Assembly: GCF_002875945.1 (NCBI RefSeq)
Contig: NZ_MCZK01000110.1
Location: forward strand, 1-64,000
Length of the DNA: 64,000 nt
Source of the DNA: Vibrio lentus
Lineage (GTDB): Bacteria > Pseudomonadota > Gammaproteobacteria > Enterobacterales > Vibrionaceae
Reading direction: 5' to 3'
Positions 1-64,000 of the stretch are shown piece after piece (the stretch's first letter is position 1; every line of letters begins with the position of its first letter). A program made the translations under genes and the position numbers. Below the pieces are notes generated by a model. That model saw only the letters and a list, made by a program, of their open reading frames with translations. It ran no database searches and had not been told where the DNA came from.

Positions 1-80
1 AACATAATTTAAACCCATAATGCGCAGTGGTAGTGTTAGAGTAATTTAGTAATGTCCTGTTTGAGCCATTTTAAAATATC

Positions 81-114
81 CTCCTAAGCTTACCTATATT
101 GGTCTGCTTAGGAG
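81..114 (+). promoter_or_regulatory. Hairpin covering the transposase ribosome-binding site
   Basis: A perfect 9-bp inverted repeat, CTCCTAAGC at 81-89 and GCTTAGGAG at 106-114, has a 16-nt loop. The right arm contains the TAGGAG Shine-Dalgarno sequence, 8 nt before the ATG at 123. In mRNA the hairpin would hide the ribosome-binding site. Insertion sequences use such hairpins to block translation from read-through transcripts. The structure is seen; the role is inferred. Confidence 0.55.
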
Positions 115-122
115 CTATCCGG

Positions 123-1135
123 ATGCTTATTACTATGAGTGAAAAAGATATTCAGCGATTCAAGGTGCTTACTGACGTACGTGAAAAACGACTACGCCAA
201 GTTGACGCTGCTATCATTTTGAATCTGTCTGCGCGTTTGGTAAACAAACTTGTCTCTCTTGGCGCTCAAAGTCTTACACAAGCAGCGCGTGGACGCCCAA
301 GTAATCGACGCTACTCAGAACATTTCAGAATTGAAATACTGAAACTTATCCGTGAGCATTACTCTGACTTCTCACCAACGTTCACTATGGAAAAACTGAC
401 TGAACGACACAATCTATCCGTCTCTAAAGAAACACTCCGTCAATGGATGATCGCCGACGGACTGTGGCTTCCACATTCACAACGCAAACCTCGAGTCTAT
501 CAGCCTCGTTACCGTCGTGATTGCTTGGGTGAACTTATCCAAATTGACGGCTCCCATCATGACTGGTTTGAAGGCCACAGCGACAAATGTTGCCTATTGG
601 TGTTCATTGATGATGCGACTGGCCGTTTGATGAACCTAAGATTCAGCGAGACAGAATCCGCATTTGACTACATGTTGACCACGCGTGAATACCTCAATAC
701 GGGCGCGTGCTGAAAGAACTGGCCATAGAACTCATCTGTGCCAACAGCTCCCAAGCCAAAGGCCGCGTTGAGCGAGCCAACCTCACGCTGCAAGACCGGC
801 TGGTTAAAGAGATGCGCTTACAAGGTATCGACACCATCGAACAAGCCAACGCCTGGCTTCCCTACTTCACCGCCGATTTTAACCATCGCTTTGCTAAGCC
901 CGCTCAATACCCAAAAGACATGCATCGTCCGGTTCGAGAGTCCAAGCAAGAACTCGACGAAAACAGCCGATTAACACACGAAACTGTGAAAATACTCGAC
1001 TACCCAAACGGTGAAATCGCCATCCAATACGGGCATCGAAAACTCGAATTCAAAACCTTCTACAAACTCGAGCACGTTCAACAAACCCAAATCGTCGACA
1101 GCAAACGCCTCGGCCAAGTTCTAAAATGGGATTGA
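123..1135 (+). pseudogene. ISNCY-like transposase, broken by an internal deletion with frameshift
   Basis: The N-terminal half runs from the ATG at 123 and stops at 713. The C-terminal half continues in another frame from about 695 to 1135. The N-terminal part has a helix-turn-helix segment and the start of a DDE catalytic core (LIQIDGSHHDWFEG, then VFIDDATGR). The C-terminal part has the usual end of the core (SSQAKGRVERANLTLQDRL). Between TTREYL and GRVLKEL a block of the core seems to be missing, so the join near 690-700 is a deletion that also shifts frame. The two pieces total about 335 codons; I recall the intact family as nearer 450-480. The enzyme is almost certainly inactive. I chose ATG 123 because TAGGAG precedes it. 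Family assignment is from motif memory. Confidence 0.8.
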
Positions 1136-1318
1136 CATGGTGGCGATTACTTAATGTTAGTGCTTGAAGTAAACGCTGCGGAAATGCCGAAGTCTAAGCA
1201 CGACCAAAACGATTTGTATGACATATTAATTCTAATTAGTATATGCGGCTTCTCTTTTAGCCAAGCCGAAACCACTAGTTTTCGCTATTCAAACAAATCA
1301 AATTGGTAGTCATAATTA

Positions 1319-1861
1319 ATGAAACATCGCTCTAAAATACTTTTCCCTGCAGCATTAGGTCTCTTTTCATCTATGTCTGCCTACTCTAATGAAGCTACAC
1401 TTGACCAAAATACATCATACGACAGGATTTATGTAGGTTACCAAGCTTTAGATGATAAGTACTCAGAGTACAATGGTGTTAAGATCGGTTATACGAACCA
1501 AATATCTAACACTGGAGCTTTACTTGGTGGTGAATTTAGCTATAACAAGTCAACCAACACCCATTACGACGCAACGTTAGTTGACTTAAACTTCAATGCT
1601 GGATTTGATGTTTTATCGTTGTGGGTTGAAAGTGAATACAAAATTGTTCCTTACATTAAACTTGGCCTTGGTTCTTACAAGGAAGATTACGGAAGTGCAG
1701 ATATTTCGGATTTCGGTATCAGTCGTGGTTTAGGAATACGCTATTTAGGAAAACATGGCCTGTACCTTGACGCTAGCTTACAGAAGCAAAACGTTGATGT
1801 AATGGGTTTAACTACTGTAGACATAAAATGGACTGGCCTATCGCTCGGGTGGTCATTCTAA
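1319..1861 (+). CDS. Small outer-membrane beta-barrel protein, function unknown
   Basis: This 180-residue protein has a signal peptide (about residues 1-23, cleavage near AYS-NEA). The rest is alternating hydrophobic and aromatic beta-strands, such as YDRIYVGYQAL, VKIGYTNQI and GGEFSYNKS, and it ends in WSF, the aromatic C-terminus recognised by the BAM machinery. It is probably an eight-stranded barrel of the OmpA-like/OmpW-like size class. The ATG has no strong Shine-Dalgarno sequence. It stands alone downstream of the broken transposase, so it may have arrived with accessory DNA. A 6-bp stem (1870-1884) follows the stop but lacks a U-tract. No specific family is recognised. Confidence 0.7.
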   Translation: MKHRSKILFPAALGLFSSMSAYSNEATLDQNTSYDRIYVGYQALDDKYSEYNGVKIGYTNQISNTGALLGGEFSYNKSTNTHYDATLVDLNFNAGFDVLSLWVESEYKIVPYIKLGLGSYKEDYGSADISDFGISRGLGIRYLGKHGLYLDASLQKQNVDVMGLTTVDIKWTGLSLGWSF

Positions 1862-2108
1862 GATCATCTACTATTGAAAATAGTTGAAACAAGGTAACAT
1901 CGTGGAGCTTATATTCTATGTGATGCGTTTTGGTACGAACGCTCTCATAGACAACAAAGTGTTTCGATAAAATTGAGCTTGAAAAGTGACACTGCAACAT
2001 AATTACCCTCCACTTTAATTGATGAACAGTAACAGTGGCCTCGTGACTCGTTATCACGCGATAAAACCTGCACACACCACTCTGATTACAACAAACCGAG
2101 CCACTTTA

Positions 2109-2138
2109 AATATAACTGTATAAATATACAGTTATATT
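2109..2138. promoter_or_regulatory. LexA-type SOS box within a 14-bp perfect palindrome
   Basis: The arms AATATAACTGTATA (2109-2122) and TATACAGTTATATT (2125-2138) are perfect inverted repeats separated by AA. The core CTGTATAAATATACAG has the gammaproteobacterial LexA pattern CTGT-N8-ACAG with an AT-rich centre. No known SOS gene is adjacent. To the right, the next start codon (2368) belongs to a broken diguanylate cyclase. To the left is only a doubtful minus-strand reading frame (2075-1812, GTG start). 1862-2367 otherwise holds no convincing gene. Confidence 0.6.
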
Positions 2139-2367
2139 GTTACCCCCGTAAAAACCGCACTTATCGAACAAATAACATTCAAAATCAAGGGTCTGCGTTC
2201 AATTTTTAAACTTGAATTTGGTCTAATGGTGCGCTTTCCTGTATAACCGTCAATTCTGGATCAGTTCTGGGTATAGCCATTTTATCAATGCTAATACTCT
2301 AATCTCCGATTGCGCCAACTCTAAGGCATTGTACATAAGGTTCGAATCACGTGTACGGGTTAGTATC

Positions 2368-3214
2368 ATGAGCGACAAAGCATTCCGAAAACTCAACATA
2401 TTCCTTTCGATTTTTTGCCTAACAATCACGCTAGTGTCGTTGATCTCATTTAATACGCTCATGAATAAGAGCCACGTTATTACACCAGACAAATACCCTA
2501 CACGCGTTCACACAGACAGAGACCATGATGGTGGCACCGTAGGCTCGTTACACAGGTCAGAAGATGGAATTGAGTTACAGTGTGACTTTAAACGAACCTA
2601 TAGCTTGCCCTACTGTGAAGGTGATGTATGCCATCTATTATATAGGTTGCGCATTACATATCGCACAGCGAAGCAAAACGCGTGCAGCAGAGCAACAACG
2701 CTATTTAACCCAAGAAATTGAAGAGCTAAAGGTAAAGGCCACAACCGATCCGTTGACCGGATGTAGGAACCGAACCGAAGCATTAGATACTTTCTATGAT
2801 TTCGAATGGTTGGCGCAACAAGGAAAAACGATTCACATCGCGTTGTTTGATTTAGACCATTTTAAGCAGATCAACGATCAACATGGCCATGAAGTGGGTG
2901 ACAAAGTACTTATTCAGTTTGTCGCAACGGCGAACGAGAGCCTTGGTGAGCAGTACTTGCTTTATCGCTGGGGTGGTGAAGAGTTTCTACTCGTTTGCTT
3001 GGAACAAACTGCGCTACAGTGTAACGAATCTATCGATAATTTTTACCTAGCAATGGACCAAAGCCTTTGGCCTAAAGCCCTTAAAGTAACGGCTTCGACC
3101 GGAGTAACGAAGCTTAAGGAGCATGAATCGATACGTACTGCCATCAAACGTGCAGACAAAGCTCTCTACCAAGCGAAAGACAACGGACGAAACCAAGTCG
3201 TTACGTTTTACTAA
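2368..3214 (+). pseudogene. GGDEF diguanylate cyclase with internal deletion and frameshift
   Basis: The first frame (2368-2721) encodes a start, one membrane helix (about residues 8-31) and the start of a periplasmic domain, with HDGGTVGSL and later LQCDFKRTYSLPYCEG. That pattern is typical of a Vibrio family of two-helix diguanylate cyclases with a periplasmic ligand-binding-like domain. The second frame (open from before 2564, ending at 3214) carries a second helix (VMYAIYYIGCALHI), a linker coiled coil and a full GGDEF domain with FDLDHFKQIND, RWGGEEF and ADKALYQAKDNGRN. Most of the periplasmic domain is missing and the frames meet near 2620-2640. About 280 codons remain, where I would expect roughly 450-480. 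The GGDEF half could still be translated separately, but no good start signal is seen. Confidence 0.75.
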
Positions 3215-3984
3215 GACTCGCTAGACTGGATTACAGTTACATAATCAACTCTCTGCTAAGACTCAATCAACACGCAATCAATACCCTGTCGATATCGACT
3301 CTCCACTTGAGCAACCGTTAGATTTTTAACCGCTGACTAAACAAGCCCATAAGCTTTGTTGTCTCATCAGGACTCTAATCGATTCGCACACTTCTAAGCG
3401 TGCTCTCATCATCTGTAATGACACCACCTGTAAAACGTCATCAATGGCATTCTCATGTTGATACGTATCGTTCCTGAATCGCTCTATAAACAGCTCTTCC
3501 TTGTGCCTCTAAGCTTCCAAAGCACTTGTTCTTAAAGTCACATATTTGGCTCGTAAAGCTTGTTCTAAGCGGTGGTAAGCCTTTCGCGGTATCGATTTTG
3601 AACATCACCGTCGTCACTTATCTCGCACTGTTCTTAGATGAAATCCTCATTTGTTTGCTTCTGAACATTCATGCACTCGTATCCGCTAAAAAAAGAAGTC
3701 ACAACGTCACTAGCCTTAAAAAACGCCATATATTGAACCACTTAGACACAGTGACATAAATACTGACACCTAAAGTGGCGATTGTTCTACTTTCAGATCT
3801 TGCTGTAATTTAATTACAAATAGAAACCGAGAAAAGCCTATAAAGTAGATTGCTCTGATGTAAGTTATTGAATAAGCTAAATTTGAGAGTTGTGGGCGGG
3901 TTGAAATTTAGGGTGACTAAAGAGTGGGTATGTACGAGATAATATACTAGAGGGTAATATATTTAGTTATAGTGCGCCAAGGTG
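3215..3984. other. Gene-poor stretch with no supported gene
   Basis: No reading frame here has a convincing start, ribosome-binding site and composition. A plus-strand frame at 3526-3759 is short and unlike known proteins. A minus-strand open stretch (3499 to 3326) reads like protein but has no start codon at its head and may be a relic. The stretch continues the decayed character of the left end. Confidence 0.5.
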
Positions 3985-4008
3985 TTAAAAAAGAAGGGCT
4001 GATGCCCT
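3985..4008 (-). terminator. Intrinsic terminator of the vxr operon
   Basis: On the minus strand AGGGC-ATCA-GCCCT (4008-3995) is followed by TCTTTTTT. The stem overlaps the last two bases of the vxrE stop codon, so it ends the five-gene operon. Confidence 0.75.
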
Positions 4009-4159
4009 ACTCTTCTTTATTACTCATTTCTTCACGAATTTGCTCAGCAACGATTTTGATAGCTTGTGCTGTGCTGATGCCCTGAGTCATCATTTCTTGA
4101 ATTCGTTCAACAGCTTTCTGTTGTTCTTCGTGAGAAAGGGTTGGTAAGTCGTTTAGCAT
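4007..4159 (-). CDS. vxrE: VxrE, YoaH-like UPF0181 small protein
   Basis: This 50-residue protein begins [20 protein letters not shown], continues with the motif [20 protein letters not shown] and ends in SNKEE. This is the UPF0181 (YoaH) family pattern. The start is supported by AAAGGAG six bases upstream. It follows vxrD by 41 bp and ends on an intrinsic terminator, making it the last gene of the operon. In V. cholerae the corresponding place is VCA0569 (vxrE), as I recall it. Its molecular function is unknown; it is acidic and probably helical and cytoplasmic. The 18-bp stretch GCTCCTAAATAAAGGAGC before the start forms an inverted repeat that includes the ribosome-binding site. Confidence 0.85.
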
Positions 4160-4200
4160 GCTCTGCTCCTTTATTTAGGAGCAGAACTATATAAGGACTG

Positions 4201-5349
4201 TTAGTAACTAGCAAGGAAATTGATTGAAGCGCCCATTGCATTTTCGTTCGTGTAGTTAGCACTTAGATCTAACTGGAACAAGTTGAGTGGCGAAATACCA
4301 ATACCGGCTGTGACTGTTCCTTCTGAATCAGAGTAAGCCAGGTTCTTGTAGTACCCTCCCCTTAGCTTAAGCTGACGAAGCAGATCGACTTCAGTACCAA
4401 CACGAATCATCTGTTCGTTGTCTTCGAACGAAGTAAACTTTTCAGTCTCATTCAAATCGTAATCGACACTAAACGTAAAGTAGTCAGACACAATACCCGC
4501 ACCAACGGTATAAACGGGCTCAAGTTGGTAAGTGTATTTACCACCGACTTGGTGAGTCGCTCCACTTGTGCTGCTGGTTAGTGTTCTCGTTGTATCTTTA
4601 GTTTCGATATCTCGAGAGATTAAGTTCGTTGCCGCAACACCGACTCGGAATGGACCGAAGAACCAAAGTGCACCAGCGTCCATGTTGAAGGCTGTTTCAC
4701 CGTCACTGTTTTCTCTTACGTCAGATAAGTCGTAATCATTAACTGAAGCAACGTAGTTGTATGTGTAAATGCGTTGGATCTTAGGTGTGATACCAAATGA
4801 AATGTGTTGGCCCATGAAGGTTTGGTATTTTGCAAGAGAAAGACCAACCTCTGCTACTCCGATAGACACAGCTTCAACGGTAGACAACTCAAGCTTATCG
4901 GTATCTGAACCCGTGCTGTAAACATTAGGTGTCGCAAATGATTCTGTGTAGGCTTTCGCGAAAAGGTTTGCAGCGACAAACTGATTAGGAAGAGCGAATG
5001 CAACAACACCACCCAATTCAACGTTGGCTTGGTTACCATCCAGTTTATTCAGTGCGGCATCTAAGTCTGCAGTGTTTGAAGCATCAACAACACTATCGAT
5101 GTTCGACTTCATGTCGTCTGGGTCGTTATAGCTACCACCAAAACTTGGTGTAATCATACCCATATCATCGTTACGACGATAGATAGCAACCAATGCTGGA
5201 TTATAGAATGGAGCGGTTAAGAAGTTTGCAGAAACAACACCAACACCACCCATCGCATCACCACGCGCTTCAATGGCGTAGTTTGCTGCTGAAAGAGGAA
5301 GACTGGCGAATGCAATTGACGTTGCGAGTAGTTTAGTAGTTTTTTTCAT
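4201..5349 (-). CDS. vxrD: VxrD, TraF-like (TraF_2) outer-membrane protein
   Basis: This 382-residue protein has a signal peptide (1-21, cleavage after LSA). Its early motif, ARGDAMGGVGVVSANF and later PFYNPAL, is shared by the TraF_2 family and resembles FadL-type barrels. The remainder is rich in predicted amphipathic strands. It is usually annotated as conjugal transfer protein TraF, but nothing nearby relates to conjugation, and it is probably an outer-membrane barrel. It lies 50 bp downstream of vxrC and 41 bp upstream of vxrE. The VxrAB system is known to control cell-wall homeostasis, type VI secretion and biofilm in V. cholerae. The role of VxrD in this is not clear. Confidence 0.82.
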   Translation of the reverse strand: MKKTTKLLATSIAFASLPLSAANYAIEARGDAMGGVGVVSANFLTAPFYNPALVAIYRRNDDMGMITPSFGGSYNDPDDMKSNIDSVVDASNTADLDAALNKLDGNQANVELGGVVAFALPNQFVAANLFAKAYTESFATPNVYSTGSDTDKLELSTVEAVSIGVAEVGLSLAKYQTFMGQHISFGITPKIQRIYTYNYVASVNDYDLSDVRENSDGETAFNMDAGALWFFGPFRVGVAATNLISRDIETKDTTRTLTSSTSGATHQVGGKYTYQLEPVYTVGAGIVSDYFTFSVDYDLNETEKFTSFEDNEQMIRVGTEVDLLRQLKLRGGYYKNLAYSDSEGTVTAGIGISPLNLFQLDLSANYTNENAMGASINFLASY

Positions 5350-5399
5350 GCCGTTTATCTTTGTTAGATCCCTTACATAGTTAACGGCACAATTTTAAA

Positions 5400-6287
5400 T
5401 TACTTTAACTCTTCTTCGCTAGAAATATCATAAGTTTTACTGATAGTTTGTGCTTGTTCTATCGCTATGTCACCTTGCCAGCGCGAATGTATCATCGAAA
5501 CTGCCAAAACGTAGCGATCATTAGGAACTTCTTCAGCACTTAAACTGATGGGATAATCTGACTCGTAGCTTTTTCCCCACACCTGCTCATAGTGTTCGTC
5601 GATGTAATCGTACAAACCGACGTCTAGCTTTGGTAATGGGCAATATGGGTTAAGAAGCTCTTTTTTGTCGATTCTCCAGGTGTCTTTGGATGCCCAACGC
5701 ACTTGTTGTCGCATCGTAATTTCACCAAGAATGATCCAAGTGCTCCAAGCTACGCCACCTTCGGCCTTTACATTCAAACGGTATAAGCCAGAGTCTAATT
5801 GAGAAGGTAAATTGTAACGTTGCTTATAAAGACTGACTGAAGCGTTGTTCACGACTTCGTTGTCTTTAGTGAGTTCGCTGTCTGATGATACAACTTTATC
5901 GACCCATTTCTCGAAGGTGATGTCTTGGATATTCTCTTCAGATTCTACTTCGATTACGACTCTAAACGTGTCTCGTCCAGGGCTTTGAATGGTGTGTCTT
6001 TTGACTACCACCGAATTAATCCATTCCGGTAAGGTCTTTTTGGTGAGGGGTTTTCCACAATCCTTATTCAACGCTTGGTCAAATAATTCATTGAGGTGAT
6101 CTTCTCTTACTTGAGAAGAATTAATTTGCCAAACTTCCACTAATGAATCAAACATCTGGGATAAGTCGTTATCCAGCAGATGTTTGTGCACTTGTGTCAG
6201 AGTATCACTATTCTTAAACCAATCGGCCGCTTGTGCCGGGCTAACGATACTTGCTAACGCTAACAGTGGAAGTAAGGCTTTTTTCAT
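5400..6287 (-). CDS. vxrC: VxrC, DUF2861 periplasmic protein
   Basis: This 295-residue secreted protein has a clear signal peptide (1-20, SPAQA-ADW) and no other membrane helix. It matches the DUF2861 family that accompanies the VxrAB two-component pair in vibrios. The start overlaps the vxrB stop by one base (TAATG), so the two are translationally coupled. It may act as a periplasmic accessory of the sensor or as an effector of the envelope response; that is inference from position. It contains two cysteines (near residues 77 and 217) that could form a disulfide. Confidence 0.85.
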   Translation of the reverse strand: MKKALLPLLALASIVSPAQAADWFKNSDTLTQVHKHLLDNDLSQMFDSLVEVWQINSSQVREDHLNELFDQALNKDCGKPLTKKTLPEWINSVVVKRHTIQSPGRDTFRVVIEVESEENIQDITFEKWVDKVVSSDSELTKDNEVVNNASVSLYKQRYNLPSQLDSGLYRLNVKAEGGVAWSTWIILGEITMRQQVRWASKDTWRIDKKELLNPYCPLPKLDVGLYDYIDEHYEQVWGKSYESDYPISLSAEEVPNDRYVLAVSMIHSRWQGDIAIEQAQTISKTYDISSEEELK

Positions 6288-6946
6288 TACGCTTTCATCT
6301 TATAACCAACGCCACGAAGTGTTTCGATCTCAAGACCTGGTAGTTTCTGTCTTAGTTGAAGAACGTGTGTATCTACGGTACGTGTTGTTGGGAAATGGTT
6401 GTAACCCCATACGTGATCAAGCAATTCATCACGTGTGAATACGCGACCCAAGTTGCTAGCCAAGAACAAGAGTAGATCAAATTCAGTACGTGTTAGCGTG
6501 ACTTCTAGCTCGTTAAAAAACACTTCGCGAGTAGCTTTATCGATAACAAGGTTCTGAGCCATCACTTTTGATGCATCTTGCTCTTCAGCGTCTGGCAGGC
6601 GTAACTGCGCACGGATTCGAGCGAATAGTTCCGCTTCTGCGAAAGGCTTCGTTAGGTAGTCGTTTGCACCTGAATCTAGGCCCGCGACTTTGTCTTTCAC
6701 TGTTACAAGTGCCGTCAGCAAAATGACAGGAATGTCTTTCTTCTTCTTCCAAGCTGGTAGTGAATCTACTGAGTCACCGTCTGGCAGTTGGCGATCTAGA
6801 ATCACTAGATCCGCTTGCTCCCAGTAGCCTTCAACTTCAGAGATTAACTCTGCATGCAAACATTCATATCCAGCTTGCTCAAGGCTAACTAATAAACCGT
6901 CAGCTAAATTCTTATCATCTTCAACGAGAAGCAATGTCTGTTTCAC
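6287..6946 (-). CDS. vxrB: VxrB, OmpR-family response regulator
   Basis: This 219-residue regulator has a receiver domain (about 1-115) with acidic pocket ED/D at residues 9-11, phospho-acceptor Asp51 (LVILDRQLPDG) and the switch Lys in LTKPF. A winged-helix output domain (about 125-218) carries TRTVDTHVLQLRQKL. It is phosphorylated by VxrA and in V. cholerae controls cell-wall synthesis, type VI secretion, motility and biofilm genes. Its start lies 26 bp inside the end of vxrA, and its stop is shared with the vxrC start, so the proteins should be made in fixed proportion. Confidence 0.92.
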   Translation of the reverse strand: MKQTLLLVEDDKNLADGLLVSLEQAGYECLHAELISEVEGYWEQADLVILDRQLPDGDSVDSLPAWKKKKDIPVILLTALVTVKDKVAGLDSGANDYLTKPFAEAELFARIRAQLRLPDAEEQDASKVMAQNLVIDKATREVFFNELEVTLTRTEFDLLLFLASNLGRVFTRDELLDHVWGYNHFPTTRTVDTHVLQLRQKLPGLEIETLRGVGYKMKA

Positions 6947-8375
6947 AAGGTATCTCCAAAATAAATGTTGTTGGGGGGCCTATCAGCGTCATGTGACCGC
7001 CCATTTTTCCGACCATAGATTCCACTATCGTCAGACCTAAACCTAGTCCACTTTTACTTACAAATGGCTTTCTTAGTTGCCCCCAATCTTTACGGGACAA
7101 GTCTCCATTATCTATAACTTTGAATGTCAGCTTCTTGTCAGAAGTATTCAGTTCTAGTATCACTGGAGCCACACCGTATTTCACGGCGTTTCTGATCAGG
7201 TTATCAATACACGTACCTAACCAATATACGTTCAATTTTGCAGCAATGTCTTTGTTTACTCGGAGTTCGATACCCGGAGCAAAATCTTCTTCGACTTTAT
7301 ATTCAAGCCATTCTTGTACACTCGGCACCCACTCAGTGGCCAGTGGTTGATTATCCGACTGCAGGTAATCTTTACTCGCTTCAGCTAACTGCCTTAAACG
7401 ACGAGTGTCTTCACAAAGTCGACGAAATTCATCATATACCGTTTCTGGTAAGTGTTCGAATTCACGTCTAAAGCCTTCAACCGTTAGAGATAAACTCGCG
7501 ATCGGTGTTCTTAGTTCGTGCGTTAAGATCTGAAGGACAAGCATTCGACTTTTCATCTCTTGCTTCTTACTGTTCCAACGGTATATCGCCCAACCCACCA
7601 CAAGCATGATATTGGCAAACACTAGTATGAACATCGCGACTTGCAGAAGTTCCGAGTGATCTTCTATCTCCCAACACACGTTACCGCGTTGAACGAAACA
7701 ACTGTTGCCTTCTGAAGATAAACTGAGCGATAAACCCGCTAGTGTGGCATTTTCAGACCAAACCGGTTCTTTGTATAAATAGTATCTGTCGCCGCGTTTA
7801 ACCCACATTTCATCAAGTTCGACAAACATGCTCGCACCAGCCAGCAATGCCGTAATCGCTTCGCTGTCCATATCCTGCAAGCGAGATAACAATTCATCAT
7901 GTTCGACGTTTGGGCGTTCTTGAATATGCATAAAGCGCTTCAAGGAATCGAACTTATCAGGGTACTTTTCAACGTAACGCGCGGCATAAGAACCACCACC
8001 CGGGTGGATAAGGCCGCTACGACTAAACCAACGATCAGAAAGCTTGGTGCCTTTACACATTGCGCGAGTAAACACCAAAGGCTCAGTGATTAACGGGCTA
8101 AGTGGTAATTTTCCGCTACACGTCTTAGACAGCTGGTAGAGGCGCTGAATGTCTTTTAATGGGTACTCTGCTGTTTGTGGCAGCATTGAAGACGGCATGA
8201 TCAGGCGAGTTGGATAATCCGCCTGAAGCAATCGAATATCATAAGACTCGATGGCCGTTTGATGATCAAACAACTTAGTAAAGTGATCGATACGCTCAGG
8301 CAAAGAATCAGCAAACGCATTTGCTGAAACGACTAACGAAGCGATGAACAGAGTATATATTCTTTTGATGATCAC
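6921..8375 (-). CDS. vxrA: VxrA (WigK), DUF3404 sensor histidine kinase
   Basis: This 484-residue kinase has a signal/anchor (1-22), a periplasmic DUF3404 sensor region (about 23-243), a second helix (about 244-266), then HisKA with THELRTPIASL (His286) and an HATPase domain with IRNAVKYG, DNGD and GLGLGLTI. It senses cell-envelope damage in V. cholerae, where VxrA/WigK responds to cell-wall-targeting antibiotics. The start codon is GTG with a weak ribosome-binding site, which suggests modest translation. The next codons are ATC ATC AAA, and no ATG start lies nearby. It heads the five-gene operon. Confidence 0.92.
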   Translation of the reverse strand: MIIKRIYTLFIASLVVSANAFADSLPERIDHFTKLFDHQTAIESYDIRLLQADYPTRLIMPSSMLPQTAEYPLKDIQRLYQLSKTCSGKLPLSPLITEPLVFTRAMCKGTKLSDRWFSRSGLIHPGGGSYAARYVEKYPDKFDSLKRFMHIQERPNVEHDELLSRLQDMDSEAITALLAGASMFVELDEMWVKRGDRYYLYKEPVWSENATLAGLSLSLSSEGNSCFVQRGNVCWEIEDHSELLQVAMFILVFANIMLVVGWAIYRWNSKKQEMKSRMLVLQILTHELRTPIASLSLTVEGFRREFEHLPETVYDEFRRLCEDTRRLRQLAEASKDYLQSDNQPLATEWVPSVQEWLEYKVEEDFAPGIELRVNKDIAAKLNVYWLGTCIDNLIRNAVKYGVAPVILELNTSDKKLTFKVIDNGDLSRKDWGQLRKPFVSKSGLGLGLTIVESMVGKMGGHMTLIGPPTTFILEIPCETDIASR

Positions 8376-8616
8376 AAACCAAGCGCAAATTCATACAGAT
8401 CAATCAAATATATACCATTCGCTATCAAAGATAAATTTTTAACCGCATGAAAAGTGGTGTGTATTTGAAGAGAAAACGATTACGAGCCTTGATCGGCGGC
8501 TTCACTAATCAATTTACCCGTGAATACTCAGCATTTGTTGCCAACACAATAAATGCATCTGTGTGCACAAAAAAGATCGCCCAATGTTAAACAACTGGGT
8601 ACGCTAGAATCAAAAA

Positions 8617-8645
8617 AAGGAGCTCATATGAGCTCCTTATTTTTA
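8617..8645. terminator. Bidirectional terminator after pntB
   Basis: The palindrome AAGGAGCTCATATGAGCTCC (8617-8636) is flanked by an A-run on the left and TTATTTTT on the right. On the minus strand it ends the pntAB transcript. 8376-8616 otherwise holds only the promoter region of vxrA. Confidence 0.8.
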
Positions 8646-8663
8646 CTGCAGAATAATTGCGGT

Positions 8664-10043
8664 TTATAGATGTTCTAAAATGCTTAAGCAGCTTTTCTTC
8701 GCATCACCGAACAACATCTGAGTATTGTCTTTAAAGAACAACGGGTTTTGCACACCTGCATAACCTGTATTCATCGAACGTTTGAACACGATAACATTTT
8801 GAGCGTTCCAAACTTCAAGCACTGGCATACCAGCGATTGGGCTGTTTGGATCTTCCAATGCTGCAGGGTTTACAGTGTCGTTCGCACCAATAACCAATAC
8901 AGTATCTGTCTCATTGAAGTCATCATTGATTTCGTCCATTTCAAGAACGACATCATAAGGTACTTTCGCTTCAGCAAGCAGTACGTTCATGTGACCCGGT
9001 AATCGACCCGCAACTGGGTGGATACCAAATCGAACGTTAATGCCTTGCGCTCTTAGCTTCTCAGTGATTTCATGCACTGGGTATTGAGCTTGAGCTACTG
9101 CCATGCCGTACCCTGGAGTGATGATGACTGACTTAGAGTTTTTCAGCATGTCAGCCACATCTTCAGCTGATGTTTCGCGGTGTTCACCCTGCTCTTCATC
9201 GCCATCAGACACAACCACTTCTTGGCCAAATCCACCAGCAATTACGCTAATGAACGAGCGGTTCATCGCCTTACACATAATGTAAGACAGAATCGCACCC
9301 GACGAACCTACCAATGCACCGGTTACGATCAACAGGTCGTTTGCAAGCATGAAACCTGCTGCCGCTGCTGCCCAACCAGAGTAAGAGTTCAGCATTGATA
9401 CAACCACTGGCATATCTGCACCACCAATCGATGCCACCAAGTGGTAACCGAAAGCAAATGCGATAAGCGTCATCAGCATCAGAGCAAACATGCTGCCATC
9501 AGCTTTAACGAACATAATCATTAGCAATGTAGAAGCAACGATAGCCGCTAGGTTCCATTTGTGCTTATGAGGGATGTTCAATGCAGACGATGAAATCGTG
9601 CCACGAAGCTTACCAAAGGCAACAATAGAGCCAGTGAACGTAACCGCACCGATAAACACGCCAAGGAAAACTTCAACAAGATGGATAACGTGTTCTGCGT
9701 GCGTTGCCGCTTCTGGCGCGTCAATGTAGCTGTTGTAACCAACAAGTACCGCAGCCATACCTACGAAGCTGTGCAAAATTGCCACCAGCTCAGGCATTTC
9801 TGTCATTTCTACTTTCTTCGCGTAGTGGATACCAATACCACCACCGATCACCATAGCAATGATGATCCACACAATACCTGCAGAGTGAGGGCCAAAGATC
9901 GTTGCGATCAATGCGATTGCCATACCAGTGATACCGTAATAGTTACCTGCGCGAGCAGATTCCTGTTTCGATAGTCCGGCTAAGCTCATTATAAAGAATA
10001 CAGCAGCAATGATATAAGCTGCTTGTACTAATCCTTCAGACAT
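8664..10043 (-). CDS. pntB: NAD(P) transhydrogenase, beta subunit
   Basis: This 459-residue inner-membrane protein has about nine helices in residues 1-265 and a C-terminal NADP(H)-binding domain III (about 285-459). Domain III contains the nucleotide fold motif [10 protein letters not shown] and the late [10 protein letters not shown]. With PntA it couples proton flow to hydride transfer from NADH to NADP+, supplying NADPH. The length is normal for the family. It starts 10 bp after pntA, and both are followed by a strong terminator. The linkage pntAB-vxrA is the same as on V. cholerae chromosome II. Confidence 0.97.
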
Positions 10044-10053
10044 CTGCTACTCC

Positions 10054-11601
10054 TTAGTCTTTACGGAACATTTCAAGCATACGTTTGGTCACGGTAAAGC
10101 CACCAAAGATATTGATACTTGCAATTAATACGGCAATAAATGATAAGAACGTGACAACGCCACTTCCTTGTCCTATTTGCAACAACGCGCCCACAACAAT
10201 GATCCCTGAGATTGCGTTTGTTACTGACATCAAAGGCGTATGCAGAGAATGACTTACATTCCAAACTACGTAATAACCCACCACACAAGCGAGAACAAAA
10301 ACGGTAAAGTGAGATAAGAATGCAGCAGGTGCAACCGAAGCTATCCAAGCAAAGGCACCAACCGCCACTGCCATACCCGCCGCTTTCTTAACAGGAGAAA
10401 CAGGCTCTTGAACTTTCGGTTGTGGCTTAACGGCTTGAGGTTTCGCTTGTTGAGGTTGCGCTGAAACTTGAATTGGTGGAGCTGGCCAAGTGACTTCGCC
10501 CGCTTTAACCACGGTAACACCACGAATAACAACATCTTCAAAGTCGATATCGATATTGCCGTCTTTCTCTTTGCAAAGCAGTTTCAGCAAGTTAACCAAG
10601 TTGGTTGCGTACAGCTGAGACGACTGAGTCGGCAAGCGACCTACCATGTCGGTATAACCCACAACTTTTACGCCATTAGCGGTCGTGATCACTTTATCAG
10701 CAACGGTATATTCACAGTTACCACCATTGGCCGCTGCAAGGTCCACAATCACGCTACCCGCGCTCATGCTATCTACCATTTCTTTTGTGATTAGCTTAGG
10801 CGCAGGACGCCCTGGAATCAGTGCCGTCGTAATGATGATATCAACGTCTTTCGCTTGAACCGCGTAGAGCTCTTCTGCTTTCTTGTTGAACGCGTCAGAC
10901 ATCTCTTTCGCGTAGCCATCACCAGCGCTTGTGTCTTCTTTGAAATCGACTTCCAAGAATTCAGCGCCCATAGACTCGACTTGCTCTTTTACTTCAGGAC
11001 GAACATCGAATGAACGAACAATCGCACCTAAGCTACCCGCAGCACCGATAGCCGCAAGGCCAGCAACACCCGCACCAGCAACCAATACTTTCGCTGGTGG
11101 AACCTTACCTGCAGCCGTAATTTGACCTGTAAAGAAACGACCAAACTCATGAGCGGCTTCAACAACAGCACGGTAACCCGCGATGTTTGCCATAGAGCTC
11201 AGAGCATCCAAAGCTTGAGCTCTAGAAATACGTGGTACCGAGTCCATTGCCATCACATTAATATTACGACTAGAAAGCTGTTCCATTAATTCTGGGTTTT
11301 GGGCAGGCCAAATAAAGCTGACCAGTGTTGCGCCATCTTTAAGTAACTCGATTTCATTTTTAGACTCGTCAACGATGGGAGCGTTAACTTTAAAGATAAT
11401 ATCGGATTTCCAAGCTTCATCTGCGGTTACAACTTTTGCTCCAGCTTGTTCATAAGCTGTATCATCAAAACTTGCTAACGCACCTGCTTGTGATTCAACA
11501 CAAACTTCAAATCCTAATTTTAGAAGCTGTTCCACCGATTTCGGCGATGCAGCGACTCGCGTTTCACCTGCGAGTGTTTCTCTTGGTACACCAATTTGCA
11601 T
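10054..11601 (-). CDS. pntA: NAD(P) transhydrogenase, alpha subunit
   Basis: The start at 11601 gives 515 residues beginning [20 protein letters not shown], the family's usual N-terminus. A reading frame open further upstream is rejected because AAGGAATCGCT immediately precedes this ATG. Domain I (1-380) binds NAD(H), with [18 protein letters not shown] near residue 170. It is followed by a proline/glutamine-rich linker (about 390-420) and about four helices (430-510). It works with PntB in the inner membrane. A GTTAT/ATAAC inverted repeat (11693-11707) lies in the upstream region and might be a regulator site. Confidence 0.96.
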
Positions 11602-11831
11602 AGCGATTCCTTGACTATTGGCACAATGACTTATTCGTTTGTATCTAACGACAACTAATACTTCAAGCGTTTTGTTCAAAGAACAGGAAAAGTTATTACT
11701 TATAACGATTTGGATGGATTTTGAGCACTTAATTTAGATAAATGACGGCCCTCTCGAATAAAGAGGTCAAACCACTTGCCAATAATCCTTTTAATAACAA
11801 CCTACTAGCTGTTCTTTATCCTTAAAACTAA

Positions 11832-11866
11832 AAAGAGCTTTCAGCATATACACTGAAAGCTCTCTA
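11832..11866 (-). terminator. Terminator of the HlyU-family gene
   Basis: GAGCTTTCAG (11835-11844) and CTGAAAGCTC (11853-11862) form a 10-bp stem. On the minus strand it is followed by TTTTTAGTTTT. Confidence 0.75.
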
Positions 11867-11900
11867 AATTATGACCAACATCAATTCTAACCCTAATTGG

Positions 11901-12182
11901 TTAGCTAAATATATTGTCGCCCATTTGGTCAATGAACATTTGCGATTTTTTAAGCATCAATTCATCGGCGTCTTGTTTGTTTGAAACAACATCAGAACGA
12001 ATAAAACGATGAGTTTTAATTTCACCGTCGATTTCTTTCTCGATACGACCAGCCACACGGTACTGACCAGATTCTGCAATGGCGTCTTGATAGATATTGA
12101 AGCCTTTGTATTCCACTGGCTCAATCTCTACTTTTTGTTCGGTTTTTTCTTTGCCACCAAATAATCTAGAAAAGAATCCCAC
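11901..12182 (-). CDS. HlyU-family (PF10115-like) small protein
   Basis: This 93-residue protein has the family's signature start MGFFSRLFGGKEK and then the core VEYKGFNIYQDAIAESGQYR and ETHRFIRSD-like segment, ending in a charged helix. Databases call the family a HlyU transcriptional regulator, but it is unrelated to the ArsR-type HlyU of V. cholerae and has no obvious helix-turn-helix. The function is therefore uncertain. The gene is the second of a pair with the upstream ComFB-domain gene (39 bp gap) and ends at its own terminator. Confidence 0.75.
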   Translation of the reverse strand: MGFFSRLFGGKEKTEQKVEIEPVEYKGFNIYQDAIAESGQYRVAGRIEKEIDGEIKTHRFIRSDVVSNKQDADELMLKKSQMFIDQMGDNIFS

Positions 12183-12210
12183 GTTTTTTACTCCTTAAAT
12201 GACCGTACTG

Positions 12211-12238
12211 ACACTAAACTATCACGACTGTTTAGTGT
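12211..12238. repeat. Inverted repeat at the ComFB gene end
   Basis: ACACTAAAC (12211-12219) and GTTTAGTGT (12230-12238) are perfect 9-bp arms with a 10-nt loop containing the stop codon of the ComFB gene. There is no U-tract, so it is more likely an mRNA-stabilising or attenuating hairpin than a full terminator. Confidence 0.5.
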
Positions 12239-12590
12239 TCAACAATGGCTTTTCATACCATTGTAATTCTACGTCATCGTCAAAATTGTGTTGACTAAAT
12301 ATAACGGGTACATTGTCCGTTCGATCTCGTCTTCGATCCTCAATAATCATGCTTTCTGCATTTTTGACTGCGATCTCACTATTTCTTTTATAGAGCACCA
12401 ATTTGTCTTCCGGTAATGCCGAAAGAAAATCAATATCAAAACGGATATAGATAGGTTTCAGTTGGCCCAACGCAAGGCACGCGAGATCGGCAAGCTGCTC
12501 ACTTGTATAACTCGACACATACTCCTCGGTAGCCAGTACATGGCCAACAAGTGTTTCCATATAATTGTGTACATCCACACTGATTTGCAT
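12222..12590 (-). CDS. ComFB-domain protein, candidate c-di-GMP receptor
   Basis: This 122-residue protein matches the late-competence ComFB family (PF10719). It has the early VHNYMETLVGHVL motif, the DLACLALGQLKPIYIRFDIDFL core and a helical C-terminus. ComFB-domain proteins were named in Bacillus; cyanobacterial members have been reported to bind c-di-GMP. It has no membrane segment. The divergent neighbour (start 12929) is a diguanylate cyclase, and 338 bp of promoter DNA lie between them, which supports a c-di-GMP link. Whether the binding residues are kept cannot be judged from one sequence. Confidence 0.8.
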   Translation of the reverse strand: MQISVDVHNYMETLVGHVLATEEYVSSYTSEQLADLACLALGQLKPIYIRFDIDFLSALPEDKLVLYKRNSEIAVKNAESMIIEDRRRDRTDNVPVIFSQHNFDDDVELQWYEKPLLNTKQS

Positions 12591-12928
12591 ACTACACCTC
12601 CATTTGTAGCTATCACGACAGATCGTGTTCTAGTCTGATTGGCAACGACCTACATATTGTTACCTTACTATACCCTACTCATTACTACAGATTTACTAAC
12701 TGCATGTTAACTAATTATAACGACTAATTAATTTCTCATATATACTATGTAGTTCGTTCTATGGTTAATAGCAACTCAAATACATATAAAAAGAGTTGCA
12801 CCAATAGCGACCTATGACTATGTTTTTGCTCTGATTTACGCAAAAAGCTTGGCAATCGCTTGTTTAACCGTATCCTACGTATAAAATTAAATTATAAGAT
12901 CATCAGTACACTTAGGCTCACCACATAA

Positions 12929-14170
12929 ATGGCATCTTCTTTTGTAACGTCGAGCATGTTTCGATTTTGCTTTCCCTTACTTCTATTAGCAATGTTACTC
13001 GTAGGTATGAACAACGTCATTCTCGTGACGGATTCAAACTTAGGGTTTGCTAGCAACCTTCCGTATATTTTATTGAGCGTTGCCGTTTTGCTGTGCCACA
13101 CATTCAGGCAAGGTCGTATGGCTATGGTGTCTCTCACCATGCTCGTTGCCTATTTGATCATCCAAATCCGCTTACAAACCCCATTAAACACTGGAACCAC
13201 ATTATTGGAGCTGTCTCTGCTGGCCGCTTTAGTGCCTGTTACTTGCTTATTGGTGTATGCCTTCCCTGATAACGGGGTTAACTCAAAGTCCATGTTCCTT
13301 TACGCCTTAGTCGTGGTGCTATTCATGATCTGGGCGCAACTTATTGTTTCTCACTTCCATGCCGGAGGTTTTGAATCATGGAGTGAAGGGATTCTGTTTA
13401 TAGTCAGAGACTTCTCCAAACTGCCCTTTGTATTGGTTCTCTATAGCCTTTGCTTACTCGGTTTAACTTCGATTTTGGTCTTGGTCTATAACCGCTCTAT
13501 CGATGTCGTTGTTTACAGCGCGATTTTGTTGTCTTCGAGTACCTTCATATTCTTTGATATCCAATACATCTCAAGCACCATGTTCTCTTTGTCAGGCATA
13601 TTGATTATCGTCTATGTAATGTCCGCTAGCCACGATATGGCGTTTAATGACCAACTGACTAACATCCCTGGCAGACATGCATTAGAAGTCGATATGAAGC
13701 ACCTAGGCCGTAAATATTCGATGGCCATGGTCGATATCGATCACTTCAAAAAATTCAATGATACCTATGGCCATGACATTGGCGACGATGTGTTAAAGCT
13801 AGTCGCGCGTATATTAAGAGAAACGACAGGTGGCGCAAAAGCTTATCGTTATGGTGGTGAAGAGTTCACGATCATTTTCAAAGGTAAGAACACTGAGCAA
13901 GCCAAAGAGCATCTTCAAGTTCTAATTTCTGAGATCCAGAATTACGATATGATCATTCGTAATACTCACGAACGCCCTGATGATCATGAAGTGGGCATGC
14001 AAAAACGCGGCAAGAATGGCAAGCCAAGTGAAGTGGTGAATGTGACGGTCAGTATTGGCCTGTCTGACAGTACAACCACCAAACAGCCCGAAGAAGTGTT
14101 GAAGCTTGCCGATAATGCACTTTACAAAGCGAAAGAAACTGGGCGAAATAAACTGTGCGTTAACAGTTAA
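12929..14170 (+). CDS. Membrane diguanylate cyclase (GGDEF)
   Basis: This 413-residue protein has about seven or eight membrane helices in residues 10-230 and a cytoplasmic GGDEF domain (about 235-413). The catalytic motifs are intact: MVDIDHFKKFNDTYGHDIGD and RYGGEEF (GGEEF at 309-313). It should make c-di-GMP from two GTP. The RxxD inhibitory site expected just before RYGGEEF is absent (TGGAKAY), so product inhibition at that site is unlikely. An extra charged loop lies between the catalytic motif and VTVSIGLSD. No sensor domain is recognised in the helical part. The upstream 12591-12928 region is AT-rich and shared with the divergent ComFB gene. Confidence 0.9.
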   Translation: MASSFVTSSMFRFCFPLLLLAMLLVGMNNVILVTDSNLGFASNLPYILLSVAVLLCHTFRQGRMAMVSLTMLVAYLIIQIRLQTPLNTGTTLLELSLLAALVPVTCLLVYAFPDNGVNSKSMFLYALVVVLFMIWAQLIVSHFHAGGFESWSEGILFIVRDFSKLPFVLVLYSLCLLGLTSILVLVYNRSIDVVVYSAILLSSSTFIFFDIQYISSTMFSLSGILIIVYVMSASHDMAFNDQLTNIPGRHALEVDMKHLGRKYSMAMVDIDHFKKFNDTYGHDIGDDVLKLVARILRETTGGAKAYRYGGEEFTIIFKGKNTEQAKEHLQVLISEIQNYDMIIRNTHERPDDHEVGMQKRGKNGKPSEVVNVTVSIGLSDSTTTKQPEEVLKLADNALYKAKETGRNKLCVNS

Positions 14171-14171
14171 A

Positions 14172-14355
14172 CGCTACGGCTAGAAGCTTTAAGCGCTATA
14201 GTTAGAAACTTAATCACTATGGTTAGAAACTAAATCGCTATAGCGACAAACAAGCCCTTGGAAGAAGCGTTGTATCTTAGTAGAAGCTTTATAGCCGCTA
14301 TAGCGAAAAACAAGTCATTAGAAGAGAGCTTATATCCAAGTAGAAGCTCAGTTTT
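14172..14355. repeat. Degenerate tandem repeats between convergent genes
   Basis: Units beginning CGCTA(C/T)(G/A)G recur at 14172, 14194, 14215 (as CACTATGG) and 14236, about 21-22 bp each. A 60-bp unit then starting CGCTATAGCGA at 14236 repeats imperfectly from 14296. Each long unit starts with the perfect palindrome CGCTATAGCG and contains AGTAGAAGCT near its end. The array fills the whole gap between two convergent genes. Confidence 0.75.
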
Positions 14356-14364
14356 GATTGAAGC

Positions 14365-15387
14365 TTAGTCTTGGTTAAAGAAGATAACCAAGCTCCCGCC
14401 TTTTAAGCTGCTACCGTAATTGATGGTAAACCCAATGCCCACATTATCGACCCAGTCGTTAAATAGGTTTGGGTTAAGCAACCAACCTACGCTGCCCTCA
14501 TAATATGATGTTGTCCCCATAGGCACGACAGTATCGCCACCAATATCAATTCTCTTGATGCTCGAGTACATGGAAGTGATGTTCTTATCCCAACGTACTA
14601 AGTCATAAAAGATCTTCGCTTCATTGGCGATATACCAACCTTCTGGGTGGCCGATGTTACCGTTATTGGCTTCTCCCCAACCGACACCATTAAAATAATG
14701 CCAACTGGTACTGAGTTTGTATTTACCCCAGTTATTCTTGTCTTCATAGATCAATTTAATCTTAGGCTCGATGATGTAAGCCCAAGCGTCAGTATTGAGA
14801 TAAACGCCATCAAGTTCGTCTACCAGAGGCTGGGGTACATTACCTCGATAATCGTAGTCATTGCGATAATATGAGATGTGATTGCCAATACCGGAATGAA
14901 AGCTCCAGTATTCATCTAATTGGGCGACATTCGAAAACTCAACATACCCCGAAATGACCGTCTCTTTTTGGAGGTCAGACACAGACGCTGATGAATAATT
15001 GACTTCATTCTCAGTGCGCAACGCAGACAAACGCAGCGTCACCTCTTGATGGTTATCTTCAATAATGGCGGGTAATTTGAACGTGTAAGGAAGACTGAGA
15101 GAGGCCATGTTTTGTCTTCGGCTTACCGAGTCACTCGAACCGATCTCTTCATTGTCCAAACGAAAGACTTCATTTGGGTCAAAGTTATTGATACCAAAAG
15201 TGAATACGTCGGTGTCATTAAGAAGCACGCTGGTTGCAAAGTTTCGCTCTATCTCCTTACGAACAAGATCAGATATCGTGTTTGCAGAAGCAACGGTAGG
15301 AACAGATAAACAGAATACAGGGACAACCAGTGTCCAACATGTATTAGCCATAGAAAATGACTTTGAATGTGGCATTTCTCTTATCAC
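14365..15387 (-). CDS. Solitary outer-membrane autotransporter-type beta-barrel
   Basis: This 340-residue protein has a signal peptide (about 1-35, VASA-NT) followed directly by a beta-rich domain. It fits the Vibrio family Omp_AT (PF11557, solitary autotransporter beta-barrel), which has a translocator-like barrel but no passenger. Strand-like segments include VEFSNVAQLDEYWSFHSGIG and the final LKGGSLVIFFNQD. The first Met may not be the true start; Met5 and Met13 also fit a signal peptide. It is transcribed in the same direction as the REC-GGDEF gene, 66 bp downstream of it. Confidence 0.75.
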   Translation of the reverse strand: MIREMPHSKSFSMANTCWTLVVPVFCLSVPTVASANTISDLVRKEIERNFATSVLLNDTDVFTFGINNFDPNEVFRLDNEEIGSSDSVSRRQNMASLSLPYTFKLPAIIEDNHQEVTLRLSALRTENEVNYSSASVSDLQKETVISGYVEFSNVAQLDEYWSFHSGIGNHISYYRNDYDYRGNVPQPLVDELDGVYLNTDAWAYIIEPKIKLIYEDKNNWGKYKLSTSWHYFNGVGWGEANNGNIGHPEGWYIANEAKIFYDLVRWDKNITSMYSSIKRIDIGGDTVVPMGTTSYYEGSVGWLLNPNLFNDWVDNVGIGFTINYGSSLKGGSLVIFFNQD

Positions 15388-15453
15388 TTAAAGTACTTCC
15401 AAGCTCAAACGCTAATAGAAGTATAAATTCAAATATCCAGAAGAGCTCGCCAA

Positions 15454-16425
15454 CTAGCCTGCAAGCTCCAAAATGTTGCGCAGTATAAAGGTATTTCTGC
15501 CGCTTTGTTTTGCTTGGTAAAGTGCTTGGTCGACCTTTTCATAAATAGAAGCGATCGACTCACCACCTTCAGGTACAAATGAAAGTACACCTTGTGACGC
15601 TGTCACTCTATCAGATACGCTTGAGTGGTCGTGGGCATAGTTCATGTCATGCAATGCTTCTTTTATTCGAGTCGCATGTAACTTAGCCGCGGCGCTGTCC
15701 GTGTCACTTAAGACCAAAACAAACTCTTCGCCGCCATAACGGCCAACAAACTCTCCAGCTCGAACAAACAGCTGTTTCAAAGTACTGGCAAGCCCTTGTA
15801 GGCACTTATCCCCTTGAATATGCCCGTAATTATCGTTGTAAGGCTTAAAAAAGTCTACATCTAGAAGTATCACTGTCATGGGTATATTACGTCGTCCGTG
15901 CCACGCAAGGCTCTCTTCAAGCTTAGTATCCATATATCGACGGTTATACAATTTTGTTAAGCCATCTTCATTGGCTTGTTGTTGCAGGAGTATGTTCAAT
16001 TCTTCAAGTTTGGCGGTGCTTTGTTTTAACTCTCGCCTCATATGAGCAATACGCTGCATCGCGATCAGTTTTGAATTCAGCACCACTTTGTTAACCGGTT
16101 TGATTAGGTAATCATCACCACCTGCATCAATCGCTTTCGCGATCATTTCAGGTTCTTCATGGCCACTCAGAAATATGATGGGAACCCATTCGGGGAATTG
16201 TCTACGAACCTCGTTAGCGACCTCAAAACCATCCATGTCTGGCATGCTGATATCAAGTAATACGAGTTCAGGGTCAAAATCAGAATAGATATTTAGAGCT
16301 TCTTTACCGCTACCTACCGCTTCCACAATATGTCCCAATTGCTTAAGTCGAATAGCAAGTTGCATCCTGTCTAGTTGAACATCATCAACCAGCAAGATGC
16401 GCATCGAAGATCCCTTTTCTATCAT
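15454..16425 (-). CDS. REC-GGDEF response regulator (PleD-like diguanylate cyclase)
   Basis: The start at 16425 (MIEKGSSMRILLVDD) is chosen because AAAGGTGATGTG precedes it; an upstream in-frame start at 16467 has no such site. This gives 323 residues. The receiver domain (about 8-125) has DD at 14-15 and phospho-acceptor Asp58 (LVLLDISMPDMDG). A coiled-coil linker (about 135-160) follows, then a GGDEF domain with LDVDFFKPYNDNYGH and RYGGEEF. The inhibitory-site position reads RAGE rather than RxxD. Phosphorylation should drive dimerisation and c-di-GMP synthesis. No partner kinase is adjacent. Confidence 0.92.
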   Translation of the reverse strand: MIEKGSSMRILLVDDVQLDRMQLAIRLKQLGHIVEAVGSGKEALNIYSDFDPELVLLDISMPDMDGFEVANEVRRQFPEWVPIIFLSGHEEPEMIAKAIDAGGDDYLIKPVNKVVLNSKLIAMQRIAHMRRELKQSTAKLEELNILLQQQANEDGLTKLYNRRYMDTKLEESLAWHGRRNIPMTVILLDVDFFKPYNDNYGHIQGDKCLQGLASTLKQLFVRAGEFVGRYGGEEFVLVLSDTDSAAAKLHATRIKEALHDMNYAHDHSSVSDRVTASQGVLSFVPEGGESIASIYEKVDQALYQAKQSGRNTFILRNILELAG

Positions 16426-16556
16426 CACATCACCTTTATCTAGCGTTGAATATTGAAAGTAGCTCAATTTTGGGCTTAATTCATGCCCTAATCTCTATAT
16501 TATATTGACTTTTTTACAGATCTTTTTAGCATTGTTTCTTTTTAAAGAGAAATACT

Positions 16557-16994
16557 ATGTCAGACGCTACAAACAACGAAGTACAAGAAATCGATTTAAC
16601 CACTATCTCACCAGAGCTTCGCCAAGTTATCGAATTTGATGAAGTGCCTAAAGAGATGCACAACATGGTTACTTCTATTCATGAGGTGTCTGAAGAAGCA
16701 GTGCGTGAAACTTGGAGCAGCCTTCCAGCAAGCGCACAAAATGTTTTGGACAACTTTGAGCAATTCCACGCTCTAATCTCTGTTAGCCAAGCTTTTGCTG
16801 GCGTAAACATGATGGAAGAGTTCCCTACTCTTAAACTTCCAGAAGGTATGTCTGATGAAGAAAAAGAAGAGTACCGAGCTCAACTGCTTGACCAAATTTT
16901 ACATAACTGTGTAAAAGACATGGCTAAGCAAATCAAGAAAGCACGCCGTGATGCTATCTTGAAGCGTGATTTTAAAGAAGTTTTCATCCGATAA
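16557..16994 (+). CDS. DUF3069 family protein
   Basis: This 145-residue, acidic, all-helical soluble protein matches DUF3069, found in vibrios and relatives. Examples of its character are ELRQVIEFDEVPKEMHNMV and PEGMSDEEKEEYRAQLLDQI. No catalytic motif is visible and the function is unknown. AAAGAGAAATACT precedes the ATG. A strong terminator follows the gene. Confidence 0.85.
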   Translation: MSDATNNEVQEIDLTTISPELRQVIEFDEVPKEMHNMVTSIHEVSEEAVRETWSSLPASAQNVLDNFEQFHALISVSQAFAGVNMMEEFPTLKLPEGMSDEEKEEYRAQLLDQILHNCVKDMAKQIKKARRDAILKRDFKEVFIR

Positions 16995-17048
16995 GCCATT
17001 CATCTCACCTTAATTTAGGTTGAGTGCTTAACGAAAACTTATGATTAA

Positions 17049-17080
17049 GCCGTATGTTACTTCAAACATGCGGCTTTTTT
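17049..17080 (+). terminator. Terminator of the DUF3069 gene
   Basis: GCCGTATGTT (17049-17058) pairs with AACATGCGGC (17065-17074) and is followed by TTTTTT. The next 228 bp up to the modC stop hold no gene. Confidence 0.85.
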
Positions 17081-17308
17081 GTGCCTGTTGCTTTTTCTAT
17101 TCGCCACTTATCTGTTTACTCGTCGATATGTCGTTGCGTTTCGTCGTTGCACAAATAATATGACTTTGCACTCATACAGTGTGGCGCAAAACTGGCAGTT
17201 ATACCGTATAAAAATGACGCATGTCTCCATTCATGGAATCAAGATCGTATTTTCAGTGCCTTGAACCGACAACATCACGACAATATCGAAAAGCTGACCT
17301 TGTCAGAT

Positions 17309-18415
17309 CTAATGTGTCACCGCGATGTCTCGTTGAGCAACACTCACACCTTTGATCTGCGCATAAACACGTTGGCCAATTTCTAGATTAAGTTCATCCA
17401 ACGCCCACAAGGTTATGGTCGCCCACAAGTAACAACCAGGTTCTAGCTCCAGCTCTACCGCAACACTCTGCTTATTTGAACCTTGCTGGTGCGTCTCTAC
17501 GCTTTTAATGGTCACAGGAAGGATATTACGTATCGAAGTCCCTTGCGGCTGTTCTAGCGTGATAGAGACATCATTTGCCCTAACTTGTAACCTCACTGCA
17601 GCCCCAATGTCGCTCGATACCTTCTGAACCCACAACGATGTCGATTTGCCGAGCTTCAAACGAGATAGCGCGTAATCATCATTGTGCTCAGCCAACGTTC
17701 CCTCAAACAATGAACTTTGTTCTGAGAATGACTGCCACGGCTGCATCGCTCGTGAAGCCCATACTTCCTCAGTCACACCCGACGAAATGACTTTGCCTTG
17801 CTCAATGATCACAAGATGATTGGCCAAGCGTAGAATCTCGTTAAGGCTGTGCGTCACGTAAATGATCGGAATCTGAACGGTTTCAGATAGGTTTTCTAAA
17901 AACGGCATCACTTCACGCTTACGAGGCAAGTCGAGAGACGCTAATGGCTCATCCATCAACAAAATGCTCGGCTTAGACAACAAAGCGCGTCCAATCGCCA
18001 CACGTTGCTTCTCACCACCCGACAAACGTGCTGGGTAACGGTCTAGCAATAAACCGAGAGATAACAATGAGACAATCTGATCGAAATGCGTTTTATCGAA
18101 GTCTTTGATGCCATATTTAAGATTGCCGGACACCTTCATGTGCGGAAACAATCTTGATTCTTGAAACACATAGCCGACATTGCGTTTGTGAGTCGGCAAG
18201 TTAATGCCATTATCACTGTCGAACAAGGTCGTTCCCGACACGCTGATCAAGCCCTTATCTGGCTGTTTAAGGCCACTAATCGCATTAATAAGCGAGGTTT
18301 TACCCGCGCCAGAACGACCAAAGATCGCAGTAATGCCGCTACTTGGGAGTTCTAAGTCGATATCAAAGAAGGTTTCACCCAACTGTTGCTGATATTGGAG
18401 GATCAAAGCACTCAT
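17309..18415 (-). CDS. modC: Molybdate ABC transporter ATPase ModC
   Basis: This 368-residue ATPase has Walker A GRSGAGKT (33-40), Q-loop YVFQES (82-87), signature LSGGEKQ (131-137), Walker B ILLMDEP (151-157) and switch His in YVTHS. The C-terminal TOBE/molybdate-binding region covers about 290-368. It powers ModB for molybdate import, needed for molybdenum-cofactor enzymes. Its start overlaps the modB stop by 4 bp (ATGA). Length and motifs are normal. Confidence 0.96.
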
Positions 18416-19110
18416 GCATTGCCTCCTAGTCGCTGTGCAGACTTCTTATTGAGCCATTCAGATAGCATCAATGAGCCAAGCGCTATCACGATAGAAATAA
18501 CACACAAACGTGCCGCTTCCATTTCAGCGCCCGGGGTTTCAATAAAGGTATACATGGCCAGTGGGATAGTCTGAGTTTCACCGGGAATATTTGAAACGAA
18601 ACTGATCGTCGCGCCAAACTCACCCAAGCTTCTTGCGAAAGAAAGCATGGTGCCGGTAATGATCCCGGGGATCATAAGAGGCAGAGTGATAGTAAAAAAC
18701 ACACGAATCGGTGAAGCGCCCAATGTGGCAGCCGCCTCTTCAAGTTTACTATCAACAGTTTCTAAGCTCAGTCGAATAGAACGAACCATTAATGGCAACG
18801 CAACAACAACACACGCCAGTGCCGCGCCCTTCCAACTAAAGCTGAATACGATACCAAACACGTCATTAAGCCATGAGCCAATAACGCCTTGTCTACCCAT
18901 CATCACCAGTAACAAATAACCGATGACCACAGGAGGAAGCACCAAAGGCAGGTGCACAATACTCTCGACTATGCTTTTGCCAACAAACTGTTTCTTTGCA
19001 AGCAGCCACGCTAAGCCTATGCCGATGGGAATAAGCCATAAGATGGCGAACCCAGCGACTTTTAAGCTCAACATTAAGGCTTGGTATTCGTACTCAGATA
19101 AAAACATCAT
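18412..19110 (-). CDS. modB: Molybdate ABC transporter permease ModB
   Basis: This 232-residue inner-membrane permease has about five helices. The EAA loop contacting ModC is seen at [20 protein letters not shown]. It starts immediately after the modA stop (TAA ATG ATG) and overlaps modC by 4 bp, so the three genes form a tight operon. Confidence 0.95.
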
Positions 19111-19869
19111 TTAATGCGCTTCAAAACCAAAACTGTTCAGAATGCCCTTCGCCTTTTCATCGTTTAGAAAAGTATAGAAGTCATTCGTGGTTAATTTGTC
19201 GTTCAACTTAGCTACAGGGTAACGTATTGGTGTGTGGAGATTTGAAGGAAACGTCGCAACGACATCGACTTCTTTCGATAATAAAGCGTCGGTTTTGTAG
19301 ACAATGCCGAGCTTCGCTTCACTGCGTTCCACCAAGGCCAATGCCATACGAACATTGTTACTTGGTGCCAATCGAGGGCTCACATTATCCCAAACACCCA
19401 GAGCTTCTAACGCTTCCTTAGCGTAAATACCGGCAGGCACCGACATCGTATTACCGACAGCAAGTCGTTCATTAGTCAGCAGTTTAGTCCATTGGTCTCC
19501 CTTTGAGAGTTCCAATGATACCGACGTCTCTTTCGGAGAGATCAACACAAGTTCGTTTTCACACAAGTTTGTGACATTGTCACTATAAACGTATTTTCGG
19601 TCGACTAAATGCGTCATCCACTTTTCATTTGCTGAAATAAAAATGTCCGCAGGCGCCCCTCTTTCAATCTGCCTTACCAATGACGATGTGCTGGCATAAA
19701 CGGGAACAATATCGACCGAATGTTCTTTCTCAAACTCTTCTATCAACAAATTAACCGCGTTAGTCATAGACGAAGCGGCATAAACTCGTAGCTTTTCTTC
19801 CGCCAAAAGATGAGTCGAACTCAACGAAGTCGTTAACGCCAAGGTTACAAGAGTGACTAGCTTTTTCAT
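19111..19869 (-). CDS. modA: Molybdate-binding periplasmic protein ModA
   Basis: The ATG at 19869 (MKKLVTLVTL) is preferred over a GTG at 19878, because AAGTGA sits just upstream. The signal peptide is about residues 1-23. The mature part has YAASSMTNAVNLL and VPVYASTSSLVRQIERGAPADIF, the oxyanion-binding loops of ModA. It delivers molybdate or tungstate to ModBC. Only 55 bp separate it from the upstream cobQ gene, so either a short promoter lies there or modABC is read from the cobQ transcript. No clear ModE palindrome was seen in the gap. Confidence 0.95.
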   Translation of the reverse strand: MKKLVTLVTLALTTSLSSTHLLAEEKLRVYAASSMTNAVNLLIEEFEKEHSVDIVPVYASTSSLVRQIERGAPADIFISANEKWMTHLVDRKYVYSDNVTNLCENELVLISPKETSVSLELSKGDQWTKLLTNERLAVGNTMSVPAGIYAKEALEALGVWDNVSPRLAPSNNVRMALALVERSEAKLGIVYKTDALLSKEVDVVATFPSNLHTPIRYPVAKLNDKLTTNDFYTFLNDEKAKGILNSFGFEAH

Positions 19870-19924
19870 TGTTCTCACTTATCTGTTTTCGTTTGATTTC
19901 TTAACCGATATTTCCAGTTCAAAC

Positions 19925-21391
19925 CTAGGCTTTAAGCTCAGGCCAAAGCAGATCAAGATTTAAGTGCTCTTCGATGGCATCGGCGATTCGGTTAATACCC
20001 AACTCTTTCAGTTGTTCGTGGTCAATCGCGGTTACATCATTGGCCCCTGCCCATTCGCAAATAAGCGATAACGCATCACTGTTATCGAATACGCCATGCA
20101 GGTAAGTACCAAAAATCGAGTTGTCTTGATTCACTGCACCATCAAGGTTGCCTGATTCTAACTGAACCGGTAAGGCCGTTTCATTGACATCAGTCCTACC
20201 TACGTGAATTTCATAACCTTTTACTTGTGCTGATTTTCCATCCAGCGTCATGGTGCCGCGCACATTAGTTAAGGTTTTCTGTTGCGTTAAAGTCGTTTCA
20301 GTATCGAGATACCCTAACCCTTCACTGCTGCCGGGTTCACCCTCAACTCCATCCGGATCGTGGATGATCTTTCCTAGCATCTGGTAACCGCCACAAATAC
20401 CCATCACCTTGCCGCCTAAACGTAGGTGGCGCTGAATATCTTTTTCCCAGCCTTGCTCTTTTAAGTAATCCAGATCGGCTCTTACTGATTTTGTGCCCGG
20501 CAAGATAATCAAATCCGCGTTGTTTACACGCTCGCCTTTGCCTACATAACGTAAATCAATGGAAGGATTGAGCCTTAGCGCATCAAAGTCTGTGTGATTG
20601 CTGATTCGGGTTAGAACAGGCACCACGACTTTGAGTTTAGCTTCTCCGTCAGACTCTTGGGCTGAAGTGATAGCATCTTCCGCTTCAAGGTTAAAACCAT
20701 GCAGGTATGGCAACACACCAATCACTGGCTTGCCGGTTTTCTCTTCTAGCCAATCAAGGCCAGATTGAAGCAGCGCGATATCGCCTCTAAAGCGATTAAT
20801 CACGAAGCCTTTTACGCGAGCTTGTTCAGATTCAGATAACAGAGCCAACGTGCCGTAGAGGTGCGCAAATACGCCGCCACGGTCGATATCCGCCACGATA
20901 ATCACAGGGATGTCCGCTTTCTCAGCAAATCCCATGTTAGCGATGTCATTTTCACGTAGGTTGATTTCAGCTGGACTACCCGCGCCTTCGATCATGACAC
21001 TTTCGTATTCAGCAGAAAGTCGGTCGAATGAATCGATCACCGTATTCATCGCGAATTTTTTATAATCGTGGTATCCCGTCGCTTCCATATTACTAATAGC
21101 TCGACCTTGAAGGATGACTTGAGCGCCCGTGTCTGAGTTAGGTTTCAACAATACTGGGTTCATGTGAACAGACGGCTCAATATTACAAGCTTGTGCCTGA
21201 ACCGCTTGAGCGCGACCAATTTCGCCACCATCTTTTGTCACTGCACTGTTTAAAGCCATGTTTTGTGGCTTAAAGGGTGCCACTTTGATGCCTTTTCTGG
21301 CCAATACACGGCATAAACCTGCCACCAAAACACTTTTCCCGGCATCTGACGTTGTCCCTTGAACCATAAGGGCGCTTAATGGTGCTCGCAT
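19925..21391 (-). CDS. cobQ: Cobyric acid synthase
   Basis: This 488-residue amidase has an N-terminal ATP-binding domain with [18 protein letters not shown] and [11 protein letters not shown]. Its C-terminal class-I glutaminase domain has the nucleophile Cys in [14 protein letters not shown] and the late His in TYLHGVFD. It amidates adenosylcobyrinic acid a,c-diamide at four carboxyl groups. No other corrin-ring genes are adjacent, so it may serve salvage together with genes elsewhere. No cobalamin riboswitch was recognised in the roughly 285 bp upstream. Confidence 0.94.
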
Positions 21392-21676
21392 CTGTACTTC
21401 AATCCTTAATATTTTAATTTCTTAATATTCAATTTTTAGCTGTGGGCAATATTTCTCTGCCTCCATCTTAACGTCATTGTCGAGTAGATGCTCAATAAAA
21501 TGAATGGAAAATGAATACCTTACTCACTCTGGATTCAACCCTAGTGTTGTTTAATAGCTCCATCGAAACAAAGCTTACAAACAAAATAAGCGTATCAACG
21601 AAAAACTTACTAACGAAAAGAAATGTTTCAAATTCAGAACAACGTTTCTACCAAAAACAACATTAAGGGATTCATC

Positions 21677-22066
21677 ATGAAAAAAACTGTATTAGCTATC
21701 GCAACCACTATTATTCTTGCTCCTACTTTCGCAATGGCTGGTGACCACAACAACAATAGCGGCAACAGCAAGCACGAGAGCCCTATTGCTTACACAGGAC
21801 CAATCGAAACCGTTTCTGTTGCAACACTGCTTGCAGATACAAGCATGTTCTCAGAGCAGGACGCGATTGTAGACGGCAAGATTGTTCGTCAGCTTAAAAA
21901 TGACACATTTATCTTCTCAGACGGACAGAGCGAAATTCAAATTGAGCTAGATGACGACATCCACCTAGCACAACCGCTCACTGCTGATACTAAAGTGCGT
22001 ATCTTCGGTGAGTACGAAGGTGGCAAAACACCAGAGATCGAAGTTGACCATATCCAAGTTTTGTAA
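21677..22066 (+). CDS. YgiW/YdeI-family OB-fold stress protein
   Basis: The ATG at 21677 is chosen because TAAGGGA precedes it and it starts a good signal peptide (MKKTVLAIATT to FAMA-GD). The 129-residue product has an Asn/Ser/His-rich stretch (about 21-37) and a bacterial OB-fold domain (BOF) with VATLLADTSMFSEQD, IVRQLKNDTFIFSDGQSEI and VRIFGEYEGGKTPEIEVDHI. Members are periplasmic and linked to tolerance of peroxide, metals and antimicrobial peptides. The 285 bp upstream contain an AT-rich promoter region. Confidence 0.88.
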   Translation: MKKTVLAIATTIILAPTFAMAGDHNNNSGNSKHESPIAYTGPIETVSVATLLADTSMFSEQDAIVDGKIVRQLKNDTFIFSDGQSEIQIELDDDIHLAQPLTADTKVRIFGEYEGGKTPEIEVDHIQVL

Positions 22067-22115
22067 GCTTCAAACCTCAAACATCTCGCTTTAAATAACG
22101 AGCTTCAATAAATTG

Positions 22116-22138
22116 GCCTGCATATTGCAGGCTTTTTT
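22116..22138 (+). terminator. Terminator of the OB-fold gene
   Basis: GCCTGCATATTGCAGGC (22116-22132) forms a 7-bp stem with a 3-nt loop and is followed by TTTTTT. Confidence 0.85.
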
Positions 22139-22177
22139 GTATATACTGCCGAAAAATACAATTTATATGGAGTCACC

Positions 22178-22702
22178 ATGCTAGGTCGCACAAACAAGAC
22201 TGTCCTTCTGGGGTTAGCTGCACTGTGTTCATTCTCTGCGTCTGCAAACAACTTTAACTACAACACATTCGAGCTGCGCATGGGTACGAGCCCTAGTACT
22301 TTCGGTGGTGAAGTAACGACAATGTTCACCCAGAACTCACACATCGTTGCACGTATCGATTCTGAATTTGAAAGCGATTGGGATGCAGCTGTAGGTCTTG
22401 GTTTCAATGGCCCAATTAGTCAATTTGCTGACGTTACTGGCCAAATGCTGTTACACAACATTGAACGTAATGACGACAACCACATCAAAACAGAGATCAA
22501 CATCGGTTTAAGAGCATGGCTAATGGCAAACGTTGAAGTTAACGCACGCCTAGGTCAACTGATCGATAACGATGATACGCGTTCAATTGTTGGTGTTGGT
22601 GCACGTTTCCACTCTACGGATCAACTTTCTGTTGGCCTTGATATGCGAAACAACGGCACTTACGGCCACCAAATCTTAATGTCGGCTCGATTCGGTTTCT
22701 AA
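22178..22702 (+). CDS. Small outer-membrane barrel protein, conserved hypothetical
   Basis: This 174-residue protein has a signal peptide (1-23, SASA-NNF). The mature part has repeated beta-hairpin-like segments (SHIVARIDSEFESDWDAAVG, KTEINIGLRAWLMANVEVN) and ends in SARFGF, an aromatic BAM signal. It is probably an eight-stranded barrel. ATGGAG lies upstream of the ATG. Function unknown. 22703-23012 downstream holds two imperfect stem-loops (CATAGTAAG/CTTACTATG near 22724-22763 and AAGGCTAA/TTAGCCTT near 22774-22807) but no gene. Confidence 0.75.
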   Translation: MLGRTNKTVLLGLAALCSFSASANNFNYNTFELRMGTSPSTFGGEVTTMFTQNSHIVARIDSEFESDWDAAVGLGFNGPISQFADVTGQMLLHNIERNDDNHIKTEINIGLRAWLMANVEVNARLGQLIDNDDTRSIVGVGARFHSTDQLSVGLDMRNNGTYGHQILMSARFGF

Positions 22703-23012
22703 TAAACCATTCGATGCTTAAATCATAGTAAGCAATTGATATCTAAACCATTAACTTACTATGTTAGACCTCAAGGCTAATCGGTTCTAACACTGGTTAG
22801 CCTTAAAAACCCTTTCGTTTCGCCCAGCTTCACATCTCTCTGTTTGATACAAAAACCAAAGATCTTCGCGATCAACAGCTTCTCTATCTCTCTGTTTAAC
22901 GTTCCTTTCATATGATGAATTTATCAATAGGTTCTGATTGATAAAACCACTTTACGATAGTATGGCGTACTGATACCCTCTCCAGAAATTCAAATAGAGT
23001 GAAGTACCGTAA

Positions 23013-24899
23013 ATGGGTGTTAGCAACATTTCAATCAAGAACAAATTAACATTGATGTTTGTTGTCGTTATTTTCGCGATGACAATGATTCAGACGTACA
23101 TAACAGGGAAGCAACTTCTTAACGAAACGTACCGCTCTATCCAGCAGTATTCGACAACCCTTACCAATGCCAATGTTTCTGGTATTGAGAAATGGGTTGC
23201 GGGACGCATCAACGTGGTAAACGCCGCCAAAGATGCGTTCAAATACACAGACGACCCAACCAGTTACTTCACACAAAGCACCAACGCAGGTCAATTCCAG
23301 ATCGCTTACGCTGGTCTTTCTGATGGCCGCTTTCTACAAGGCGTTGATTTGCCGGTTCCTCAAGGCTACGACCCTCGCACCCGTGATTGGTACAAAAAAC
23401 CAATGGCAACGGGGCAAACCGTGGTCACCGAACCTTATGTTGATGTGGCAACCAATGACCTTGTGGTGACCATCGCGAGCCCTTTTAGCACCAACGGTTA
23501 CTCTGGTGTCATCGGCGCAGACCTTAACCTGACCACCTTGATCAAAGATGTGGTGAACATCGAGCAACCTGGCGTTTATGCATTTCTTGTCGACGGCGAA
23601 GGTAATATCGTTGCCCATAGAGATCGAAACCTAACGCTAAAGTCGATTTCTAATATTTCAAGTAACCTTTCAGCACATAAGATCCAATCGCTTGCTCGAG
23701 ACCCAGCATTTGAAGAACTAATGATTGATGGCGCTGAATCTCTACTCTCGGCAAAGAAAGTCCCACACACCGATTGGTATTTCACCGTCGTTATCGATAA
23801 AACCAAATCTTTTGCCTCTTACCGCTCGTTACTACGTCAATCGGCGATCTTTGGCCTAATACAACTTGCCGTTATCGCATTTGTTGCGATGTTCATTATC
23901 AAGAAAGCACTTGCGCCATTAACGACGCTAAGCTCTGCTATGGAAGCATTGTCTAAAGGTGATGGTGATTTAACACAGCGTATTACCGTGAATAGCAAAG
24001 ACGAGATCGGCACGCTTGCGCACCACGTCAACGCGTTCATCGCTAAGCTACAAGAGATCGTACGTGATATTGCAGACTCTTCTCATCAGCTCAATCAGCA
24101 ATCTGAAGTCAGTACCAATGTTGCGCGTCAGACCAATGAAGGCCTGTCGGTTCAACTTCACGAGATCTCACAAATCGCCACGGCGGTACACGAAATGTCG
24201 GCAACGGCAGAAGAAGTGGCAAGCAACGCTCAAATGACGGCTGATTCAGCGATTGGCTCGACCGAAAACTGTGAACAAGGCAAACAAGTTATTATTCGTA
24301 ACCAAGATTCAATCACTAACCTTGCTCAACAAGTAGAAAACGCTTCTGGGATCATTCAAGAAGTTGAGAAAAATGCACTGGATATCAATGCGATATTGGC
24401 AACAATTTCAGACATCGCAGAGCAAACTAACCTACTCGCTCTGAATGCCGCCATTGAAGCAGCACGTGCTGGTGAACAAGGTCGTGGATTTGCGGTTGTC
24501 GCAGACGAAGTTCGAGTTCTCTCTCAACGAACTCACAGCTCTACTGATGAGATTCGTGAAATGATTGAGACTCTTCAGAAAAACAGCGTCAGTGCAGTGG
24601 AATCAATGCAACGCAGCCAAGACTTGGCGCAGTCTAGTGTTGATGATGCAAACAATGCGACGACAGCGCTAGAAGAGATTGCAACGTCGATTCAACAGAT
24701 CTCAGATATGGCGTCACAAATCTCAAATGCAGCATCCGAGCAAAGAACCGTAACTGGTGAGGTGAGTAAAAATATTCAGTTGGTTAATGACGTGTCAGAT
24801 AACATGTCGACTGAGGCTGACAACTCTCGCCACCTATCAGAAGAGCTGCGCGGTATCGCCCAACAATTGAATACCCAAGTTCAGTTGTTCAAATACTAA
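23013..24899 (+). CDS. Methyl-accepting chemotaxis protein with dCache sensor
   Basis: This 628-residue receptor has helix 1 (about 13-32), a periplasmic double-Cache domain (about 35-270, with [18 protein letters not shown] and [18 protein letters not shown]), helix 2 (about 275-298), HAMP (about 300-350) and a cytoplasmic signalling domain. The hairpin tip [20 protein letters not shown] is intact, so CheA/CheW coupling is expected. The DxRxxxWY pattern in the Cache domain resembles amino-acid-binding dCache receptors (the known motif is YxxxxRxWYxxA), so an amino-acid-like ligand is possible but not shown. The gene is monocistronic and ends at a terminator. Confidence 0.93.
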
Positions 24900-24952
24900 A
24901 TCTGGTGATTAGATTCTAGCTGTCGTCGATTACAAACGCAGCCCAAACAAAA

Positions 24953-24986
24953 AGCCCCCGACCACTGTTGTGTTCGGGGGCTTTCT
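24953..24986. terminator. Bidirectional terminator between MCP and ybiT genes
   Basis: AGCCCCCGA (24953-24961) pairs with TCGGGGGCT (24974-24982). A-rich and T-rich flanks serve both convergent genes. Confidence 0.85.
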
Positions 24987-25075
24987 TTATGTTCGTATCA
25001 GGTTACCTGTGCGTAGCTTAGTTTATATACAAAGCTATTTATATACCCGAGTTACTTAGCAGCTAATCAACACGA

Positions 25076-26683
25076 TTATAAGTTAACCATCAGCATCTTT
25101 TTCTGGTGGTCTAAGTACTCTTCATAAGTACCTTGGAAGCTTACTAGCTGTTGATCTTTCACATCAATGATGTGGTTTGCTAGTGAAGAAACAAACTCAC
25201 GGTCATGACTTACGAAGATGAGCGTGCCAGTGTAAACCTTGAGCGCATCGTTAAGAGCTTGGATTGCTTCCATGTCCATGTGGTTAGTTGGTTCGTCCAT
25301 AACAAGTACGTTGATGTCTTGCATCATTAGCTTGCCGAATAACAGACGGTTTTTCTCACCACCAGAACAGTTACGTGCTTTCTTGTTTGCATCATCAGCA
25401 GTAAACAACAGACGACCCAAAATGCCACGTACCATTAGGTCATCGTGCTTCGCTGTGCGCCATTGTGAGATCCAATCGAAGATGCTCAAATCATTGTCGA
25501 AGTCTCTTGTGCTGTCTTGTGGGCAGTAACCTACAGAAGCGTTTTCAGACCATTTAACGATGCCTTCGTTTTGCTCTAGCTCTTGAACTAGGCAACGTAG
25601 CAACGTGGTTTTACCCACACCGTTCTCACCGATAACAGCAAGACGTGTACCCGCTTCAAGCAGTAAGTTGCCACCAGCAAACAATGTTTCGCCATCGAAG
25701 CCGTGACCAAGCTCTTTAAGTTCAAGCGCTTGACGGTGTAGTTTCTTGCCTTCACCAAAATCAATTGATGGGCTCATACGGCTCGAAGATTTCACTTCAT
25801 CAAGCGTGATCTTGTCCATTTTCTTAGCACGAGAACTTGCTTGTTTCGCTTTAGATGCGTTCGCACCAAAACGGTTTACGAAGTCTTGCAGTTCGCTGAT
25901 CTCAGCTGCTTTCTTAGCGTTGCTCGCTAGAAGTTGGTCACGAATCAAACCTGACGCTTCTAGGAAGTACTCGTAGTTACCTGGGTAAACACGAAGTTCG
26001 CCGTAGTCGATATCCGCCATGTGCGTACACACAGAGTTCAGGAAGTGTCTATCGTGCGAAATGATGATCATTGTACATTTACGCTGGTTTAGCTCTTCAG
26101 CAAGCCAGTTAATCGTGTGAATGTCCAAGTTGTTGGTTGGTTCATCAAGAAGCAAGATATCTGGGTTTGCGAACAGTGCCTGTGCCAATAGCACACGCAG
26201 TTTCCAACCCTGAGCAACTTGTTGCATCAGGCCGAAGTGAAACTCTTCTTCAATACCCGCTTGGATCAGGATGTCACCTGCACGGCTTTCTGCTGTGTAG
26301 CCATCCATTTCCGCGAATTCGCTTTCAAGCTCAGCGACTTTCATGCCATCGTCTTCGCTCATTTCTGGCAAAGAGTAAATACGGTCACGTTCTTGTTTTA
26401 CTTCCCACAACTTTCTGTCACCCATGATCACAACGTCGATAACGCTGTACTGTTCGAATGCGAACTGATCTTGGCTCAAAACACCCAGTTTTTCGCCTGG
26501 AGTGATAGAAACGTTACCCGAGCTTGGCGTTAATGCACCACTTAGGATTTTCATGAACGTTGATTTGCCGCAACCATTAGCGCCGATCAAACCGTAGCGG
26601 TTGCCGTTACCAAATTTAGCAGAGATGTTTTCAAACAGCGGCTCTGCGCCAAATTGCATTGTGATGTTCGCGGTAGATATCAA
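25076..26683 (-). CDS. ybiT: ABC-F ATPase YbiT
   Basis: This 535-residue protein has two ABC domains and no membrane helix. The first Walker A is GANGCGKST (34-42). The first signature is replaced by [13 protein letters not shown], which is characteristic of YbiT. The second domain has [18 protein letters not shown] and MDEPTNHMD. An arm and a linker with [14 protein letters not shown] lie between them. ABC-F proteins act on the ribosome, binding the E site and helping stalled or early elongating complexes. YbiT's exact role is less certain. No antibiotic-resistance function is implied by the sequence. Confidence 0.92.
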
Positions 26684-26886
26684 AGAACTAATTCCTAAGC
26701 GTGTACTGACAGATAATTATTAGACTATTTCAATAACCTAAATAAGAAGTACGAAAGTATGGATTAAACAAAAATCGAAGCGCGGATTATATAGAGATCT
26801 CGATCACGTTGTCGAGGCTAAACAGTAAACGAATGGTAAACATAGACCATTTAGATGCTTTTCATACGTTATTAACGTGTAAATAG

Positions 26887-26920
26887 AAAAATCCCCGCCA
26901 GTTGAACTGACAGGGATTCT
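26887..26920 (-). terminator. Terminator of the retropepsin-like lipoprotein gene
   Basis: AATCCCCGCCAGT (26890-26902) pairs with ACTGACAGGGATT (26906-26918) with small bulges. On the minus strand it is followed by TTTTTC. The rest of 26684-27007 holds the ybiT promoter region and no gene. Confidence 0.7.
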
Positions 26921-27007
26921 ATTTATCGATACTAAAAACGTTCTAAGCTGATCGCTTTTAAAGCTATCTCTCTTCAAGACTAAAAGCCTTGACGAGGAAA
27001 TGTACCG

Positions 27008-27709
27008 TTACTTAGTAATTTTCTTTTGAACGTACTTTTGGCTTACATCTACTACCGCAACATCTCTAAAGAAGCTTCTACCCAAAAGAAGTGGGAAAGA
27101 AAGATGCGTTCGGTCTGCTAACGTAAACTCAGTTTTGTCTTTTAGATCGCCGATTTGAATTGAAGCGACAACAACAGCACGTCGTTGTGTGCCTTCAGCA
27201 CTTGATTGTTTGATCTTCACCCAACGTTCTACAGGTAAGCTCACCTCTTCCGTTGTGATGCCATCATGTTCAATCTTAAATTTAACCCAATCTTTGCCGT
27301 CACGTTCGAAATCGACAATATCGACTGCACTGATTGATGACGTCGTCGCGCCGGTATCGACACGAGCTTTAAATGCTTCTTTAAGACCAGGAACAAACAC
27401 CCACTCTTCTTCACCAAGGATCAGTTTACCATCACTTGTTTTTCTAGCCTTCTCTACTGGCTTTTCAACAGGTGCAGGTTTTACCTCAGGTTCCGCAGGC
27501 TCTACTGGTTTTACTTCTTCAGGCTTTTCTGTAGGTTCCGTTACTTTCTCGCCTTCCGTTGCTTCAGTCTCACCCTTCGAAGAATCATCAACAACAGGTT
27601 GTTCGATTTGAGGCTTTTGCTCTGGCTCGACAGGAACTTGAGTCGTCGTCGAACAAGCAAACAGGCCACCACTTAACATCAGGGTTATAATCGCTTTCCA
27701 ATTGTACAT
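27008..27709 (-). CDS. Lipoprotein with retropepsin-like (RimK-associated 'zinc protease') domain
   Basis: This 233-residue protein has a lipoprotein signal with lipobox LFAC (Cys19), a long Pro/Glu/Lys-rich spacer (about 25-85) and a PF05618 domain (about 95-230). The domain carries the aspartic-protease motif ARVDTGATTSSIS and a later LLGRSFFRDVAVVDV. The family is often called ATP-dependent zinc protease, but the DTGA motif places it in the retropepsin fold, so that name is likely misleading. The spacer would carry the domain away from the membrane into the periplasm. It lies 11 bp downstream of the aminotransferase stop, so the two may be cotranscribed. Confidence 0.82.
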   Translation of the reverse strand: MYNWKAIITLMLSGGLFACSTTTQVPVEPEQKPQIEQPVVDDSSKGETEATEGEKVTEPTEKPEEVKPVEPAEPEVKPAPVEKPVEKARKTSDGKLILGEEEWVFVPGLKEAFKARVDTGATTSSISAVDIVDFERDGKDWVKFKIEHDGITTEEVSLPVERWVKIKQSSAEGTQRRAVVVASIQIGDLKDKTEFTLADRTHLSFPLLLGRSFFRDVAVVDVSQKYVQKKITK

Positions 27710-27720
27710 TCAGTCACCTT

Positions 27721-28905
27721 TTATTTTGATACGTTAGCTATCGCCTTTGCTACGTAAGGAATATGAGATTCGGAAAGGCCTGCAATATTGATGCGTCCAT
27801 CACCAACACCATAGACTCCATATTCTTCACGTAATTGATTCATTTGAGTTTCTTTAAAGCCTAGTACACTAAACATACCTTTATGGCTTTCAATGAAGTC
27901 AAATTGTGACGTGTTATAAGTATTTCGCAATTCATCACACAAACTTTGGCGCAGATTTAACAAACGTTGCTGCATTTCACTCAACTCTTGCTTCCAAATC
28001 TTCGTTAGCTCTTGATTCTGAAGAATTGTTTTAACCAGAGCAGCACCGTGATCAGGCGGCATAGTGTAAGTTGAACGAGCCAGAGTAAGAAGCTTACCTC
28101 TTGCATTGCCAACGTGTTCGCTGTTCTTGCCGATAACGATCGCAGCACCCGTTCTTTCACGATACAAACCGAAGTTCTTCGAGCAGGATGTTGTGATCAG
28201 CATTTCTTCGACGTTGTTTGCCATGTGTTGAAGACCTTTCGCGTCTTCTTCTAGGCCATCGCCAAAGCCTTGGTAGGCAATATCAACGAACGGTAAGAAA
28301 CCATTCTTTTGCGATAACTTAGTAATTTCCTGCCACGCTTCAAAATTGATATCAGCACCCGTCGGGTTATGGCAGCAACCGTGAAGTAGTACAACGTCTG
28401 ATGGACCCGCTGTTGATAGGTCTTCCATCATTCTTGCAACATCAACTTGCTTCGTTTCAGGACTGAAGTAATTGTAGTATCGAACTTTTAGGCCTGCTGC
28501 TTCCATCACCGGTTTATGGTTAACGTAGCTTGGGTTTGAAATCCAAACCGTGGTGTCTGGTTGAGAAACTTTCATTAAGTCACCCAACATACGAAGTGCA
28601 CCACTTGCACCCGGTGTTTGAATCGCGGCTACACGACCCATTGCAGAAGTCCCTTTAAGCAGCAGATCAACCATGCTCTGGTTAAACTCTTCACAGCCAG
28701 CAAGGCCAACGTAAGCTTTGGTTTTCTGAGTCTCGACAACAATATCTTGAGCCATAGAAACGGCTTTCATGATAGGTGTTTCGCCTTGGTCGTTTTTGTA
28801 AACACCAATGCCTAAGTCGACTTTGTCAGTACGAGGATCGCCGCGGTAAGCGACAGAAAGAGATAAAATTGGATCTAAAGTTGGTTTTGGTAGATGTGAA
28901 AACAT
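27721..28905 (-). CDS. Aromatic/aspartate aminotransferase (class I)
   Basis: Met at 28905 (MFSHLPKPTLDPILSLS) is taken as the start, giving 394 residues. It has the family pattern KVDLGIGVYKNDQGETP near the N-terminus, HGCCHNPTGAD (PLP-facing Asn), DIAYQGFG, the PLP-binding Lys in TSCSKNFGLYRERTG and the C-terminal Arg in GRINIAGLS. It transaminates aspartate or aromatic amino acids with 2-oxoglutarate; AspC and TyrB cannot be told apart with certainty. No TyrR box was recognised in the 200 bp upstream. Confidence 0.88.
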   Translation of the reverse strand: MFSHLPKPTLDPILSLSVAYRGDPRTDKVDLGIGVYKNDQGETPIMKAVSMAQDIVVETQKTKAYVGLAGCEEFNQSMVDLLLKGTSAMGRVAAIQTPGASGALRMLGDLMKVSQPDTTVWISNPSYVNHKPVMEAAGLKVRYYNYFSPETKQVDVARMMEDLSTAGPSDVVLLHGCCHNPTGADINFEAWQEITKLSQKNGFLPFVDIAYQGFGDGLEEDAKGLQHMANNVEEMLITTSCSKNFGLYRERTGAAIVIGKNSEHVGNARGKLLTLARSTYTMPPDHGAALVKTILQNQELTKIWKQELSEMQQRLLNLRQSLCDELRNTYNTSQFDFIESHKGMFSVLGFKETQMNQLREEYGVYGVGDGRINIAGLSESHIPYVAKAIANVSK

Positions 28906-29116
28906 GAAAGTCACAACCCTTTGAAATTCAAGTAATGGATTTCACGTTAACATTTTCGTACTAAAATCAGAAACATTTTTTAATAGAAGAGCTTAGTTAC
29001 CATAAGTAATCAGAGATTGGTCATTTTAAGCCTAGATATAGTTTAAATTTCGAACAGTTAAGAGCCAGTTGCGCAATATATAAGCTTTATTGTTTAACCT
29101 CCCACAGCTACATCGA

Positions 29117-29953
29117 TCAAACACTCTGTTTGAATTGCCTTGGTGTCATTCCCGACCACGCCTTAAATCGGGTGCTAAAGTTGGCAGCATTGGGATAACC
29201 GACTATCTCACCGATATGTTGAATCGACCAATCACTCGACCTGAGTAATCGCGCCGCGTACTCCATTCTCATGCGCATAATGTGGGTCATCGGGCTATGA
29301 GAATAATATCGTTGACACAAGCGATGGAAATGCGGCTCTGAGCACGGGAATAAGCTCGCGAGTTCATGAACGTTCCACTCTTTGTGAAGCTGCTTTTGTA
29401 CGTTGTCGAACACGCGTCTTAGGCGAATCAAATTTCGTGACTGCTGTTGTGGGACCGGCGCATTAATCATGAATTCTATTTGGGCTACGCTATGTATGGC
29501 AATCGCTCCACCCAAATCGATGGGTAAGGCAATGCTTCTCAATAGAGTGTGAATGCACGACGAAACGACTTCTGCTGCCGGAGACAGCGTATAACTCACT
29601 TCATCACTGACAACATTTTCCCACTGTTTATCGGGCGAGAGAAAGATCCAGGCTATCTGCCATGTTTCTTCTTCAATACCAAAGCCATTCTCAATACCTG
29701 CTGGAACGGTAATGCACGAGCCCGGTTCTAGAATGTAGCGACATCCTGCGCTTTCGAGCCAACCCTTGCCTCTCACGGTATACAGCAGCATGTGTTTCTG
29801 TTGATTCTTGCGATAGACGGAAAAGAAGTCTCGGCATGATGCCGTCCCACACTGAACGATGCCGAGCTCTTCAAATGCTAAGACATGGCTTTGATCGACA
29901 AACTCTTGATGCGTCTTGTCTGAAATCTCATACCGTTCTTGTTTCTCATTCAT
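29117..29953 (-). CDS. AraC-family regulator, divergent from MATE pump 1
   Basis: This 278-residue regulator has an N-terminal cupin-type sensing domain (about 30-140, with LLYTVRGKGWLESAG and LEPGSCITVPAG) and two helix-turn-helix motifs (about 180-277, ending GYPNAANFSTRFKAWSGMTPRQFKQ). It probably controls the divergent transporter gene at 30086 and perhaps itself. The architecture matches a second AraC/MATE pair at 48006-50347, including a WxxAW segment after the cupin. No intrinsic terminator is seen after the stop. Confidence 0.88.
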   Translation of the reverse strand: MNEKQERYEISDKTHQEFVDQSHVLAFEELGIVQCGTASCRDFFSVYRKNQQKHMLLYTVRGKGWLESAGCRYILEPGSCITVPAGIENGFGIEEETWQIAWIFLSPDKQWENVVSDEVSYTLSPAAEVVSSCIHTLLRSIALPIDLGGAIAIHSVAQIEFMINAPVPQQQSRNLIRLRRVFDNVQKQLHKEWNVHELASLFPCSEPHFHRLCQRYYSHSPMTHIMRMRMEYAARLLRSSDWSIQHIGEIVGYPNAANFSTRFKAWSGMTPRQFKQSV

Positions 29954-29974
29954 TCAATTGCTAGCTCGTATAAA

Positions 29975-30006
29975 TTGCCAAACCACTAAACTGGATAGTT
30001 TGGCAA
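29975..30006. promoter_or_regulatory. Candidate operator between AraC and MATE genes
   Basis: TTGCCAAAC (29975-29983) and GTTTGGCAA (29998-30006) are perfect 9-bp arms separated by 14 bp, in the 132-bp divergent promoter region. The centre-to-centre distance of 23 bp, about two helical turns, suits a dimeric regulator. Binding by the adjacent AraC protein is inferred. Confidence 0.5.
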
Positions 30007-30085
30007 AAGTTTGTGATGAGCAGGAACAATACAGACAAAACAAATGCCGATAAACTTCTCGCATATTCACTAGAGGGGAAATGCG

Positions 30086-31471
30086 ATGCTCTCGACATAT
30101 CGTCATTTAGACAAAGAATTTTGGCAAAAACTATTACACATCGGTTTACCTGTCTCACTGCAAACCATGTTGTTTTCATTGCTTGGCGTGGTCGATATTT
30201 TTATGGTCAATCAGCTTGGTGATTCTGCAACCGCCGCTGTTGGTGTTGGCAACCGTATCTTCTTCTTCAACTTGATCATGGTGTCGGGGATTAGCGGAGC
30301 AGTGAACGTGCTAGCTTCGCAATATTTTGGCGCAGGTGATTTCAACGGAATTCGACGTACGCTAGCGCAATCATGGGCACTGTCTATCTTTGCCATCATT
30401 CCCTTTGTGTTCATCTATACATTGGTTCCTGAATCAGTGGTGTCTGTGGTGGCCTCAGACCCTGATTACGTCCGCTTGGCAACGGATTACCTTTGGATAA
30501 CAGGAGCCAGCCTTTTTGGTACCGCGATCGTTGTGCCGCTAGAAAGTGCATTGCGATCGGTTGGTGAAGCAAAATTACCTACCAAGATCAGTATCTGGGC
30601 GATCATCGTGAATGCGATTCTAAATGCACTGCTGATCTTTGGGTTATTTGGTTTTCCAGAACTCGGCGTGCTTGGCGCAGCGATTGGCACCACAGTTTCT
30701 CGATTCTTTCAGACGATTGGATTGCTTGTTATGGCGAGAAAACATTACGCGCATCTATTTCCTACAATAGAGAGTTGGCGTGATGCAATCTTACCCAAGC
30801 ATAGAAAGAAGTACTTCACGATAGCGATACCTATGTTGATTCATGACACAGCATGGGCAGGCGGGATTCTTATTTATAACGTGATCGTTGGGCAAATGGG
30901 TGTTGGAGAGCTTGCGATCATTTCGCTGTTATCGCCTGTCGAAAGTATCTTAATCTCCGCGTTCTTGGGTTTTGCGGTTGCCGCTTCAATCATTCTTGGT
31001 AATGAGATTGGGGCGAAGAACTACCAACGCGTCGAGAATACCGCTTGGGGTTATGTGTTCGTCAGTTGTGCGCTTGCTGCTTTACTCGCATTACTGTGTT
31101 TTATCGCCAAGCCAGCCATTGTCCAACTGATCGGTTTTACGCATCTAGAGCTTAAAGACACAGCGGTCAACGTCGCATTAGTAATGGCCGCGGGGATGAT
31201 ACTGAGAGTATTCAATATGGTTGGCATTGGCGGTGTTTTAAAAAGTGGTGGAGACATCAACTACAGCATCTTCATCGACATATTTGGCCAGTGGGCAATT
31301 GGTATTCCCCTCGCCTATTTCACCGCTTTAGTGTTGGGTTGGTCTTTAGAATGGGTGTTGATGATTGTGCTACTGGAGGAGTTAGTCAAGATCGCTTTGA
31401 CCAGCCAACGTATTCACTCTAAGAAATGGATTAACAACCTAATAGAAGAACCTGACCAGCTCACTGCTTGA
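30086..31471 (+). CDS. MATE-family efflux transporter 1
   Basis: This 461-residue inner-membrane protein has about twelve helices in two related halves. MATE motifs include GLPVSLQTMLFSLLGVVDIF, GVGNRIFFFN and the second-half DTAWAGGILIYN. The ATG has GAGGGGAAATGCG upstream. MATE pumps export cationic drugs, dyes or metabolites with Na+ or H+ antiport. The substrate here is unknown. The C-terminal part, including KKWINNL, is clearly related to the second pump at 48950. Confidence 0.92.
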   Translation: MLSTYRHLDKEFWQKLLHIGLPVSLQTMLFSLLGVVDIFMVNQLGDSATAAVGVGNRIFFFNLIMVSGISGAVNVLASQYFGAGDFNGIRRTLAQSWALSIFAIIPFVFIYTLVPESVVSVVASDPDYVRLATDYLWITGASLFGTAIVVPLESALRSVGEAKLPTKISIWAIIVNAILNALLIFGLFGFPELGVLGAAIGTTVSRFFQTIGLLVMARKHYAHLFPTIESWRDAILPKHRKKYFTIAIPMLIHDTAWAGGILIYNVIVGQMGVGELAIISLLSPVESILISAFLGFAVAASIILGNEIGAKNYQRVENTAWGYVFVSCALAALLALLCFIAKPAIVQLIGFTHLELKDTAVNVALVMAAGMILRVFNMVGIGGVLKSGGDINYSIFIDIFGQWAIGIPLAYFTALVLGWSLEWVLMIVLLEELVKIALTSQRIHSKKWINNLIEEPDQLTA

Positions 31472-31510
31472 ATAATAGTTTGAGCTAATAAACGAAAAGA
31501 ACTCACACCC

Positions 31511-31553
31511 AAGGGCCGATTGGTTGCATTGCGCTAACCATGACGCCCTTTTT
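31511..31553 (+). terminator. Terminator of MATE gene 1
   Basis: AAGGGC (31511-31516) pairs with GCCCTT (31545-31550), with an inner TGGTT/AACCA stem, followed by TTT. Confidence 0.55.
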
Positions 31554-31585
31554 CGCTTTACGAGTATGCTAAGTCACGACAACAG

Positions 31586-32056
31586 TTATATGTCAGTAAA
31601 TCGATGAATGATTTGGTTTGAACTACCACGCCAATCTAACATTGGATCCGCTTTGTCTTGCTCGAAACGACCATCAATCAAGGTATCAACGTATTCCAAT
31701 ACTTGCTTCTGTTTTTCATCAAGCTCATCTAGCTCGTAGCCCGTCCACATCCAAATGTCTTTGCCTTCGCATTCCGCTTTTACACGCTGAACAAGCTTAA
31801 GCACTTCAGACACGTTTGCCGGATGCATTGGGTCACCACCAGAAAGTGATAAACCACGACGCTTGATTCGCGGGTCATTGAGATCAGCGATAATTTGATC
31901 TTGTAGTTCTTGAGTAAACAAATGCCCAGAGTCCAATCTTTGTGTCGACTGGTTATAGCACCCGCGACATTGGTGTACACAACCCGACACAAACAAAGTG
32001 CAGCGTGTTCCAGGGCCGTTTACGACGTCGATTGGGTGATATTGATGATAATTCAT
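31586..32056 (-). CDS. nrdG: Anaerobic ribonucleotide reductase activase
   Basis: This 156-residue radical-SAM enzyme has a 4Fe-4S cluster motif CVHQCRGC (CxxxCxxC) near residues 26-33 and the SAM-binding SLSGGDPMHP. It generates the glycyl radical on NrdD. It lies 173 bp downstream of nrdD, with a hairpin in the gap, and should share the anaerobic control of that gene. Length is normal for the short NrdG family. Confidence 0.96.
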   Translation of the reverse strand: MNYHQYHPIDVVNGPGTRCTLFVSGCVHQCRGCYNQSTQRLDSGHLFTQELQDQIIADLNDPRIKRRGLSLSGGDPMHPANVSEVLKLVQRVKAECEGKDIWMWTGYELDELDEKQKQVLEYVDTLIDGRFEQDKADPMLDWRGSSNQIIHRFTDI

Positions 32057-32126
32057 AAGGCAGTATTGAAAACTCGTTATTACTTAATAGTTTGAAGCGA
32101 AATGCAGTAAGAACTGAAACAAAAGA

Positions 32127-32165
32127 ATTGGTATCGACATAGCGCCGATACCAATCTTATTTCTT
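32127..32165. terminator. Intercistronic hairpin between nrdD and nrdG
   Basis: ATTGGTATCG (32127-32136) and CGATACCAAT (32146-32155) are perfect 10-bp arms with a 9-nt loop. On the minus strand the hairpin is followed by TTCTTTTG, a weak U-tract. It may reduce nrdG expression relative to nrdD or stabilise the nrdD message. Confidence 0.6.
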
Positions 32166-32229
32166 GAAACGTAGCTCTTCTAAGTGAGCTAGCTAAAAAT
32201 CGCAGACCTTACTAAGATCCTTCGTTAGA

Positions 32230-34350
32230 TCAAAGGTGCTTCACGCGGCGTTTAACTTCTTCTTGCTTACCGAAGTTAAATGGTCGTGCATCTGGGCTAC
32301 CAAGGTAACCACAAACACGGCGTGTTACCGATACTTTGGTTGAGTCATGGTTGCCACACTTAGGACATGTAAAGCCCTTACTTGTACAGTCAAACTCACC
32401 GTTGTAACCACACTCGTAACACTCATCAATCGGCGTATTGGTGCCGTAGTAAGGAACACGTGTATAGCTGTAGTCCCATACGTTTTCTAGTGCTTCGATG
32501 TTCTTCTGCATGTTCGGAAACTCACCGTAACAGATGAAACCGCCGCTAGAGATTTCAGGATAAGGCATCTCGAAATCGATCTTGTCGTATGGGTTCACTT
32601 TCTTCTGCACGTCTAAGTGGAAGCTGTTTGTGTAGTAACCACGGTCTGTTACGCCATCAATCACACCAAATTCTTTGGTATCGATGCTGCAGAAACGGCT
32701 ACATAGGTTTTCACTTGGTGTGCCGTATAGGCTGAACGCGTAACCTGTTTCTTTCGTCCAAGATTCCACTTCACGCTTCATGTACTCCACCAGCTCAAGC
32801 GCTTTAGTACGCATTTCGCCGTCGTCGTACAGATGAACGTCAGTGCCGTAAAGTGCGGTCATTGCTTCGTGGATACCAATGTAACCAAGAGAAACAGAAG
32901 CACGGCCGTTCTTGAAGATGTCTGCGATTGAGTCGTCTGCTTTCAAACGAACACCACACGCACCTTCCATGTATAGGATTGGAGCAACACGCGCTTTCAC
33001 GTTTTCTAGACGAGAGATACGAGTTTCTAGAGCACGACGAGCCAGCTTCAGTTTTTCATCAAGCAGTTCGTAGAACTTAACCATATCTTGCTTCGCGTTA
33101 ATCGCGATACGTGGCAAGTTCAAGCTAACTACACCTAAGTTGTTACGTCCTTCATGAATCAACTCACCGTTTTCTTCATAAGTATTCAAGAAGCTACGGC
33201 AACCCATAGGCGTTTTAAATGACCCTGTCACTTCTACTACTTTGTCGTAGTTAAGAATGTCTGGGTACATACGCTTAGATGCGCACTCTAGCGCTAATTG
33301 CTTGATGTCGTAGTTCGGATCTTGCTTCTGGTGGTTCAAGCCATCTTTGATTGCAAAAACCAGTTTCGGGAACACGGCTGTTTTACGGTTCTTACCCAAA
33401 CCTGCAATGCGGTTTTTCAAGATAGATTGCTGGATTAGTTTTGAACCCCAGCTTTCGCCTAAACCAAAACCAAACGTCACGAATGGTGTTTGGCCATTAG
33501 CGGTGTGCAGCGTGTTTACTTCGTACTCCAGAGATTGGAACGCGTCGTAACACTCTTTCTCAGTACGAGAGATAGCAAAAGCTTCTGGGCTATGAATGTC
33601 CCACTCTTTCGCTAGCGATAAGTGCTTCTCATAGCTCGCCATAACGTAAGGCTCTAGAACCTCATCGATACGGTTAATCGTTGTGCCGCCGTAGATGTGG
33701 CTCGCTACTTGCGCGATGATCTGCGCGGTTACCGCTGTTGCCGTAGAAATAGACTTAGGAGTGTCTATTTCTGCATTACCCATCTTGAAGCCATGCGTTA
33801 ACATGCCTTTCAGATCGATAAGCATACAGTTAAACATTGGGAAGAACGGTGCATAGTCTAGATCATGGTAATGAATGTCACCACACTCGTGAGCTTGTAC
33901 GATGTCACGCGGCAAAATGTGAGTTTTCGCATAGTGTTTAGCCACGATACCCGCCAGCAAATCACGCTGAGTTGGGATAACTTTGCCATCTTTGTTGGCA
34001 TTCTCATTGATCAGATCAACATTGCTTTCTTCGATCAGGCCTTCGATTTCACGCGTTAAAGCGCTTTGCTTTTCACGTGCGATGTCGCGGTCATGACGAT
34101 ATTCAATGTAGGCACGAGCCAGAGACTTATAAGGTCCCTGCATTAGCTCGTTCTCGACCATGGTTTGAATTTCAGAGATATGAACTTCATCGTAGTCTTC
34201 GAGCTTCAACTCAACTGCTAATGCCACATTCAGAGCATAAATAGCAATTTCCTTATCGGCTTTGTCTGATGCTGCTTCCACTGCAGCTTGAATGCGATCT
34301 CTACTGAATGGAGCTCTTGAGCCATCACGCTTGATTACGATTGATTTCAC
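32230..34350 (-). CDS. nrdD: Anaerobic ribonucleoside-triphosphate reductase
   Basis: Two GTG codons in tandem begin the frame. The second (34350) is preferred because AAGGAG lies five bases upstream and only two from the first; it gives 706 residues. An ATP-cone (about 1-95, beginning KSIVIKRDGSRAPF) provides allosteric control. The catalytic domain follows. The C-terminal zinc site has CYECGYNGEFDC and CPKCGNHD, and the glycyl-radical loop is RRVCGYLGSPDARPF. It makes deoxynucleotides under anoxia, with NrdG as activase. Confidence 0.97.
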   Translation of the reverse strand: MKSIVIKRDGSRAPFSRDRIQAAVEAASDKADKEIAIYALNVALAVELKLEDYDEVHISEIQTMVENELMQGPYKSLARAYIEYRHDRDIAREKQSALTREIEGLIEESNVDLINENANKDGKVIPTQRDLLAGIVAKHYAKTHILPRDIVQAHECGDIHYHDLDYAPFFPMFNCMLIDLKGMLTHGFKMGNAEIDTPKSISTATAVTAQIIAQVASHIYGGTTINRIDEVLEPYVMASYEKHLSLAKEWDIHSPEAFAISRTEKECYDAFQSLEYEVNTLHTANGQTPFVTFGFGLGESWGSKLIQQSILKNRIAGLGKNRKTAVFPKLVFAIKDGLNHQKQDPNYDIKQLALECASKRMYPDILNYDKVVEVTGSFKTPMGCRSFLNTYEENGELIHEGRNNLGVVSLNLPRIAINAKQDMVKFYELLDEKLKLARRALETRISRLENVKARVAPILYMEGACGVRLKADDSIADIFKNGRASVSLGYIGIHEAMTALYGTDVHLYDDGEMRTKALELVEYMKREVESWTKETGYAFSLYGTPSENLCSRFCSIDTKEFGVIDGVTDRGYYTNSFHLDVQKKVNPYDKIDFEMPYPEISSGGFICYGEFPNMQKNIEALENVWDYSYTRVPYYGTNTPIDECYECGYNGEFDCTSKGFTCPKCGNHDSTKVSVTRRVCGYLGSPDARPFNFGKQEEVKRRVKHL

Positions 34351-34394
34351 CACTTCTCCTTACTCTTGAGGTATTCACAGACTTATCCACAAAC

Positions 34395-34441
34395 ACACTA
34401 TATAGAGCGATTTATCGTTTAACTAACACTAGATATTGTGG
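34395..34441. promoter_or_regulatory. Pair of NrdR boxes upstream of nrdD
   Basis: Box 1 ACACTATATAGAGCGA (34395-34410) and box 2 ACACTAGATATTGTGG (34426-34441) resemble the NrdR consensus ACACWATATATWGTGT and are offset by exactly 31 bp, about three helical turns. This is the known spacing for paired boxes. NrdR represses ribonucleotide reductase genes when dATP/ATP is high. Confidence 0.85.
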
Positions 34442-34472
34442 CGTATTTAACGAGAACCACCAACTTTGAGTA

Positions 34473-34486
34473 TTGATTTGGATCAA
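34473..34486. promoter_or_regulatory. FNR box upstream of nrdD
   Basis: TTGATTTGGATCAA is an exact match to the FNR consensus TTGAT-N4-ATCAA, centred about 129 bp upstream of the nrdD start. It predicts activation when oxygen is absent. It could also affect the divergent nuclease gene at 34654. Confidence 0.85.
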
Positions 34487-34653
34487 TAAAACGCGCACGC
34501 TGAACAAGATAAATCCAATATTATTACGTGAGTTCTCAAGTCGAAAAGAAACAATGTAACAATAAAAAAACTGCTAAAAAGAGTTGAATTTTTGGTAAGT
34601 GTTGTAGGATAACGGCTCAACTATATTGGACGACAAAATTAGGGATATTTGGA

Positions 34654-35529
34654 ATGAAACGACTTCAAAAGTGGGTAATGCTAAGTTGCTTACTCAGTAG
34701 CCAGGCATTTGCTGAACCTTTGACCATATCCAGTTGGAATATCGAATGGTTATCAACCAATGTGGCTGTGAATAAGTTTTCTGCCCAACGTGATCAAGCG
34801 GATTTCGATAAACTCGAACAGTATTTCCAATCCTTAGATGCGGATGTGGTTGCTTTTCAAGAAATCGATGACGTCAATGCCATCCAACGCATCGCTGGTG
34901 ATCAATATGAAATCTTGATGTCTGATCGTTCATTGCCCAAAAATAGTAACCGACAATTCAAAGAAGTGAACCAATATACGGGCTTCGCGGTTCGTAAAGG
35001 AATCGCTCTCACTGACTACGCTGACTTTCCTCTAGAAACGAGTGCTAACAGCAAGCTTAGGTTTGCTAGCTATATGGTTGTAGAAACGAACACAAAACCA
35101 ATTCACATGTTGTCAGTGCATTTAAAGGCGGGTTGCAGCGGCGCGTATAAGTCTAACCGAGACTGTTCAAGGCTCAAAGACCAAGCTCAACAACTCAATA
35201 AGTGGATACAGCAAAGAGAACGTAAAGGCGAAGACTACGCGATTCTGGGCGACTTTAACCACAACCTCTCCTATTCAAGAGATTGGATGTGGAAAGACAT
35301 GACGCAAAATACCGATGCTCAGTTGGCAACACGAAAAACTCGAGCAGATTGTAAGGTGCGCTCAAACCGCAACAATCACCGTACGCATCAGTTTCGTTCA
35401 GTGATTGATCATATTGTGGTGAGCAAGTCCTTGGATGCTTCTCCTGCGAAGCAAAAGGTATTTGAAACGCAAGATGTGCTGGACTACAAACTCAGTGACC
35501 ACTGCCCAGTTTCAACGACTATTAATTAA
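34654..35529 (+). CDS. Secreted endonuclease/exonuclease/phosphatase-family protein
   Basis: This 291-residue protein has a signal peptide (1-20, SQAFA-EP). The EEP fold motifs are present: ISSWNIEWLS, VAFQEID (metal-binding Glu), HLKAGC, ILGDFNHN and the final LSDHCPVS catalytic His. A cysteine pair in AGCSGAYKSNRDC may form a disulfide suited to the periplasm or exterior. It is likely a DNase or phosphodiesterase; sphingomyelinase-like activity cannot be ruled out. It is divergent from nrdD. Confidence 0.85.
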   Translation: MKRLQKWVMLSCLLSSQAFAEPLTISSWNIEWLSTNVAVNKFSAQRDQADFDKLEQYFQSLDADVVAFQEIDDVNAIQRIAGDQYEILMSDRSLPKNSNRQFKEVNQYTGFAVRKGIALTDYADFPLETSANSKLRFASYMVVETNTKPIHMLSVHLKAGCSGAYKSNRDCSRLKDQAQQLNKWIQQRERKGEDYAILGDFNHNLSYSRDWMWKDMTQNTDAQLATRKTRADCKVRSNRNNHRTHQFRSVIDHIVVSKSLDASPAKQKVFETQDVLDYKLSDHCPVSTTIN

Positions 35530-35586
35530 TAGATTTTAGATAACGGCAGATTGTAGATAACTGCAAATAGTAGAAACAGTAGATAT

Positions 35587-35630
35587 AAAAGAGGCTGACT
35601 GGCTTTCTTGTTGAAAGCGAGTCAACCTCT
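35587..35630 (-). terminator. Terminator between the EEP gene and the YeeE pair
   Basis: AGAGGCTGACT (35590-35600) pairs with AGTCAACCTCT (35620-35630), 10 of 11 bases, with an inner CTTTC/GAAAG stem. On the minus strand TTTTATAT follows, so it mainly serves the YeeE genes. Confidence 0.75.
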
Positions 35631-35691
35631 ATGGTTGGTCAGCTCAGAACGAATAACATCAAAGCCATTGTAATCAGCTATACGCTTGCTA

Positions 35692-36123
35692 CTAACAGGT
35701 TTTGTTCATACGACCCGCCAGCCACATTCCCACCAGCATGCTTATCATAAACACCCACACCGTCGGGTTGCCGCCACTTAGGCTGGTTACCGCAGGGCCT
35801 GGGCAAAAGCCTGCAATCCCCCAGCCTAAGCCAAACGCTGTAGATCCAAGAATCAGCTTTCTGTCTATCAACGGATTGTTACGGCTATCTAACGGCTCGC
35901 CATTGATGGCTTTAGCGCGCTTTTTAATGACCAGGTGATAAAACGGTGCAAAGACCAATAGCGCGCCACCCATGACGAATGCCAAACTAATGTCCCAGTT
36001 ACCGGTAATGTCTAAGAAGCCGAGTACCTTCTCAGGATCAACCATCCCTGAGATGATCATGCCAGAGCCAAAAAGAATACCTGCGACCAAACCGATAACG
36101 ATAGTAAATGAAGCGTTTTTCAT
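35692..36123 (-). CDS. YeeE/YedE-family half-transporter, DUF6691 type
   Basis: This 143-residue inner-membrane protein has four helices. It carries SGMIISGMVDPEKVLGFLDI and the cysteine motif GIAGFCPGPA, conserved in sulfur-transport YeeE/YedE proteins. Its start overlaps the upstream partner by one base. The two halves together match one full-length YeeE. The pair probably imports thiosulfate or another sulfur species, inferred from the family. Confidence 0.85.
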   Translation of the reverse strand: MKNASFTIVIGLVAGILFGSGMIISGMVDPEKVLGFLDITGNWDISLAFVMGGALLVFAPFYHLVIKKRAKAINGEPLDSRNNPLIDRKLILGSTAFGLGWGIAGFCPGPAVTSLSGGNPTVWVFMISMLVGMWLAGRMNKTC

Positions 36124-36584
36124 TATGCCCCCAAGCCAGTCAGATTCTTGATAAACACGGTTACGATTGCCACACCCATAAATACACAGGTCGCAACAAT
36201 AGAACGTTTAGATAAACGAGCCATTCCGACAATGCCATGCCCGCTAGTACAACCGTTCGCTGTTTTAGTACCAAAGCCCACCAGAAGGCCTGCAATAATC
36301 ACTAAAGCGAGATTCATCTCTTCTAACTGCGGAAGTTGGTAGCCCGTCGGAATTAATAGCCAACCACTTGCGACCATTCCCACAACAAAGGCGATACGCC
36401 AGTGTTTCTCGGTGTTTGCTGTATCCGCATCTTTACGTTCTTTGTTGCTGGTGCCAGTTGGCAATAATCGGCTGACAATGCCACTAATGCCAGCAACTCG
36501 ACCAATCCCCAACATTAAAACAATGGCCGACACGCCTAACAACATGCCTCCGAAAAAAGCATCCCAAGGAATCAAACTAAGCAC
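36123..36584 (-). CDS. YeeE/YedE-family half-transporter
   Basis: This 153-residue inner-membrane protein has about four helices and the second cysteine motif KTANGCTSGHGIVG, typical of YeeE/YedE. It is the first gene of the pair and is coupled to the downstream half by a TAATG overlap. Such pairs (PmpA/PmpB) are often controlled by an ArsR-type persulfide sensor; no such gene is next to it here. Confidence 0.85.
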   Translation of the reverse strand: MLSLIPWDAFFGGMLLGVSAIVLMLGIGRVAGISGIVSRLLPTGTSNKERKDADTANTEKHWRIAFVVGMVASGWLLIPTGYQLPQLEEMNLALVIIAGLLVGFGTKTANGCTSGHGIVGMARLSKRSIVATCVFMGVAIVTVFIKNLTGLGA

Positions 36585-36640
36585 AGACCTCTCCTATCCA
36601 CAAACATCATAAACTCATAACAACCTTTAAATTAGAGTTT

Positions 36641-36660
36641 ACTAATAAATATAAATTAGT
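36641..36660. promoter_or_regulatory. Candidate operator for the YeeE pair
   Basis: ACTAAT (36641-36646) and ATTAGT (36655-36660) are inverted around an AT-rich centre, 57 bp upstream of the first YeeE gene. The layout resembles ArsR-family operators. The regulator is not in the window. Confidence 0.4.
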
Positions 36661-36724
36661 CAATGCTAATGTACTAAAGGTATGTTTCGTTTTGTAAGTC
36701 TGGAATTAACAAGCACCCTGCATG

Positions 36725-36756
36725 AAAAAAGCCCCTAGGCGTTAACCTAAGGGCTT
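36725..36756 (-). terminator. Terminator of the glycosyltransferase gene
   Basis: GCCCCTAGG (36731-36739) pairs with CCTAAGGGC (36746-36754). On the minus strand TTTTTTC follows. Confidence 0.8.
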
Positions 36757-36793
36757 ATGATTTGATTCGGTTGTATTGGTTGTATTGTGTAAG

Positions 36794-38026
36794 CTACTTA
36801 GTCTTGTTCTTTTCAGCTATCCACTGCGACATGTACTTAGTACTCGCCATACTATGGTGCTTAAGCATCGAACCAAAGAAGTTATCCAGTCGATGAGATT
36901 CAAGATCCGACTCTAACGCCGTTAATCGCTCAATCAATGTGTCGCCCAGTTGATTCTGTTCATAGTACGCTTCAAGGATTAAGTGACACTGGCTTTGAGC
37001 CTTAAGCCACTTCTCTTCATCTTTGTAGAGAGCAACCGCAGCTTCAACAAACTCGTCGATATCATCAGCAACCGCGCCCGGCCATTGCAGTTCACCTTGT
37101 GGCAACATGCCTTCGCTACCGATTTCACTGGTCACGTTCGGAGTCTGTAGCTTCATCGCATCAAGTAACTTGCCTTTAATGCCTGCGCCAAATCGTAGAG
37201 GTGCTACACACACACGAGCCTGCTCCATCACTTCTTGAGCGTCTTTCGCCCAACCTTTGATATGGAAGCCAGTTTTAGGGTTATGCAAAGCCGTTGCTTT
37301 CGGCGGCGGGTAAGATCCGTAAATATGAAGCTCAGATTCAGGTAACTGTTTACGAATCTTCGGCCAAATCTTTTGCAACTGAAGTACAGCATCCCAGTTC
37401 GGTGCGTGTCTAAAGTTGCCTATCGTCATGAAATGCTTACGTTCTTCAAAGCTTTTCGTGCTTTCAGGTAGAGTATTGAGATCAACCATGAACGGCAAGT
37501 GATGAAGCAGTTTTGGATCGATATTGAACTCAGATTGAAGCAACTCCATCTCATGGCTAGAAATGATCAACGAAAGATCACAGCGTAGAATCGCGGCAAT
37601 TTCACGTTTAGCCAAGTCACTGTACAAATGCGCTTTAGTCAGTTCTGTCTCTTTCTTAACAGCTTCATGGCGCGCGTTACGTAGGAACTGCAAGTCTTCC
37701 GTATCCAGTAACTTAAAGGCATTCGGGCATACTTTCTCAACACGCCAACCAAACTGCTCTTCCATCATGAAACGGTCGAACATCACGACATCGGGTTGCA
37801 GCTCTTCGATGTACTGGTCAAAGCTATCGCAATTTAACTGTATAGATTGGCTCGTGATGCCCTCTTCAGAGAGATCAATCATGTGCTCGGTTTCTTGAGC
37901 TGGCGTTGCAAATTCAACTGACCAACCTTGTCTCTTAAATAGACGTAAAATTGACATCATATGGCTGCCAGCCGCCGATGAATTCGGTTCTGGCCAAACG
38001 TAGCCAATTGCTAAAACTTTCTTCAA
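36794..38026 (-). CDS. Glycosyltransferase, GT-B type
   Basis: This 410-residue cytoplasmic protein has an N-terminal Rossmann domain (KVLAIGYVWPEPNSSAAGSH) and a C-terminal domain with IGNFRHAPNWDAV, HIYGSYPPP and VCVAPLRFGAGIKGKLLDAM, the nucleotide-sugar-binding pattern of family 4-like transferases. The sugar and acceptor are unknown. It is not in a polysaccharide cluster. Upstream on the same strand are the GNAT and FabH2 genes, separated by a terminator-like hairpin, so it probably has its own promoter. Confidence 0.8.
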   Translation of the reverse strand: MKKVLAIGYVWPEPNSSAAGSHMMSILRLFKRQGWSVEFATPAQETEHMIDLSEEGITSQSIQLNCDSFDQYIEELQPDVVMFDRFMMEEQFGWRVEKVCPNAFKLLDTEDLQFLRNARHEAVKKETELTKAHLYSDLAKREIAAILRCDLSLIISSHEMELLQSEFNIDPKLLHHLPFMVDLNTLPESTKSFEERKHFMTIGNFRHAPNWDAVLQLQKIWPKIRKQLPESELHIYGSYPPPKATALHNPKTGFHIKGWAKDAQEVMEQARVCVAPLRFGAGIKGKLLDAMKLQTPNVTSEIGSEGMLPQGELQWPGAVADDIDEFVEAAVALYKDEEKWLKAQSQCHLILEAYYEQNQLGDTLIERLTALESDLESHRLDNFFGSMLKHHSMASTKYMSQWIAEKNKTK

Positions 38027-38040
38027 AACACTTCCTAAGA

Positions 38041-38068
38041 AATAACAAAAGGGACTAGATTAGTCCCT
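38041..38068 (-). terminator. Terminator after the GNAT gene
   Basis: AGGGACTA (38050-38057) pairs with TAGTCCCT (38061-38068), loop GAT, followed on the minus strand by TTTTGTTATT. Confidence 0.7.
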
Positions 38069-38135
38069 AATTAAACGTTTATCGATGACGGTCGGTTTGT
38101 ACCGCTGATTATAATTGGTTCTAAGAACTCAGCGA

Positions 38136-38627
38136 TCAGATTCGCTCACCTACATTACGAGCTATCATAAGCACTTCGTCAGCAGAGTACAGGTTTGAAA
38201 TCGTGGTTTCGACCTCTGCACCCAATGTCGACTGATACAGTTTCTGTGCAAAGTTATCCGCTCTGGTGGTCACTAAAACATGCTTTAGTGTTGAGCCTTG
38301 CTCCGCCAAATGCTGCTTTACCTGCGGCAGGGAATCTAGAATCAGCTTTTTACCCAATCCTTTGCCCTGCGCGCTTGGTAATACCGCAAGTTGTTCTAGC
38401 TCCAAAACAGCTTCAGGTCTAAACCCACTCTTCTGAACCCAGATGATGTAACCCACGATCTCACCTTCACTCTCTGCAACAAAGTTAAGAAAGCGTGGCG
38501 CGGCGTTCAAGTTACATTGTAACCAATCTTTTGAGTTCTGTTGTCGAACAAACGTTGCTTGGTGGACTAAAGCCGCCCCATCGAGGTCGGCTTTAGTCAT
38601 AAGACGTACTTTGGTTACTGTGCCCAT
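38136..38627 (-). CDS. GNAT-family N-acetyltransferase
   Basis: This 163-residue acyltransferase has the acetyl-CoA-binding motif LAVLPSAQGKGLGKKLI (Q/RxxGxG/A) and a C-terminal VTTRADNFAQKLYQ typical of GNAT enzymes. The substrate is unknown. It lies 5 bp downstream of the FabH2 gene, which suggests cotranscription. Confidence 0.85.
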   Translation of the reverse strand: MGTVTKVRLMTKADLDGAALVHQATFVRQQNSKDWLQCNLNAAPRFLNFVAESEGEIVGYIIWVQKSGFRPEAVLELEQLAVLPSAQGKGLGKKLILDSLPQVKQHLAEQGSTLKHVLVTTRADNFAQKLYQSTLGAEVETTISNLYSADEVLMIARNVGERI

Positions 38628-38632
38628 CAGCG

Positions 38633-39730
38633 TTATTCGCTCGCTGAATTCGGATGTGTTTTACAGTGTAAAATGGCTCTTTCTAGAAGCTCTAACGCAG
38701 ATTTGTCGGCTTCTGGAAGCTTAGCATCTGATTGACCTAGCGGTTCAACACGACTACCCCATTTAATGTGGCCAGCGCCCCACGTTAAGCCCGCACCAAA
38801 TGCCGCAACAAGAATGTTGTCGTTAGGCTTAACGAAACCTTGTTCTAGCGATTCACACAATGCGATTGGCACAGTCGCTGCGGATGTGTTGCCGTAGTTT
38901 TGGATATTAACAAACGCTTTCTCGCGATCGATACCTGCCATATCACACAGAGTTTGAATGATTCGGATGTTCGCTTGGTGCGGAATCACAACGTCAATGT
39001 TGTCGGTTGAGATACCTGTGCGGCTCAATACTGTGTGTGCCGCTGCGCCCATGCCTTTCACTGCACGTTTGAAGATCTCTTTACCAACGAAATCAAAGTC
39101 CCAGTAGCCGTTATCAGCCGCAAAGCGGTCCATAGAAGTACCGAATTTTGGTACAGCTAGAATATCGCGTCCTTCAGCATCACAACCGATCTGAGCTTCT
39201 TGCAAACCAACTTGTTCTTCAGTGCGAGATAGAACCACAGCGCCAGCGCCATCACCGAACAGAACTGCAGTATCACGTTTGGTCCAGTCGATGAAGAAAG
39301 AAAGACGTTCAGCACCGACAACGATCGCATTGCGGTAGTTGCCCGCTTGAATCAATCGAGTCGCGGTTTCAACACCGTAAATAAATCCAGTACACGCAGC
39401 GTTAAGGTCGAAAGCCGCTGCACTTTTAATGCCTAGGTTCTGTTGAACCTTAGATGCAGTATTTGGGATAAGAGAATCTGGGCTGCACGTCGCGATGATA
39501 ACAAGATCGATATCTTCAGCAGTTAGGCCAGCACACGCCATTGCATGTTTCGCTGCAACAGTCGCAAGTTCAGAGGTATTTACATGACTGATACGACGGT
39601 TTTCGATACCAGTTCGAGTTCGAATCCACTCGTCAGACGTATCAATGAAAGTGCTTAAATCATCATTGGACAGCACGGCTGGTGGCAGACACTTTCCCCA
39701 GCCAGTAATTTCGGCGTAAAATTTTGTCAT
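38633..39730 (-). CDS. fabH: 3-oxoacyl-ACP synthase III paralogue (FabH2)
   Basis: This protein of about 365 residues has the condensing-enzyme triad: Cys in [10 protein letters not shown], His in [11 protein letters not shown] and Asn in [11 protein letters not shown]. It is about 45 residues longer than the usual 317-residue FabH, because of a C-terminal tail beyond [14 protein letters not shown]. The chromosome II neighbourhood with trxC matches VCA0751-VCA0752 of V. cholerae. It condenses an acyl-CoA with malonyl-ACP. Its primer preference may differ from the housekeeping enzyme. The start is one of two adjacent ATGs. Confidence 0.9.
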
Positions 39731-39796
39731 CATTTACCTGTTTATTGTTTGTTTTTATTTAAGTATCGTATTCTTGTTTTAAACAGTATAAGCGTT

Positions 39797-39829
39797 CCGT
39801 GCGCGATTCGTAAATCGCGTTAGACACGG
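39797..39829 (+). promoter_or_regulatory. Stem-loop in the trxC leader
   Basis: CGCGATT (39802-39808) and AATCGCG (39813-39819) pair around CGTA. CCGTG (39797-39801) can extend the stem with CACGG (39825-39829) across a TTAGA bulge. It ends 23 bp before the trxC start and may regulate translation or mRNA stability; role inferred. Confidence 0.45.
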
Positions 39830-39852
39830 AGTTGCAATAAAAAGAGAAAGTT

Positions 39853-40287
39853 ATGTCTACATTCAACACACGTTGCCCTTCTTGTAATGGCGTAAACCGA
39901 GTTCCTTCAGAAAGAATTTCAGAAAGCCCAACCTGCGGCAAATGCAAAACAGCATTGCTCGATGGCGCTCCTATCGAGGGAACGTCACTTAATTTCCAAT
40001 CTATCTTGAACAGTTCACAGCCTGTGGTTGTCGATTTCTGGGCGACATGGTGCAACCCATGTGTGGGCTTTGCGCCAGTGTTCAGCGACGTCGCAAAAGA
40101 GCGTTCGGGAGATGTTCGATTCGTTAAGATTGATACTGAAGCTCAGCAACAGCTTGCCGCGATGTACCAAATCAGAAGTATTCCCACGGTGATGGTGTTT
40201 AAAGACGGTAAGCGTGTCGATACGATTAACGGTGCGTTACCAAAAGGCCAATTTGATCAATGGCTTAATCAAGCTCTGACCAAATAG
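39853..40287 (+). CDS. trxC: Thioredoxin 2 with variant active site
   Basis: This 144-residue protein has an N-terminal zinc-finger (Cys8, Cys11, Cys28, Cys31) and a thioredoxin fold. The active site is WCNPC (66-70) where WCGPC is usual, followed by VGFAPVF. The cis-proline region is RSIPTVMVFKDG. It reduces cytoplasmic disulfides, and in E. coli it is induced by OxyR. No clear OxyR site was seen in the 120-bp gap to fabH2. AGAGAAAG lies before the ATG. The Gly-to-Asn change may alter redox potential. Confidence 0.93.
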   Translation: MSTFNTRCPSCNGVNRVPSERISESPTCGKCKTALLDGAPIEGTSLNFQSILNSSQPVVVDFWATWCNPCVGFAPVFSDVAKERSGDVRFVKIDTEAQQQLAAMYQIRSIPTVMVFKDGKRVDTINGALPKGQFDQWLNQALTK

Positions 40288-40337
40288 ACCCGTGTTTATA
40301 TCGCTTTTAATTTAGCTTGTGCTTTAAGAAAGCGTAC

Positions 40338-40384
40338 AAAAAATAGGTTAGAGAGCCTTACCAAAATAAGACTCCCTAACCTAC
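40338..40384 (-). terminator. Terminator of the GMC oxidoreductase gene
   Basis: TAGGTTAG (40344-40351) pairs with CTAACCTA (40376-40383). On the minus strand TTTTTTG follows. Confidence 0.75.
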
Positions 40385-40417
40385 TGTAAAACAATCAGTT
40401 ATATCTGTTTCTGTTAA

Positions 40418-42079
40418 TTATACAACCATCTCGTCTTCTGCCTGTTCATTGTCTTGTTGCTTGGTTTGTTGCTTGCAAAGCCCGTATTGTTCCTTGATCT
40501 GATCTGCTATTTTTTCGGCAATCATAATGGTTGGCGCATTGGTATTCGCCCCCACTAATGTTGGCATCACAGAAGCATCAATGACTCTTAAGTTATCCAA
40601 TCCATAGACTTTAAGATCGTTATCTACCACGGCCAGAGAATCATCATCGGTTCCCATTTTGCAGGTTCCGACTGGATGATACTGAGTATCCGCACGATTT
40701 CGAATATCTTGCTCAATAGCGTTGTCATCATTGGCATCGACCGGATAAAAAGCATTGCCACGGATATCATCAAACGCCGCGCTTTCTAGCATTTGATACT
40801 GCTTCTTCCACCCCTTAATCATGATGTCCATGTCTTCAGGGTGACTGAAAAACGCAGGGTCGATCTTAGGCGGATCATAGGGATCGCTACTATTGAGCGT
40901 TACCGTGCCTATACTTTTCGGTCGTAGCAAGGTGACATGAGACGTAAACCCATGACTGGTATGTATTTTTCGGGCATGATCATCAACCACAGCGACGACA
41001 AATACAAACTCTAAATCTGGCACGGCGATATGATCTTCGGAACAAAGAAAGCCTATCCCTTCTGCAAAATTGCTGCTCATCTTACCGCGGCGCTCTTTGT
41101 GCCATAACGGTAAAGCTTTGGTCATTTCAGAGGCCATTTGCAGCGAGATACCAAAAGTTTCACGCTTTTCACTGCATTTGTACGAATGGACTAAGTCGAT
41201 ATGGTCTTGAAGGTTCTTACCCACTCCAGACAATTCATGAACCTGTTCGATGCCATGCGTCTCTAGTTCATCTTTAGCGCCGACACCCGACAGTAACAGC
41301 AATTGTGGGGAACCAAAGGCGCCAGCGGATAGAATCACTTCTTTGTTGCACTGGATCTGATAACGCTTGCCGTTAGAACCATATTCGACACCAACCGCCT
41401 TCTTGCCTTCAAACAATACCTTATGCGTGGTTGCCTTGGTCACGACCGTTAGATTTGGTCTCGAAAGGTTTGGCGTTAAATAAGCCTTGGCAGCGCTGCA
41501 TCGTTCGCCATTAATCTGAGTCACCTGAGTCGGCATCGCGCCAAATTGAGCCGCACCGTTGATGTCTTCATTACGAGGAACCCCTATCGACTCACACGCC
41601 GTTAAGTAACGTTCCAACATCGGGCTTGGCGATCGAAGGTTCGCCACATTCAATGGACCACCTTGGCCGTGGTATTCATCTTGGTGAACTTCGTTATTTT
41701 CCGCTTTCTTAAAGTAAGGCAGACATGATTCATAATTCCAGCCAGTGTTACCTAAGCTTTCCCACGTATCGTAGTCGTAACGATGCCCACGAGCATACAT
41801 CATGGCATTGATAGAGCTAGAACCGCCAAGTGTCTTACCTCTCGGTTGGTAACCTTTACGGCCATTTAAACCCGGTTGTTCAACGGTTTCAAAGGCCCAG
41901 TTGTTGAGTTTGGTTGGCATCATTGCCACCACGCCAACCGGAGTATGAATGAACGGGCTGCTGTCTTTACCACCCGCTTCTAATAAGCAAACAGTGATAT
42001 TCGGGTCTTCAGACAGCCGCGAAGCCATGACACAACCCGCAGAACCACCGCCAACAATAATAAAATCATAACTATCCAT
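40418..42079 (-). CDS. GMC-family FAD alcohol dehydrogenase (choline/alkanol type)
   Basis: This 553-residue flavoprotein has the FAD-binding GGGSAGCVMASRL near the N-terminus, GMC signature 1 (PRGKTLGGSSSINAMMYARG), signature 2 (LSAGAFGSPQLLLLSGVG) and the catalytic His in YHPVGTCKMG. It ends in a Gln/Asp/Glu-rich tail. Its closest relatives in memory are BetA and AlkJ-like alkanol dehydrogenases. Pairing with an acyl-CoA ligase (8-bp overlap) favours oxidation of an alcohol to an aldehyde or acid then activated to CoA, rather than choline oxidation. The substrate is not proven. Confidence 0.85.
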   Translation of the reverse strand: MDSYDFIIVGGGSAGCVMASRLSEDPNITVCLLEAGGKDSSPFIHTPVGVVAMMPTKLNNWAFETVEQPGLNGRKGYQPRGKTLGGSSSINAMMYARGHRYDYDTWESLGNTGWNYESCLPYFKKAENNEVHQDEYHGQGGPLNVANLRSPSPMLERYLTACESIGVPRNEDINGAAQFGAMPTQVTQINGERCSAAKAYLTPNLSRPNLTVVTKATTHKVLFEGKKAVGVEYGSNGKRYQIQCNKEVILSAGAFGSPQLLLLSGVGAKDELETHGIEQVHELSGVGKNLQDHIDLVHSYKCSEKRETFGISLQMASEMTKALPLWHKERRGKMSSNFAEGIGFLCSEDHIAVPDLEFVFVVAVVDDHARKIHTSHGFTSHVTLLRPKSIGTVTLNSSDPYDPPKIDPAFFSHPEDMDIMIKGWKKQYQMLESAAFDDIRGNAFYPVDANDDNAIEQDIRNRADTQYHPVGTCKMGTDDDSLAVVDNDLKVYGLDNLRVIDASVMPTLVGANTNAPTIMIAEKIADQIKEQYGLCKQQTKQQDNEQAEDEMVV

Positions 42080-43676
42080 TGGTTGCCTCCGCGATTTCTA
42101 GTGGGTGTAACTCTCGCTTCAAAATCTTGCCTGTCGCCGTCATTGGTAGCGCTTTACGAATAAACACCTTACGAGGGTATTTGTAATCCGCCAATTGCTC
42201 ACGACACCAAGTTATCAGCGCTGTGCTATCACATTGTGTATGTTCATGAAGCACAACATGCGCATGAATTTCTTCGCCTAGACGATCATGATGTTCACCA
42301 ACCACCGCGACCATTTCGACATCGGGATGACACATCAAGACTTCTTCGATTTCACGCGGGTACACGTTGTAACCACCACGGATGATCATGTCTTTAACGC
42401 GATCGACAATGAACAAGTTGCCGTGCTCATCGATGCGTCCGATATCTCCGGTTAGGAACCAACCGTCTCTGATGGCTTCAGCCGTGGCTTCTGGCCTTTG
42501 ATAGTAGCCTTTCATAACACTTGGACTTTTGATGCAGACTTCGCCCAATTCACCCATGGCGACTGAGTTACCTTGGATGTCTGTAATCTTGATTAGATGC
42601 CCACACAAGGGTTGGCCAACACTACCCGACAATCGATCACCATCAATATGATTAAACGTGGCAACCGGCGCAGTTTCAGACAACCCATAACCTTCCAATA
42701 CCGGAAGTTCGAATCGGGATTCAAATTGTCGGATAACCTCAAGAGGCATAGAAGCCCCGCCTGATACACCAAGCCTTAAGCTGTGTTTAACCTGTTCAGA
42801 GCGTTTTTTTGTATTTTCTAAACTATCAGGAGACTCTTCTCCCGCCTTTAGCAGCGCGATATACATAGTAGGAACACCCGCAAACACGCTGACTTTATGG
42901 CTAATGATCTGTTCGATCACCAATGACGGTTCGAAACGCGGAATCAACACCATGGTAGAACCCGTTAACACACTCGCGTTCATCATCACGGTTTGGCCGA
43001 AACTGTGGAACAAAGGAAGCGTGGCCATTGTCGTGTCACTGTATTCCAATCTCATTAAATACTGAGACGCCATCGCATTGGTTTGCATGTTGGTGTGAGA
43101 AAGCTCAGCGCCTTTTGGCTGACCGGTTGTGCCAGAGGTATAAAGGATTACTGCGGTATCATCACCATGACAAGGCACGGACTCAAAAGGAACCAAAGGT
43201 TGTGCCATCCAGTCGATAATCGATTCATGTTGCTTATGTGCTTCTGAAGAAGCTCCTGAGCTTGTTGGAATTGGCATCTCAATAAAATGTTCACATTGAT
43301 TTGCCTGCTCGAAGCCTTGCAATCCATAACGGCCAATTGGTAGCTCTTCATTGCCCTCAAAGCATAAATAAGCTTTCGCATCAGAATCGTTAAGGTGATA
43401 AGCGATCTCTCTGGCCTTGAATAACACATTCAACGGCACCACTACACAGCCCGCTTTTAGAATCCCGTAATAAGCGATTGGGAAATACGTGACGTTCGGA
43501 CACGACAACGCGACCTTGTCTCCCTTCTTTAACCCGAGTCTTTTTAGATTCGCGGCCACGTTTCCAGAAAGTTGTTCTAACTGAGAAAAGCTGACTTCAT
43601 CCGATCCCATACGCAGAGCAGCTTTAGTTGGAAAAAGCGAAGCGCTGCGCTCCAAGTTAACAGCAAGATTGTGCAT
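42072..43676 (-). CDS. AMP-forming acyl-CoA ligase
   Basis: This 534-residue ANL-family enzyme has the P-loop VILYTSGTTGQPKGAELSH, GYGLSETAP, GWFLTGDIGRID and the C-terminal catalytic Lys in MTATGKILKREL. It should adenylate a carboxylic acid, probably a medium or long-chain fatty acid, and pass it to CoA. AAGGAG lies seven bases before the ATG. It is the first gene of a two-gene operon with the GMC enzyme. The regulator gene at 44055 is divergent. Confidence 0.88.
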   Translation of the reverse strand: MHNLAVNLERSASLFPTKAALRMGSDEVSFSQLEQLSGNVAANLKRLGLKKGDKVALSCPNVTYFPIAYYGILKAGCVVVPLNVLFKAREIAYHLNDSDAKAYLCFEGNEELPIGRYGLQGFEQANQCEHFIEMPIPTSSGASSEAHKQHESIIDWMAQPLVPFESVPCHGDDTAVILYTSGTTGQPKGAELSHTNMQTNAMASQYLMRLEYSDTTMATLPLFHSFGQTVMMNASVLTGSTMVLIPRFEPSLVIEQIISHKVSVFAGVPTMYIALLKAGEESPDSLENTKKRSEQVKHSLRLGVSGGASMPLEVIRQFESRFELPVLEGYGLSETAPVATFNHIDGDRLSGSVGQPLCGHLIKITDIQGNSVAMGELGEVCIKSPSVMKGYYQRPEATAEAIRDGWFLTGDIGRIDEHGNLFIVDRVKDMIIRGGYNVYPREIEEVLMCHPDVEMVAVVGEHHDRLGEEIHAHVVLHEHTQCDSTALITWCREQLADYKYPRKVFIRKALPMTATGKILKRELHPLEIAEATNG

Positions 43677-44054
43677 CCATGATCTCCTTATTCGGCTTAG
43701 ACCGGTTAGTCACGGTCACCGTAGACGTTCTAATAGTTGTAATCGTTATAAGTGTCTTTCTTCTAATCACGAGCTTGTACGTTGATGTGTAGCGAACACC
43801 ATGCAGCGAGCTAATTCGCAAAGTGACGGGTACGACCCAATGTGCAACTTGTTAAATTACAACATTTTGATAACATTTCGAACAGGTTTCAAAAAGACAA
43901 AAACCGGTGATATTCGGACATACCTCTATCAGGCCTTGTAAAACCTTGCACACATAAAGCAAAAGTTTGAACAAGCTTGGGAAAGTGAGAACAGGCGACA
44001 AGCGTAAATGTTAAGAGTTCGGTTAAGATGGCAATACTCAACAAGAGGCATCCT
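43677..44054. promoter_or_regulatory. Divergent promoter region, ligase/GMC operon versus AraC gene
   Basis: This 378-bp gene-free region is likely to hold both promoters and binding sites for the adjacent AraC protein. A small perfect repeat ACGGT-C-ACCGT (43713-43723) lies near the ligase start. No definite operator could be assigned. Confidence 0.4.
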
Positions 44055-45080
44055 ATGGAATACACCGCAGTCTACGAACCCGATATGCAAGCATTCGGTA
44101 TTCTCGACCTTCAATTGCTGCATCGTTACATGTCGCCTGCTCTCAGCATCGATGAACTGCTTGAAGGCAGTAACATCGATGATCTTCAACTCAACACGCC
44201 AGACACGCACATTACCTTGGCGCAAAAGTTGGCGGTGTTTAGTAATGCGCTAGCAAATACCAACGAAGAAGGTCTCGGGCTCAGAGTCGGCCAACAGGCA
44301 CGTTTCAGTGATTTCGGTGTCTTGGGGTATGCGGTGTTCAGCAGTGAAACACTATTAGATGCCTTATTGATTGGATTTAAATATCTACAGCTTGCAGGCC
44401 CTGTACTAAGAAAAACCATGTCTGTTGAAGACAACGTGGGCCACTTTCGCGCAGAACAACTTATCGATTTGGATTCGCTGTTGCCTTTTTGCTGTGAATA
44501 CTGGTTCACCGCGATTCAAAGCCTATGTGAAGAAGTGCTGCAACAACCCTTCCCCTCACAAGTGATCCGCTTCCCTTACCCAAAACCAGAATATGGCGAT
44601 CTCTACACAGAGATTTTCCGTTGTCCGGTCGAATTCAACAGTGATCGCCTTGAATGGCAGTTCGACGCGACAAGCTTGTACTCGCCCCTTCCGACCGCCA
44701 ATACCATCACACTGCAGATGTGTTTAAAGTCGTGTGATGACATGCTGGCAAAAGTCAGTGCGCCCACCAGCCTAAAAGAGAAAGTCTCTCAGATGTTGAT
44801 TGAGCGACCTGGGTGTTACCCTTCCATAGAATCTATCTCTTCAGAATTGGGGATGTCTTCCCGAACACTGCGCCGGCACCTCAAAGCGGTCGATACGAGT
44901 TATCAAAAGATTCTTGATCATGTTCGTTTTCACCTTTCTCGACACTATCTTTCTTCAACTCAAATGAGCATTGAAGAGATATCCGAACGCGTCGGTTTTT
45001 CTGACAGTGCTAACTTTCGACATGCGTTTCGTAAGTGGAGTGGTAGTTCGCCAAGGCAATACCGTAAAGAAGTCGTCTAA
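44055..45080 (+). CDS. AraC-family regulator (OruR/ArgR-type) of the ligase/GMC operon
   Basis: ATG 44055 is chosen because AAGAGG lies six bases upstream; an ATG at 44028 has no such site. The 341-residue product has the N-terminal domain of OruR/QhpR-type regulators (PF12625-like, with LGLRVGQQARFSDFGVLGYA) and a C-terminal AraC domain (about 235-340, ending SDSANFRHAFRKWSGSSPRQY). These regulators usually activate adjacent catabolic genes, here probably the ligase/GMC pair, when the substrate is present. Confidence 0.88.
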   Translation: MEYTAVYEPDMQAFGILDLQLLHRYMSPALSIDELLEGSNIDDLQLNTPDTHITLAQKLAVFSNALANTNEEGLGLRVGQQARFSDFGVLGYAVFSSETLLDALLIGFKYLQLAGPVLRKTMSVEDNVGHFRAEQLIDLDSLLPFCCEYWFTAIQSLCEEVLQQPFPSQVIRFPYPKPEYGDLYTEIFRCPVEFNSDRLEWQFDATSLYSPLPTANTITLQMCLKSCDDMLAKVSAPTSLKEKVSQMLIERPGCYPSIESISSELGMSSRTLRRHLKAVDTSYQKILDHVRFHLSRHYLSSTQMSIEEISERVGFSDSANFRHAFRKWSGSSPRQYRKEVV

Positions 45081-45203
45081 CACTAAATCGCGCACGAAAT
45101 TAAAATCAGATAACGCCAATGACTATCCGATCGCTTTGTAAATTAAATAGCCCATGAACAAGGGTTTAACGGCTTTTTGACCGCATAAAATTTTGCCAAA
45201 TTG

Positions 45204-45473
45204 CTAGGACGTGTTGACCTTTCGTGGTGAAATTTTGTTCGAAGTAAAAGCGTTTTAATCGCGGCGAGGGAGAAGTAGCCTAGTCATTCTAAGCAAATCT
45301 CCCTCAACAAAGAGTAAAGCGCTTTTAGTCGAACCCTTCGGGCAGCGTTTGCTGGTCATTTCTACTACGTTATCGGCTTCTCATGTAGGCTAGCTACACA
45401 TCAAAGCCTCTGCCTTGTATAAATACCCAACAACTCGCTGCAAAAATCAGCTCGAAAGATCAACACGCCCTAA
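45204..45473. repeat. Structured non-coding element with 32-bp inverted ends
   Basis: The left end (45205-45237, starting TAGGACGTGTTGACCTTTCG) and the reverse complement of the right end (45441-45472, starting TAGGGCGTGTTGATCTTTCG) match over about 32 bp with four mismatches and one gap. Inside, GTTCGAAGTAAAAGCG (45237-45252) can pair with CGCTTTTAGTCGAAC (45320-45334), and GAGGGAGA (45266-45273) with TCTCCCTC (45298-45305). No reading frame lies inside. The shape is that of a dispersed, MITE-like or structured-RNA repeat. 45081-45203 and 45474-45615 are gene-free. Confidence 0.75.
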
Positions 45474-45615
45474 ACATCGCAATGGTATTTTAGTTTAGAT
45501 TGGCGATAAATTTCTTTTATCTTCACGACCATTTTTATTCGTTTTACCCAATTCAGTTTCTCCCCCATAGTCGCGGAAAATTCATCGTTTCTTTCACTAT
45601 TTAGAGGCTCCTGCA

Positions 45616-46767
45616 TTGGACAACATCCAACCAACAACTCGCATAACTGTTCCTGTTATTGCATTGTCTTTTTACGCGATCGCTTCAGGCTACTTAATGA
45701 GTTCATTACCATTAATGCTGTCTGAGTATGGCTTAGACAGTAACCTATCGAGTTGGTTGGCGAGTGCCTTTTATGCAGGTCTTTTAGCGGGAACGTTATT
45801 GATTGAGCGTGCAATCGCGCGTGTTGGTCACAGAGACGCGTTTGTTATCGCACTAACCATTTTTATCGCAACGATCCTTGTATTACCGTTGGCACCACAT
45901 CAATCCGTTTGGCTGTTGGCTCGTTTCGTGGCGGGTGTGTCTGTCGCTGGTATTTTTGTGATTGTAGAGTCTTGGTTAATGAGCGGGGACGAATCCCAAC
46001 GTGCGAAACGTTTAGGGGTTTACATGTGTTCGCTATACGGCGGTTCTGCCGTTGGTCAGCTTGGCATTGGATATCTTGGAATTACAGGCGGCGTACCTTT
46101 CATCGCAATGTTCACCCTGCTGTTTGGGGCAATCATTGTATTGATGTACGGACAAGCGACAGCACCACAAATTCATGATGCGCAGTCTCTATCACTAAAG
46201 CAAATCAGCAAGCTAAGTCATAGCGCTTTGATTGGTTGCATTGTTTCAGGGCTAACACTTGGTTCGATTTATGGCTTGATGCCTGTAGAACTGGCTCAAC
46301 GCAACATTGCTCACCAAGATATTGGTGGTTTGATGGCGTTAGTAATTATGGGTGGTATGGCTGTTCAACCGATGGTGACATGGTTATCGCACCACATAGG
46401 ACAAGTGTTATTAATGGCTCTATTCTGCCTGCTAGGTGTTGCAAGCATTGGCGTGCTCACTATTAACCATGATTTTTACGTTCTTGGTATGAGCCTGTTT
46501 GTGTTAGGTATGGCGACGTTTGCACTTTACCCAATTGCAATTAACTTGGGTTGTCGTAACTTAGATCCGAACTACCTAGTGTCAGTGACTCAGGTTATGT
46601 TGTTGTGTTACAGCGTGGGTTCAGTCGCAGGACCATTGGTTGCGGATAGCTTTATGGATTCACAAGCAGGACTATTTACTTACCTGTTTGCGTCTCTGCT
46701 AGCGACAACTATTTACATGTTGATCGCAAGCCTAAAGCGCTCTCCTATGCAGATCGCAGGCGAGTGA
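45616..46767 (+). CDS. MFS transporter, YcaD-like
   Basis: This 383-residue inner-membrane protein has twelve helices and starts at a TTG codon (AGAGG upstream). The pattern SGYLMSSLPLMLSEYGL, LARFVAGVSVAGIFVIVESW and LYGGSAVGQLGIGYLG fits the YcaD family of the major facilitator superfamily. The substrate is unknown. The structured repeat element ends about 140 bp upstream and could influence expression. Confidence 0.85.
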   Translation: MDNIQPTTRITVPVIALSFYAIASGYLMSSLPLMLSEYGLDSNLSSWLASAFYAGLLAGTLLIERAIARVGHRDAFVIALTIFIATILVLPLAPHQSVWLLARFVAGVSVAGIFVIVESWLMSGDESQRAKRLGVYMCSLYGGSAVGQLGIGYLGITGGVPFIAMFTLLFGAIIVLMYGQATAPQIHDAQSLSLKQISKLSHSALIGCIVSGLTLGSIYGLMPVELAQRNIAHQDIGGLMALVIMGGMAVQPMVTWLSHHIGQVLLMALFCLLGVASIGVLTINHDFYVLGMSLFVLGMATFALYPIAINLGCRNLDPNYLVSVTQVMLLCYSVGSVAGPLVADSFMDSQAGLFTYLFASLLATTIYMLIASLKRSPMQIAGE

Positions 46768-46830
46768 CCGACTCGCAGTCAGCGAATCTTAGTCTACGAA
46801 TCAGAATCAACTAGTTGAATTGTAAATTCA

Positions 46831-46875
46831 GGGGCTCTTCATTAAGGCTATTGGCCTGAAGGAAGCGCCCTTTTT
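46831..46875 (+). terminator. Terminator of the MFS gene
   Basis: GGGGCTCTTC (46831-46840) pairs imperfectly with GAAGGAAGCGCCC (46858-46870) around an AGGC/GCCT inner stem and is followed by TTTTT. Confidence 0.6.
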
Positions 46876-46977
46876 GATGTGTCTTTGATACGTCGGGGGT
46901 TAACGATCAATTCGTTGGAATAGAGCTATTTATTAAAACTGCGCTACTGATTTGAACAACACCAAGTTTCAAGCGTA

Positions 46978-47319
46978 TTAAGGCTGGAAAACATAGCCTT
47001 CACCGGTGATCGTTAAGATCAAACCATCGCCTAAAATTGAGCGTATTTCAGAAATAGCAACGATGACCGAAGAGTTAGTCACCTTCTCGCCTTCCCAGCC
47101 AATATTTTTAAGCTGATGAACACTGAAGAGTTGTCCACGTTGACGATTCATAGAGAGAATCATCTTTCGATAAGCTAATGGCATGGTTCCAACGATATAA
47201 CCATTTTCTAGATTGCGTATGAGCTTTGTGTTCAGCTCAATAACCTTTCCGTTTACCTCTAAAACCTCATTCTGTTCTTTCTGTTTACCTTCAATCACAG
47301 GGTAGGTGTCCGTATTCAT
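46978..47319 (-). CDS. Stand-alone winged-helix (ToxR/OmpR-type) DNA-binding protein A
   Basis: This 113-residue protein consists of little more than a winged-helix domain, with LYRKMILSMNRQRGQLFSV-like helix 1 and NIGWEGEKVTNSSVIVAISEIRSIL as the recognition helix, ending ITGEGYVFQP. It has no receiver, membrane helix or periplasmic domain, unlike ToxR or CadC. It is paralogous to the gene at 47474 (shared GW-G-VT-SV-VAI-EIR pattern) and codirectional, with 154 bp between them. Targets are unknown. Confidence 0.78.
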   Translation of the reverse strand: MNTDTYPVIEGKQKEQNEVLEVNGKVIELNTKLIRNLENGYIVGTMPLAYRKMILSMNRQRGQLFSVHQLKNIGWEGEKVTNSSVIVAISEIRSILGDGLILTITGEGYVFQP

Positions 47320-47473
47320 ATAATATTCCCTAACAGAGCAACTAACGACACAACTTTATTAAGAGATGTGTTTAATAACGTCACTTATAAATGGACGCTT
47401 AAAATCGAAGATAATGAAAGCAGCGTATACGGTAAAGAGATTAAATTTTTATTATTAGATTATGAACAGAATA

Positions 47474-47818
47474 TCAACAGCAGGGTCTTGGCTCTAACAA
47501 ATAGCCTTCGTTAGGTATGGTATAGATACATTTACAGTCTATCATTCTGCGTATTTCATAGATAGCAACAAGCACTGAAGCGGATGTCACAGACTTACCT
47601 GGCCACCCTACGCGCTTGAGAATATTCTTGCTGATGACCACGCCTTTGTTCTGGTACAGATAAAAAAGTACCTTACGGTGAGGTTCAGATAATGTCCCTA
47701 TGATTGACCCGTTGTCTTCCTTTCGGACCAATTTCGTTTTAGTATTTACTTCTCTCCTGTTAAGAACGATTATCCGTTCAGAACTAAAGTCTGGTATGTC
47801 CATTATGTCTTGTGGCAT
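47474..47818 (-). CDS. Stand-alone winged-helix DNA-binding protein B
   Basis: ATG 47818 is chosen (AGAGG six bases upstream), giving 114 residues. The product is a winged-helix domain with HRKVLFYLYQNKGVVISK, RVGWPGKSVTSASVLVAIYE and the wing TIPNEGYLLEP, then a Cys-Cys end. It is the tandem paralogue of the gene at 46978. Neither has a partner kinase or transporter next to it. The 184 bp on its other side separate it from the AraC gene. Confidence 0.78.
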   Translation of the reverse strand: MPQDIMDIPDFSSERIIVLNRREVNTKTKLVRKEDNGSIIGTLSEPHRKVLFYLYQNKGVVISKNILKRVGWPGKSVTSASVLVAIYEIRRMIDCKCIYTIPNEGYLLEPRPCC

Positions 47819-48005
47819 CACTTACCTCTTATTTTGTGAATCAGCCATACCGATTTGCATAGGCATGACCATAAAAGTAAGAGAAAAGTACATAACCCCG
47901 ATCGGTAACAATACAGTAAATCTACTGCATTGCGACGTTATTAGATGTTGCAAATGAACACTGTTTTATATCGTATGTGGGTATGATTCTCAACAGCCCG
48001 GTTAT

Positions 48006-48899
48006 TTAACTTGAGACTCGATGACTCTTACGATATTGGCTCGGCGATAAACCAAAATGTTTTTTAAAACGGTGTGAAAAGTTATAAGGATCTTTGTAAC
48101 CTAAGCGGTAAGTAATCATCGACACTGACCAATCTTGCTGCTTCAACAAACTGGTCGCTTTATCCATCCTCAGCTGAATCAATTTGCTGCGCGGAGAAAC
48201 GTTAAACAACGACTTCGTGACGCGATTTAACTGTTCTTCACTAATGAAAACACGCTCGGCCATCCCTGCGACTGTCCACGCTAAATGCAGACTGCTTTCG
48301 ATTTCGTTGTATAGCGCCTGAACACGAGCCGTGGTGCTGGTCGATTTAGGCTCAAAGCCCGTCAAGGTTCGAATGATTTCGCTCATGAGCAGTTTTCTGT
48401 AACTTGCGCGGCCGCCAATTTCAAAGTGAACCAAGTTCATCAGCGACCAGATCTGTTCGCACTCTCCGAAAGGCACAATGCTCTGACCTAAACTCGCAAT
48501 ATGCTGCCATTGCGGGGTATCGGGCGTCAGCATCCACGCCATTTTCCAATAGTTATATTGAGGATCAAGCTCGAAGCGAAATGGTGTTTCCGCGGGCAGA
48601 ACCACAAGCGTGTATGGCGTGATGGCTTGTACCGAGGTTGCGGTCGTTAGAATTCCGCCCCCTTCTTGAGTAAAAATGAGCGTATGAACATTCACTGATT
48701 CACGCTCAACCCAATACGCGTCATGCAGCTTTGCCATACCCCCCATGTAGACACCACAGCTTTTCATCTCTGGGATATCTTCAACGGTCAAAAAACGTTC
48801 TTTGCAATGTTCCGCGAGAAAAACATCATCTTGCCACGTTGATTTAGGCTTCATGGTATCAATGACGGATTCGCACAGGTTTTGTTGTTTTTTAAACAT
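48006..48899 (-). CDS. AraC-family regulator, divergent from MATE pump 2
   Basis: This 297-residue regulator has an N-terminal cupin-like domain (about 45-160, with LIFTQEGGGILTTA and VVLPAETPFRFEL) and C-terminal paired helix-turn-helix motifs (about 195-293, ending YKDPYNFSHRFKKHFGLSPSQYRKS). It lies only 50 bp from the divergent MATE gene. The organisation and the segment YWKMAWMLTPDTPQW parallel the AraC at 29117 (WQIAWIFLSPDKQW), so the two regulator/pump pairs are probably paralogous. Confidence 0.88.
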   Translation of the reverse strand: MFKKQQNLCESVIDTMKPKSTWQDDVFLAEHCKERFLTVEDIPEMKSCGVYMGGMAKLHDAYWVERESVNVHTLIFTQEGGGILTTATSVQAITPYTLVVLPAETPFRFELDPQYNYWKMAWMLTPDTPQWQHIASLGQSIVPFGECEQIWSLMNLVHFEIGGRASYRKLLMSEIIRTLTGFEPKSTSTTARVQALYNEIESSLHLAWTVAGMAERVFISEEQLNRVTKSLFNVSPRSKLIQLRMDKATSLLKQQDWSVSMITYRLGYKDPYNFSHRFKKHFGLSPSQYRKSHRVSS

Positions 48900-48949
48900 G
48901 TTGTTACTTCGCTCAAATCACTATAGTTCTGCCATAAATCGGAGAGCTT

Positions 48950-50347
48950 ATGACAACTAACATCAACCCTAACTCATCTATGAATAACAAGCCAGAGAGC
49001 ATCTTACCTCGTATCGTTAAACTTGGTTTGCCTGTTGCTTTGCAAAGTGCGCTGGTTGCCATTCTTGCCCTTGCTGACGTCTTAATGGTCAGTGATTTTG
49101 GTATGGAAGCAGCAGCGGCTGTGGGAATTGCATCAAAATGGCACTTCGTTGCGATTATGATTATGGCAGGGTTGGCCTCAGCAAACGGCACATTAGTCGC
49201 TCAATACTGGGGGAAGAATGACCGAAAAAGTGCACGCACAGTGTCATCTATCGCAATGGTATTTGGCTTAAAAGTTCTTCTGCCTGTGACTGCAATCATC
49301 ACTCTTGGTTCCCAATTTTTAATGATGTTGCAAACCAGCGATCAAACCGTGATTGAGCTTGGTGCCACTTACCTTTGGTATGGCTTCCCTGTTCTGCTGC
49401 TGACTCACATTGTGGTCGTGGTAGAAGCGAGCATGCGCTCTTCAGGTGACACCGTAACACCACTATTGTTAGGCGGCGTTACCATCGCACTTAACATTGC
49501 GCTTAACTTCGTTCTTATTAAAGGGGCTTTCGGCATTCCAGCGATGGGCGTTGCAGGTGCGGCATTGGCGACAACTTTAGCGCGATTGATTCAAGTGGGC
49601 TTAATGTATAGCTACATGCGTGTGCGTAAACACTGGCTGTTAACCACCCCAAGCTCACCACATCGCCCGTCACTGTGGCTGTCTTACCGTCGTATTGCGT
49701 TACCGCTAACGATGAATGCAGTGTTGTGGGCAATGGGTACCATGGCGTATCAAATGATCTTCGGTCACATGGGTACAACAGAGCTAGCGGTTTTCTCGAT
49801 GCTCGCGCCGTTCGAGTCGCTGTGTTACTCGATATTCTTTGGTATTTCTGTGGCGTGTTCTGTACTGCTTGGACACTCACTCGGCCGTGATGAATTTGAT
49901 GATGCTATGAGCATGGGTCTGACGTTCATAAAGGCTGTGATTGGATTTGGCGCGATTGTCGGCCTTCTTCTCTTCCTAAGCAAAGAGCACGTATTGAGTT
50001 GGCTGAACTTAACAGACGAGAAACTGTACCCACTCGCCGCGCCAGCAATGATGATCATGTGCTTTGCCGTCGTGATTCGCATGCTAAACATGGTAATCAT
50101 TAACGGTATCATTCGTGCTGGTGGTGACAATGCATTCTGCCTGCGCATGGATTTCATCGCGATGTGGATGGTTGGCATTCCAGTGTGTGTTTACGGCGCA
50201 TTTGTCGCTGGATGGGATTTCAAATACATCTATGGTTTGATGTTGGTAGAAGAAGTGGTGAAACTCGCAATTTGTTCACACCGATACTTGAGTCGACGTT
50301 GGATCAATAACCTAACGGTTACCTACGAAGAACCACAAGCAGCTTAA
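48950..50347 (+). CDS. MATE-family efflux transporter 2
   Basis: This 465-residue protein has about twelve helices and MATE motifs such as GLPVALQSALVAILALADVL and AVGIASKWHF. The C-terminal end with RRWINNL matches the KKWINNL of the first MATE pump at 30086. CGGAG lies just before the ATG. Its substrate is unknown; control by the divergent AraC protein is likely. Confidence 0.92.
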   Translation: MTTNINPNSSMNNKPESILPRIVKLGLPVALQSALVAILALADVLMVSDFGMEAAAAVGIASKWHFVAIMIMAGLASANGTLVAQYWGKNDRKSARTVSSIAMVFGLKVLLPVTAIITLGSQFLMMLQTSDQTVIELGATYLWYGFPVLLLTHIVVVVEASMRSSGDTVTPLLLGGVTIALNIALNFVLIKGAFGIPAMGVAGAALATTLARLIQVGLMYSYMRVRKHWLLTTPSSPHRPSLWLSYRRIALPLTMNAVLWAMGTMAYQMIFGHMGTTELAVFSMLAPFESLCYSIFFGISVACSVLLGHSLGRDEFDDAMSMGLTFIKAVIGFGAIVGLLLFLSKEHVLSWLNLTDEKLYPLAAPAMMIMCFAVVIRMLNMVIINGIIRAGGDNAFCLRMDFIAMWMVGIPVCVYGAFVAGWDFKYIYGLMLVEEVVKLAICSHRYLSRRWINNLTVTYEEPQAA

Positions 50348-50393
50348 CCTCATAAAGCTTGCTGCCTTCTGAACAAGAAGATTAGAAACACAA

Positions 50394-50422
50394 AAAGGTC
50401 TGAGAAATCAGACCTTTTTTTG
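50394..50422 (+). terminator. Terminator of MATE gene 2
   Basis: AAAGGTCTGA pairs with TCAGACCTTT around a GAAA tetraloop and is followed by a run of T. Confidence 0.9.
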
Positions 50423-50451
50423 TTTCGTCAGTAATTGATTTAAAGCGCCAG

Positions 50452-50847
50452 TTACTTCTTGTTCATCCGGATATGGCGATTAGACACGTTCGGCAGTGGC
50501 TTCTCTGGCACTTTCCGTTTCTCATGAATCAAATGTCGAATAGCTAAAATCGGATGCTTGAGTAGCATTCTTGGCCCGGCATAGCGCATCACCAAACGCA
50601 TCTGCTCTTTCGGGTCAGGCTTATAGCAATGAATCGGGCACTTGTTACAGGTCGGCTTTGCTTCGCCATAAGGGCATCGATCGAGTCGTGTCTCTGCATA
50701 ACGCAACAGTTGCTCACACTCTTCACATAACGCGTTATTCTGACGAACCGTACCGTGGTGATCTTTGCAGTAGATGTGCACCATCGCAATAACGGTTTTG
50801 TACTCTGTCTCGAGTTCGCCTTGTAGAATGTTGTTATGTTGGAACAT
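50452..50847 (-). CDS. ygbA: YgbA/nitrous-oxide-stimulated-promoter family protein
   Basis: This 131-residue cytoplasmic protein has the PF11756 pattern: YCKDHHG, CEECEQLLRYAETRLDRCPYG and KPTCNKCPIHCY, then PRMLLKHPILAIRHL. The seven or so cysteines suggest a metal or iron-sulfur site. In E. coli ygbA belongs to the NsrR nitric-oxide regulon. No NsrR site was recognised here, because the gene is second in an operon with the upstream GNAT (2-bp gap). Confidence 0.88.
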   Translation of the reverse strand: MFQHNNILQGELETEYKTVIAMVHIYCKDHHGTVRQNNALCEECEQLLRYAETRLDRCPYGEAKPTCNKCPIHCYKPDPKEQMRLVMRYAGPRMLLKHPILAIRHLIHEKRKVPEKPLPNVSNRHIRMNKK

Positions 50848-50849
50848 GA

Positions 50850-51365
50850 TTAATTACCTAATGAGAAACCGTACAGGTTGAGATTGACGCTTTCATTGAT
50901 CGCCTCTTCAACTCGTTCGAACACAAAACCTAACTTAGTCAGTAGTGCGATACTTCGAATGTTATCAGAGGTTGTGATGGCAACTAAATGATCGATATCA
51001 GCATTATGCTTAGCTTGTTCAATTATAGCTTGTGCCGCTTCCAATGCAAAACCTTGCCCATAGGCTTCAGGGACAAAACCATATCCAATATCATGGGACT
51101 CTAGGGTATCTCTTTTAATTAATCCGCAGACACCAATTGGCGTTGAGGAATCTTTAATTTCAACCATTAATAAGCACACACCCTTCTCTTGGTGCATTTT
51201 GAGAATGTTGTTTTCGATGTATTCAACAGCCTTGTCTACGTCGCTGATTTCCTTGTCTCCGATGTAACGCAGAAAATCTTCTGAGCTATATAATCGTTGG
51301 ATAAACGCCGCATCTTGAGGTGTGATCATTCTTAATCGTAAACGTGCGGTCTCGACTGCCTGCAT
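50850..51365 (-). CDS. GNAT-family acetyltransferase (RimJ/RimL-like)
   Basis: ATG 51365 (MQAVETARLRLRMITPQD) is used because AAGGAAAA lies upstream; further in-frame starts have no site. The 171-residue product has the RimJ/RimL-like start and the acetyl-CoA motif GYGFVPEAYGQGFALEAA. It probably acetylates an alpha-amino group of a protein or a small amine. It is cotranscribed with the YgbA-type gene. Confidence 0.85.
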   Translation of the reverse strand: MQAVETARLRLRMITPQDAAFIQRLYSSEDFLRYIGDKEISDVDKAVEYIENNILKMHQEKGVCLLMVEIKDSSTPIGVCGLIKRDTLESHDIGYGFVPEAYGQGFALEAAQAIIEQAKHNADIDHLVAITTSDNIRSIALLTKLGFVFERVEEAINESVNLNLYGFSLGN

Positions 51366-51462
51366 AGTGATATTTTCCTTGCTGAATACCATGTAAATAT
51401 TGAGTTCTAGATCTAAAATGATTATCCTCCACCGCATAAACTAAATACAAGGCTATGCAGCA

Positions 51463-51693
51463 ATGAACCGTAAGAAAAAAATCAATCAAATTCTAAAGAA
51501 AAGACAGAAACAGGCGAATTCTAAACTGCATGGTAGCAACAAACCTCGCTACATCTCTAAAGCTGACCGCGCAAAAATGGAAGCTGAAGAGCAAGCGAAA
51601 GCCGCTCTAGAACAAGCAGAAGGATCGGTAGAAGCGACTGTTGAATCTGAAGAAGCTGGTATCCAAGCTGAAGAGACAAAAGCTGCAGAGTAA
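51463..51693 (+). CDS. DUF2986 small basic/acidic protein
   Basis: This 76-residue protein has a very basic N-terminus (MNRKKKINQILKKRQKQANS), the motif KPRYISKADRAKM and a Glu/Ala-rich tail. It matches DUF2986 of vibrios and relatives. Function unknown; the basic half may bind nucleic acid. A terminator follows. Confidence 0.85.
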   Translation: MNRKKKINQILKKRQKQANSKLHGSNKPRYISKADRAKMEAEEQAKAALEQAEGSVEATVESEEAGIQAEETKAAE

Positions 51694-51752
51694 GTTTTAG
51701 CTCGCAGTACTCTTGCCCAAGACTCTTACCAGAGCCAACGGACAAGAACAAA

Positions 51753-51782
51753 AAAAGCAGCCTCTACTTGGGCTGCTTTTTT
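51753..51782. terminator. Bidirectional terminator
   Basis: AAGCAGCC (51755-51762) pairs with GGCTGCTT (51771-51778), flanked by A-run and T-run. It serves the DUF2986 gene and the convergent metal-transport operon. Confidence 0.85.
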
Positions 51783-51819
51783 GATCCTACCGTTTTAATC
51801 TAACGACTTGGCTATTTTA

Positions 51820-52743
51820 TTAACCTTTGAAGGGTTCAACTTCCCAACGTGCGAACGGCGCTTTTGCGTTAATCCCTGCTCTTCCCCAGCGGTCTACCGA
51901 GTCAACTACCAGAATTCGCTCATTAGGCACCAGTGACTTAATCAAAGTCGTCGGCTTTTTCGCTGTGACTAACCAAAGAGCATCATCTTCCGAAAACATC
52001 GCTTTGAGCTTCGCTTTATCTTGCTCTGTCCATTCAAGCTCTGCTTTGAACATACGTTCTTCAACAAACAGTTGGCTACCCGAAGCGAAATCTTCCAAGC
52101 TTTCTGAAAGCAACAATACTGAATCTACGTCGTTATCCAGTAATACCGCTTGTTGCTTGTTAATCAGTTCACGAACATCAAGCATTACACGCTGTAAGTT
52201 GCTATCAATCGTGTTTGCTTGCGCTGGCCACAATAACTTAAAGTCGTCAGCCACAATTGCCGCCATACGCGTTAAGTTTGTCGGGTTTAACCACGCGTAC
52301 TTAGACACATCACCACTCGATAACGTCAACGCTGCAACACCTTGTGCGCGTGGAGTAATCGCTTGAGCCGCATCTACTTCCACCAAACGGATGTTGCCCT
52401 GCCTTGCGTAGACAAAGGTAGGGTCAGCTTGCCAGATCGATGACAGCGTTAATGCAACGGTCGCCTTTTCTCCGGACTTAAGCACCTTGCTTGCGCCCTT
52501 AGTGCCAAACCAGTTAGGCAGACGATCAATACCGTAGCGTTTTGGTGGTAGGTATTCGGTCGTAATGTCGGTACCTTTGGTTAGCTCTGTCGCTAACGCG
52601 TAAGTCACAGGCGTACTGGTGAGGATATCCTCTGCATTTACGTTGAAAGATACCATTGAGGCACCTAACAACATACTGCCGACTGCACTCACTTGAGCCG
52701 TTGCTTTGAGTGAACTTGAAATACGATTCATTAAAGAAGTCAT
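51820..52743 (-). CDS. Degenerate ZnuA-like secreted protein, end of the metal operon
   Basis: The start is ATG 52743, two bases after the permease stop; an upstream extension lies inside the permease gene. The 307-residue product has a signal peptide (about 1-37, SFNVNA-ED). Its layout recalls cluster-9 metal-binding proteins, with VTYALATELTKGTDI and KYAWLNPTNLTRMA where ZnuA has H-x-WLDP-N. The metal-ligand histidines are not present at these places, so it may not bind metal in the usual way. It may be a second periplasmic component or a chaperone. Family assignment is tentative. Confidence 0.65.
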   Translation of the reverse strand: MTSLMNRISSSLKATAQVSAVGSMLLGASMVSFNVNAEDILTSTPVTYALATELTKGTDITTEYLPPKRYGIDRLPNWFGTKGASKVLKSGEKATVALTLSSIWQADPTFVYARQGNIRLVEVDAAQAITPRAQGVAALTLSSGDVSKYAWLNPTNLTRMAAIVADDFKLLWPAQANTIDSNLQRVMLDVRELINKQQAVLLDNDVDSVLLLSESLEDFASGSQLFVEERMFKAELEWTEQDKAKLKAMFSEDDALWLVTAKKPTTLIKSLVPNERILVVDSVDRWGRAGINAKAPFARWEVEPFKG

Positions 52744-52745
52744 GA

Positions 52746-53621
52746 TTATGCCTTTCTTACAATTCGGTATAGCGTTGCCGCTAGGAAAAACGTTGCAGAA
52801 ACGATGATGATTGAAGCCCCTGATGGCACCGGCAGTTTTAGCTCCATAGGCAATACTGTTCCGACCAAACACGCGATGGTTGCAAGTAACGCAGACAGCA
52901 AAACAAAGCTGCCCATGCGTTTAGTCAGCAATCGAGCCGTAGCACCTGGGATCAGCAATAACGCGCCAACCAGAACCGCACCCACTATTTTCACCGCTGC
53001 AATCGTCACTAAGGTGATCATCATGACAAACAAGTAATCGTAGAAGCTGGTGTTATAGCCACGTACCTTGGCGATATCAGGACTAATACACGTCAAAAGA
53101 ATGCGGTTGAATGTCGGTATCAAGAGTAAAATGATGATCCCGCAACTGCCTGCGAGAATCGCTAAATCTTGGTCTGTTACGGTAAGAATCGAACCAAACA
53201 ACACGTTCTCAAGCATGTGGATATTGATCTTACGTGCCACGTACATCAACAATGCCGCGCCAACCGCTAACGCAAGCGCAAGGAAAACGCCGACTAGGGT
53301 GTCGTATGGCACGTTGGTTCTGTTTCTTACGAAGTGAAGAAGCAAAGCGAAGATCATACAGAAGCTAAACAAGCCAATAATTGGGTTTTCTGGTGGCTCA
53401 CCGAGCAGAACACCGATAGCGATACCGGTTAAAGCCGCGTGGCCGACGGCTTCAGAGAAGAAAGCCAGACGCTTAGCAATCACCAAAGTACCAAGACCAC
53501 CTAACAGAGGGCCAAGCAATAACGCTGCAACCAAAGCATTGACCATAAAGGCATACATAAAGCTGTCTGATAACCAACCTGCTTCCACGCCGCTAATGGC
53601 AAATTGTCGTAACCAATCCAT
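52746..53621 (-). CDS. znuB-like: Zinc/manganese-type ABC permease
   Basis: This 291-residue inner-membrane protein of the ABC-3 family has eight to nine helices, with GLGTLVIAKRLAFFSEAVGHAAL near residue 45 and KIVGAVLVGALLLIPGATA later. It imports Zn2+, Mn2+ or Fe2+; sequence alone does not settle which. Its start overlaps the ATPase stop by one base (TAATG). Confidence 0.9.
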   Translation of the reverse strand: MDWLRQFAISGVEAGWLSDSFMYAFMVNALVAALLLGPLLGGLGTLVIAKRLAFFSEAVGHAALTGIAIGVLLGEPPENPIIGLFSFCMIFALLLHFVRNRTNVPYDTLVGVFLALALAVGAALLMYVARKINIHMLENVLFGSILTVTDQDLAILAGSCGIIILLLIPTFNRILLTCISPDIAKVRGYNTSFYDYLFVMMITLVTIAAVKIVGAVLVGALLLIPGATARLLTKRMGSFVLLSALLATIACLVGTVLPMELKLPVPSGASIIIVSATFFLAATLYRIVRKA

Positions 53622-54355
53622 TACGCAACCTCCTTCGATTTAGCGATGGCTGCACCACTGCTGTAATGCTGGAACAAGCTTTCAATTTTACTTGGGTGCA
53701 ACACTTGTTTATGTGGACCGCTATCAACCAAGAATCGATTCACAACATGTACATTCGCTTCAAGGCGACGCACTGCGGTTACATCATGGTGAACGGCAAG
53801 AATCGTACGGCCTTCATTAACGCATTCACGAATCAGCGATTCAAGATAACGAACGCCCTGCTCGTCCATACCTGTTGTCGGTTCGTCCAACACCAGTAAG
53901 CTTGGGTGATCCAATAAGGCTTGAGCAAACAACACACGTTGTTGTTCTCCGCCCGATAGCTGCCCCATACGGCGGTCGCTACGAGTCGCCATGCCCACGC
54001 GATCTAACTGTGCGAGTGCAAGATCCAATTGCTTAGATTTGCGACGCCAAAACAATGGGATTCGCGTTTGATTAAGCAGTACGAAGTCCATTACCGTCAA
54101 AGGTAAGCTCGACTCAAAAGTCGCTTTTTGAGGAACGTAACCAATGCTTGGCTTTTCTGGCCAATGAATATTGATTTGCCCAGAGAAAGGCGTCAAACCA
54201 AGCACAGAGCGCAGCAAAGATGTTTTGCCTCCACCGTTTGGTCCCATGATCACATGACACTCACCCGCATTAAGTTCTAGTGAAATATCATCAAGGATTA
54301 CATTGTTGTCGTATTGCAGACCAAGTTGATTGATTGAAATTGATGGACCTAGCAT
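53621..54355 (-). CDS. znuC-like: Metal ABC transporter ATPase
   Basis: This 244-residue ATPase has Walker A GPNGGGKTS, Q-loop GYVPQKA, signature LSGGEQQRV, Walker B LLVLDEPTTG and the switch His in LAVHHDV. It pairs with the overlapping permease gene and the binding-protein gene upstream (both TAATG overlaps). It is the cluster-9 metal type (ZnuC/MntB-like). Confidence 0.92.
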   Translation of the reverse strand: MLGPSISINQLGLQYDNNVILDDISLELNAGECHVIMGPNGGGKTSLLRSVLGLTPFSGQINIHWPEKPSIGYVPQKATFESSLPLTVMDFVLLNQTRIPLFWRRKSKQLDLALAQLDRVGMATRSDRRMGQLSGGEQQRVLFAQALLDHPSLLVLDEPTTGMDEQGVRYLESLIRECVNEGRTILAVHHDVTAVRRLEANVHVVNRFLVDSGPHKQVLHPSKIESLFQHYSSGAAIAKSKEVA

Positions 54356-55290
54356 TATGCGTTCCCGCTTTTAGCTTGGTTAGCTGCAGCAAACTTCATT
54401 GCTTCGATTAACGTTTCTAGGTTCTTCTTCATTTCAACTGCGACTTTGTCGTCTTCATATTCACCGTGCGTCATGTGAGAGAAACGGTAAAGCTGAACGC
54501 CCGTTTCCGCTTCAATGGTGTCAACAAAACGGTTTGGCATGTTGAGCTCATAGAACAGAACATCAATACCCGATGCGCGGATCTTTTCGATCGTTTCTTG
54601 CAGTTGGCTAGCACTTGGTTCAACACCGTGTGCAGGCTCAATCACCGCCGCCACATCTACACCAAACTCTTGAAGGATATAGCCGTAAGCATTGTGCGTC
54701 GTCGCTACTTTCATGCCTGATGTATCGAGCTCACCTAATGACAGCATCGCATCACGCTTCATAAAACGAAATTGCTTGGCATATTTACGTGCGTTCTTGC
54801 GATAAAACGTCGCGTTGTCTGGGTCGAGCTTAGAGACTTCACTCGCGATGGTGTAAACCTTTTGAATCGTTGTCGAAAGCCCAACAAAGGTATGCGGGTT
54901 CACAGCACCTTGACCAACAGACTGGCCTAATGCAGGAAGCAAAGGCACTTCTTTATTTGCTTCGATAACCACTAAGTCATCACGTTGCGCGGCTGAAATC
55001 ACTTTAAGCGCGAAGTCATCGTGACCAATACCGTTTACCACGATTGCATCCATCTGGCTCAATCGCTTCAAATCATTCGGTTGTGGCAAGTAGTTATGCG
55101 GATTAAAGCCAGCATCAACCAATGGAAGGATGTTCACTTTGTCACCGACCACCGCTTTTACGTAGCTGTAATAAGGCTGAAGGGTTATGCCAATCGTCAG
55201 CTTGTCGCTATCGATCTTATATTCTTTTGCCAATGCATTGGGTGTCATTAACACCGCCAATAACGACATCAATAGAGTCATAATTCGCAT
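54355..55290 (-). CDS. znuA-like: Metal-binding periplasmic protein, ZnuA/TroA family
   Basis: Start ATG 55290 (MRIMTLLMSLL) has AAGAGA upstream and begins a signal peptide (to ALA-KEY). The 311-residue product has candidate metal ligands His in GFNPHNYLPQP, His in VNPHTFVGL, His in ATTHNAYGY and an acidic ligand near FYELNMPN. It lacks the long His-rich loop of classical ZnuA, so manganese or iron specificity is also possible. It delivers metal to the overlapping ABC genes. Confidence 0.9.
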   Translation of the reverse strand: MRIMTLLMSLLAVLMTPNALAKEYKIDSDKLTIGITLQPYYSYVKAVVGDKVNILPLVDAGFNPHNYLPQPNDLKRLSQMDAIVVNGIGHDDFALKVISAAQRDDLVVIEANKEVPLLPALGQSVGQGAVNPHTFVGLSTTIQKVYTIASEVSKLDPDNATFYRKNARKYAKQFRFMKRDAMLSLGELDTSGMKVATTHNAYGYILQEFGVDVAAVIEPAHGVEPSASQLQETIEKIRASGIDVLFYELNMPNRFVDTIEAETGVQLYRFSHMTHGEYEDDKVAVEMKKNLETLIEAMKFAAANQAKSGNA

Positions 55291-55335
55291 AGTAAATCTC
55301 TTATTATTAGTGAGCATTTTTGTAAGCCGGATTGT

Positions 55336-55932
55336 TTAATGAGAAGAAGCATCATGCTGATCAGCAACTTCTGACTCATTCACCACCACTTTCCAACCTG
55401 CTGATTCCAGTGTGTTTTCATCAAAAGTATCGGGCTGTTTTGCTACACCACCGAAGTAAATCCAGATTTCAGGAGAGACGCTGTTCGCGTTTAAAATAAA
55501 CGAGTCTGCAAAGCCATGTTCGCTTTGTGCAGCATATTCGCTTGATGTAGCGTGTTCACTTGGCGTAGAAAAGTAGTAACCACGCTCGTCCAATAACCAA
55601 GTATGAGAACCTTTGCGCTTCCAACTCTGGTCTTCAACAAAAGGCGCGACCCATTCATCTTTAAGTGACATAACACTTGGCCATTCGCCGTCTGAGTCCA
55701 TACGCAGGTCGCGAATCTCTTCATGCGCCAAACGTAGCTCTGATAGCATCGCCAAGTTTTCTTGTTCAACATCGGTCACCAGAATTTGATGATCAAGTAC
55801 CGCTTTCACGTGGGATTCTGCCTGATGAAATGGAATAGCGACCGTGGCAAAGCTCAGGATGAATACAATGATCAGCCCTACCCATTTGCCTTCTCTGCCA
55901 CCCGTGTCAGCACGTACGCCTTGAATCATCAT
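55336..55932 (-). CDS. DUF6162 membrane-anchored protein
   Basis: This 198-residue protein has one N-terminal membrane helix (about 16-36) and a periplasmic domain with coiled-coil character (EQENLAMLSELRLAHEEIRD) and then WKRKGSHTWLLDERGYYF. DUF6162 proteins occur beside metal ABC transporters; their function is unknown. The start overlaps the upstream gene by 4 bp (ATGA). The middle has a Ser/Glu/His-rich repeat-like stretch (SEHATSSEYAAQSEHG) that could bind metal. Confidence 0.78.
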   Translation of the reverse strand: MMIQGVRADTGGREGKWVGLIIVFILSFATVAIPFHQAESHVKAVLDHQILVTDVEQENLAMLSELRLAHEEIRDLRMDSDGEWPSVMSLKDEWVAPFVEDQSWKRKGSHTWLLDERGYYFSTPSEHATSSEYAAQSEHGFADSFILNANSVSPEIWIYFGGVAKQPDTFDENTLESAGWKVVVNESEVADQHDASSH

Positions 55933-56264
55933 TTCTCACTGATCTCAACAACGTCGACTTCAACAGGAAACTCATGACCTGAGTCGAATACAAGGTAGAA
56001 CTCAGTATCAGGGTTTGGGAATTCAACGATAGAACGCTTATCCGTCATCTCTTTTGCAATCAAGTTGTCTTCGTAATCGTACATCTCAACCGCGTAATCA
56101 ATCGCTTTACTACCATCAGAGTAACCCGCTTCACAGGCCACGGTTTTGCCTTCAAACCAGCAGCTCATCAGTGGAAAGTGTGCTTGCGCAGGTAATGCAG
56201 CGAAACCAAGTCCCAGAGCAAAGCATGGAGTGATTATCGATTTTAGTTTTGTTTTTATTGTCAT
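55929..56264 (-). CDS. Small periplasmic protein of the metal operon
   Basis: ATG 56264 starts a 111-residue product with a signal peptide (about 1-27, AQA-HF). The mature part HFPLMSCWFEGKTVACEAGY has two Cys likely to form a disulfide, and the domain looks like a small Ig-like or carboxypeptidase-regulatory fold (YAVEMYDYEDNLIAKEM). It resembles the neighbouring DUF4198 protein in fold type only. The N-terminal His after cleavage could be a metal ligand. Function unknown. Confidence 0.7.
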   Translation of the reverse strand: MTIKTKLKSIITPCFALGLGFAALPAQAHFPLMSCWFEGKTVACEAGYSDGSKAIDYAVEMYDYEDNLIAKEMTDKRSIVEFPNPDTEFYLVFDSGHEFPVEVDVVEISEK

Positions 56265-56314
56265 GGTTCGTACCCTAGCCACAGTGCAAATTCTCAGAAG
56301 TAAACTGAGCGATA

Positions 56315-56334
56315 AAGGGCTCAAATGAGCCCTT
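56315..56334. terminator. Intercistronic stem-loop inside the metal operon
   Basis: AAGGGCTC and GAGCCCTT pair around AAAT. On the plus strand TTTTTT follows soon after; on the minus strand only CTTTAT follows. In the operon direction it is thus a weak terminator or mRNA stabiliser that could lower expression of the downstream transport genes. Confidence 0.55.
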
Positions 56335-56380
56335 AAGTTTTTTGGTTGCTTATATCAGGGATCGATCCCTATATCGCAGA

Positions 56381-57217
56381 TTATTGAAGCAGTGCTTCGA
56401 ACGTTAAGTGAACGTTCGCGCTTGCTTTGTCAGCCAGTGGGTTGTCAATCAACTCACCTTTGTAGTTCGCTTTCATTACGTAACGACCCGCTACGTCTGG
56501 AGTGAAGGTAATTTCACCGTTCTCATCGCTCACAACGTCAATCTGCTCTTGGTGGTTGCGGTAAAGTGTGCCTTCACGAGTGATTTCCGCTTTCACGTCT
56601 TTCTGGATTTCACCGTTGTAGAAGAACTGGAATGTCACAGGTTCACCTTCAATGATGTCTGAAGGATGCGTTATTGGCTTCATTTCAAGTAGCTTGCCTT
56701 CAATTTTGAAGACTGAATCCGATGGCTTGCCCACTGTGATGTAGCTTTCTGCACGAGTGAAGCTGATTTGTGTTACCACGTCACGCGACTTTTCAGGAAG
56801 AACAGAGTCACGCTCAGCTTTGTTTGCTTTGATCCATTTCACTGTGTCACGACGACCCGCTTTGTATTGCGTGTAGTAAGAAGGCTCATTGTTGATCGCA
56901 ACTTTGTGCGTACCTTCTTCTTCGAAGTAGAAATCAAAGATTGAACGACGTTTGCCGCGAATCACAAAGTTAGGACGCTCGCTGCGACCATCAGGCATGA
57001 TGACATGAGCATTTTCGCTGCCAGCTGGCTTATCAAAAACAAACGTACCGTGAGAAGCAGTCACGTCGAACGTTAGCCAGTCACCACCTTCTTTAGATAC
57101 GGTGAAGTGAGATGGCAAAATCCAACGTGGGTGAGCTTGTGCCGTTGTCGTCGCTGCTAGGCCGAATGCCATCACACCCGCTAGAGCAAGTGCTTTGATT
57201 TTTGTCTGTTTCATCAT
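56381..57217 (-). CDS. DUF4198 periplasmic protein
   Basis: Start ATG 57217 follows ATGGAATTGAAC. The product of about 278 residues has a signal peptide ending AQA-HPRWILPS; the mature N-terminus with His-Pro is typical of DUF4198. A beta-rich Ig-like architecture is seen (VTFQFFYNGEIQKDVKAEIT, ENGEITFTPDVAGRYVM). DUF4198 proteins are associated with metal uptake, mostly nickel or cobalt, and TonB systems, by family context. It lies 100 bp downstream of the DUF2271 gene. Confidence 0.85.
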   Translation of the reverse strand: MMKQTKIKALALAGVMAFGLAATTTAQAHPRWILPSHFTVSKEGGDWLTFDVTASHGTFVFDKPAGSENAHVIMPDGRSERPNFVIRGKRRSIFDFYFEEEGTHKVAINNEPSYYTQYKAGRRDTVKWIKANKAERDSVLPEKSRDVVTQISFTRAESYITVGKPSDSVFKIEGKLLEMKPITHPSDIIEGEPVTFQFFYNGEIQKDVKAEITREGTLYRNHQEQIDVVSDENGEITFTPDVAGRYVMKANYKGELIDNPLADKASANVHLTFEALLQ

Positions 57218-57317
57218 GTTCAATTCCATTATTTATAATTGTTAGCCGTGTCGCTCTATCTGAGCCTACGATGACGACTGTCTACTCTGTTCAGCTTGGT
57301 TTTACTGTTCGCACTTA

Positions 57318-57836
57318 CTATTTAGCGATGTAGTTCAGGGTGATTTCACCCGTCTCTTCTGTTGCTTTTAATTCGTAAGATGCGTTTGAATCTGTAAGTG
57401 ATACTTTTTGGCGAAGGTAGTTACGGCCACCGTGTTCGCGAACCACTTCGATATGAACCGTGTACTCGCCCTGTTCTAGAGTTTGGCCATCATCGCTCTT
57501 ACCATCCCAAACAAAACGGTATTGGCCAGCAGGGCGCGTTGCAGAGGTCACTGCATCAACCAATTCACGATCGTAACGTCCAACCTTTCTCCACCAACTA
57601 CGTAAATCTTTAAGCCATTCATCTTTACCGACCCAAAGCTCAATGGTTTTCACTGACTTTCGTTCGCTGTTCTCTACCCATACCGCCACATAAGGACGCG
57701 CGTACATAGAGGTATCGATCTTTGGAAGCTTAAAGTTCACATCAAGTTTTGCCGTATCAGGGATCGCTTGCGCCATACCTAGGCTTGGCAAAAGAGATAA
57801 AGCAAGAAGCGCCTTGCTCCAGTTCATTTTTTTCAT
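57318..57836 (-). CDS. DUF2271 periplasmic protein
   Basis: ATG 57836 is used (AAAAGG upstream). The 172-residue product has a signal peptide (to GMAQA) and the DUF2271 pattern PYVAVWVENSERKSVKTIEL, LRSWWRKVGRYDRELVDAVT, ATRPAGQYRFVWDGKSDDG and YTVHIEVVREHGGRNY. DUF2271 often occurs with PepSY membrane proteins and flavin-transferring ApbE in extracytoplasmic electron transfer. No ApbE or FMN-binding gene is in the window. Confidence 0.87.
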   Translation of the reverse strand: MKKMNWSKALLALSLLPSLGMAQAIPDTAKLDVNFKLPKIDTSMYARPYVAVWVENSERKSVKTIELWVGKDEWLKDLRSWWRKVGRYDRELVDAVTSATRPAGQYRFVWDGKSDDGQTLEQGEYTVHIEVVREHGGRNYLRQKVSLTDSNASYELKATEETGEITLNYIAK

Positions 57837-57933
57837 GTTTAACAACCTTTTAAATCCGTTTAACCTTTAGTTCGTTCTTCAAGCTGATTCACTAAACTGA
57901 CTCATCAGCCTAATTCATCAAGCTAACGAGGGG

Positions 57934-58563
57934 TTAAGGCACGGCGACAAAATAGATAGCAAGTGAGATTGCAGACCCAAACACCGTCCATTTAATTGAG
58001 GTATTGAGCGTTTTTTTCTTAGGTAACAGTAAGCACACGCCAGTAAGTACAAAGAAGATCATCAGTAGCGCAGTGATATCGATGAACCATTTCCAAGCTT
58101 CACCGCTATTGCGCCCTTTGTGTAAGTCGTTCAAAAGTGCGATAACGCCGTAATTAGTGGTTTCGACTTCCACCATTTCAGACGTCACGTCAACGAATAC
58201 AGAGGCATTGTAGCCTGGTCCTTTGAAGTCCATAGACACTTCGCCGATGAGCAACTCACCGTCTTCAATCTCTGCGTAGATATCTAAACCTGAAGGAACG
58301 CCCGATAGGTTGGCTTCTTCAAACAGAAACGTTTCAAAGGCCGTTTCATCGGCTTTTAATCGCCCGTCTTGGATTGAAAATAAACTTGTAGGAAGCGTTA
58401 ACGTAGACCGTTGGATATTGGGTTGGGTTGATTCAAATAACTCAGGTCGATTAAGGGTGATACCTGTCACTGAGAAGAAAAGAACAACGAACAGAAGCGC
58501 CATTGAAATATAAACATGAAGTCGACGAGCCCATGATTGAACCGCCCTACTTTTTAACGACAT
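57934..58563 (-). CDS. PepSY-associated membrane protein, first gene of the metal operon
   Basis: ATG 58563 starts a 209-residue protein with three to four helices: WARRLHVYISMALLFVVLFF, WKWFIDITALLMIFFVLTGVCLLL and a final helix. His in RRLHVYIS and NDLHKGRN are conserved positions that can hold haem in PepSY-TM reductase-like proteins. It may pass electrons across the membrane, for example to reduce a metal or its chelate. That role is inferred. A Fur-like box lies about 40 bp upstream. Confidence 0.8.
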   Translation of the reverse strand: MSLKSRAVQSWARRLHVYISMALLFVVLFFSVTGITLNRPELFESTQPNIQRSTLTLPTSLFSIQDGRLKADETAFETFLFEEANLSGVPSGLDIYAEIEDGELLIGEVSMDFKGPGYNASVFVDVTSEMVEVETTNYGVIALLNDLHKGRNSGEAWKWFIDITALLMIFFVLTGVCLLLPKKKTLNTSIKWTVFGSAISLAIYFVAVP

Positions 58564-58603
58564 ACAAACCAATACCTATAAATTTTATGGCGACAATTTA
58601 GTT

Positions 58604-58622
58604 GATAATCATTCGTATTGGC
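58604..58622. promoter_or_regulatory. Candidate Fur box upstream of the PepSY/metal operon
   Basis: GATAATCATTCGTATTGGC matches 12 of 19 positions of the consensus GATAATGATAATCATTATC, with a perfect left hexamer. It lies 41-59 bp upstream of the PepSY gene start, suited to repression by Fur. Iron control of the operon is inferred. 58623-58906 holds no gene. Confidence 0.5.
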
Positions 58623-58906
58623 ATTCAATTTACATTGTTTACGTTTGCCGAGCAGCGTAAGGAAATTTACATAACATTACATGGGAAGCAATCGAACTGT
58701 TTGCATATTCTTGCTAACTTGTATTAGAGGCAATTGATAAGTTGTATTTGAGCTAACTGATAACAAGCTCAAGCCTCAAAAAATCTCAATCTCAACATGC
58801 TTAATTGAGATGGGTTTAAGGTAACAGTCGTAGCTTTAAGGATAGAAAGTTGGGACTATTTGATCACTGGTTTGATGATAGCTAATTAAGCTTAAAAGGA
58901 TTTGAA

Positions 58907-59227
58907 ATGCGTATTATTGTTTTGGCTTTTGCTGCGCTAGCAACAGCGTGCAGTAGCCAGATGGCCAGCACGGAAGAACATATCCAGAAGTATATCGGTT
59001 CAGATATAACCGATGTGCAAGAGCGCTATCTAACCGAACGCTCACGCCCTGTTAGTTTTTGGGCATCTCGAAACTATGCCTGGGCTGAAACGAAGAAATC
59101 ATTAGATAATGGTTATACTCTGCATGCCTTTAAGAACCCTTATCGCGACTGCACCATTAACTGGATCGCTGACACCAACGGTGTGATTCAAAGTGCTACG
59201 CCAAGTGGGACGATGTGCGATCCATAA
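58907..59227 (+). CDS. Small lipoprotein, conserved hypothetical
   Basis: This 106-residue protein has a lipoprotein signal with lipobox ATAC (Cys15). The mature domain has IGSDITDVQERYLTERSRP and ends CTINWIADTNGVIQSATPSG; two further Cys may form a disulfide. The layout (helix, then strands) recalls SmpA/OmlA-type small lipoproteins. It is divergent from the PepSY gene and convergent with the TonB operon. Function unknown. Confidence 0.7.
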   Translation: MRIIVLAFAALATACSSQMASTEEHIQKYIGSDITDVQERYLTERSRPVSFWASRNYAWAETKKSLDNGYTLHAFKNPYRDCTINWIADTNGVIQSATPSGTMCDP

Positions 59228-59302
59228 TCGATCAATCCGACGAGTAAAACTAGACCAACTCAAGCCGACTGAATTATGAGATAAGTTACGAGACAAAATT
59301 AA

Positions 59303-59340
59303 AAAAGGGTGTCATTTGAACGATCAAATGACACCCTTTT
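59303..59340. terminator. Bidirectional terminator at the end of the TonB operon
   Basis: A perfect 17-bp stem, AAAAGGGTGTCATTTGA (59303-59319) and its complement (59324-59340) with loop ACGA, lies between two convergent genes. Confidence 0.92.
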
Positions 59341-59401
59341 ACTGTTTTACTGTTTTACTGCTTTCTTTTGTTACTTATCTTCTGTTTCTGGCTATCAGCC
59401 G

Positions 59402-60580
59402 TTAGACGTTTCCGTTATCGCTGACTGTTCGCAGCTGAGTCAGATACTTAATCCAACCTTTTGCTTCAGAAGAGGGTTCAATGTTGTTCGCACGCTTAGC
59501 TTGAGCAAGGGCGTTGTCTAAGTTCTTTAACTTATACCATGAACGCACTTTTGCTAATGCAACGTCAGCCTGTTTGTTTTTGTCTTTCACTTTGTCTAAA
59601 ACAACAAGCGCTCGGTCGTAGTAACCTTGCTGAACCAATAGTTGAGCCACATTCCAATGATATTGAGTGTCTTTTTTAGACGCTAACGTCCACACTTCAA
59701 TCGCATTGTCCCACTCTTTCGCTAGCTGCCAGTAGGTTGCTTGCTCTGCTAAAAGTTGAACGTCGCTGCTCGCATCATCTAGCTTGCTAATTTCTTGTGC
59801 TGCGCGTTCTGGAATGCCGCGTTTCACGTAAAGCTGTGCTAACAAGCGTCGATCTGAGTTTTTCAGCTCAACACCTTGTAGATCAGCCAGCGCTAACGTG
59901 TTCAATGCATCGCGGTTACGTTCTAGTCTTAACTGAATACCCACAAGTTGACGCCACCAGTTGTCTTTTTCTGGTTGCAGTTCGATAAGGCTTTCCAGTG
60001 TTGGAATAGATTGCTTCCACTGCTTTAACTGTAGTTGTGCACCCAGTTTTAGCGATAGAGGAGACAACTCTGGTTTTGAATTAAACTTGTCATGATTACC
60101 AATGGCTACTAGTACTTTCGACCAGTTTTCAATTTGGTATTCAGCTTGTGCAATTCGCATCCAAAGCGTGTCTTTCTTTTCTGTTTCTGGCGCAGATTTT
60201 ACTAACTCATAATAGTGCGGAAGCGCATTTTTAAATTGCTGATCGTTTAGTAATAAATCAGCAAGCATGCGTTTCGTTATCCAAGCCTGTTCATCAACCA
60301 GTAAATTACTGTCGACCGCATAAGTAAGCTGCTTAATTGCCGTGTCGGTTTTACCATCTTGCCAGTAAAACACGCCAAGCATGCGCGCTACGTACGCTTT
60401 ATCGTAGCCTTTCGAAAGCTCCAAGCCTGCAAGCACATCAATCGCCTGTTTAACCTGTTCATCTTGAGCAAGCTTATGCGCCTTTTGAACACGAATAGCA
60501 GTATATTGAGTTAGCTCTTTTGCTTGTGTTGTAAGGGGCATTAACAACAAGCCCACTAATATCCATATCTGTTTCATCAT
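59402..60580 (-). CDS. TPR protein of the TonB-TtpC operon
   Basis: This 392-residue secreted protein has a signal peptide (1-20, LTTQA-KEL) and about nine TPR-like helical pairs, such as QAIDVLAGLELSKGYDKAYV, WITKRMLADLLLNDQQFKNA and YYDRALVVLDKVKDK. In vibrios this gene type accompanies ttpC-exbBD-tonB and is needed for the function of some such systems. It may bridge TonB to the periplasmic side of receptors or the cell wall. It overlaps tonB by 4 bp (ATGA) and ends near the strong terminator. Confidence 0.85.
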   Translation of the reverse strand: MMKQIWILVGLLLMPLTTQAKELTQYTAIRVQKAHKLAQDEQVKQAIDVLAGLELSKGYDKAYVARMLGVFYWQDGKTDTAIKQLTYAVDSNLLVDEQAWITKRMLADLLLNDQQFKNALPHYYELVKSAPETEKKDTLWMRIAQAEYQIENWSKVLVAIGNHDKFNSKPELSPLSLKLGAQLQLKQWKQSIPTLESLIELQPEKDNWWRQLVGIQLRLERNRDALNTLALADLQGVELKNSDRRLLAQLYVKRGIPERAAQEISKLDDASSDVQLLAEQATYWQLAKEWDNAIEVWTLASKKDTQYHWNVAQLLVQQGYYDRALVVLDKVKDKNKQADVALAKVRSWYKLKNLDNALAQAKRANNIEPSSEAKGWIKYLTQLRTVSDNGNV

Positions 60581-61197
60581 TTTGCCAACTTAAACTCTAG
60601 TTTCACGGTTTGACCAACCTGAGCTATCGCTTTTCCATCGACGACTTTAGGTTGATATTTCCATTTTTTAAGTGCTCTCATCGCTTCACGTTCAAACATA
60701 CGACGTGGGTTCGCGTCAGTGACTTGAATATCAATTGGGCGTCCCGTTTCATCGATGGTAAAAGACATAATCACATGGCCTTCAGCACCACGCTTAAGCG
60801 CTTTTGCTGGGTAACGAGGTTCAACTCGATACAAAGGCATTGCCTGTTGGTTCGACCCAAAATCAGAAAATGTCGGCGCGTTAATCGCTAGGCCATCAAC
60901 CGATGTATTCAAATCCAATGAAGGCAGTGAAGACATCGAGTTCAGAGGCGTGACTTCAGCTTGTGACTGAGATGTTTGCGCTTCTGGTGGCGGCTCTGGC
61001 ATTTCTGGCTGTTCAGGAACTGCACGTTGTCTTCTCTGGACTTCTTGTTCAGCTTCAACCATTACCATGTTGAAACTTAACGTCTCACTGTTGTCTGGTG
61101 AACGTTGGTGGCCATTATCAACCATCCAAGCCATGAAAGAAAACAGCGCTAAACCCAATGCACCCGCTAATGGTAAAGCAAGAAATAGGCGAATCAT
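60577..61197 (-). CDS. tonB: TonB energy transducer (TonB2/TonB3 type)
   Basis: This 206-residue protein has an N-terminal membrane helix (about 6-26), a Pro/Glu/Gln-rich spacer (about 55-100, QPEMPEPPPEAQ), and the TonB C-terminal domain with RVEPRYPAKALKRGAEGHV and MRALKKWKYQP. It transmits proton-motive energy from ExbBD to TonB-dependent receptors. Clusters with ttpC are TonB2 or TonB3 types in vibrios; the chromosome II setting favours TonB3, but this is inference. Confidence 0.92.
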   Translation of the reverse strand: MIRLFLALPLAGALGLALFSFMAWMVDNGHQRSPDNSETLSFNMVMVEAEQEVQRRQRAVPEQPEMPEPPPEAQTSQSQAEVTPLNSMSSLPSLDLNTSVDGLAINAPTFSDFGSNQQAMPLYRVEPRYPAKALKRGAEGHVIMSFTIDETGRPIDIQVTDANPRRMFEREAMRALKKWKYQPKVVDGKAIAQVGQTVKLEFKLAK

Positions 61198-61216
61198 TTA
61201 TGAAGATCCTCCAAGA

Positions 61217-61621
61217 TCATCGCTTTTCAGCAGCAAGCGCAATGTTTTTAACACCCGCACCTTTAGCGGCGTCCATCACTTTAACAACGGTACCGTTGTA
61301 AGCGTGTTCATCCGCTTGAATGACCAAAGAAGCATCAGGTTGTTCTAGCAATAAATGCTCTAACGTCGCTTGAACACGTTCAACATCAACGACACGTTTA
61401 TCGATGAAGATGTCATTCGCAGACGTAATCGCGACAAAGATGCCTGCATCTTTTTGGCTTACTACGTTAGAAGCTTGTGGGCGATTGACTTCCACCCCTG
61501 ATTCACGAACAAATGAACTGGTCACAATAAAGAAAATAAGCATGATAAATACAATATCAAGCATCGAAGTAAGGTCTATTTGAGCCTCTTCGTTTTTAGA
61601 ATGACGTCGACCGAGTCTCAT
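61217..61621 (-). CDS. exbD: ExbD-family biopolymer transport protein
   Basis: This 134-residue protein has one membrane helix (about 17-37), preceded by the proton-channel Asp in QIDLTSMLDIVFI, and a periplasmic domain ending VKNIALAAEKR. With ExbB it forms the proton channel that drives TonB. Its start overlaps the ExbB stop by 4 bp. The gap to tonB is 19 bp. Confidence 0.95.
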   Translation of the reverse strand: MRLGRRHSKNEEAQIDLTSMLDIVFIMLIFFIVTSSFVRESGVEVNRPQASNVVSQKDAGIFVAITSANDIFIDKRVVDVERVQATLEHLLLEQPDASLVIQADEHAYNGTVVKVMDAAKGAGVKNIALAAEKR

Positions 61622-62178
61622 CGTTGACTCCTTAAAGATTTTTCTAATTTCAATTCTAAGCGGTTACACACTTTCGCTAAGCGTGCATGAACGAACATGC
61701 CCGCTAAAGCAGCAACCATACCTGCCATTGTTGGCAGCGTTGCTAACGAGATACCTGAAGCCATCAATTTAGGGTCACTGCTTCCTTGCGTCGCCATGAC
61801 ATCAAAAACAGAGATCATACCGGTTACGGTGCCTAACAAGCCCAACATCGGACAAATAGCGACTAACAGCTTAATAAAATTCAAGTTTTGATTAAGTAAG
61901 ATACTCGCTTGACCTAACCAACCTTCACGAATGGCTTTAGCATGCCAAGAAGAGTGATCTTCTCTTTCATGCCACTTTGCAATCCAAGCTTGGCGTTGCT
62001 TTGGAAAGTAAAACGCAAGATAAAGCACGCGTTCTACCACAAGCACCCAATACACTAGGACAACAGCCGCTAGCCACCACAGGACGAAACCGCCCTGCTC
62101 CATAAAGCTTGATAAAGACAGCAGCCAGTCACTCGTTAACCAACTCGCTGGTAATAGAGAACCCGACAAAATATCCAT
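61618..62178 (-). CDS. exbB: ExbB-family (MotA/TolQ/ExbB) protein
   Basis: This 186-residue inner-membrane protein has three helices, with FVLWWLAAVVLVYWVLVVER near the N-terminus and ICPMLGLLGTVTGMISVFDV with LPTMAGMVAALAGMFVHARL at the C-terminus. It partners ExbD. It starts at the overlapping TAATG after ttpC. This is the shorter of two ExbB-family proteins in the operon. Confidence 0.95.
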   Translation of the reverse strand: MDILSGSLLPASWLTSDWLLSLSSFMEQGGFVLWWLAAVVLVYWVLVVERVLYLAFYFPKQRQAWIAKWHEREDHSSWHAKAIREGWLGQASILLNQNLNFIKLLVAICPMLGLLGTVTGMISVFDVMATQGSSDPKLMASGISLATLPTMAGMVAALAGMFVHARLAKVCNRLELKLEKSLRSQR

Positions 62179-63554
62179 TAAGCAGCAGTCCCAACTGGTG
62201 AAACAACAGCTTTTGATTCAACTGTCTTTTCTGCCTGTTCAGCAACAAGACCAATGCCCTGCTTCTCAAGAATATTGCGAATGTTCTCTGACTGAGTGCT
62301 AAGAATGTTATGTGCTAATAGCAGTGGCATTGCTGCAACCAGGCCAAGTACCGTTGTTACAAGCGCCATCGAAATACCACCAGCCATGACTTTAGGATCG
62401 CCATTACCAAACTGTGTGATCACTTGGAATGTTTCGATCATGCCGGTTACGGTACCCAATAAGCCAAGCATTGGTGCAAGTGCTGCTAGAAGTTTGAGCA
62501 TCGATAAACCTTTCTCTAAGTGAGTCTGTTCATCAACAACCGCTTCTAAAAGACGTAGCTCTAGTGCTTCAACCGTTTGGTTTTGCTCTTTGTTGTACAC
62601 CGCAAGAACACGACCTAGAGGGTTGTCGCCCGCTTGTTCAGGGTTCTTAAGTTGCGCACGAATTTTCTGGCGTGCGATAGCAAGAGAAATACCACGAACC
62701 AATGCGATGATTAAGCCAATAGCCAGCAAACCAAGAATCACTTTACCAACGACACCACCGGCTTGAAGGCGATCAGTTAGGCTTGGTTCCAAAGCTAATT
62801 GCTCTAGCATGAATCCACGTGAGGGATCGACGACAACATTAGATACTTCGCCATCCACAAGTGAAGAAAGCGATGCCAACGTTGGGCCATTTGATGGTTG
62901 CTTCAAGTAAACAATCGCATCTTGATGCTTCGAATCCCACCATACGTAACCTGGTTCTGCAACCAAACCAATAGAACCTAAGCGATAAACTTCAGCACTT
63001 TCAGTGATTCCCTCATCATTAACAAGAGAGACGGTCGATTTACTTATCTCTGAACTCGCTTGGATTTGCTCCATCATGCTTAGCCAAAGGCCTGTTAATT
63101 GTGGCATCGATGGCAATGATTTAGCGTCTACAATGTCATAAACAGTTTCGGTATAAGCAGCACGATCGACATTAGTGACGGTGTCAGATAATTCATGATC
63201 GAGATCTTTCGCATTTTGTCTAACAACACCAAACAACTCACCTAAGCTGCCTGTCTCTAAGCGCAATTTTTCTTCTAAACGAGCCAGTTTATTTTCGTTA
63301 TCACTAAAGGTTTGAGTAAGAACGTCTGTCGCGTTTTGAACCGATGTACGTTTCGCTTCAAGCTGTGCTTTGATCGCTTTGAGTTCTTGTTCTGTCTTTT
63401 TGAAATCCGCTTCACGGACAACATTATGAGAAGCTTGAGTACGATTCTCTGATTTTGCTTTATTAACTAACTGAGCAGTCGTATCAGAAGCAGAGAAAGC
63501 AGAAAATGAAATTGAAGTAATACAAAGCAATGCTGCTAATGGCTTTAAGTTCAT
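62178..63554 (-). CDS. ttpC: TtpC, ExbB-like protein with large periplasmic domain
   Basis: This 458-residue protein has a signal peptide (1-22, SFSAFSA), a periplasmic coiled-coil region (about 45-110), a beta-rich part and then an ExbB-like membrane core (helices near 270-295, 355-385 and 400-425, with LAPMLGLLGTVTGMIETFQV). TtpC is essential for TonB2-type systems in Vibrio anguillarum and others. It is thought to help TonB act in the marine environment. It is coupled to the DUF3450 gene by a 1-bp overlap. Confidence 0.92.
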   Translation of the reverse strand: MNLKPLAALLCITSISFSAFSASDTTAQLVNKAKSENRTQASHNVVREADFKKTEQELKAIKAQLEAKRTSVQNATDVLTQTFSDNENKLARLEEKLRLETGSLGELFGVVRQNAKDLDHELSDTVTNVDRAAYTETVYDIVDAKSLPSMPQLTGLWLSMMEQIQASSEISKSTVSLVNDEGITESAEVYRLGSIGLVAEPGYVWWDSKHQDAIVYLKQPSNGPTLASLSSLVDGEVSNVVVDPSRGFMLEQLALEPSLTDRLQAGGVVGKVILGLLAIGLIIALVRGISLAIARQKIRAQLKNPEQAGDNPLGRVLAVYNKEQNQTVEALELRLLEAVVDEQTHLEKGLSMLKLLAALAPMLGLLGTVTGMIETFQVITQFGNGDPKVMAGGISMALVTTVLGLVAAMPLLLAHNILSTQSENIRNILEKQGIGLVAEQAEKTVESKAVVSPVGTAA

Positions 63555-64000
63555 TACTTAACCTCCGCAACAGTTAAAGAAACAGGTAAAGTAATCAAAC
63601 TAGGTGACGCTTGCTTGTTAGCAATATCGAAGGCTTTATCAAGCTCAGATTTCATCGAAGAATCAAGTTCTTGCCATTGCGAACTGTTTTGGTCCCAAGA
63701 CCAATATTGAGTGCCGTTTAAGTTACGTGCGACCAGTGAAATACGTCCAAGGTGTAAAACATCAACTTCAAGTACTTTGTCTTTACTTATCTCAACACGG
63801 CTAGCGTAAGAACTGAGCTTAATACCGTAATCCACTTCAATTTGATACGCCTCTAGAATTCGGCGATATTTTTCAGCGTCACTGACATCAGCGCGCGTCA
63901 TTGTCGCTCTTAACTTTTCTACGCGATTCAGGCGACTCTGTCTTTTAAATGGAAGATCGTTTTCAATGGTTGCTTGAAGGCCGTCGATCATTTTGTACAT
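63554..64000 (-). CDS. DUF3450 periplasmic protein, partial
   Basis: The last 148 codons are in the window and the gene runs off the right edge. The ATG exactly at 64000 is probably internal, because DUF3450 proteins are about 250 residues with a signal peptide and a long N-terminal coiled coil. The seen part has RRILEAYQIEVDYGIKLSSY and LHLGRISLVARNLNGTQYWS. It heads the TonB/TtpC operon in vibrios. Function unknown; it may scaffold the complex. Confidence 0.85.
   Translation of the reverse strand: MYKMIDGLQATIENDLPFKRQSRLNRVEKLRATMTRADVSDAEKYRRILEAYQIEVDYGIKLSSYASRVEISKDKVLEVDVLHLGRISLVARNLNGTQYWSWDQNSSQWQELDSSMKSELDKAFDIANKQASPSLITLPVSLTVAEVK

What the first reader, a model, noticed from the sequence alone, without database searches (positions are those of the whole stretch)
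51820..58622. Poorly described metal-acquisition system: Fur-like box, PepSY-TM, DUF2271, DUF4198, DUF6162 and two ZnuA-like proteins
A minus-strand set of nine genes joins a possible transmembrane electron carrier (PepSY-TM), a redox-linked periplasmic protein (DUF2271), a metal-uptake-linked DUF4198, two uncharacterised proteins and a cluster-9 ABC transporter, closed by a ZnuA-like protein lacking obvious ligands. The order suggests reduction of a metal or its chelate followed by capture and import. The Fur-like box hints at iron, while the ABC type hints at zinc or manganese.
Basis: partly seen in the sequence, partly recalled or inferred. Interest (0 to 1): 0.78.

Follow-up and report, generated by a model that had tools for sequence, protein, structure and literature searches.

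The report
Fpv-type iron operon with swapped reductase
A Vibrio genome carries nine genes in a row, six of them relatives of the genes with which Pseudomonas takes iron from its siderophore pyoverdine, while three others, predicted to form a flavin-and-heme electron chain, stand in place of the usual reductase; the set would likely strip iron from siderophores between the two membranes and import it as ferrous iron.

Summary
The nine genes are real and ordered as described. The last six (g4-g9) are homologues, in the same order, of fpvJ-K-C-D-E-F of Pseudomonas aeruginosa; DUF6162 is FpvK. The first three (short PepSY_TM, DUF2271, DUF4198) show no detectable relation to FpvG/FpvH; the same trio is described elsewhere as a flavin-linked electron-transfer cluster. 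All nine genes stay contiguous and in order in 52 of 52 loci of this form. In a C-D-E tree this form is one clade (support 0.926) among Fpv loci with FpvGH, suggesting a single module swap. A Fur-like box is conserved in 50 of 52 loci, with no Zur signal. In this genome the cluster follows a TonB2 system and a siderophore receptor, partly beyond the window, with a similar operator. Iron, not zinc or manganese, is the likely metal. Likely path: receptor, periplasmic reduction by heme and covalent flavin, ferrous iron to FpvC, then the ABC importer. No biochemistry exists; flavinylation is unproven (S where G is canonical; no ApbE gene beside it); the cargo siderophore is unknown. New variant of a known kind.

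The parts
57934..58563 (-). g1, short PepSY_TM protein (209 aa), predicted heme-bearing membrane electron carrier
   Evidence: PF16357 198.8 bits, PF03929 47.7 bits; His16 and His148 invariant in 53 of 53; no match to PA7 FpvG
57318..57836 (-). g2, DUF2271 exported protein with flavinylation-like motif VDAVTSAT
   Evidence: PF10029 159.9 bits; D-x-x-[ST]-S-A-[ST] in 53 of 53
56381..57229 (-). g3, DUF4198 exported protein, predicted mature N-terminus His
   Evidence: PF10670 157.7 bits; His33 and His108 53 of 53, His60 52 of 53
55929..56261 (-). g4, FpvJ homologue (110 aa), predicted mature N-terminal His plus Cys34/Cys43
   Evidence: Profile without Pseudomonas rows hits PA7 J at 9.4e-26; A/S-H and two-Cys pattern in 142 of 143; beta-sandwich model pLDDT 85
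55336..55932 (-). g5, FpvK homologue = DUF6162, N-terminal membrane helix, C-terminal His
   Evidence: PF19659 42.9 bits; PA7 counterpart PF19659 152.6 bits; profile 2.2e-26; ends in His in 129 of 143
54355..55317 (-). g6, FpvC homologue, ZnuA-family metal-binding protein
   Evidence: 48.7% identical to PA7 FpvC; six His and Glu257 in 64 of 64
53621..54355 (-). g7, FpvD homologue, ABC ATPase
   Evidence: 43.5% identical to PA7 counterpart
52746..53621 (-). g8, FpvE homologue, ABC-3 family permease
   Evidence: 53.3% identical to PA7 counterpart; PF00950 186.8 bits
51820..52743 (-). g9, FpvF homologue, second binding protein without conserved His
   Evidence: 34.6% identical to PA7 counterpart, profile 1.1e-52; no column with His in half of the 64 rows
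58604..58622 (-). Fur-like operator; wider stretch 58603-58640 is 31/38 identical to the stretch upstream of the receptor
59402..60580 (-). TPR protein (TtpD2-like), last gene of the TonB2-type cluster
   Evidence: PF14559 37.5 bits and other TPR models; gene role from PMC6957404
60577..61197 (-). TonB (TonB2-type)
   Evidence: PF03544 76.1 bits; TIGR01352 67.1 bits
61217..61621 (-). ExbD
   Evidence: PF02472 103.3 bits
61618..62178 (-). ExbB
   Evidence: PF01618 81.4 bits
62178..63554 (-). TtpC-like, long MotA/ExbB-family protein
   Evidence: PF01618 105.6 bits; name by position and size
63554..64000 (-). DUF3450 protein (TtpB2-like), continues past the window end; receptor gene follows at contig 64500-66617
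   Evidence: PF11932 272.3 bits; receptor TIGR01783 306.5 bits, place

Best explanation
The nine genes are an Fpv-type cluster in which fpvJ-K-C-D-E-F homologues are kept and a short PepSY_TM, a DUF2271 and a DUF4198 gene stand in the place of fpvG-fpvH, and it likely reduces ferric siderophore in the periplasm and imports the freed iron as Fe2+. Shown by calls: the homology and order of the six genes, the other three genes in place of fpvGH, the nine-gene conservation, the Fur-like operator shared with the receptor gene, and the neighbouring TonB2 system and receptor. Inferred: a TonB2-energised receptor, most simply the neighbour, brings a ferric siderophore in. The PepSY protein would pass electrons across the inner membrane through a bis-His heme. 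The DUF2271 protein, likely carrying FMN attached by the genome's single distant ApbE, would hand them to the iron, probably while FpvF holds the siderophore. FpvC would take the Fe2+ through its histidines and pass it to the FpvDE importer. DUF4198 and FpvJ, both with a predicted mature N-terminal histidine, and FpvK, with a C-terminal histidine, would act as iron relays or docking parts. Fur would likely switch it on under iron limitation.
For: FpvC: closest solved chains (E 6.5e-91) are identical over the 279 residues compared to P. aeruginosa PA7 FpvC. PA7 order 403 aa - 179 aa - J-K-C-D-E-F; profiles built without Pseudomonas and Azospirillum rows find PA7 J (9.4e-26), K (2.2e-26), C, D, E and F (1.1e-52 to 3.9e-117) but nothing for g1-g3. 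Six FpvC histidines and Glu257 in 64 of 64. JKCDEF in 63 of 63 loci read; g1-g3 in 52; nine genes contiguous in 52 of 52. An FpvH profile finds 10 of the other 11 loci and none of the 52. Single clade in the C-D-E tree. Fur-like box 50 of 52; operator shared with the receptor (31 of 38). TonB2 and receptor upstream. Fpv reduction and import: PMC6954188 (passages). DUF2271 flavinylation and PepSY/DUF2271/DUF4198 clusters: PMC8238504 (passages and section 11). peuA-TonB2 operon Fur-regulated in V. parahaemolyticus: PMC4141801 (abstract and passages).
Against: No activity, expression or metal was measured. The DUF2271 motif has S where the published motif has G in all 53; of 13 DUF2271 loci with an ApbE gene nearby only 1 has S, 11 have G and 1 has Q. 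No ApbE is found in any of the 63 loci and the genome has one, on another contig. 13 of 52 loci of this form show neither the full TonB2 set nor a receptor of this profile in the stretch read (two of these, L058 and L059, have another TonB-dependent receptor), and 25 of 152 genomes without FpvC have the receptor type. PeuA imports ferric enterobactin in V. parahaemolyticus at pH 8, and ferric enterobactin is very hard to reduce (recalled). DUF4198 from Ideonella bound Ni2+ best. The window's Fur-like box alone is not significant, and upstream of F, inside the cluster, 10 of 63 also reach 13 of 19.
Confidence: 0.68

Rival explanations
1. Same pathway, but the DUF2271 protein carries no covalent flavin. 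The PepSY heme protein reduces the ferric siderophore directly, as proposed for FpvG and FoxB, and DUF2271 and DUF4198 are scaffolds or iron chaperones.
For: Motif departs from the published D-x-x-[ST]-G-A-[ST] in 53 of 53; no apbE in the 63 loci; FpvG-type proteins are described as reductases by themselves.
Against: The acceptor Thr/Ser, the Ala and the Asp are kept in 53 of 53; replacement of the motif Gly by Ala in another protein still left about 50% flavinylation; DUF2271 with SSAT lies near ApbE in L205; the PepSY here is half the length of FpvG and may need a partner.
Confidence: 0.27
2. A general periplasmic ferric reductase and Fe2+ importer that serves any ferric chelate reaching the periplasm, including the cell's own predicted NIS siderophore; its place beside the receptor and TonB2 is only shared iron regulation.
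For: 13 of 52 loci of this form show neither the full TonB2 set nor this receptor type in the stretch read; four loci sit among genes that do not look like iron uptake (L065-L067, L102; large ORFs judged by eye); the genome has two IucA/IucC genes.
Against: Co-occurrence of the receptor type with FpvC, 87 of 95 against 25 of 152 genomes (not corrected for relatedness); 33 of 52 loci have TonB2 and receptor on the same strand; shared operator.
Confidence: 0.25
3. A zinc or manganese importer of the cluster-9 type with redox helpers, as the ABC type hinted to the first reader.
For: ZnuA, ABC-3 and ABC_tran Pfam matches; best NCBIfam names are AztABC zinc and MntA/MntC manganese, all below cut-off.
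Against: FpvC-type match far above any Mn or Zn protein; Zur consensus scores equal shuffles, 8.13 against 8.17; two other ZnuA-family proteins in the genome; Fur-like box conserved.
Confidence: 0.05
4. A nickel or cobalt acquisition system, because DUF4198 and the NikL-like protein recall NikM/NikL.
For: NikL match 42.9 bits for g4 and 30.5 for PA7 FpvJ; a DUF4198 protein binds Ni2+ with Kd 18 nM; VPA0159, probably the g3 counterpart in V. parahaemolyticus, is called nickel-linked in print.
Against: NikL cut-off is 100 bits, so not met; the importer is an FpvCDE type; FpvJ acts in iron release in P. aeruginosa.
Confidence: 0.03

Closest known systems
fpvGHJKCDEF pyoverdine-iron release and import system of Pseudomonas aeruginosa (PMC6954188, passages read)
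   Same: J, K, C, D, E and F homologous and in the same order; FpvC histidines kept; second binding protein without conserved His.
   Different: FpvG (403 aa; tandem PepSY domains and 4 TM in print) and FpvH are absent; three other genes stand in their place; pyoverdine genes not looked for; TonB2 and another receptor beside it.
PepSY/DUF2271/DUF4198 flavinylation-associated clusters (PMC8238504, passages and section 11 read)
   Same: Same three families side by side.
   Different: No apbE in the loci read; motif S instead of G; coupled here to an FpvJKCDEF importer, a combination not mentioned in the parts read.
peuA-TonB2 locus of Vibrio parahaemolyticus, VPA0150-VPA0156 (PMC4141801, abstract and passages read)
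   Same: Receptor followed by the six TonB2 genes in one direction; the paper reports a peuA orthologue without peuRS in V. splendidus.
   Different: The paper's operon ends at VPA0156; the parts read do not describe the nine genes that follow. In 9 loci with two-component genes directly before the receptor the receptor is 55-59% (8 loci) or 84% (L062) identical to the own one.
FoxB ferric-siderophore reductase (described)
   Same: PepSY_TM protein with conserved histidines, which bind heme in FoxB.
   Different: FoxB has four TM helices and two PepSY domains; g1 is 209 aa and found no usable match among solved chains by sequence.

Membership tests
Fpv system (fpvGHJKCDEF) | FpvJ-K-C-D-E-F homologues in this order | tested here: met
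   62 of 63 loci in this order, L098 has J after F
Fpv system (fpvGHJKCDEF) | FpvC histidines taken as its metal site | tested here: met
   Six His that are Gly in solved chain 6r6k but His in 6r3z are all kept, 64 of 64; that they bind metal is inferred from that variant
Fpv system (fpvGHJKCDEF) | FpvG reductase of about 400 aa | tested here: not met
   g1 is 209 aa; no hit to PA7 FpvG by profile and hhalign probability 1.0 percent; both share the PepSY_TM Pfam family only
Fpv system (fpvGHJKCDEF) | FpvH | tested here: not met
   No hit of g2 or g3 profiles to PA7 FpvH; FpvH profile finds none of the 52 loci of this form, but 10 of the other 11
Fpv system (fpvGHJKCDEF) | Reduction of ferric siderophore and Fe2+ import | not testable with these tools
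   Needs biochemistry
PepSY/DUF2271/DUF4198 flavinylation cluster | The three families side by side | tested here: met
PepSY/DUF2271/DUF4198 flavinylation cluster | apbE in the cluster (frequent, not constant, in print) | tested here: not met
   No ApbE hit in 63 loci, while the same query finds 13 of 30 control loci; own genome has one ApbE on contig C155
PepSY/DUF2271/DUF4198 flavinylation cluster | D-x-x-[ST]-G-A-[ST] motif in DUF2271 | tested here: inconclusive
   53 of 53 have S in place of G, all else kept; S occurs near ApbE in 1 of 13
ZnuABC/AztABC zinc importers | Curated family cut-offs | tested here: not met
   AztC 129 of 350, AztB 140 of 280, ZnuC 138 of 306 bits
ZnuABC/AztABC zinc importers | Zur box | tested here: not met
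   Mean score equals shuffles over 52 loci; consensus recalled
NikL/NikM nickel ECF systems | NikL model cut-off | tested here: not met
   42.9 of 100 bits
Fur regulon | Conserved Fur-type operator before the first gene | tested here: met
   50 of 52 loci at 13/19 or more against 8.9 percent of shuffles; binding not tested

The most novel reading that the evidence does not exclude
In Vibrionaceae and some relatives the pyoverdine-type iron-release machine has exchanged its reductase for a three-protein heme-to-covalent-flavin wire, and passes the freed Fe2+ along a histidine relay: DUF4198 and FpvJ offering an N-terminal histidine, FpvK a C-terminal one, to the six histidines of FpvC. It would be a reductive siderophore route beside the PeuA/TonB2 locus, in bacteria for which the papers read here describe direct ABC import of siderophores.
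Probability: 0.4. Interest if true: 0.78.

Novelty: new variant of a known kind. Interest (0 to 1): 0.6.

Why it matters
It ties three families of unknown function (DUF2271, DUF4198, DUF6162) and the short PepSY_TM proteins to one likely task, iron release from siderophores, by showing that they stand beside FpvJKCDEF homologues where FpvG and FpvH stand in Pseudomonas. It moves the Fpv pathway out of pyoverdine biology: the J-K-C-D-E-F core travels with at least three reductase arrangements (split FpvG/FpvH, a fused ~590 aa form in four Vibrio loci, and the PepSY/DUF2271/DUF4198 trio). It gives testable roles to FpvJ and FpvK, whose function was unknown in the paper read: an N-terminal and a C-terminal histidine kept in nearly all of 143 sequences. 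It also suggests what follows the well-known peuA-TonB2 operon in Vibrio.

Tried and rejected
Zinc and manganese: rejected as main reading. Nickel: NikL model under cut-off. Caulobacter Zur regulon as a precedent: its znuGHI is an ABC-2 type, and the DUF2271 and DUF4198 genes listed there went down in the zur mutant, so it gives no zinc-uptake link (passages read).

The Pfam DUF6162 model was too narrow as a census tool: 2 of 369 Gammaproteobacteria genomes; the FpvC alignment did better. hhalign of g1 with FpvG, and of g2/g3 with FpvH, gave nothing (thin alignments, so only weak evidence of absence). DUF4198 against solved chains by sequence gave only 22 bits to a chain labelled phosphoribosylglycinamide formyltransferase, not used. 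g1 against solved chains gave only a 12-bit match to a 30-residue peptide.

Locus tags after VPA0156 in print: one paper lists VPA0159 (COG5266) among genes changed at least 5-fold in DMEM; that this is the g3 counterpart is inferred from position. Combination not found in print: searches in the held open-access library only; of the 12 papers listed only PMC6954188 and PMC8891985 were opened, passages only. The motif question was also put to PMC5655446, which has no passage on it.

Full report
What is there. Nine minus-strand genes fill 58563-51820: g1 PepSY_TM_like_2 (209 aa), g2 DUF2271 (172 aa), g3 DUF4198 (282 aa), g4 a 110 aa exported protein, g5 DUF6162 (198 aa), g6 ZnuA family, g7 ABC ATPase, g8 ABC-3 permease, g9 a weak ZnuA relative. 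From g4 on the genes overlap or lie within 18 bases; g1 to g4 are 88-119 bases apart.

Six genes are Fpv. A sequence search of solved structures gave g6 a match of E 6.5e-91 to chain 6r3z and its kin, against 3.7e-27 for the next group, manganese proteins. The matched segment of that chain, used as a query, is 100% identical to a gene of Pseudomonas aeruginosa PA7 (locus L106). There the order is 403 aa - 179 aa - J - K - C - D - E - F, the order of fpvGHJKCDEF in print (PMC6954188, passages read). Names of the PA7 genes are given here by order and size. Profiles built from the window and 56 loci, the Pseudomonas-type and Azospirillum loci left out, find PA7 J (9.4e-26), K (2.2e-26), C (3.9e-117), D (3.3e-73), E (3.2e-109) and F (1.1e-52); profiles of g1-g3 (window and 52 loci) find nothing in that locus. 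DUF6162 is thus FpvK: the PA7 protein scores 152.6 bits for PF19659. Chain 6r6k carries Gly at six positions where 6r3z has His; those six His, and Glu257, are kept in 64 of 64 sequences. g9, like FpvF in the same alignment, has no conserved His.

Distribution. FpvC of this type (E at most 1e-60) is in 95 of 247 Vibrionaceae genomes and 11 of 398 genomes across the phylum. I read 60 of the 107 match rows of these two calls plus three named plasmid-collection records, 63 loci in all. J, K, C, D, E and F are in 63 of 63; g1-g3 in 52. In those 52 all nine genes are contiguous, same strand, same order. The other 11 are: six from one genus taken to be Pseudomonas by size and similarity, one of which (L098) has K-C-D-E-F-J and no PepSY nearby; Azospirillum (382 + 157 aa); and four Vibrio loci with one ~590 aa protein whose first part is PepSY_TM. 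An FpvH profile from 69 Pseudomonas-type proteins finds five of the six, the 157 aa Azospirillum protein (2.3e-37) and the end of all four ~590 aa proteins (2.9e-16 to 2e-12), but none of the 52. So the four look like FpvG-FpvH fusions. Two genomes, G510 and G578, hold both forms. In a tree of joined C, D and E proteins (73 tips, 826 columns, rooted on Azospirillum by choice) the 53 tips with g1-g3, window included, form one clade with support 0.926. The simplest reading is one exchange of the reductase part.

What g1-g3 are. The trio PepSY-like, DUF2271, DUF4198 was described as a common flavinylation-associated cluster, with one DUF2271 protein shown to be flavinylated by its ApbE (PMC8238504, passages and section 11 read). 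Here His16 and His148 of g1 are invariant in 53 of 53, as expected for a bis-His heme; in print a P. aeruginosa PepSY-like protein binds heme by conserved His (PMC10979944, passages). The g2 motif is D-x-x-[ST]-S-A-[ST] in 53 of 53. The published motif has G in the fifth place; changing it to Ala lowered flavinylation to about 50% in another protein (PMC12052999, section 8 read). In a phylum sample (249 genomes, 30 loci returned, own genome among them, 26 readable with the g2 profile) 13 loci have an ApbE within the short stretch held; their letter at that place is G in 11, S in 1 (L205) and Q in 1 (L196). No ApbE is found in the 63 loci; the genome has one, on contig C155, and one DUF2271. 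So flavinylation is likely but open.

Histidine ends. Mature DUF4198 is predicted (signal cut judged by eye) to begin with His in 53 of 53; an Ideonella DUF4198 binds Ni2+ by its N-terminal His and His18 (PMC12537917, section 6 read). FpvJ shows the same Ala/Ser-His start followed by two Cys in 142 of 143 sequences; the last, L098, has the His and both Cys but misses the typed pattern. FpvK has His among its last eight residues in 139 of 143 and ends in His in 129 (63 loci plus 80 Pseudomonas-type loci, many closely related). C, D, E and F have His there in 6, 52 and 1 of 143 and 8 of 141. Roles as iron relays are inference. The FpvJ model is a beta-sandwich (pLDDT 85).

Surroundings. Upstream on the same strand lie TPR, TonB, ExbD, ExbB, TtpC-like and DUF3450 genes, and beyond the window a 705 aa TonB-dependent siderophore receptor at contig 64500-66617. 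This is the layout of peuA-TonB2 in V. parahaemolyticus, a Fur-dependent operon; the paper notes a peuA orthologue without peuRS in V. splendidus (PMC4141801, abstract and passages read). In the window genome two-component genes related to the pair directly before the receptor in 9 other loci lie further off, beyond a carrier gene. 33 of 52 loci of this form have the TonB2 set and the receptor on the same strand, in 26 of them with the TPR gene within 1.5 kb of g1; 13 show neither the full set nor this receptor type in the stretch read, and two of these have another TonB-dependent receptor. Across 247 genomes the receptor type (at least 50% identical) is in 87 of 95 with FpvC and 25 of 152 without (not corrected for relatedness). 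Which siderophore is carried is unknown; the receptor misses every curated cut-off listed except the general siderophore-receptor model. The genome has two IucA/IucC genes, so it probably makes its own siderophore.

Regulation. The Fur-like box (13 of 19) is unremarkable alone (21 of 200 shuffles), while the one before the receptor reaches 15 of 19 (0 of 200). Over 52 loci 50 reach 13 or more against 8.9% of dinucleotide shuffles; controls were 1 of 52 upstream of DUF4198, 0 of 37 upstream of TPR and 10 of 63 upstream of F. Zur strings score as shuffles. A 38-base stretch including the box is 31 of 38 identical to one upstream of the receptor; the best of 200 shuffles was 26.

How it likely works. 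Receptor and TonB2 bring a ferric siderophore into the periplasm; FpvF likely holds it; electrons pass from the membrane through g1 heme to g2 flavin and to the iron; Fe2+ goes to FpvC, helped by DUF4198, FpvJ and FpvK; FpvDE imports it. In P. aeruginosa FpvG, H, J, C and F interact, FpvC binds ferrous iron and FpvF binds pyoverdine; FpvK showed no interaction but is needed for full FpvG activity. Every functional step in Vibrio is inferred.

Verdict. By the rule on membership it is not filed as the Fpv system proper, because FpvG and FpvH were tested and not found; it works like it. It is a new variant of a known kind: an Fpv core with another reductase module.

Noticed in passing
window 55336-55932 and homologues in L046-L185: FpvK/DUF6162 proteins end in histidine in 129 of 143, a feature with no stated role in the papers read.
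   Followed up: partly
G000:C110:64500-66617 and the same site in relatives: Two receptor types, about 61% and over 84% identical to the own one, occupy the same site before TonB2 in relatives with similar FpvC, as if the receptor were exchanged in place.
   Followed up: no
L069-L072: Four Vibrio loci carry a ~590 aa FpvG-FpvH-like fusion before J-K-C-D-E-F; two of these genomes also have the DUF2271 form.
   Followed up: partly
L098:12806-18686: Second copy in a Pseudomonas-like genome (G875): K-C-D-E-F-J followed by a protein that resembles DUF4198 by eye, and no PepSY nearby.
   Followed up: no
L076: DUF4198 gene present twice in the cluster.
   Followed up: no
window 50452-51437: A YgbA_NO family gene and a GNAT acetyltransferase gene lie downstream on the same strand; ORFs of like size follow F in several relatives.
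   Followed up: no
window 58907-59227: Small plus-strand gene for a probable lipoprotein between the nine genes and the TonB2 cluster, no Pfam match.
   Followed up: no
L007:8703-10762: Two-component genes (sensor PF16750, regulator) lie beyond a 434 aa carrier gene upstream of the receptor; in 9 other loci related genes directly precede it. PMC4141801 reports no peuRS orthologue in V. splendidus, so these may be a displaced pair.
   Followed up: partly
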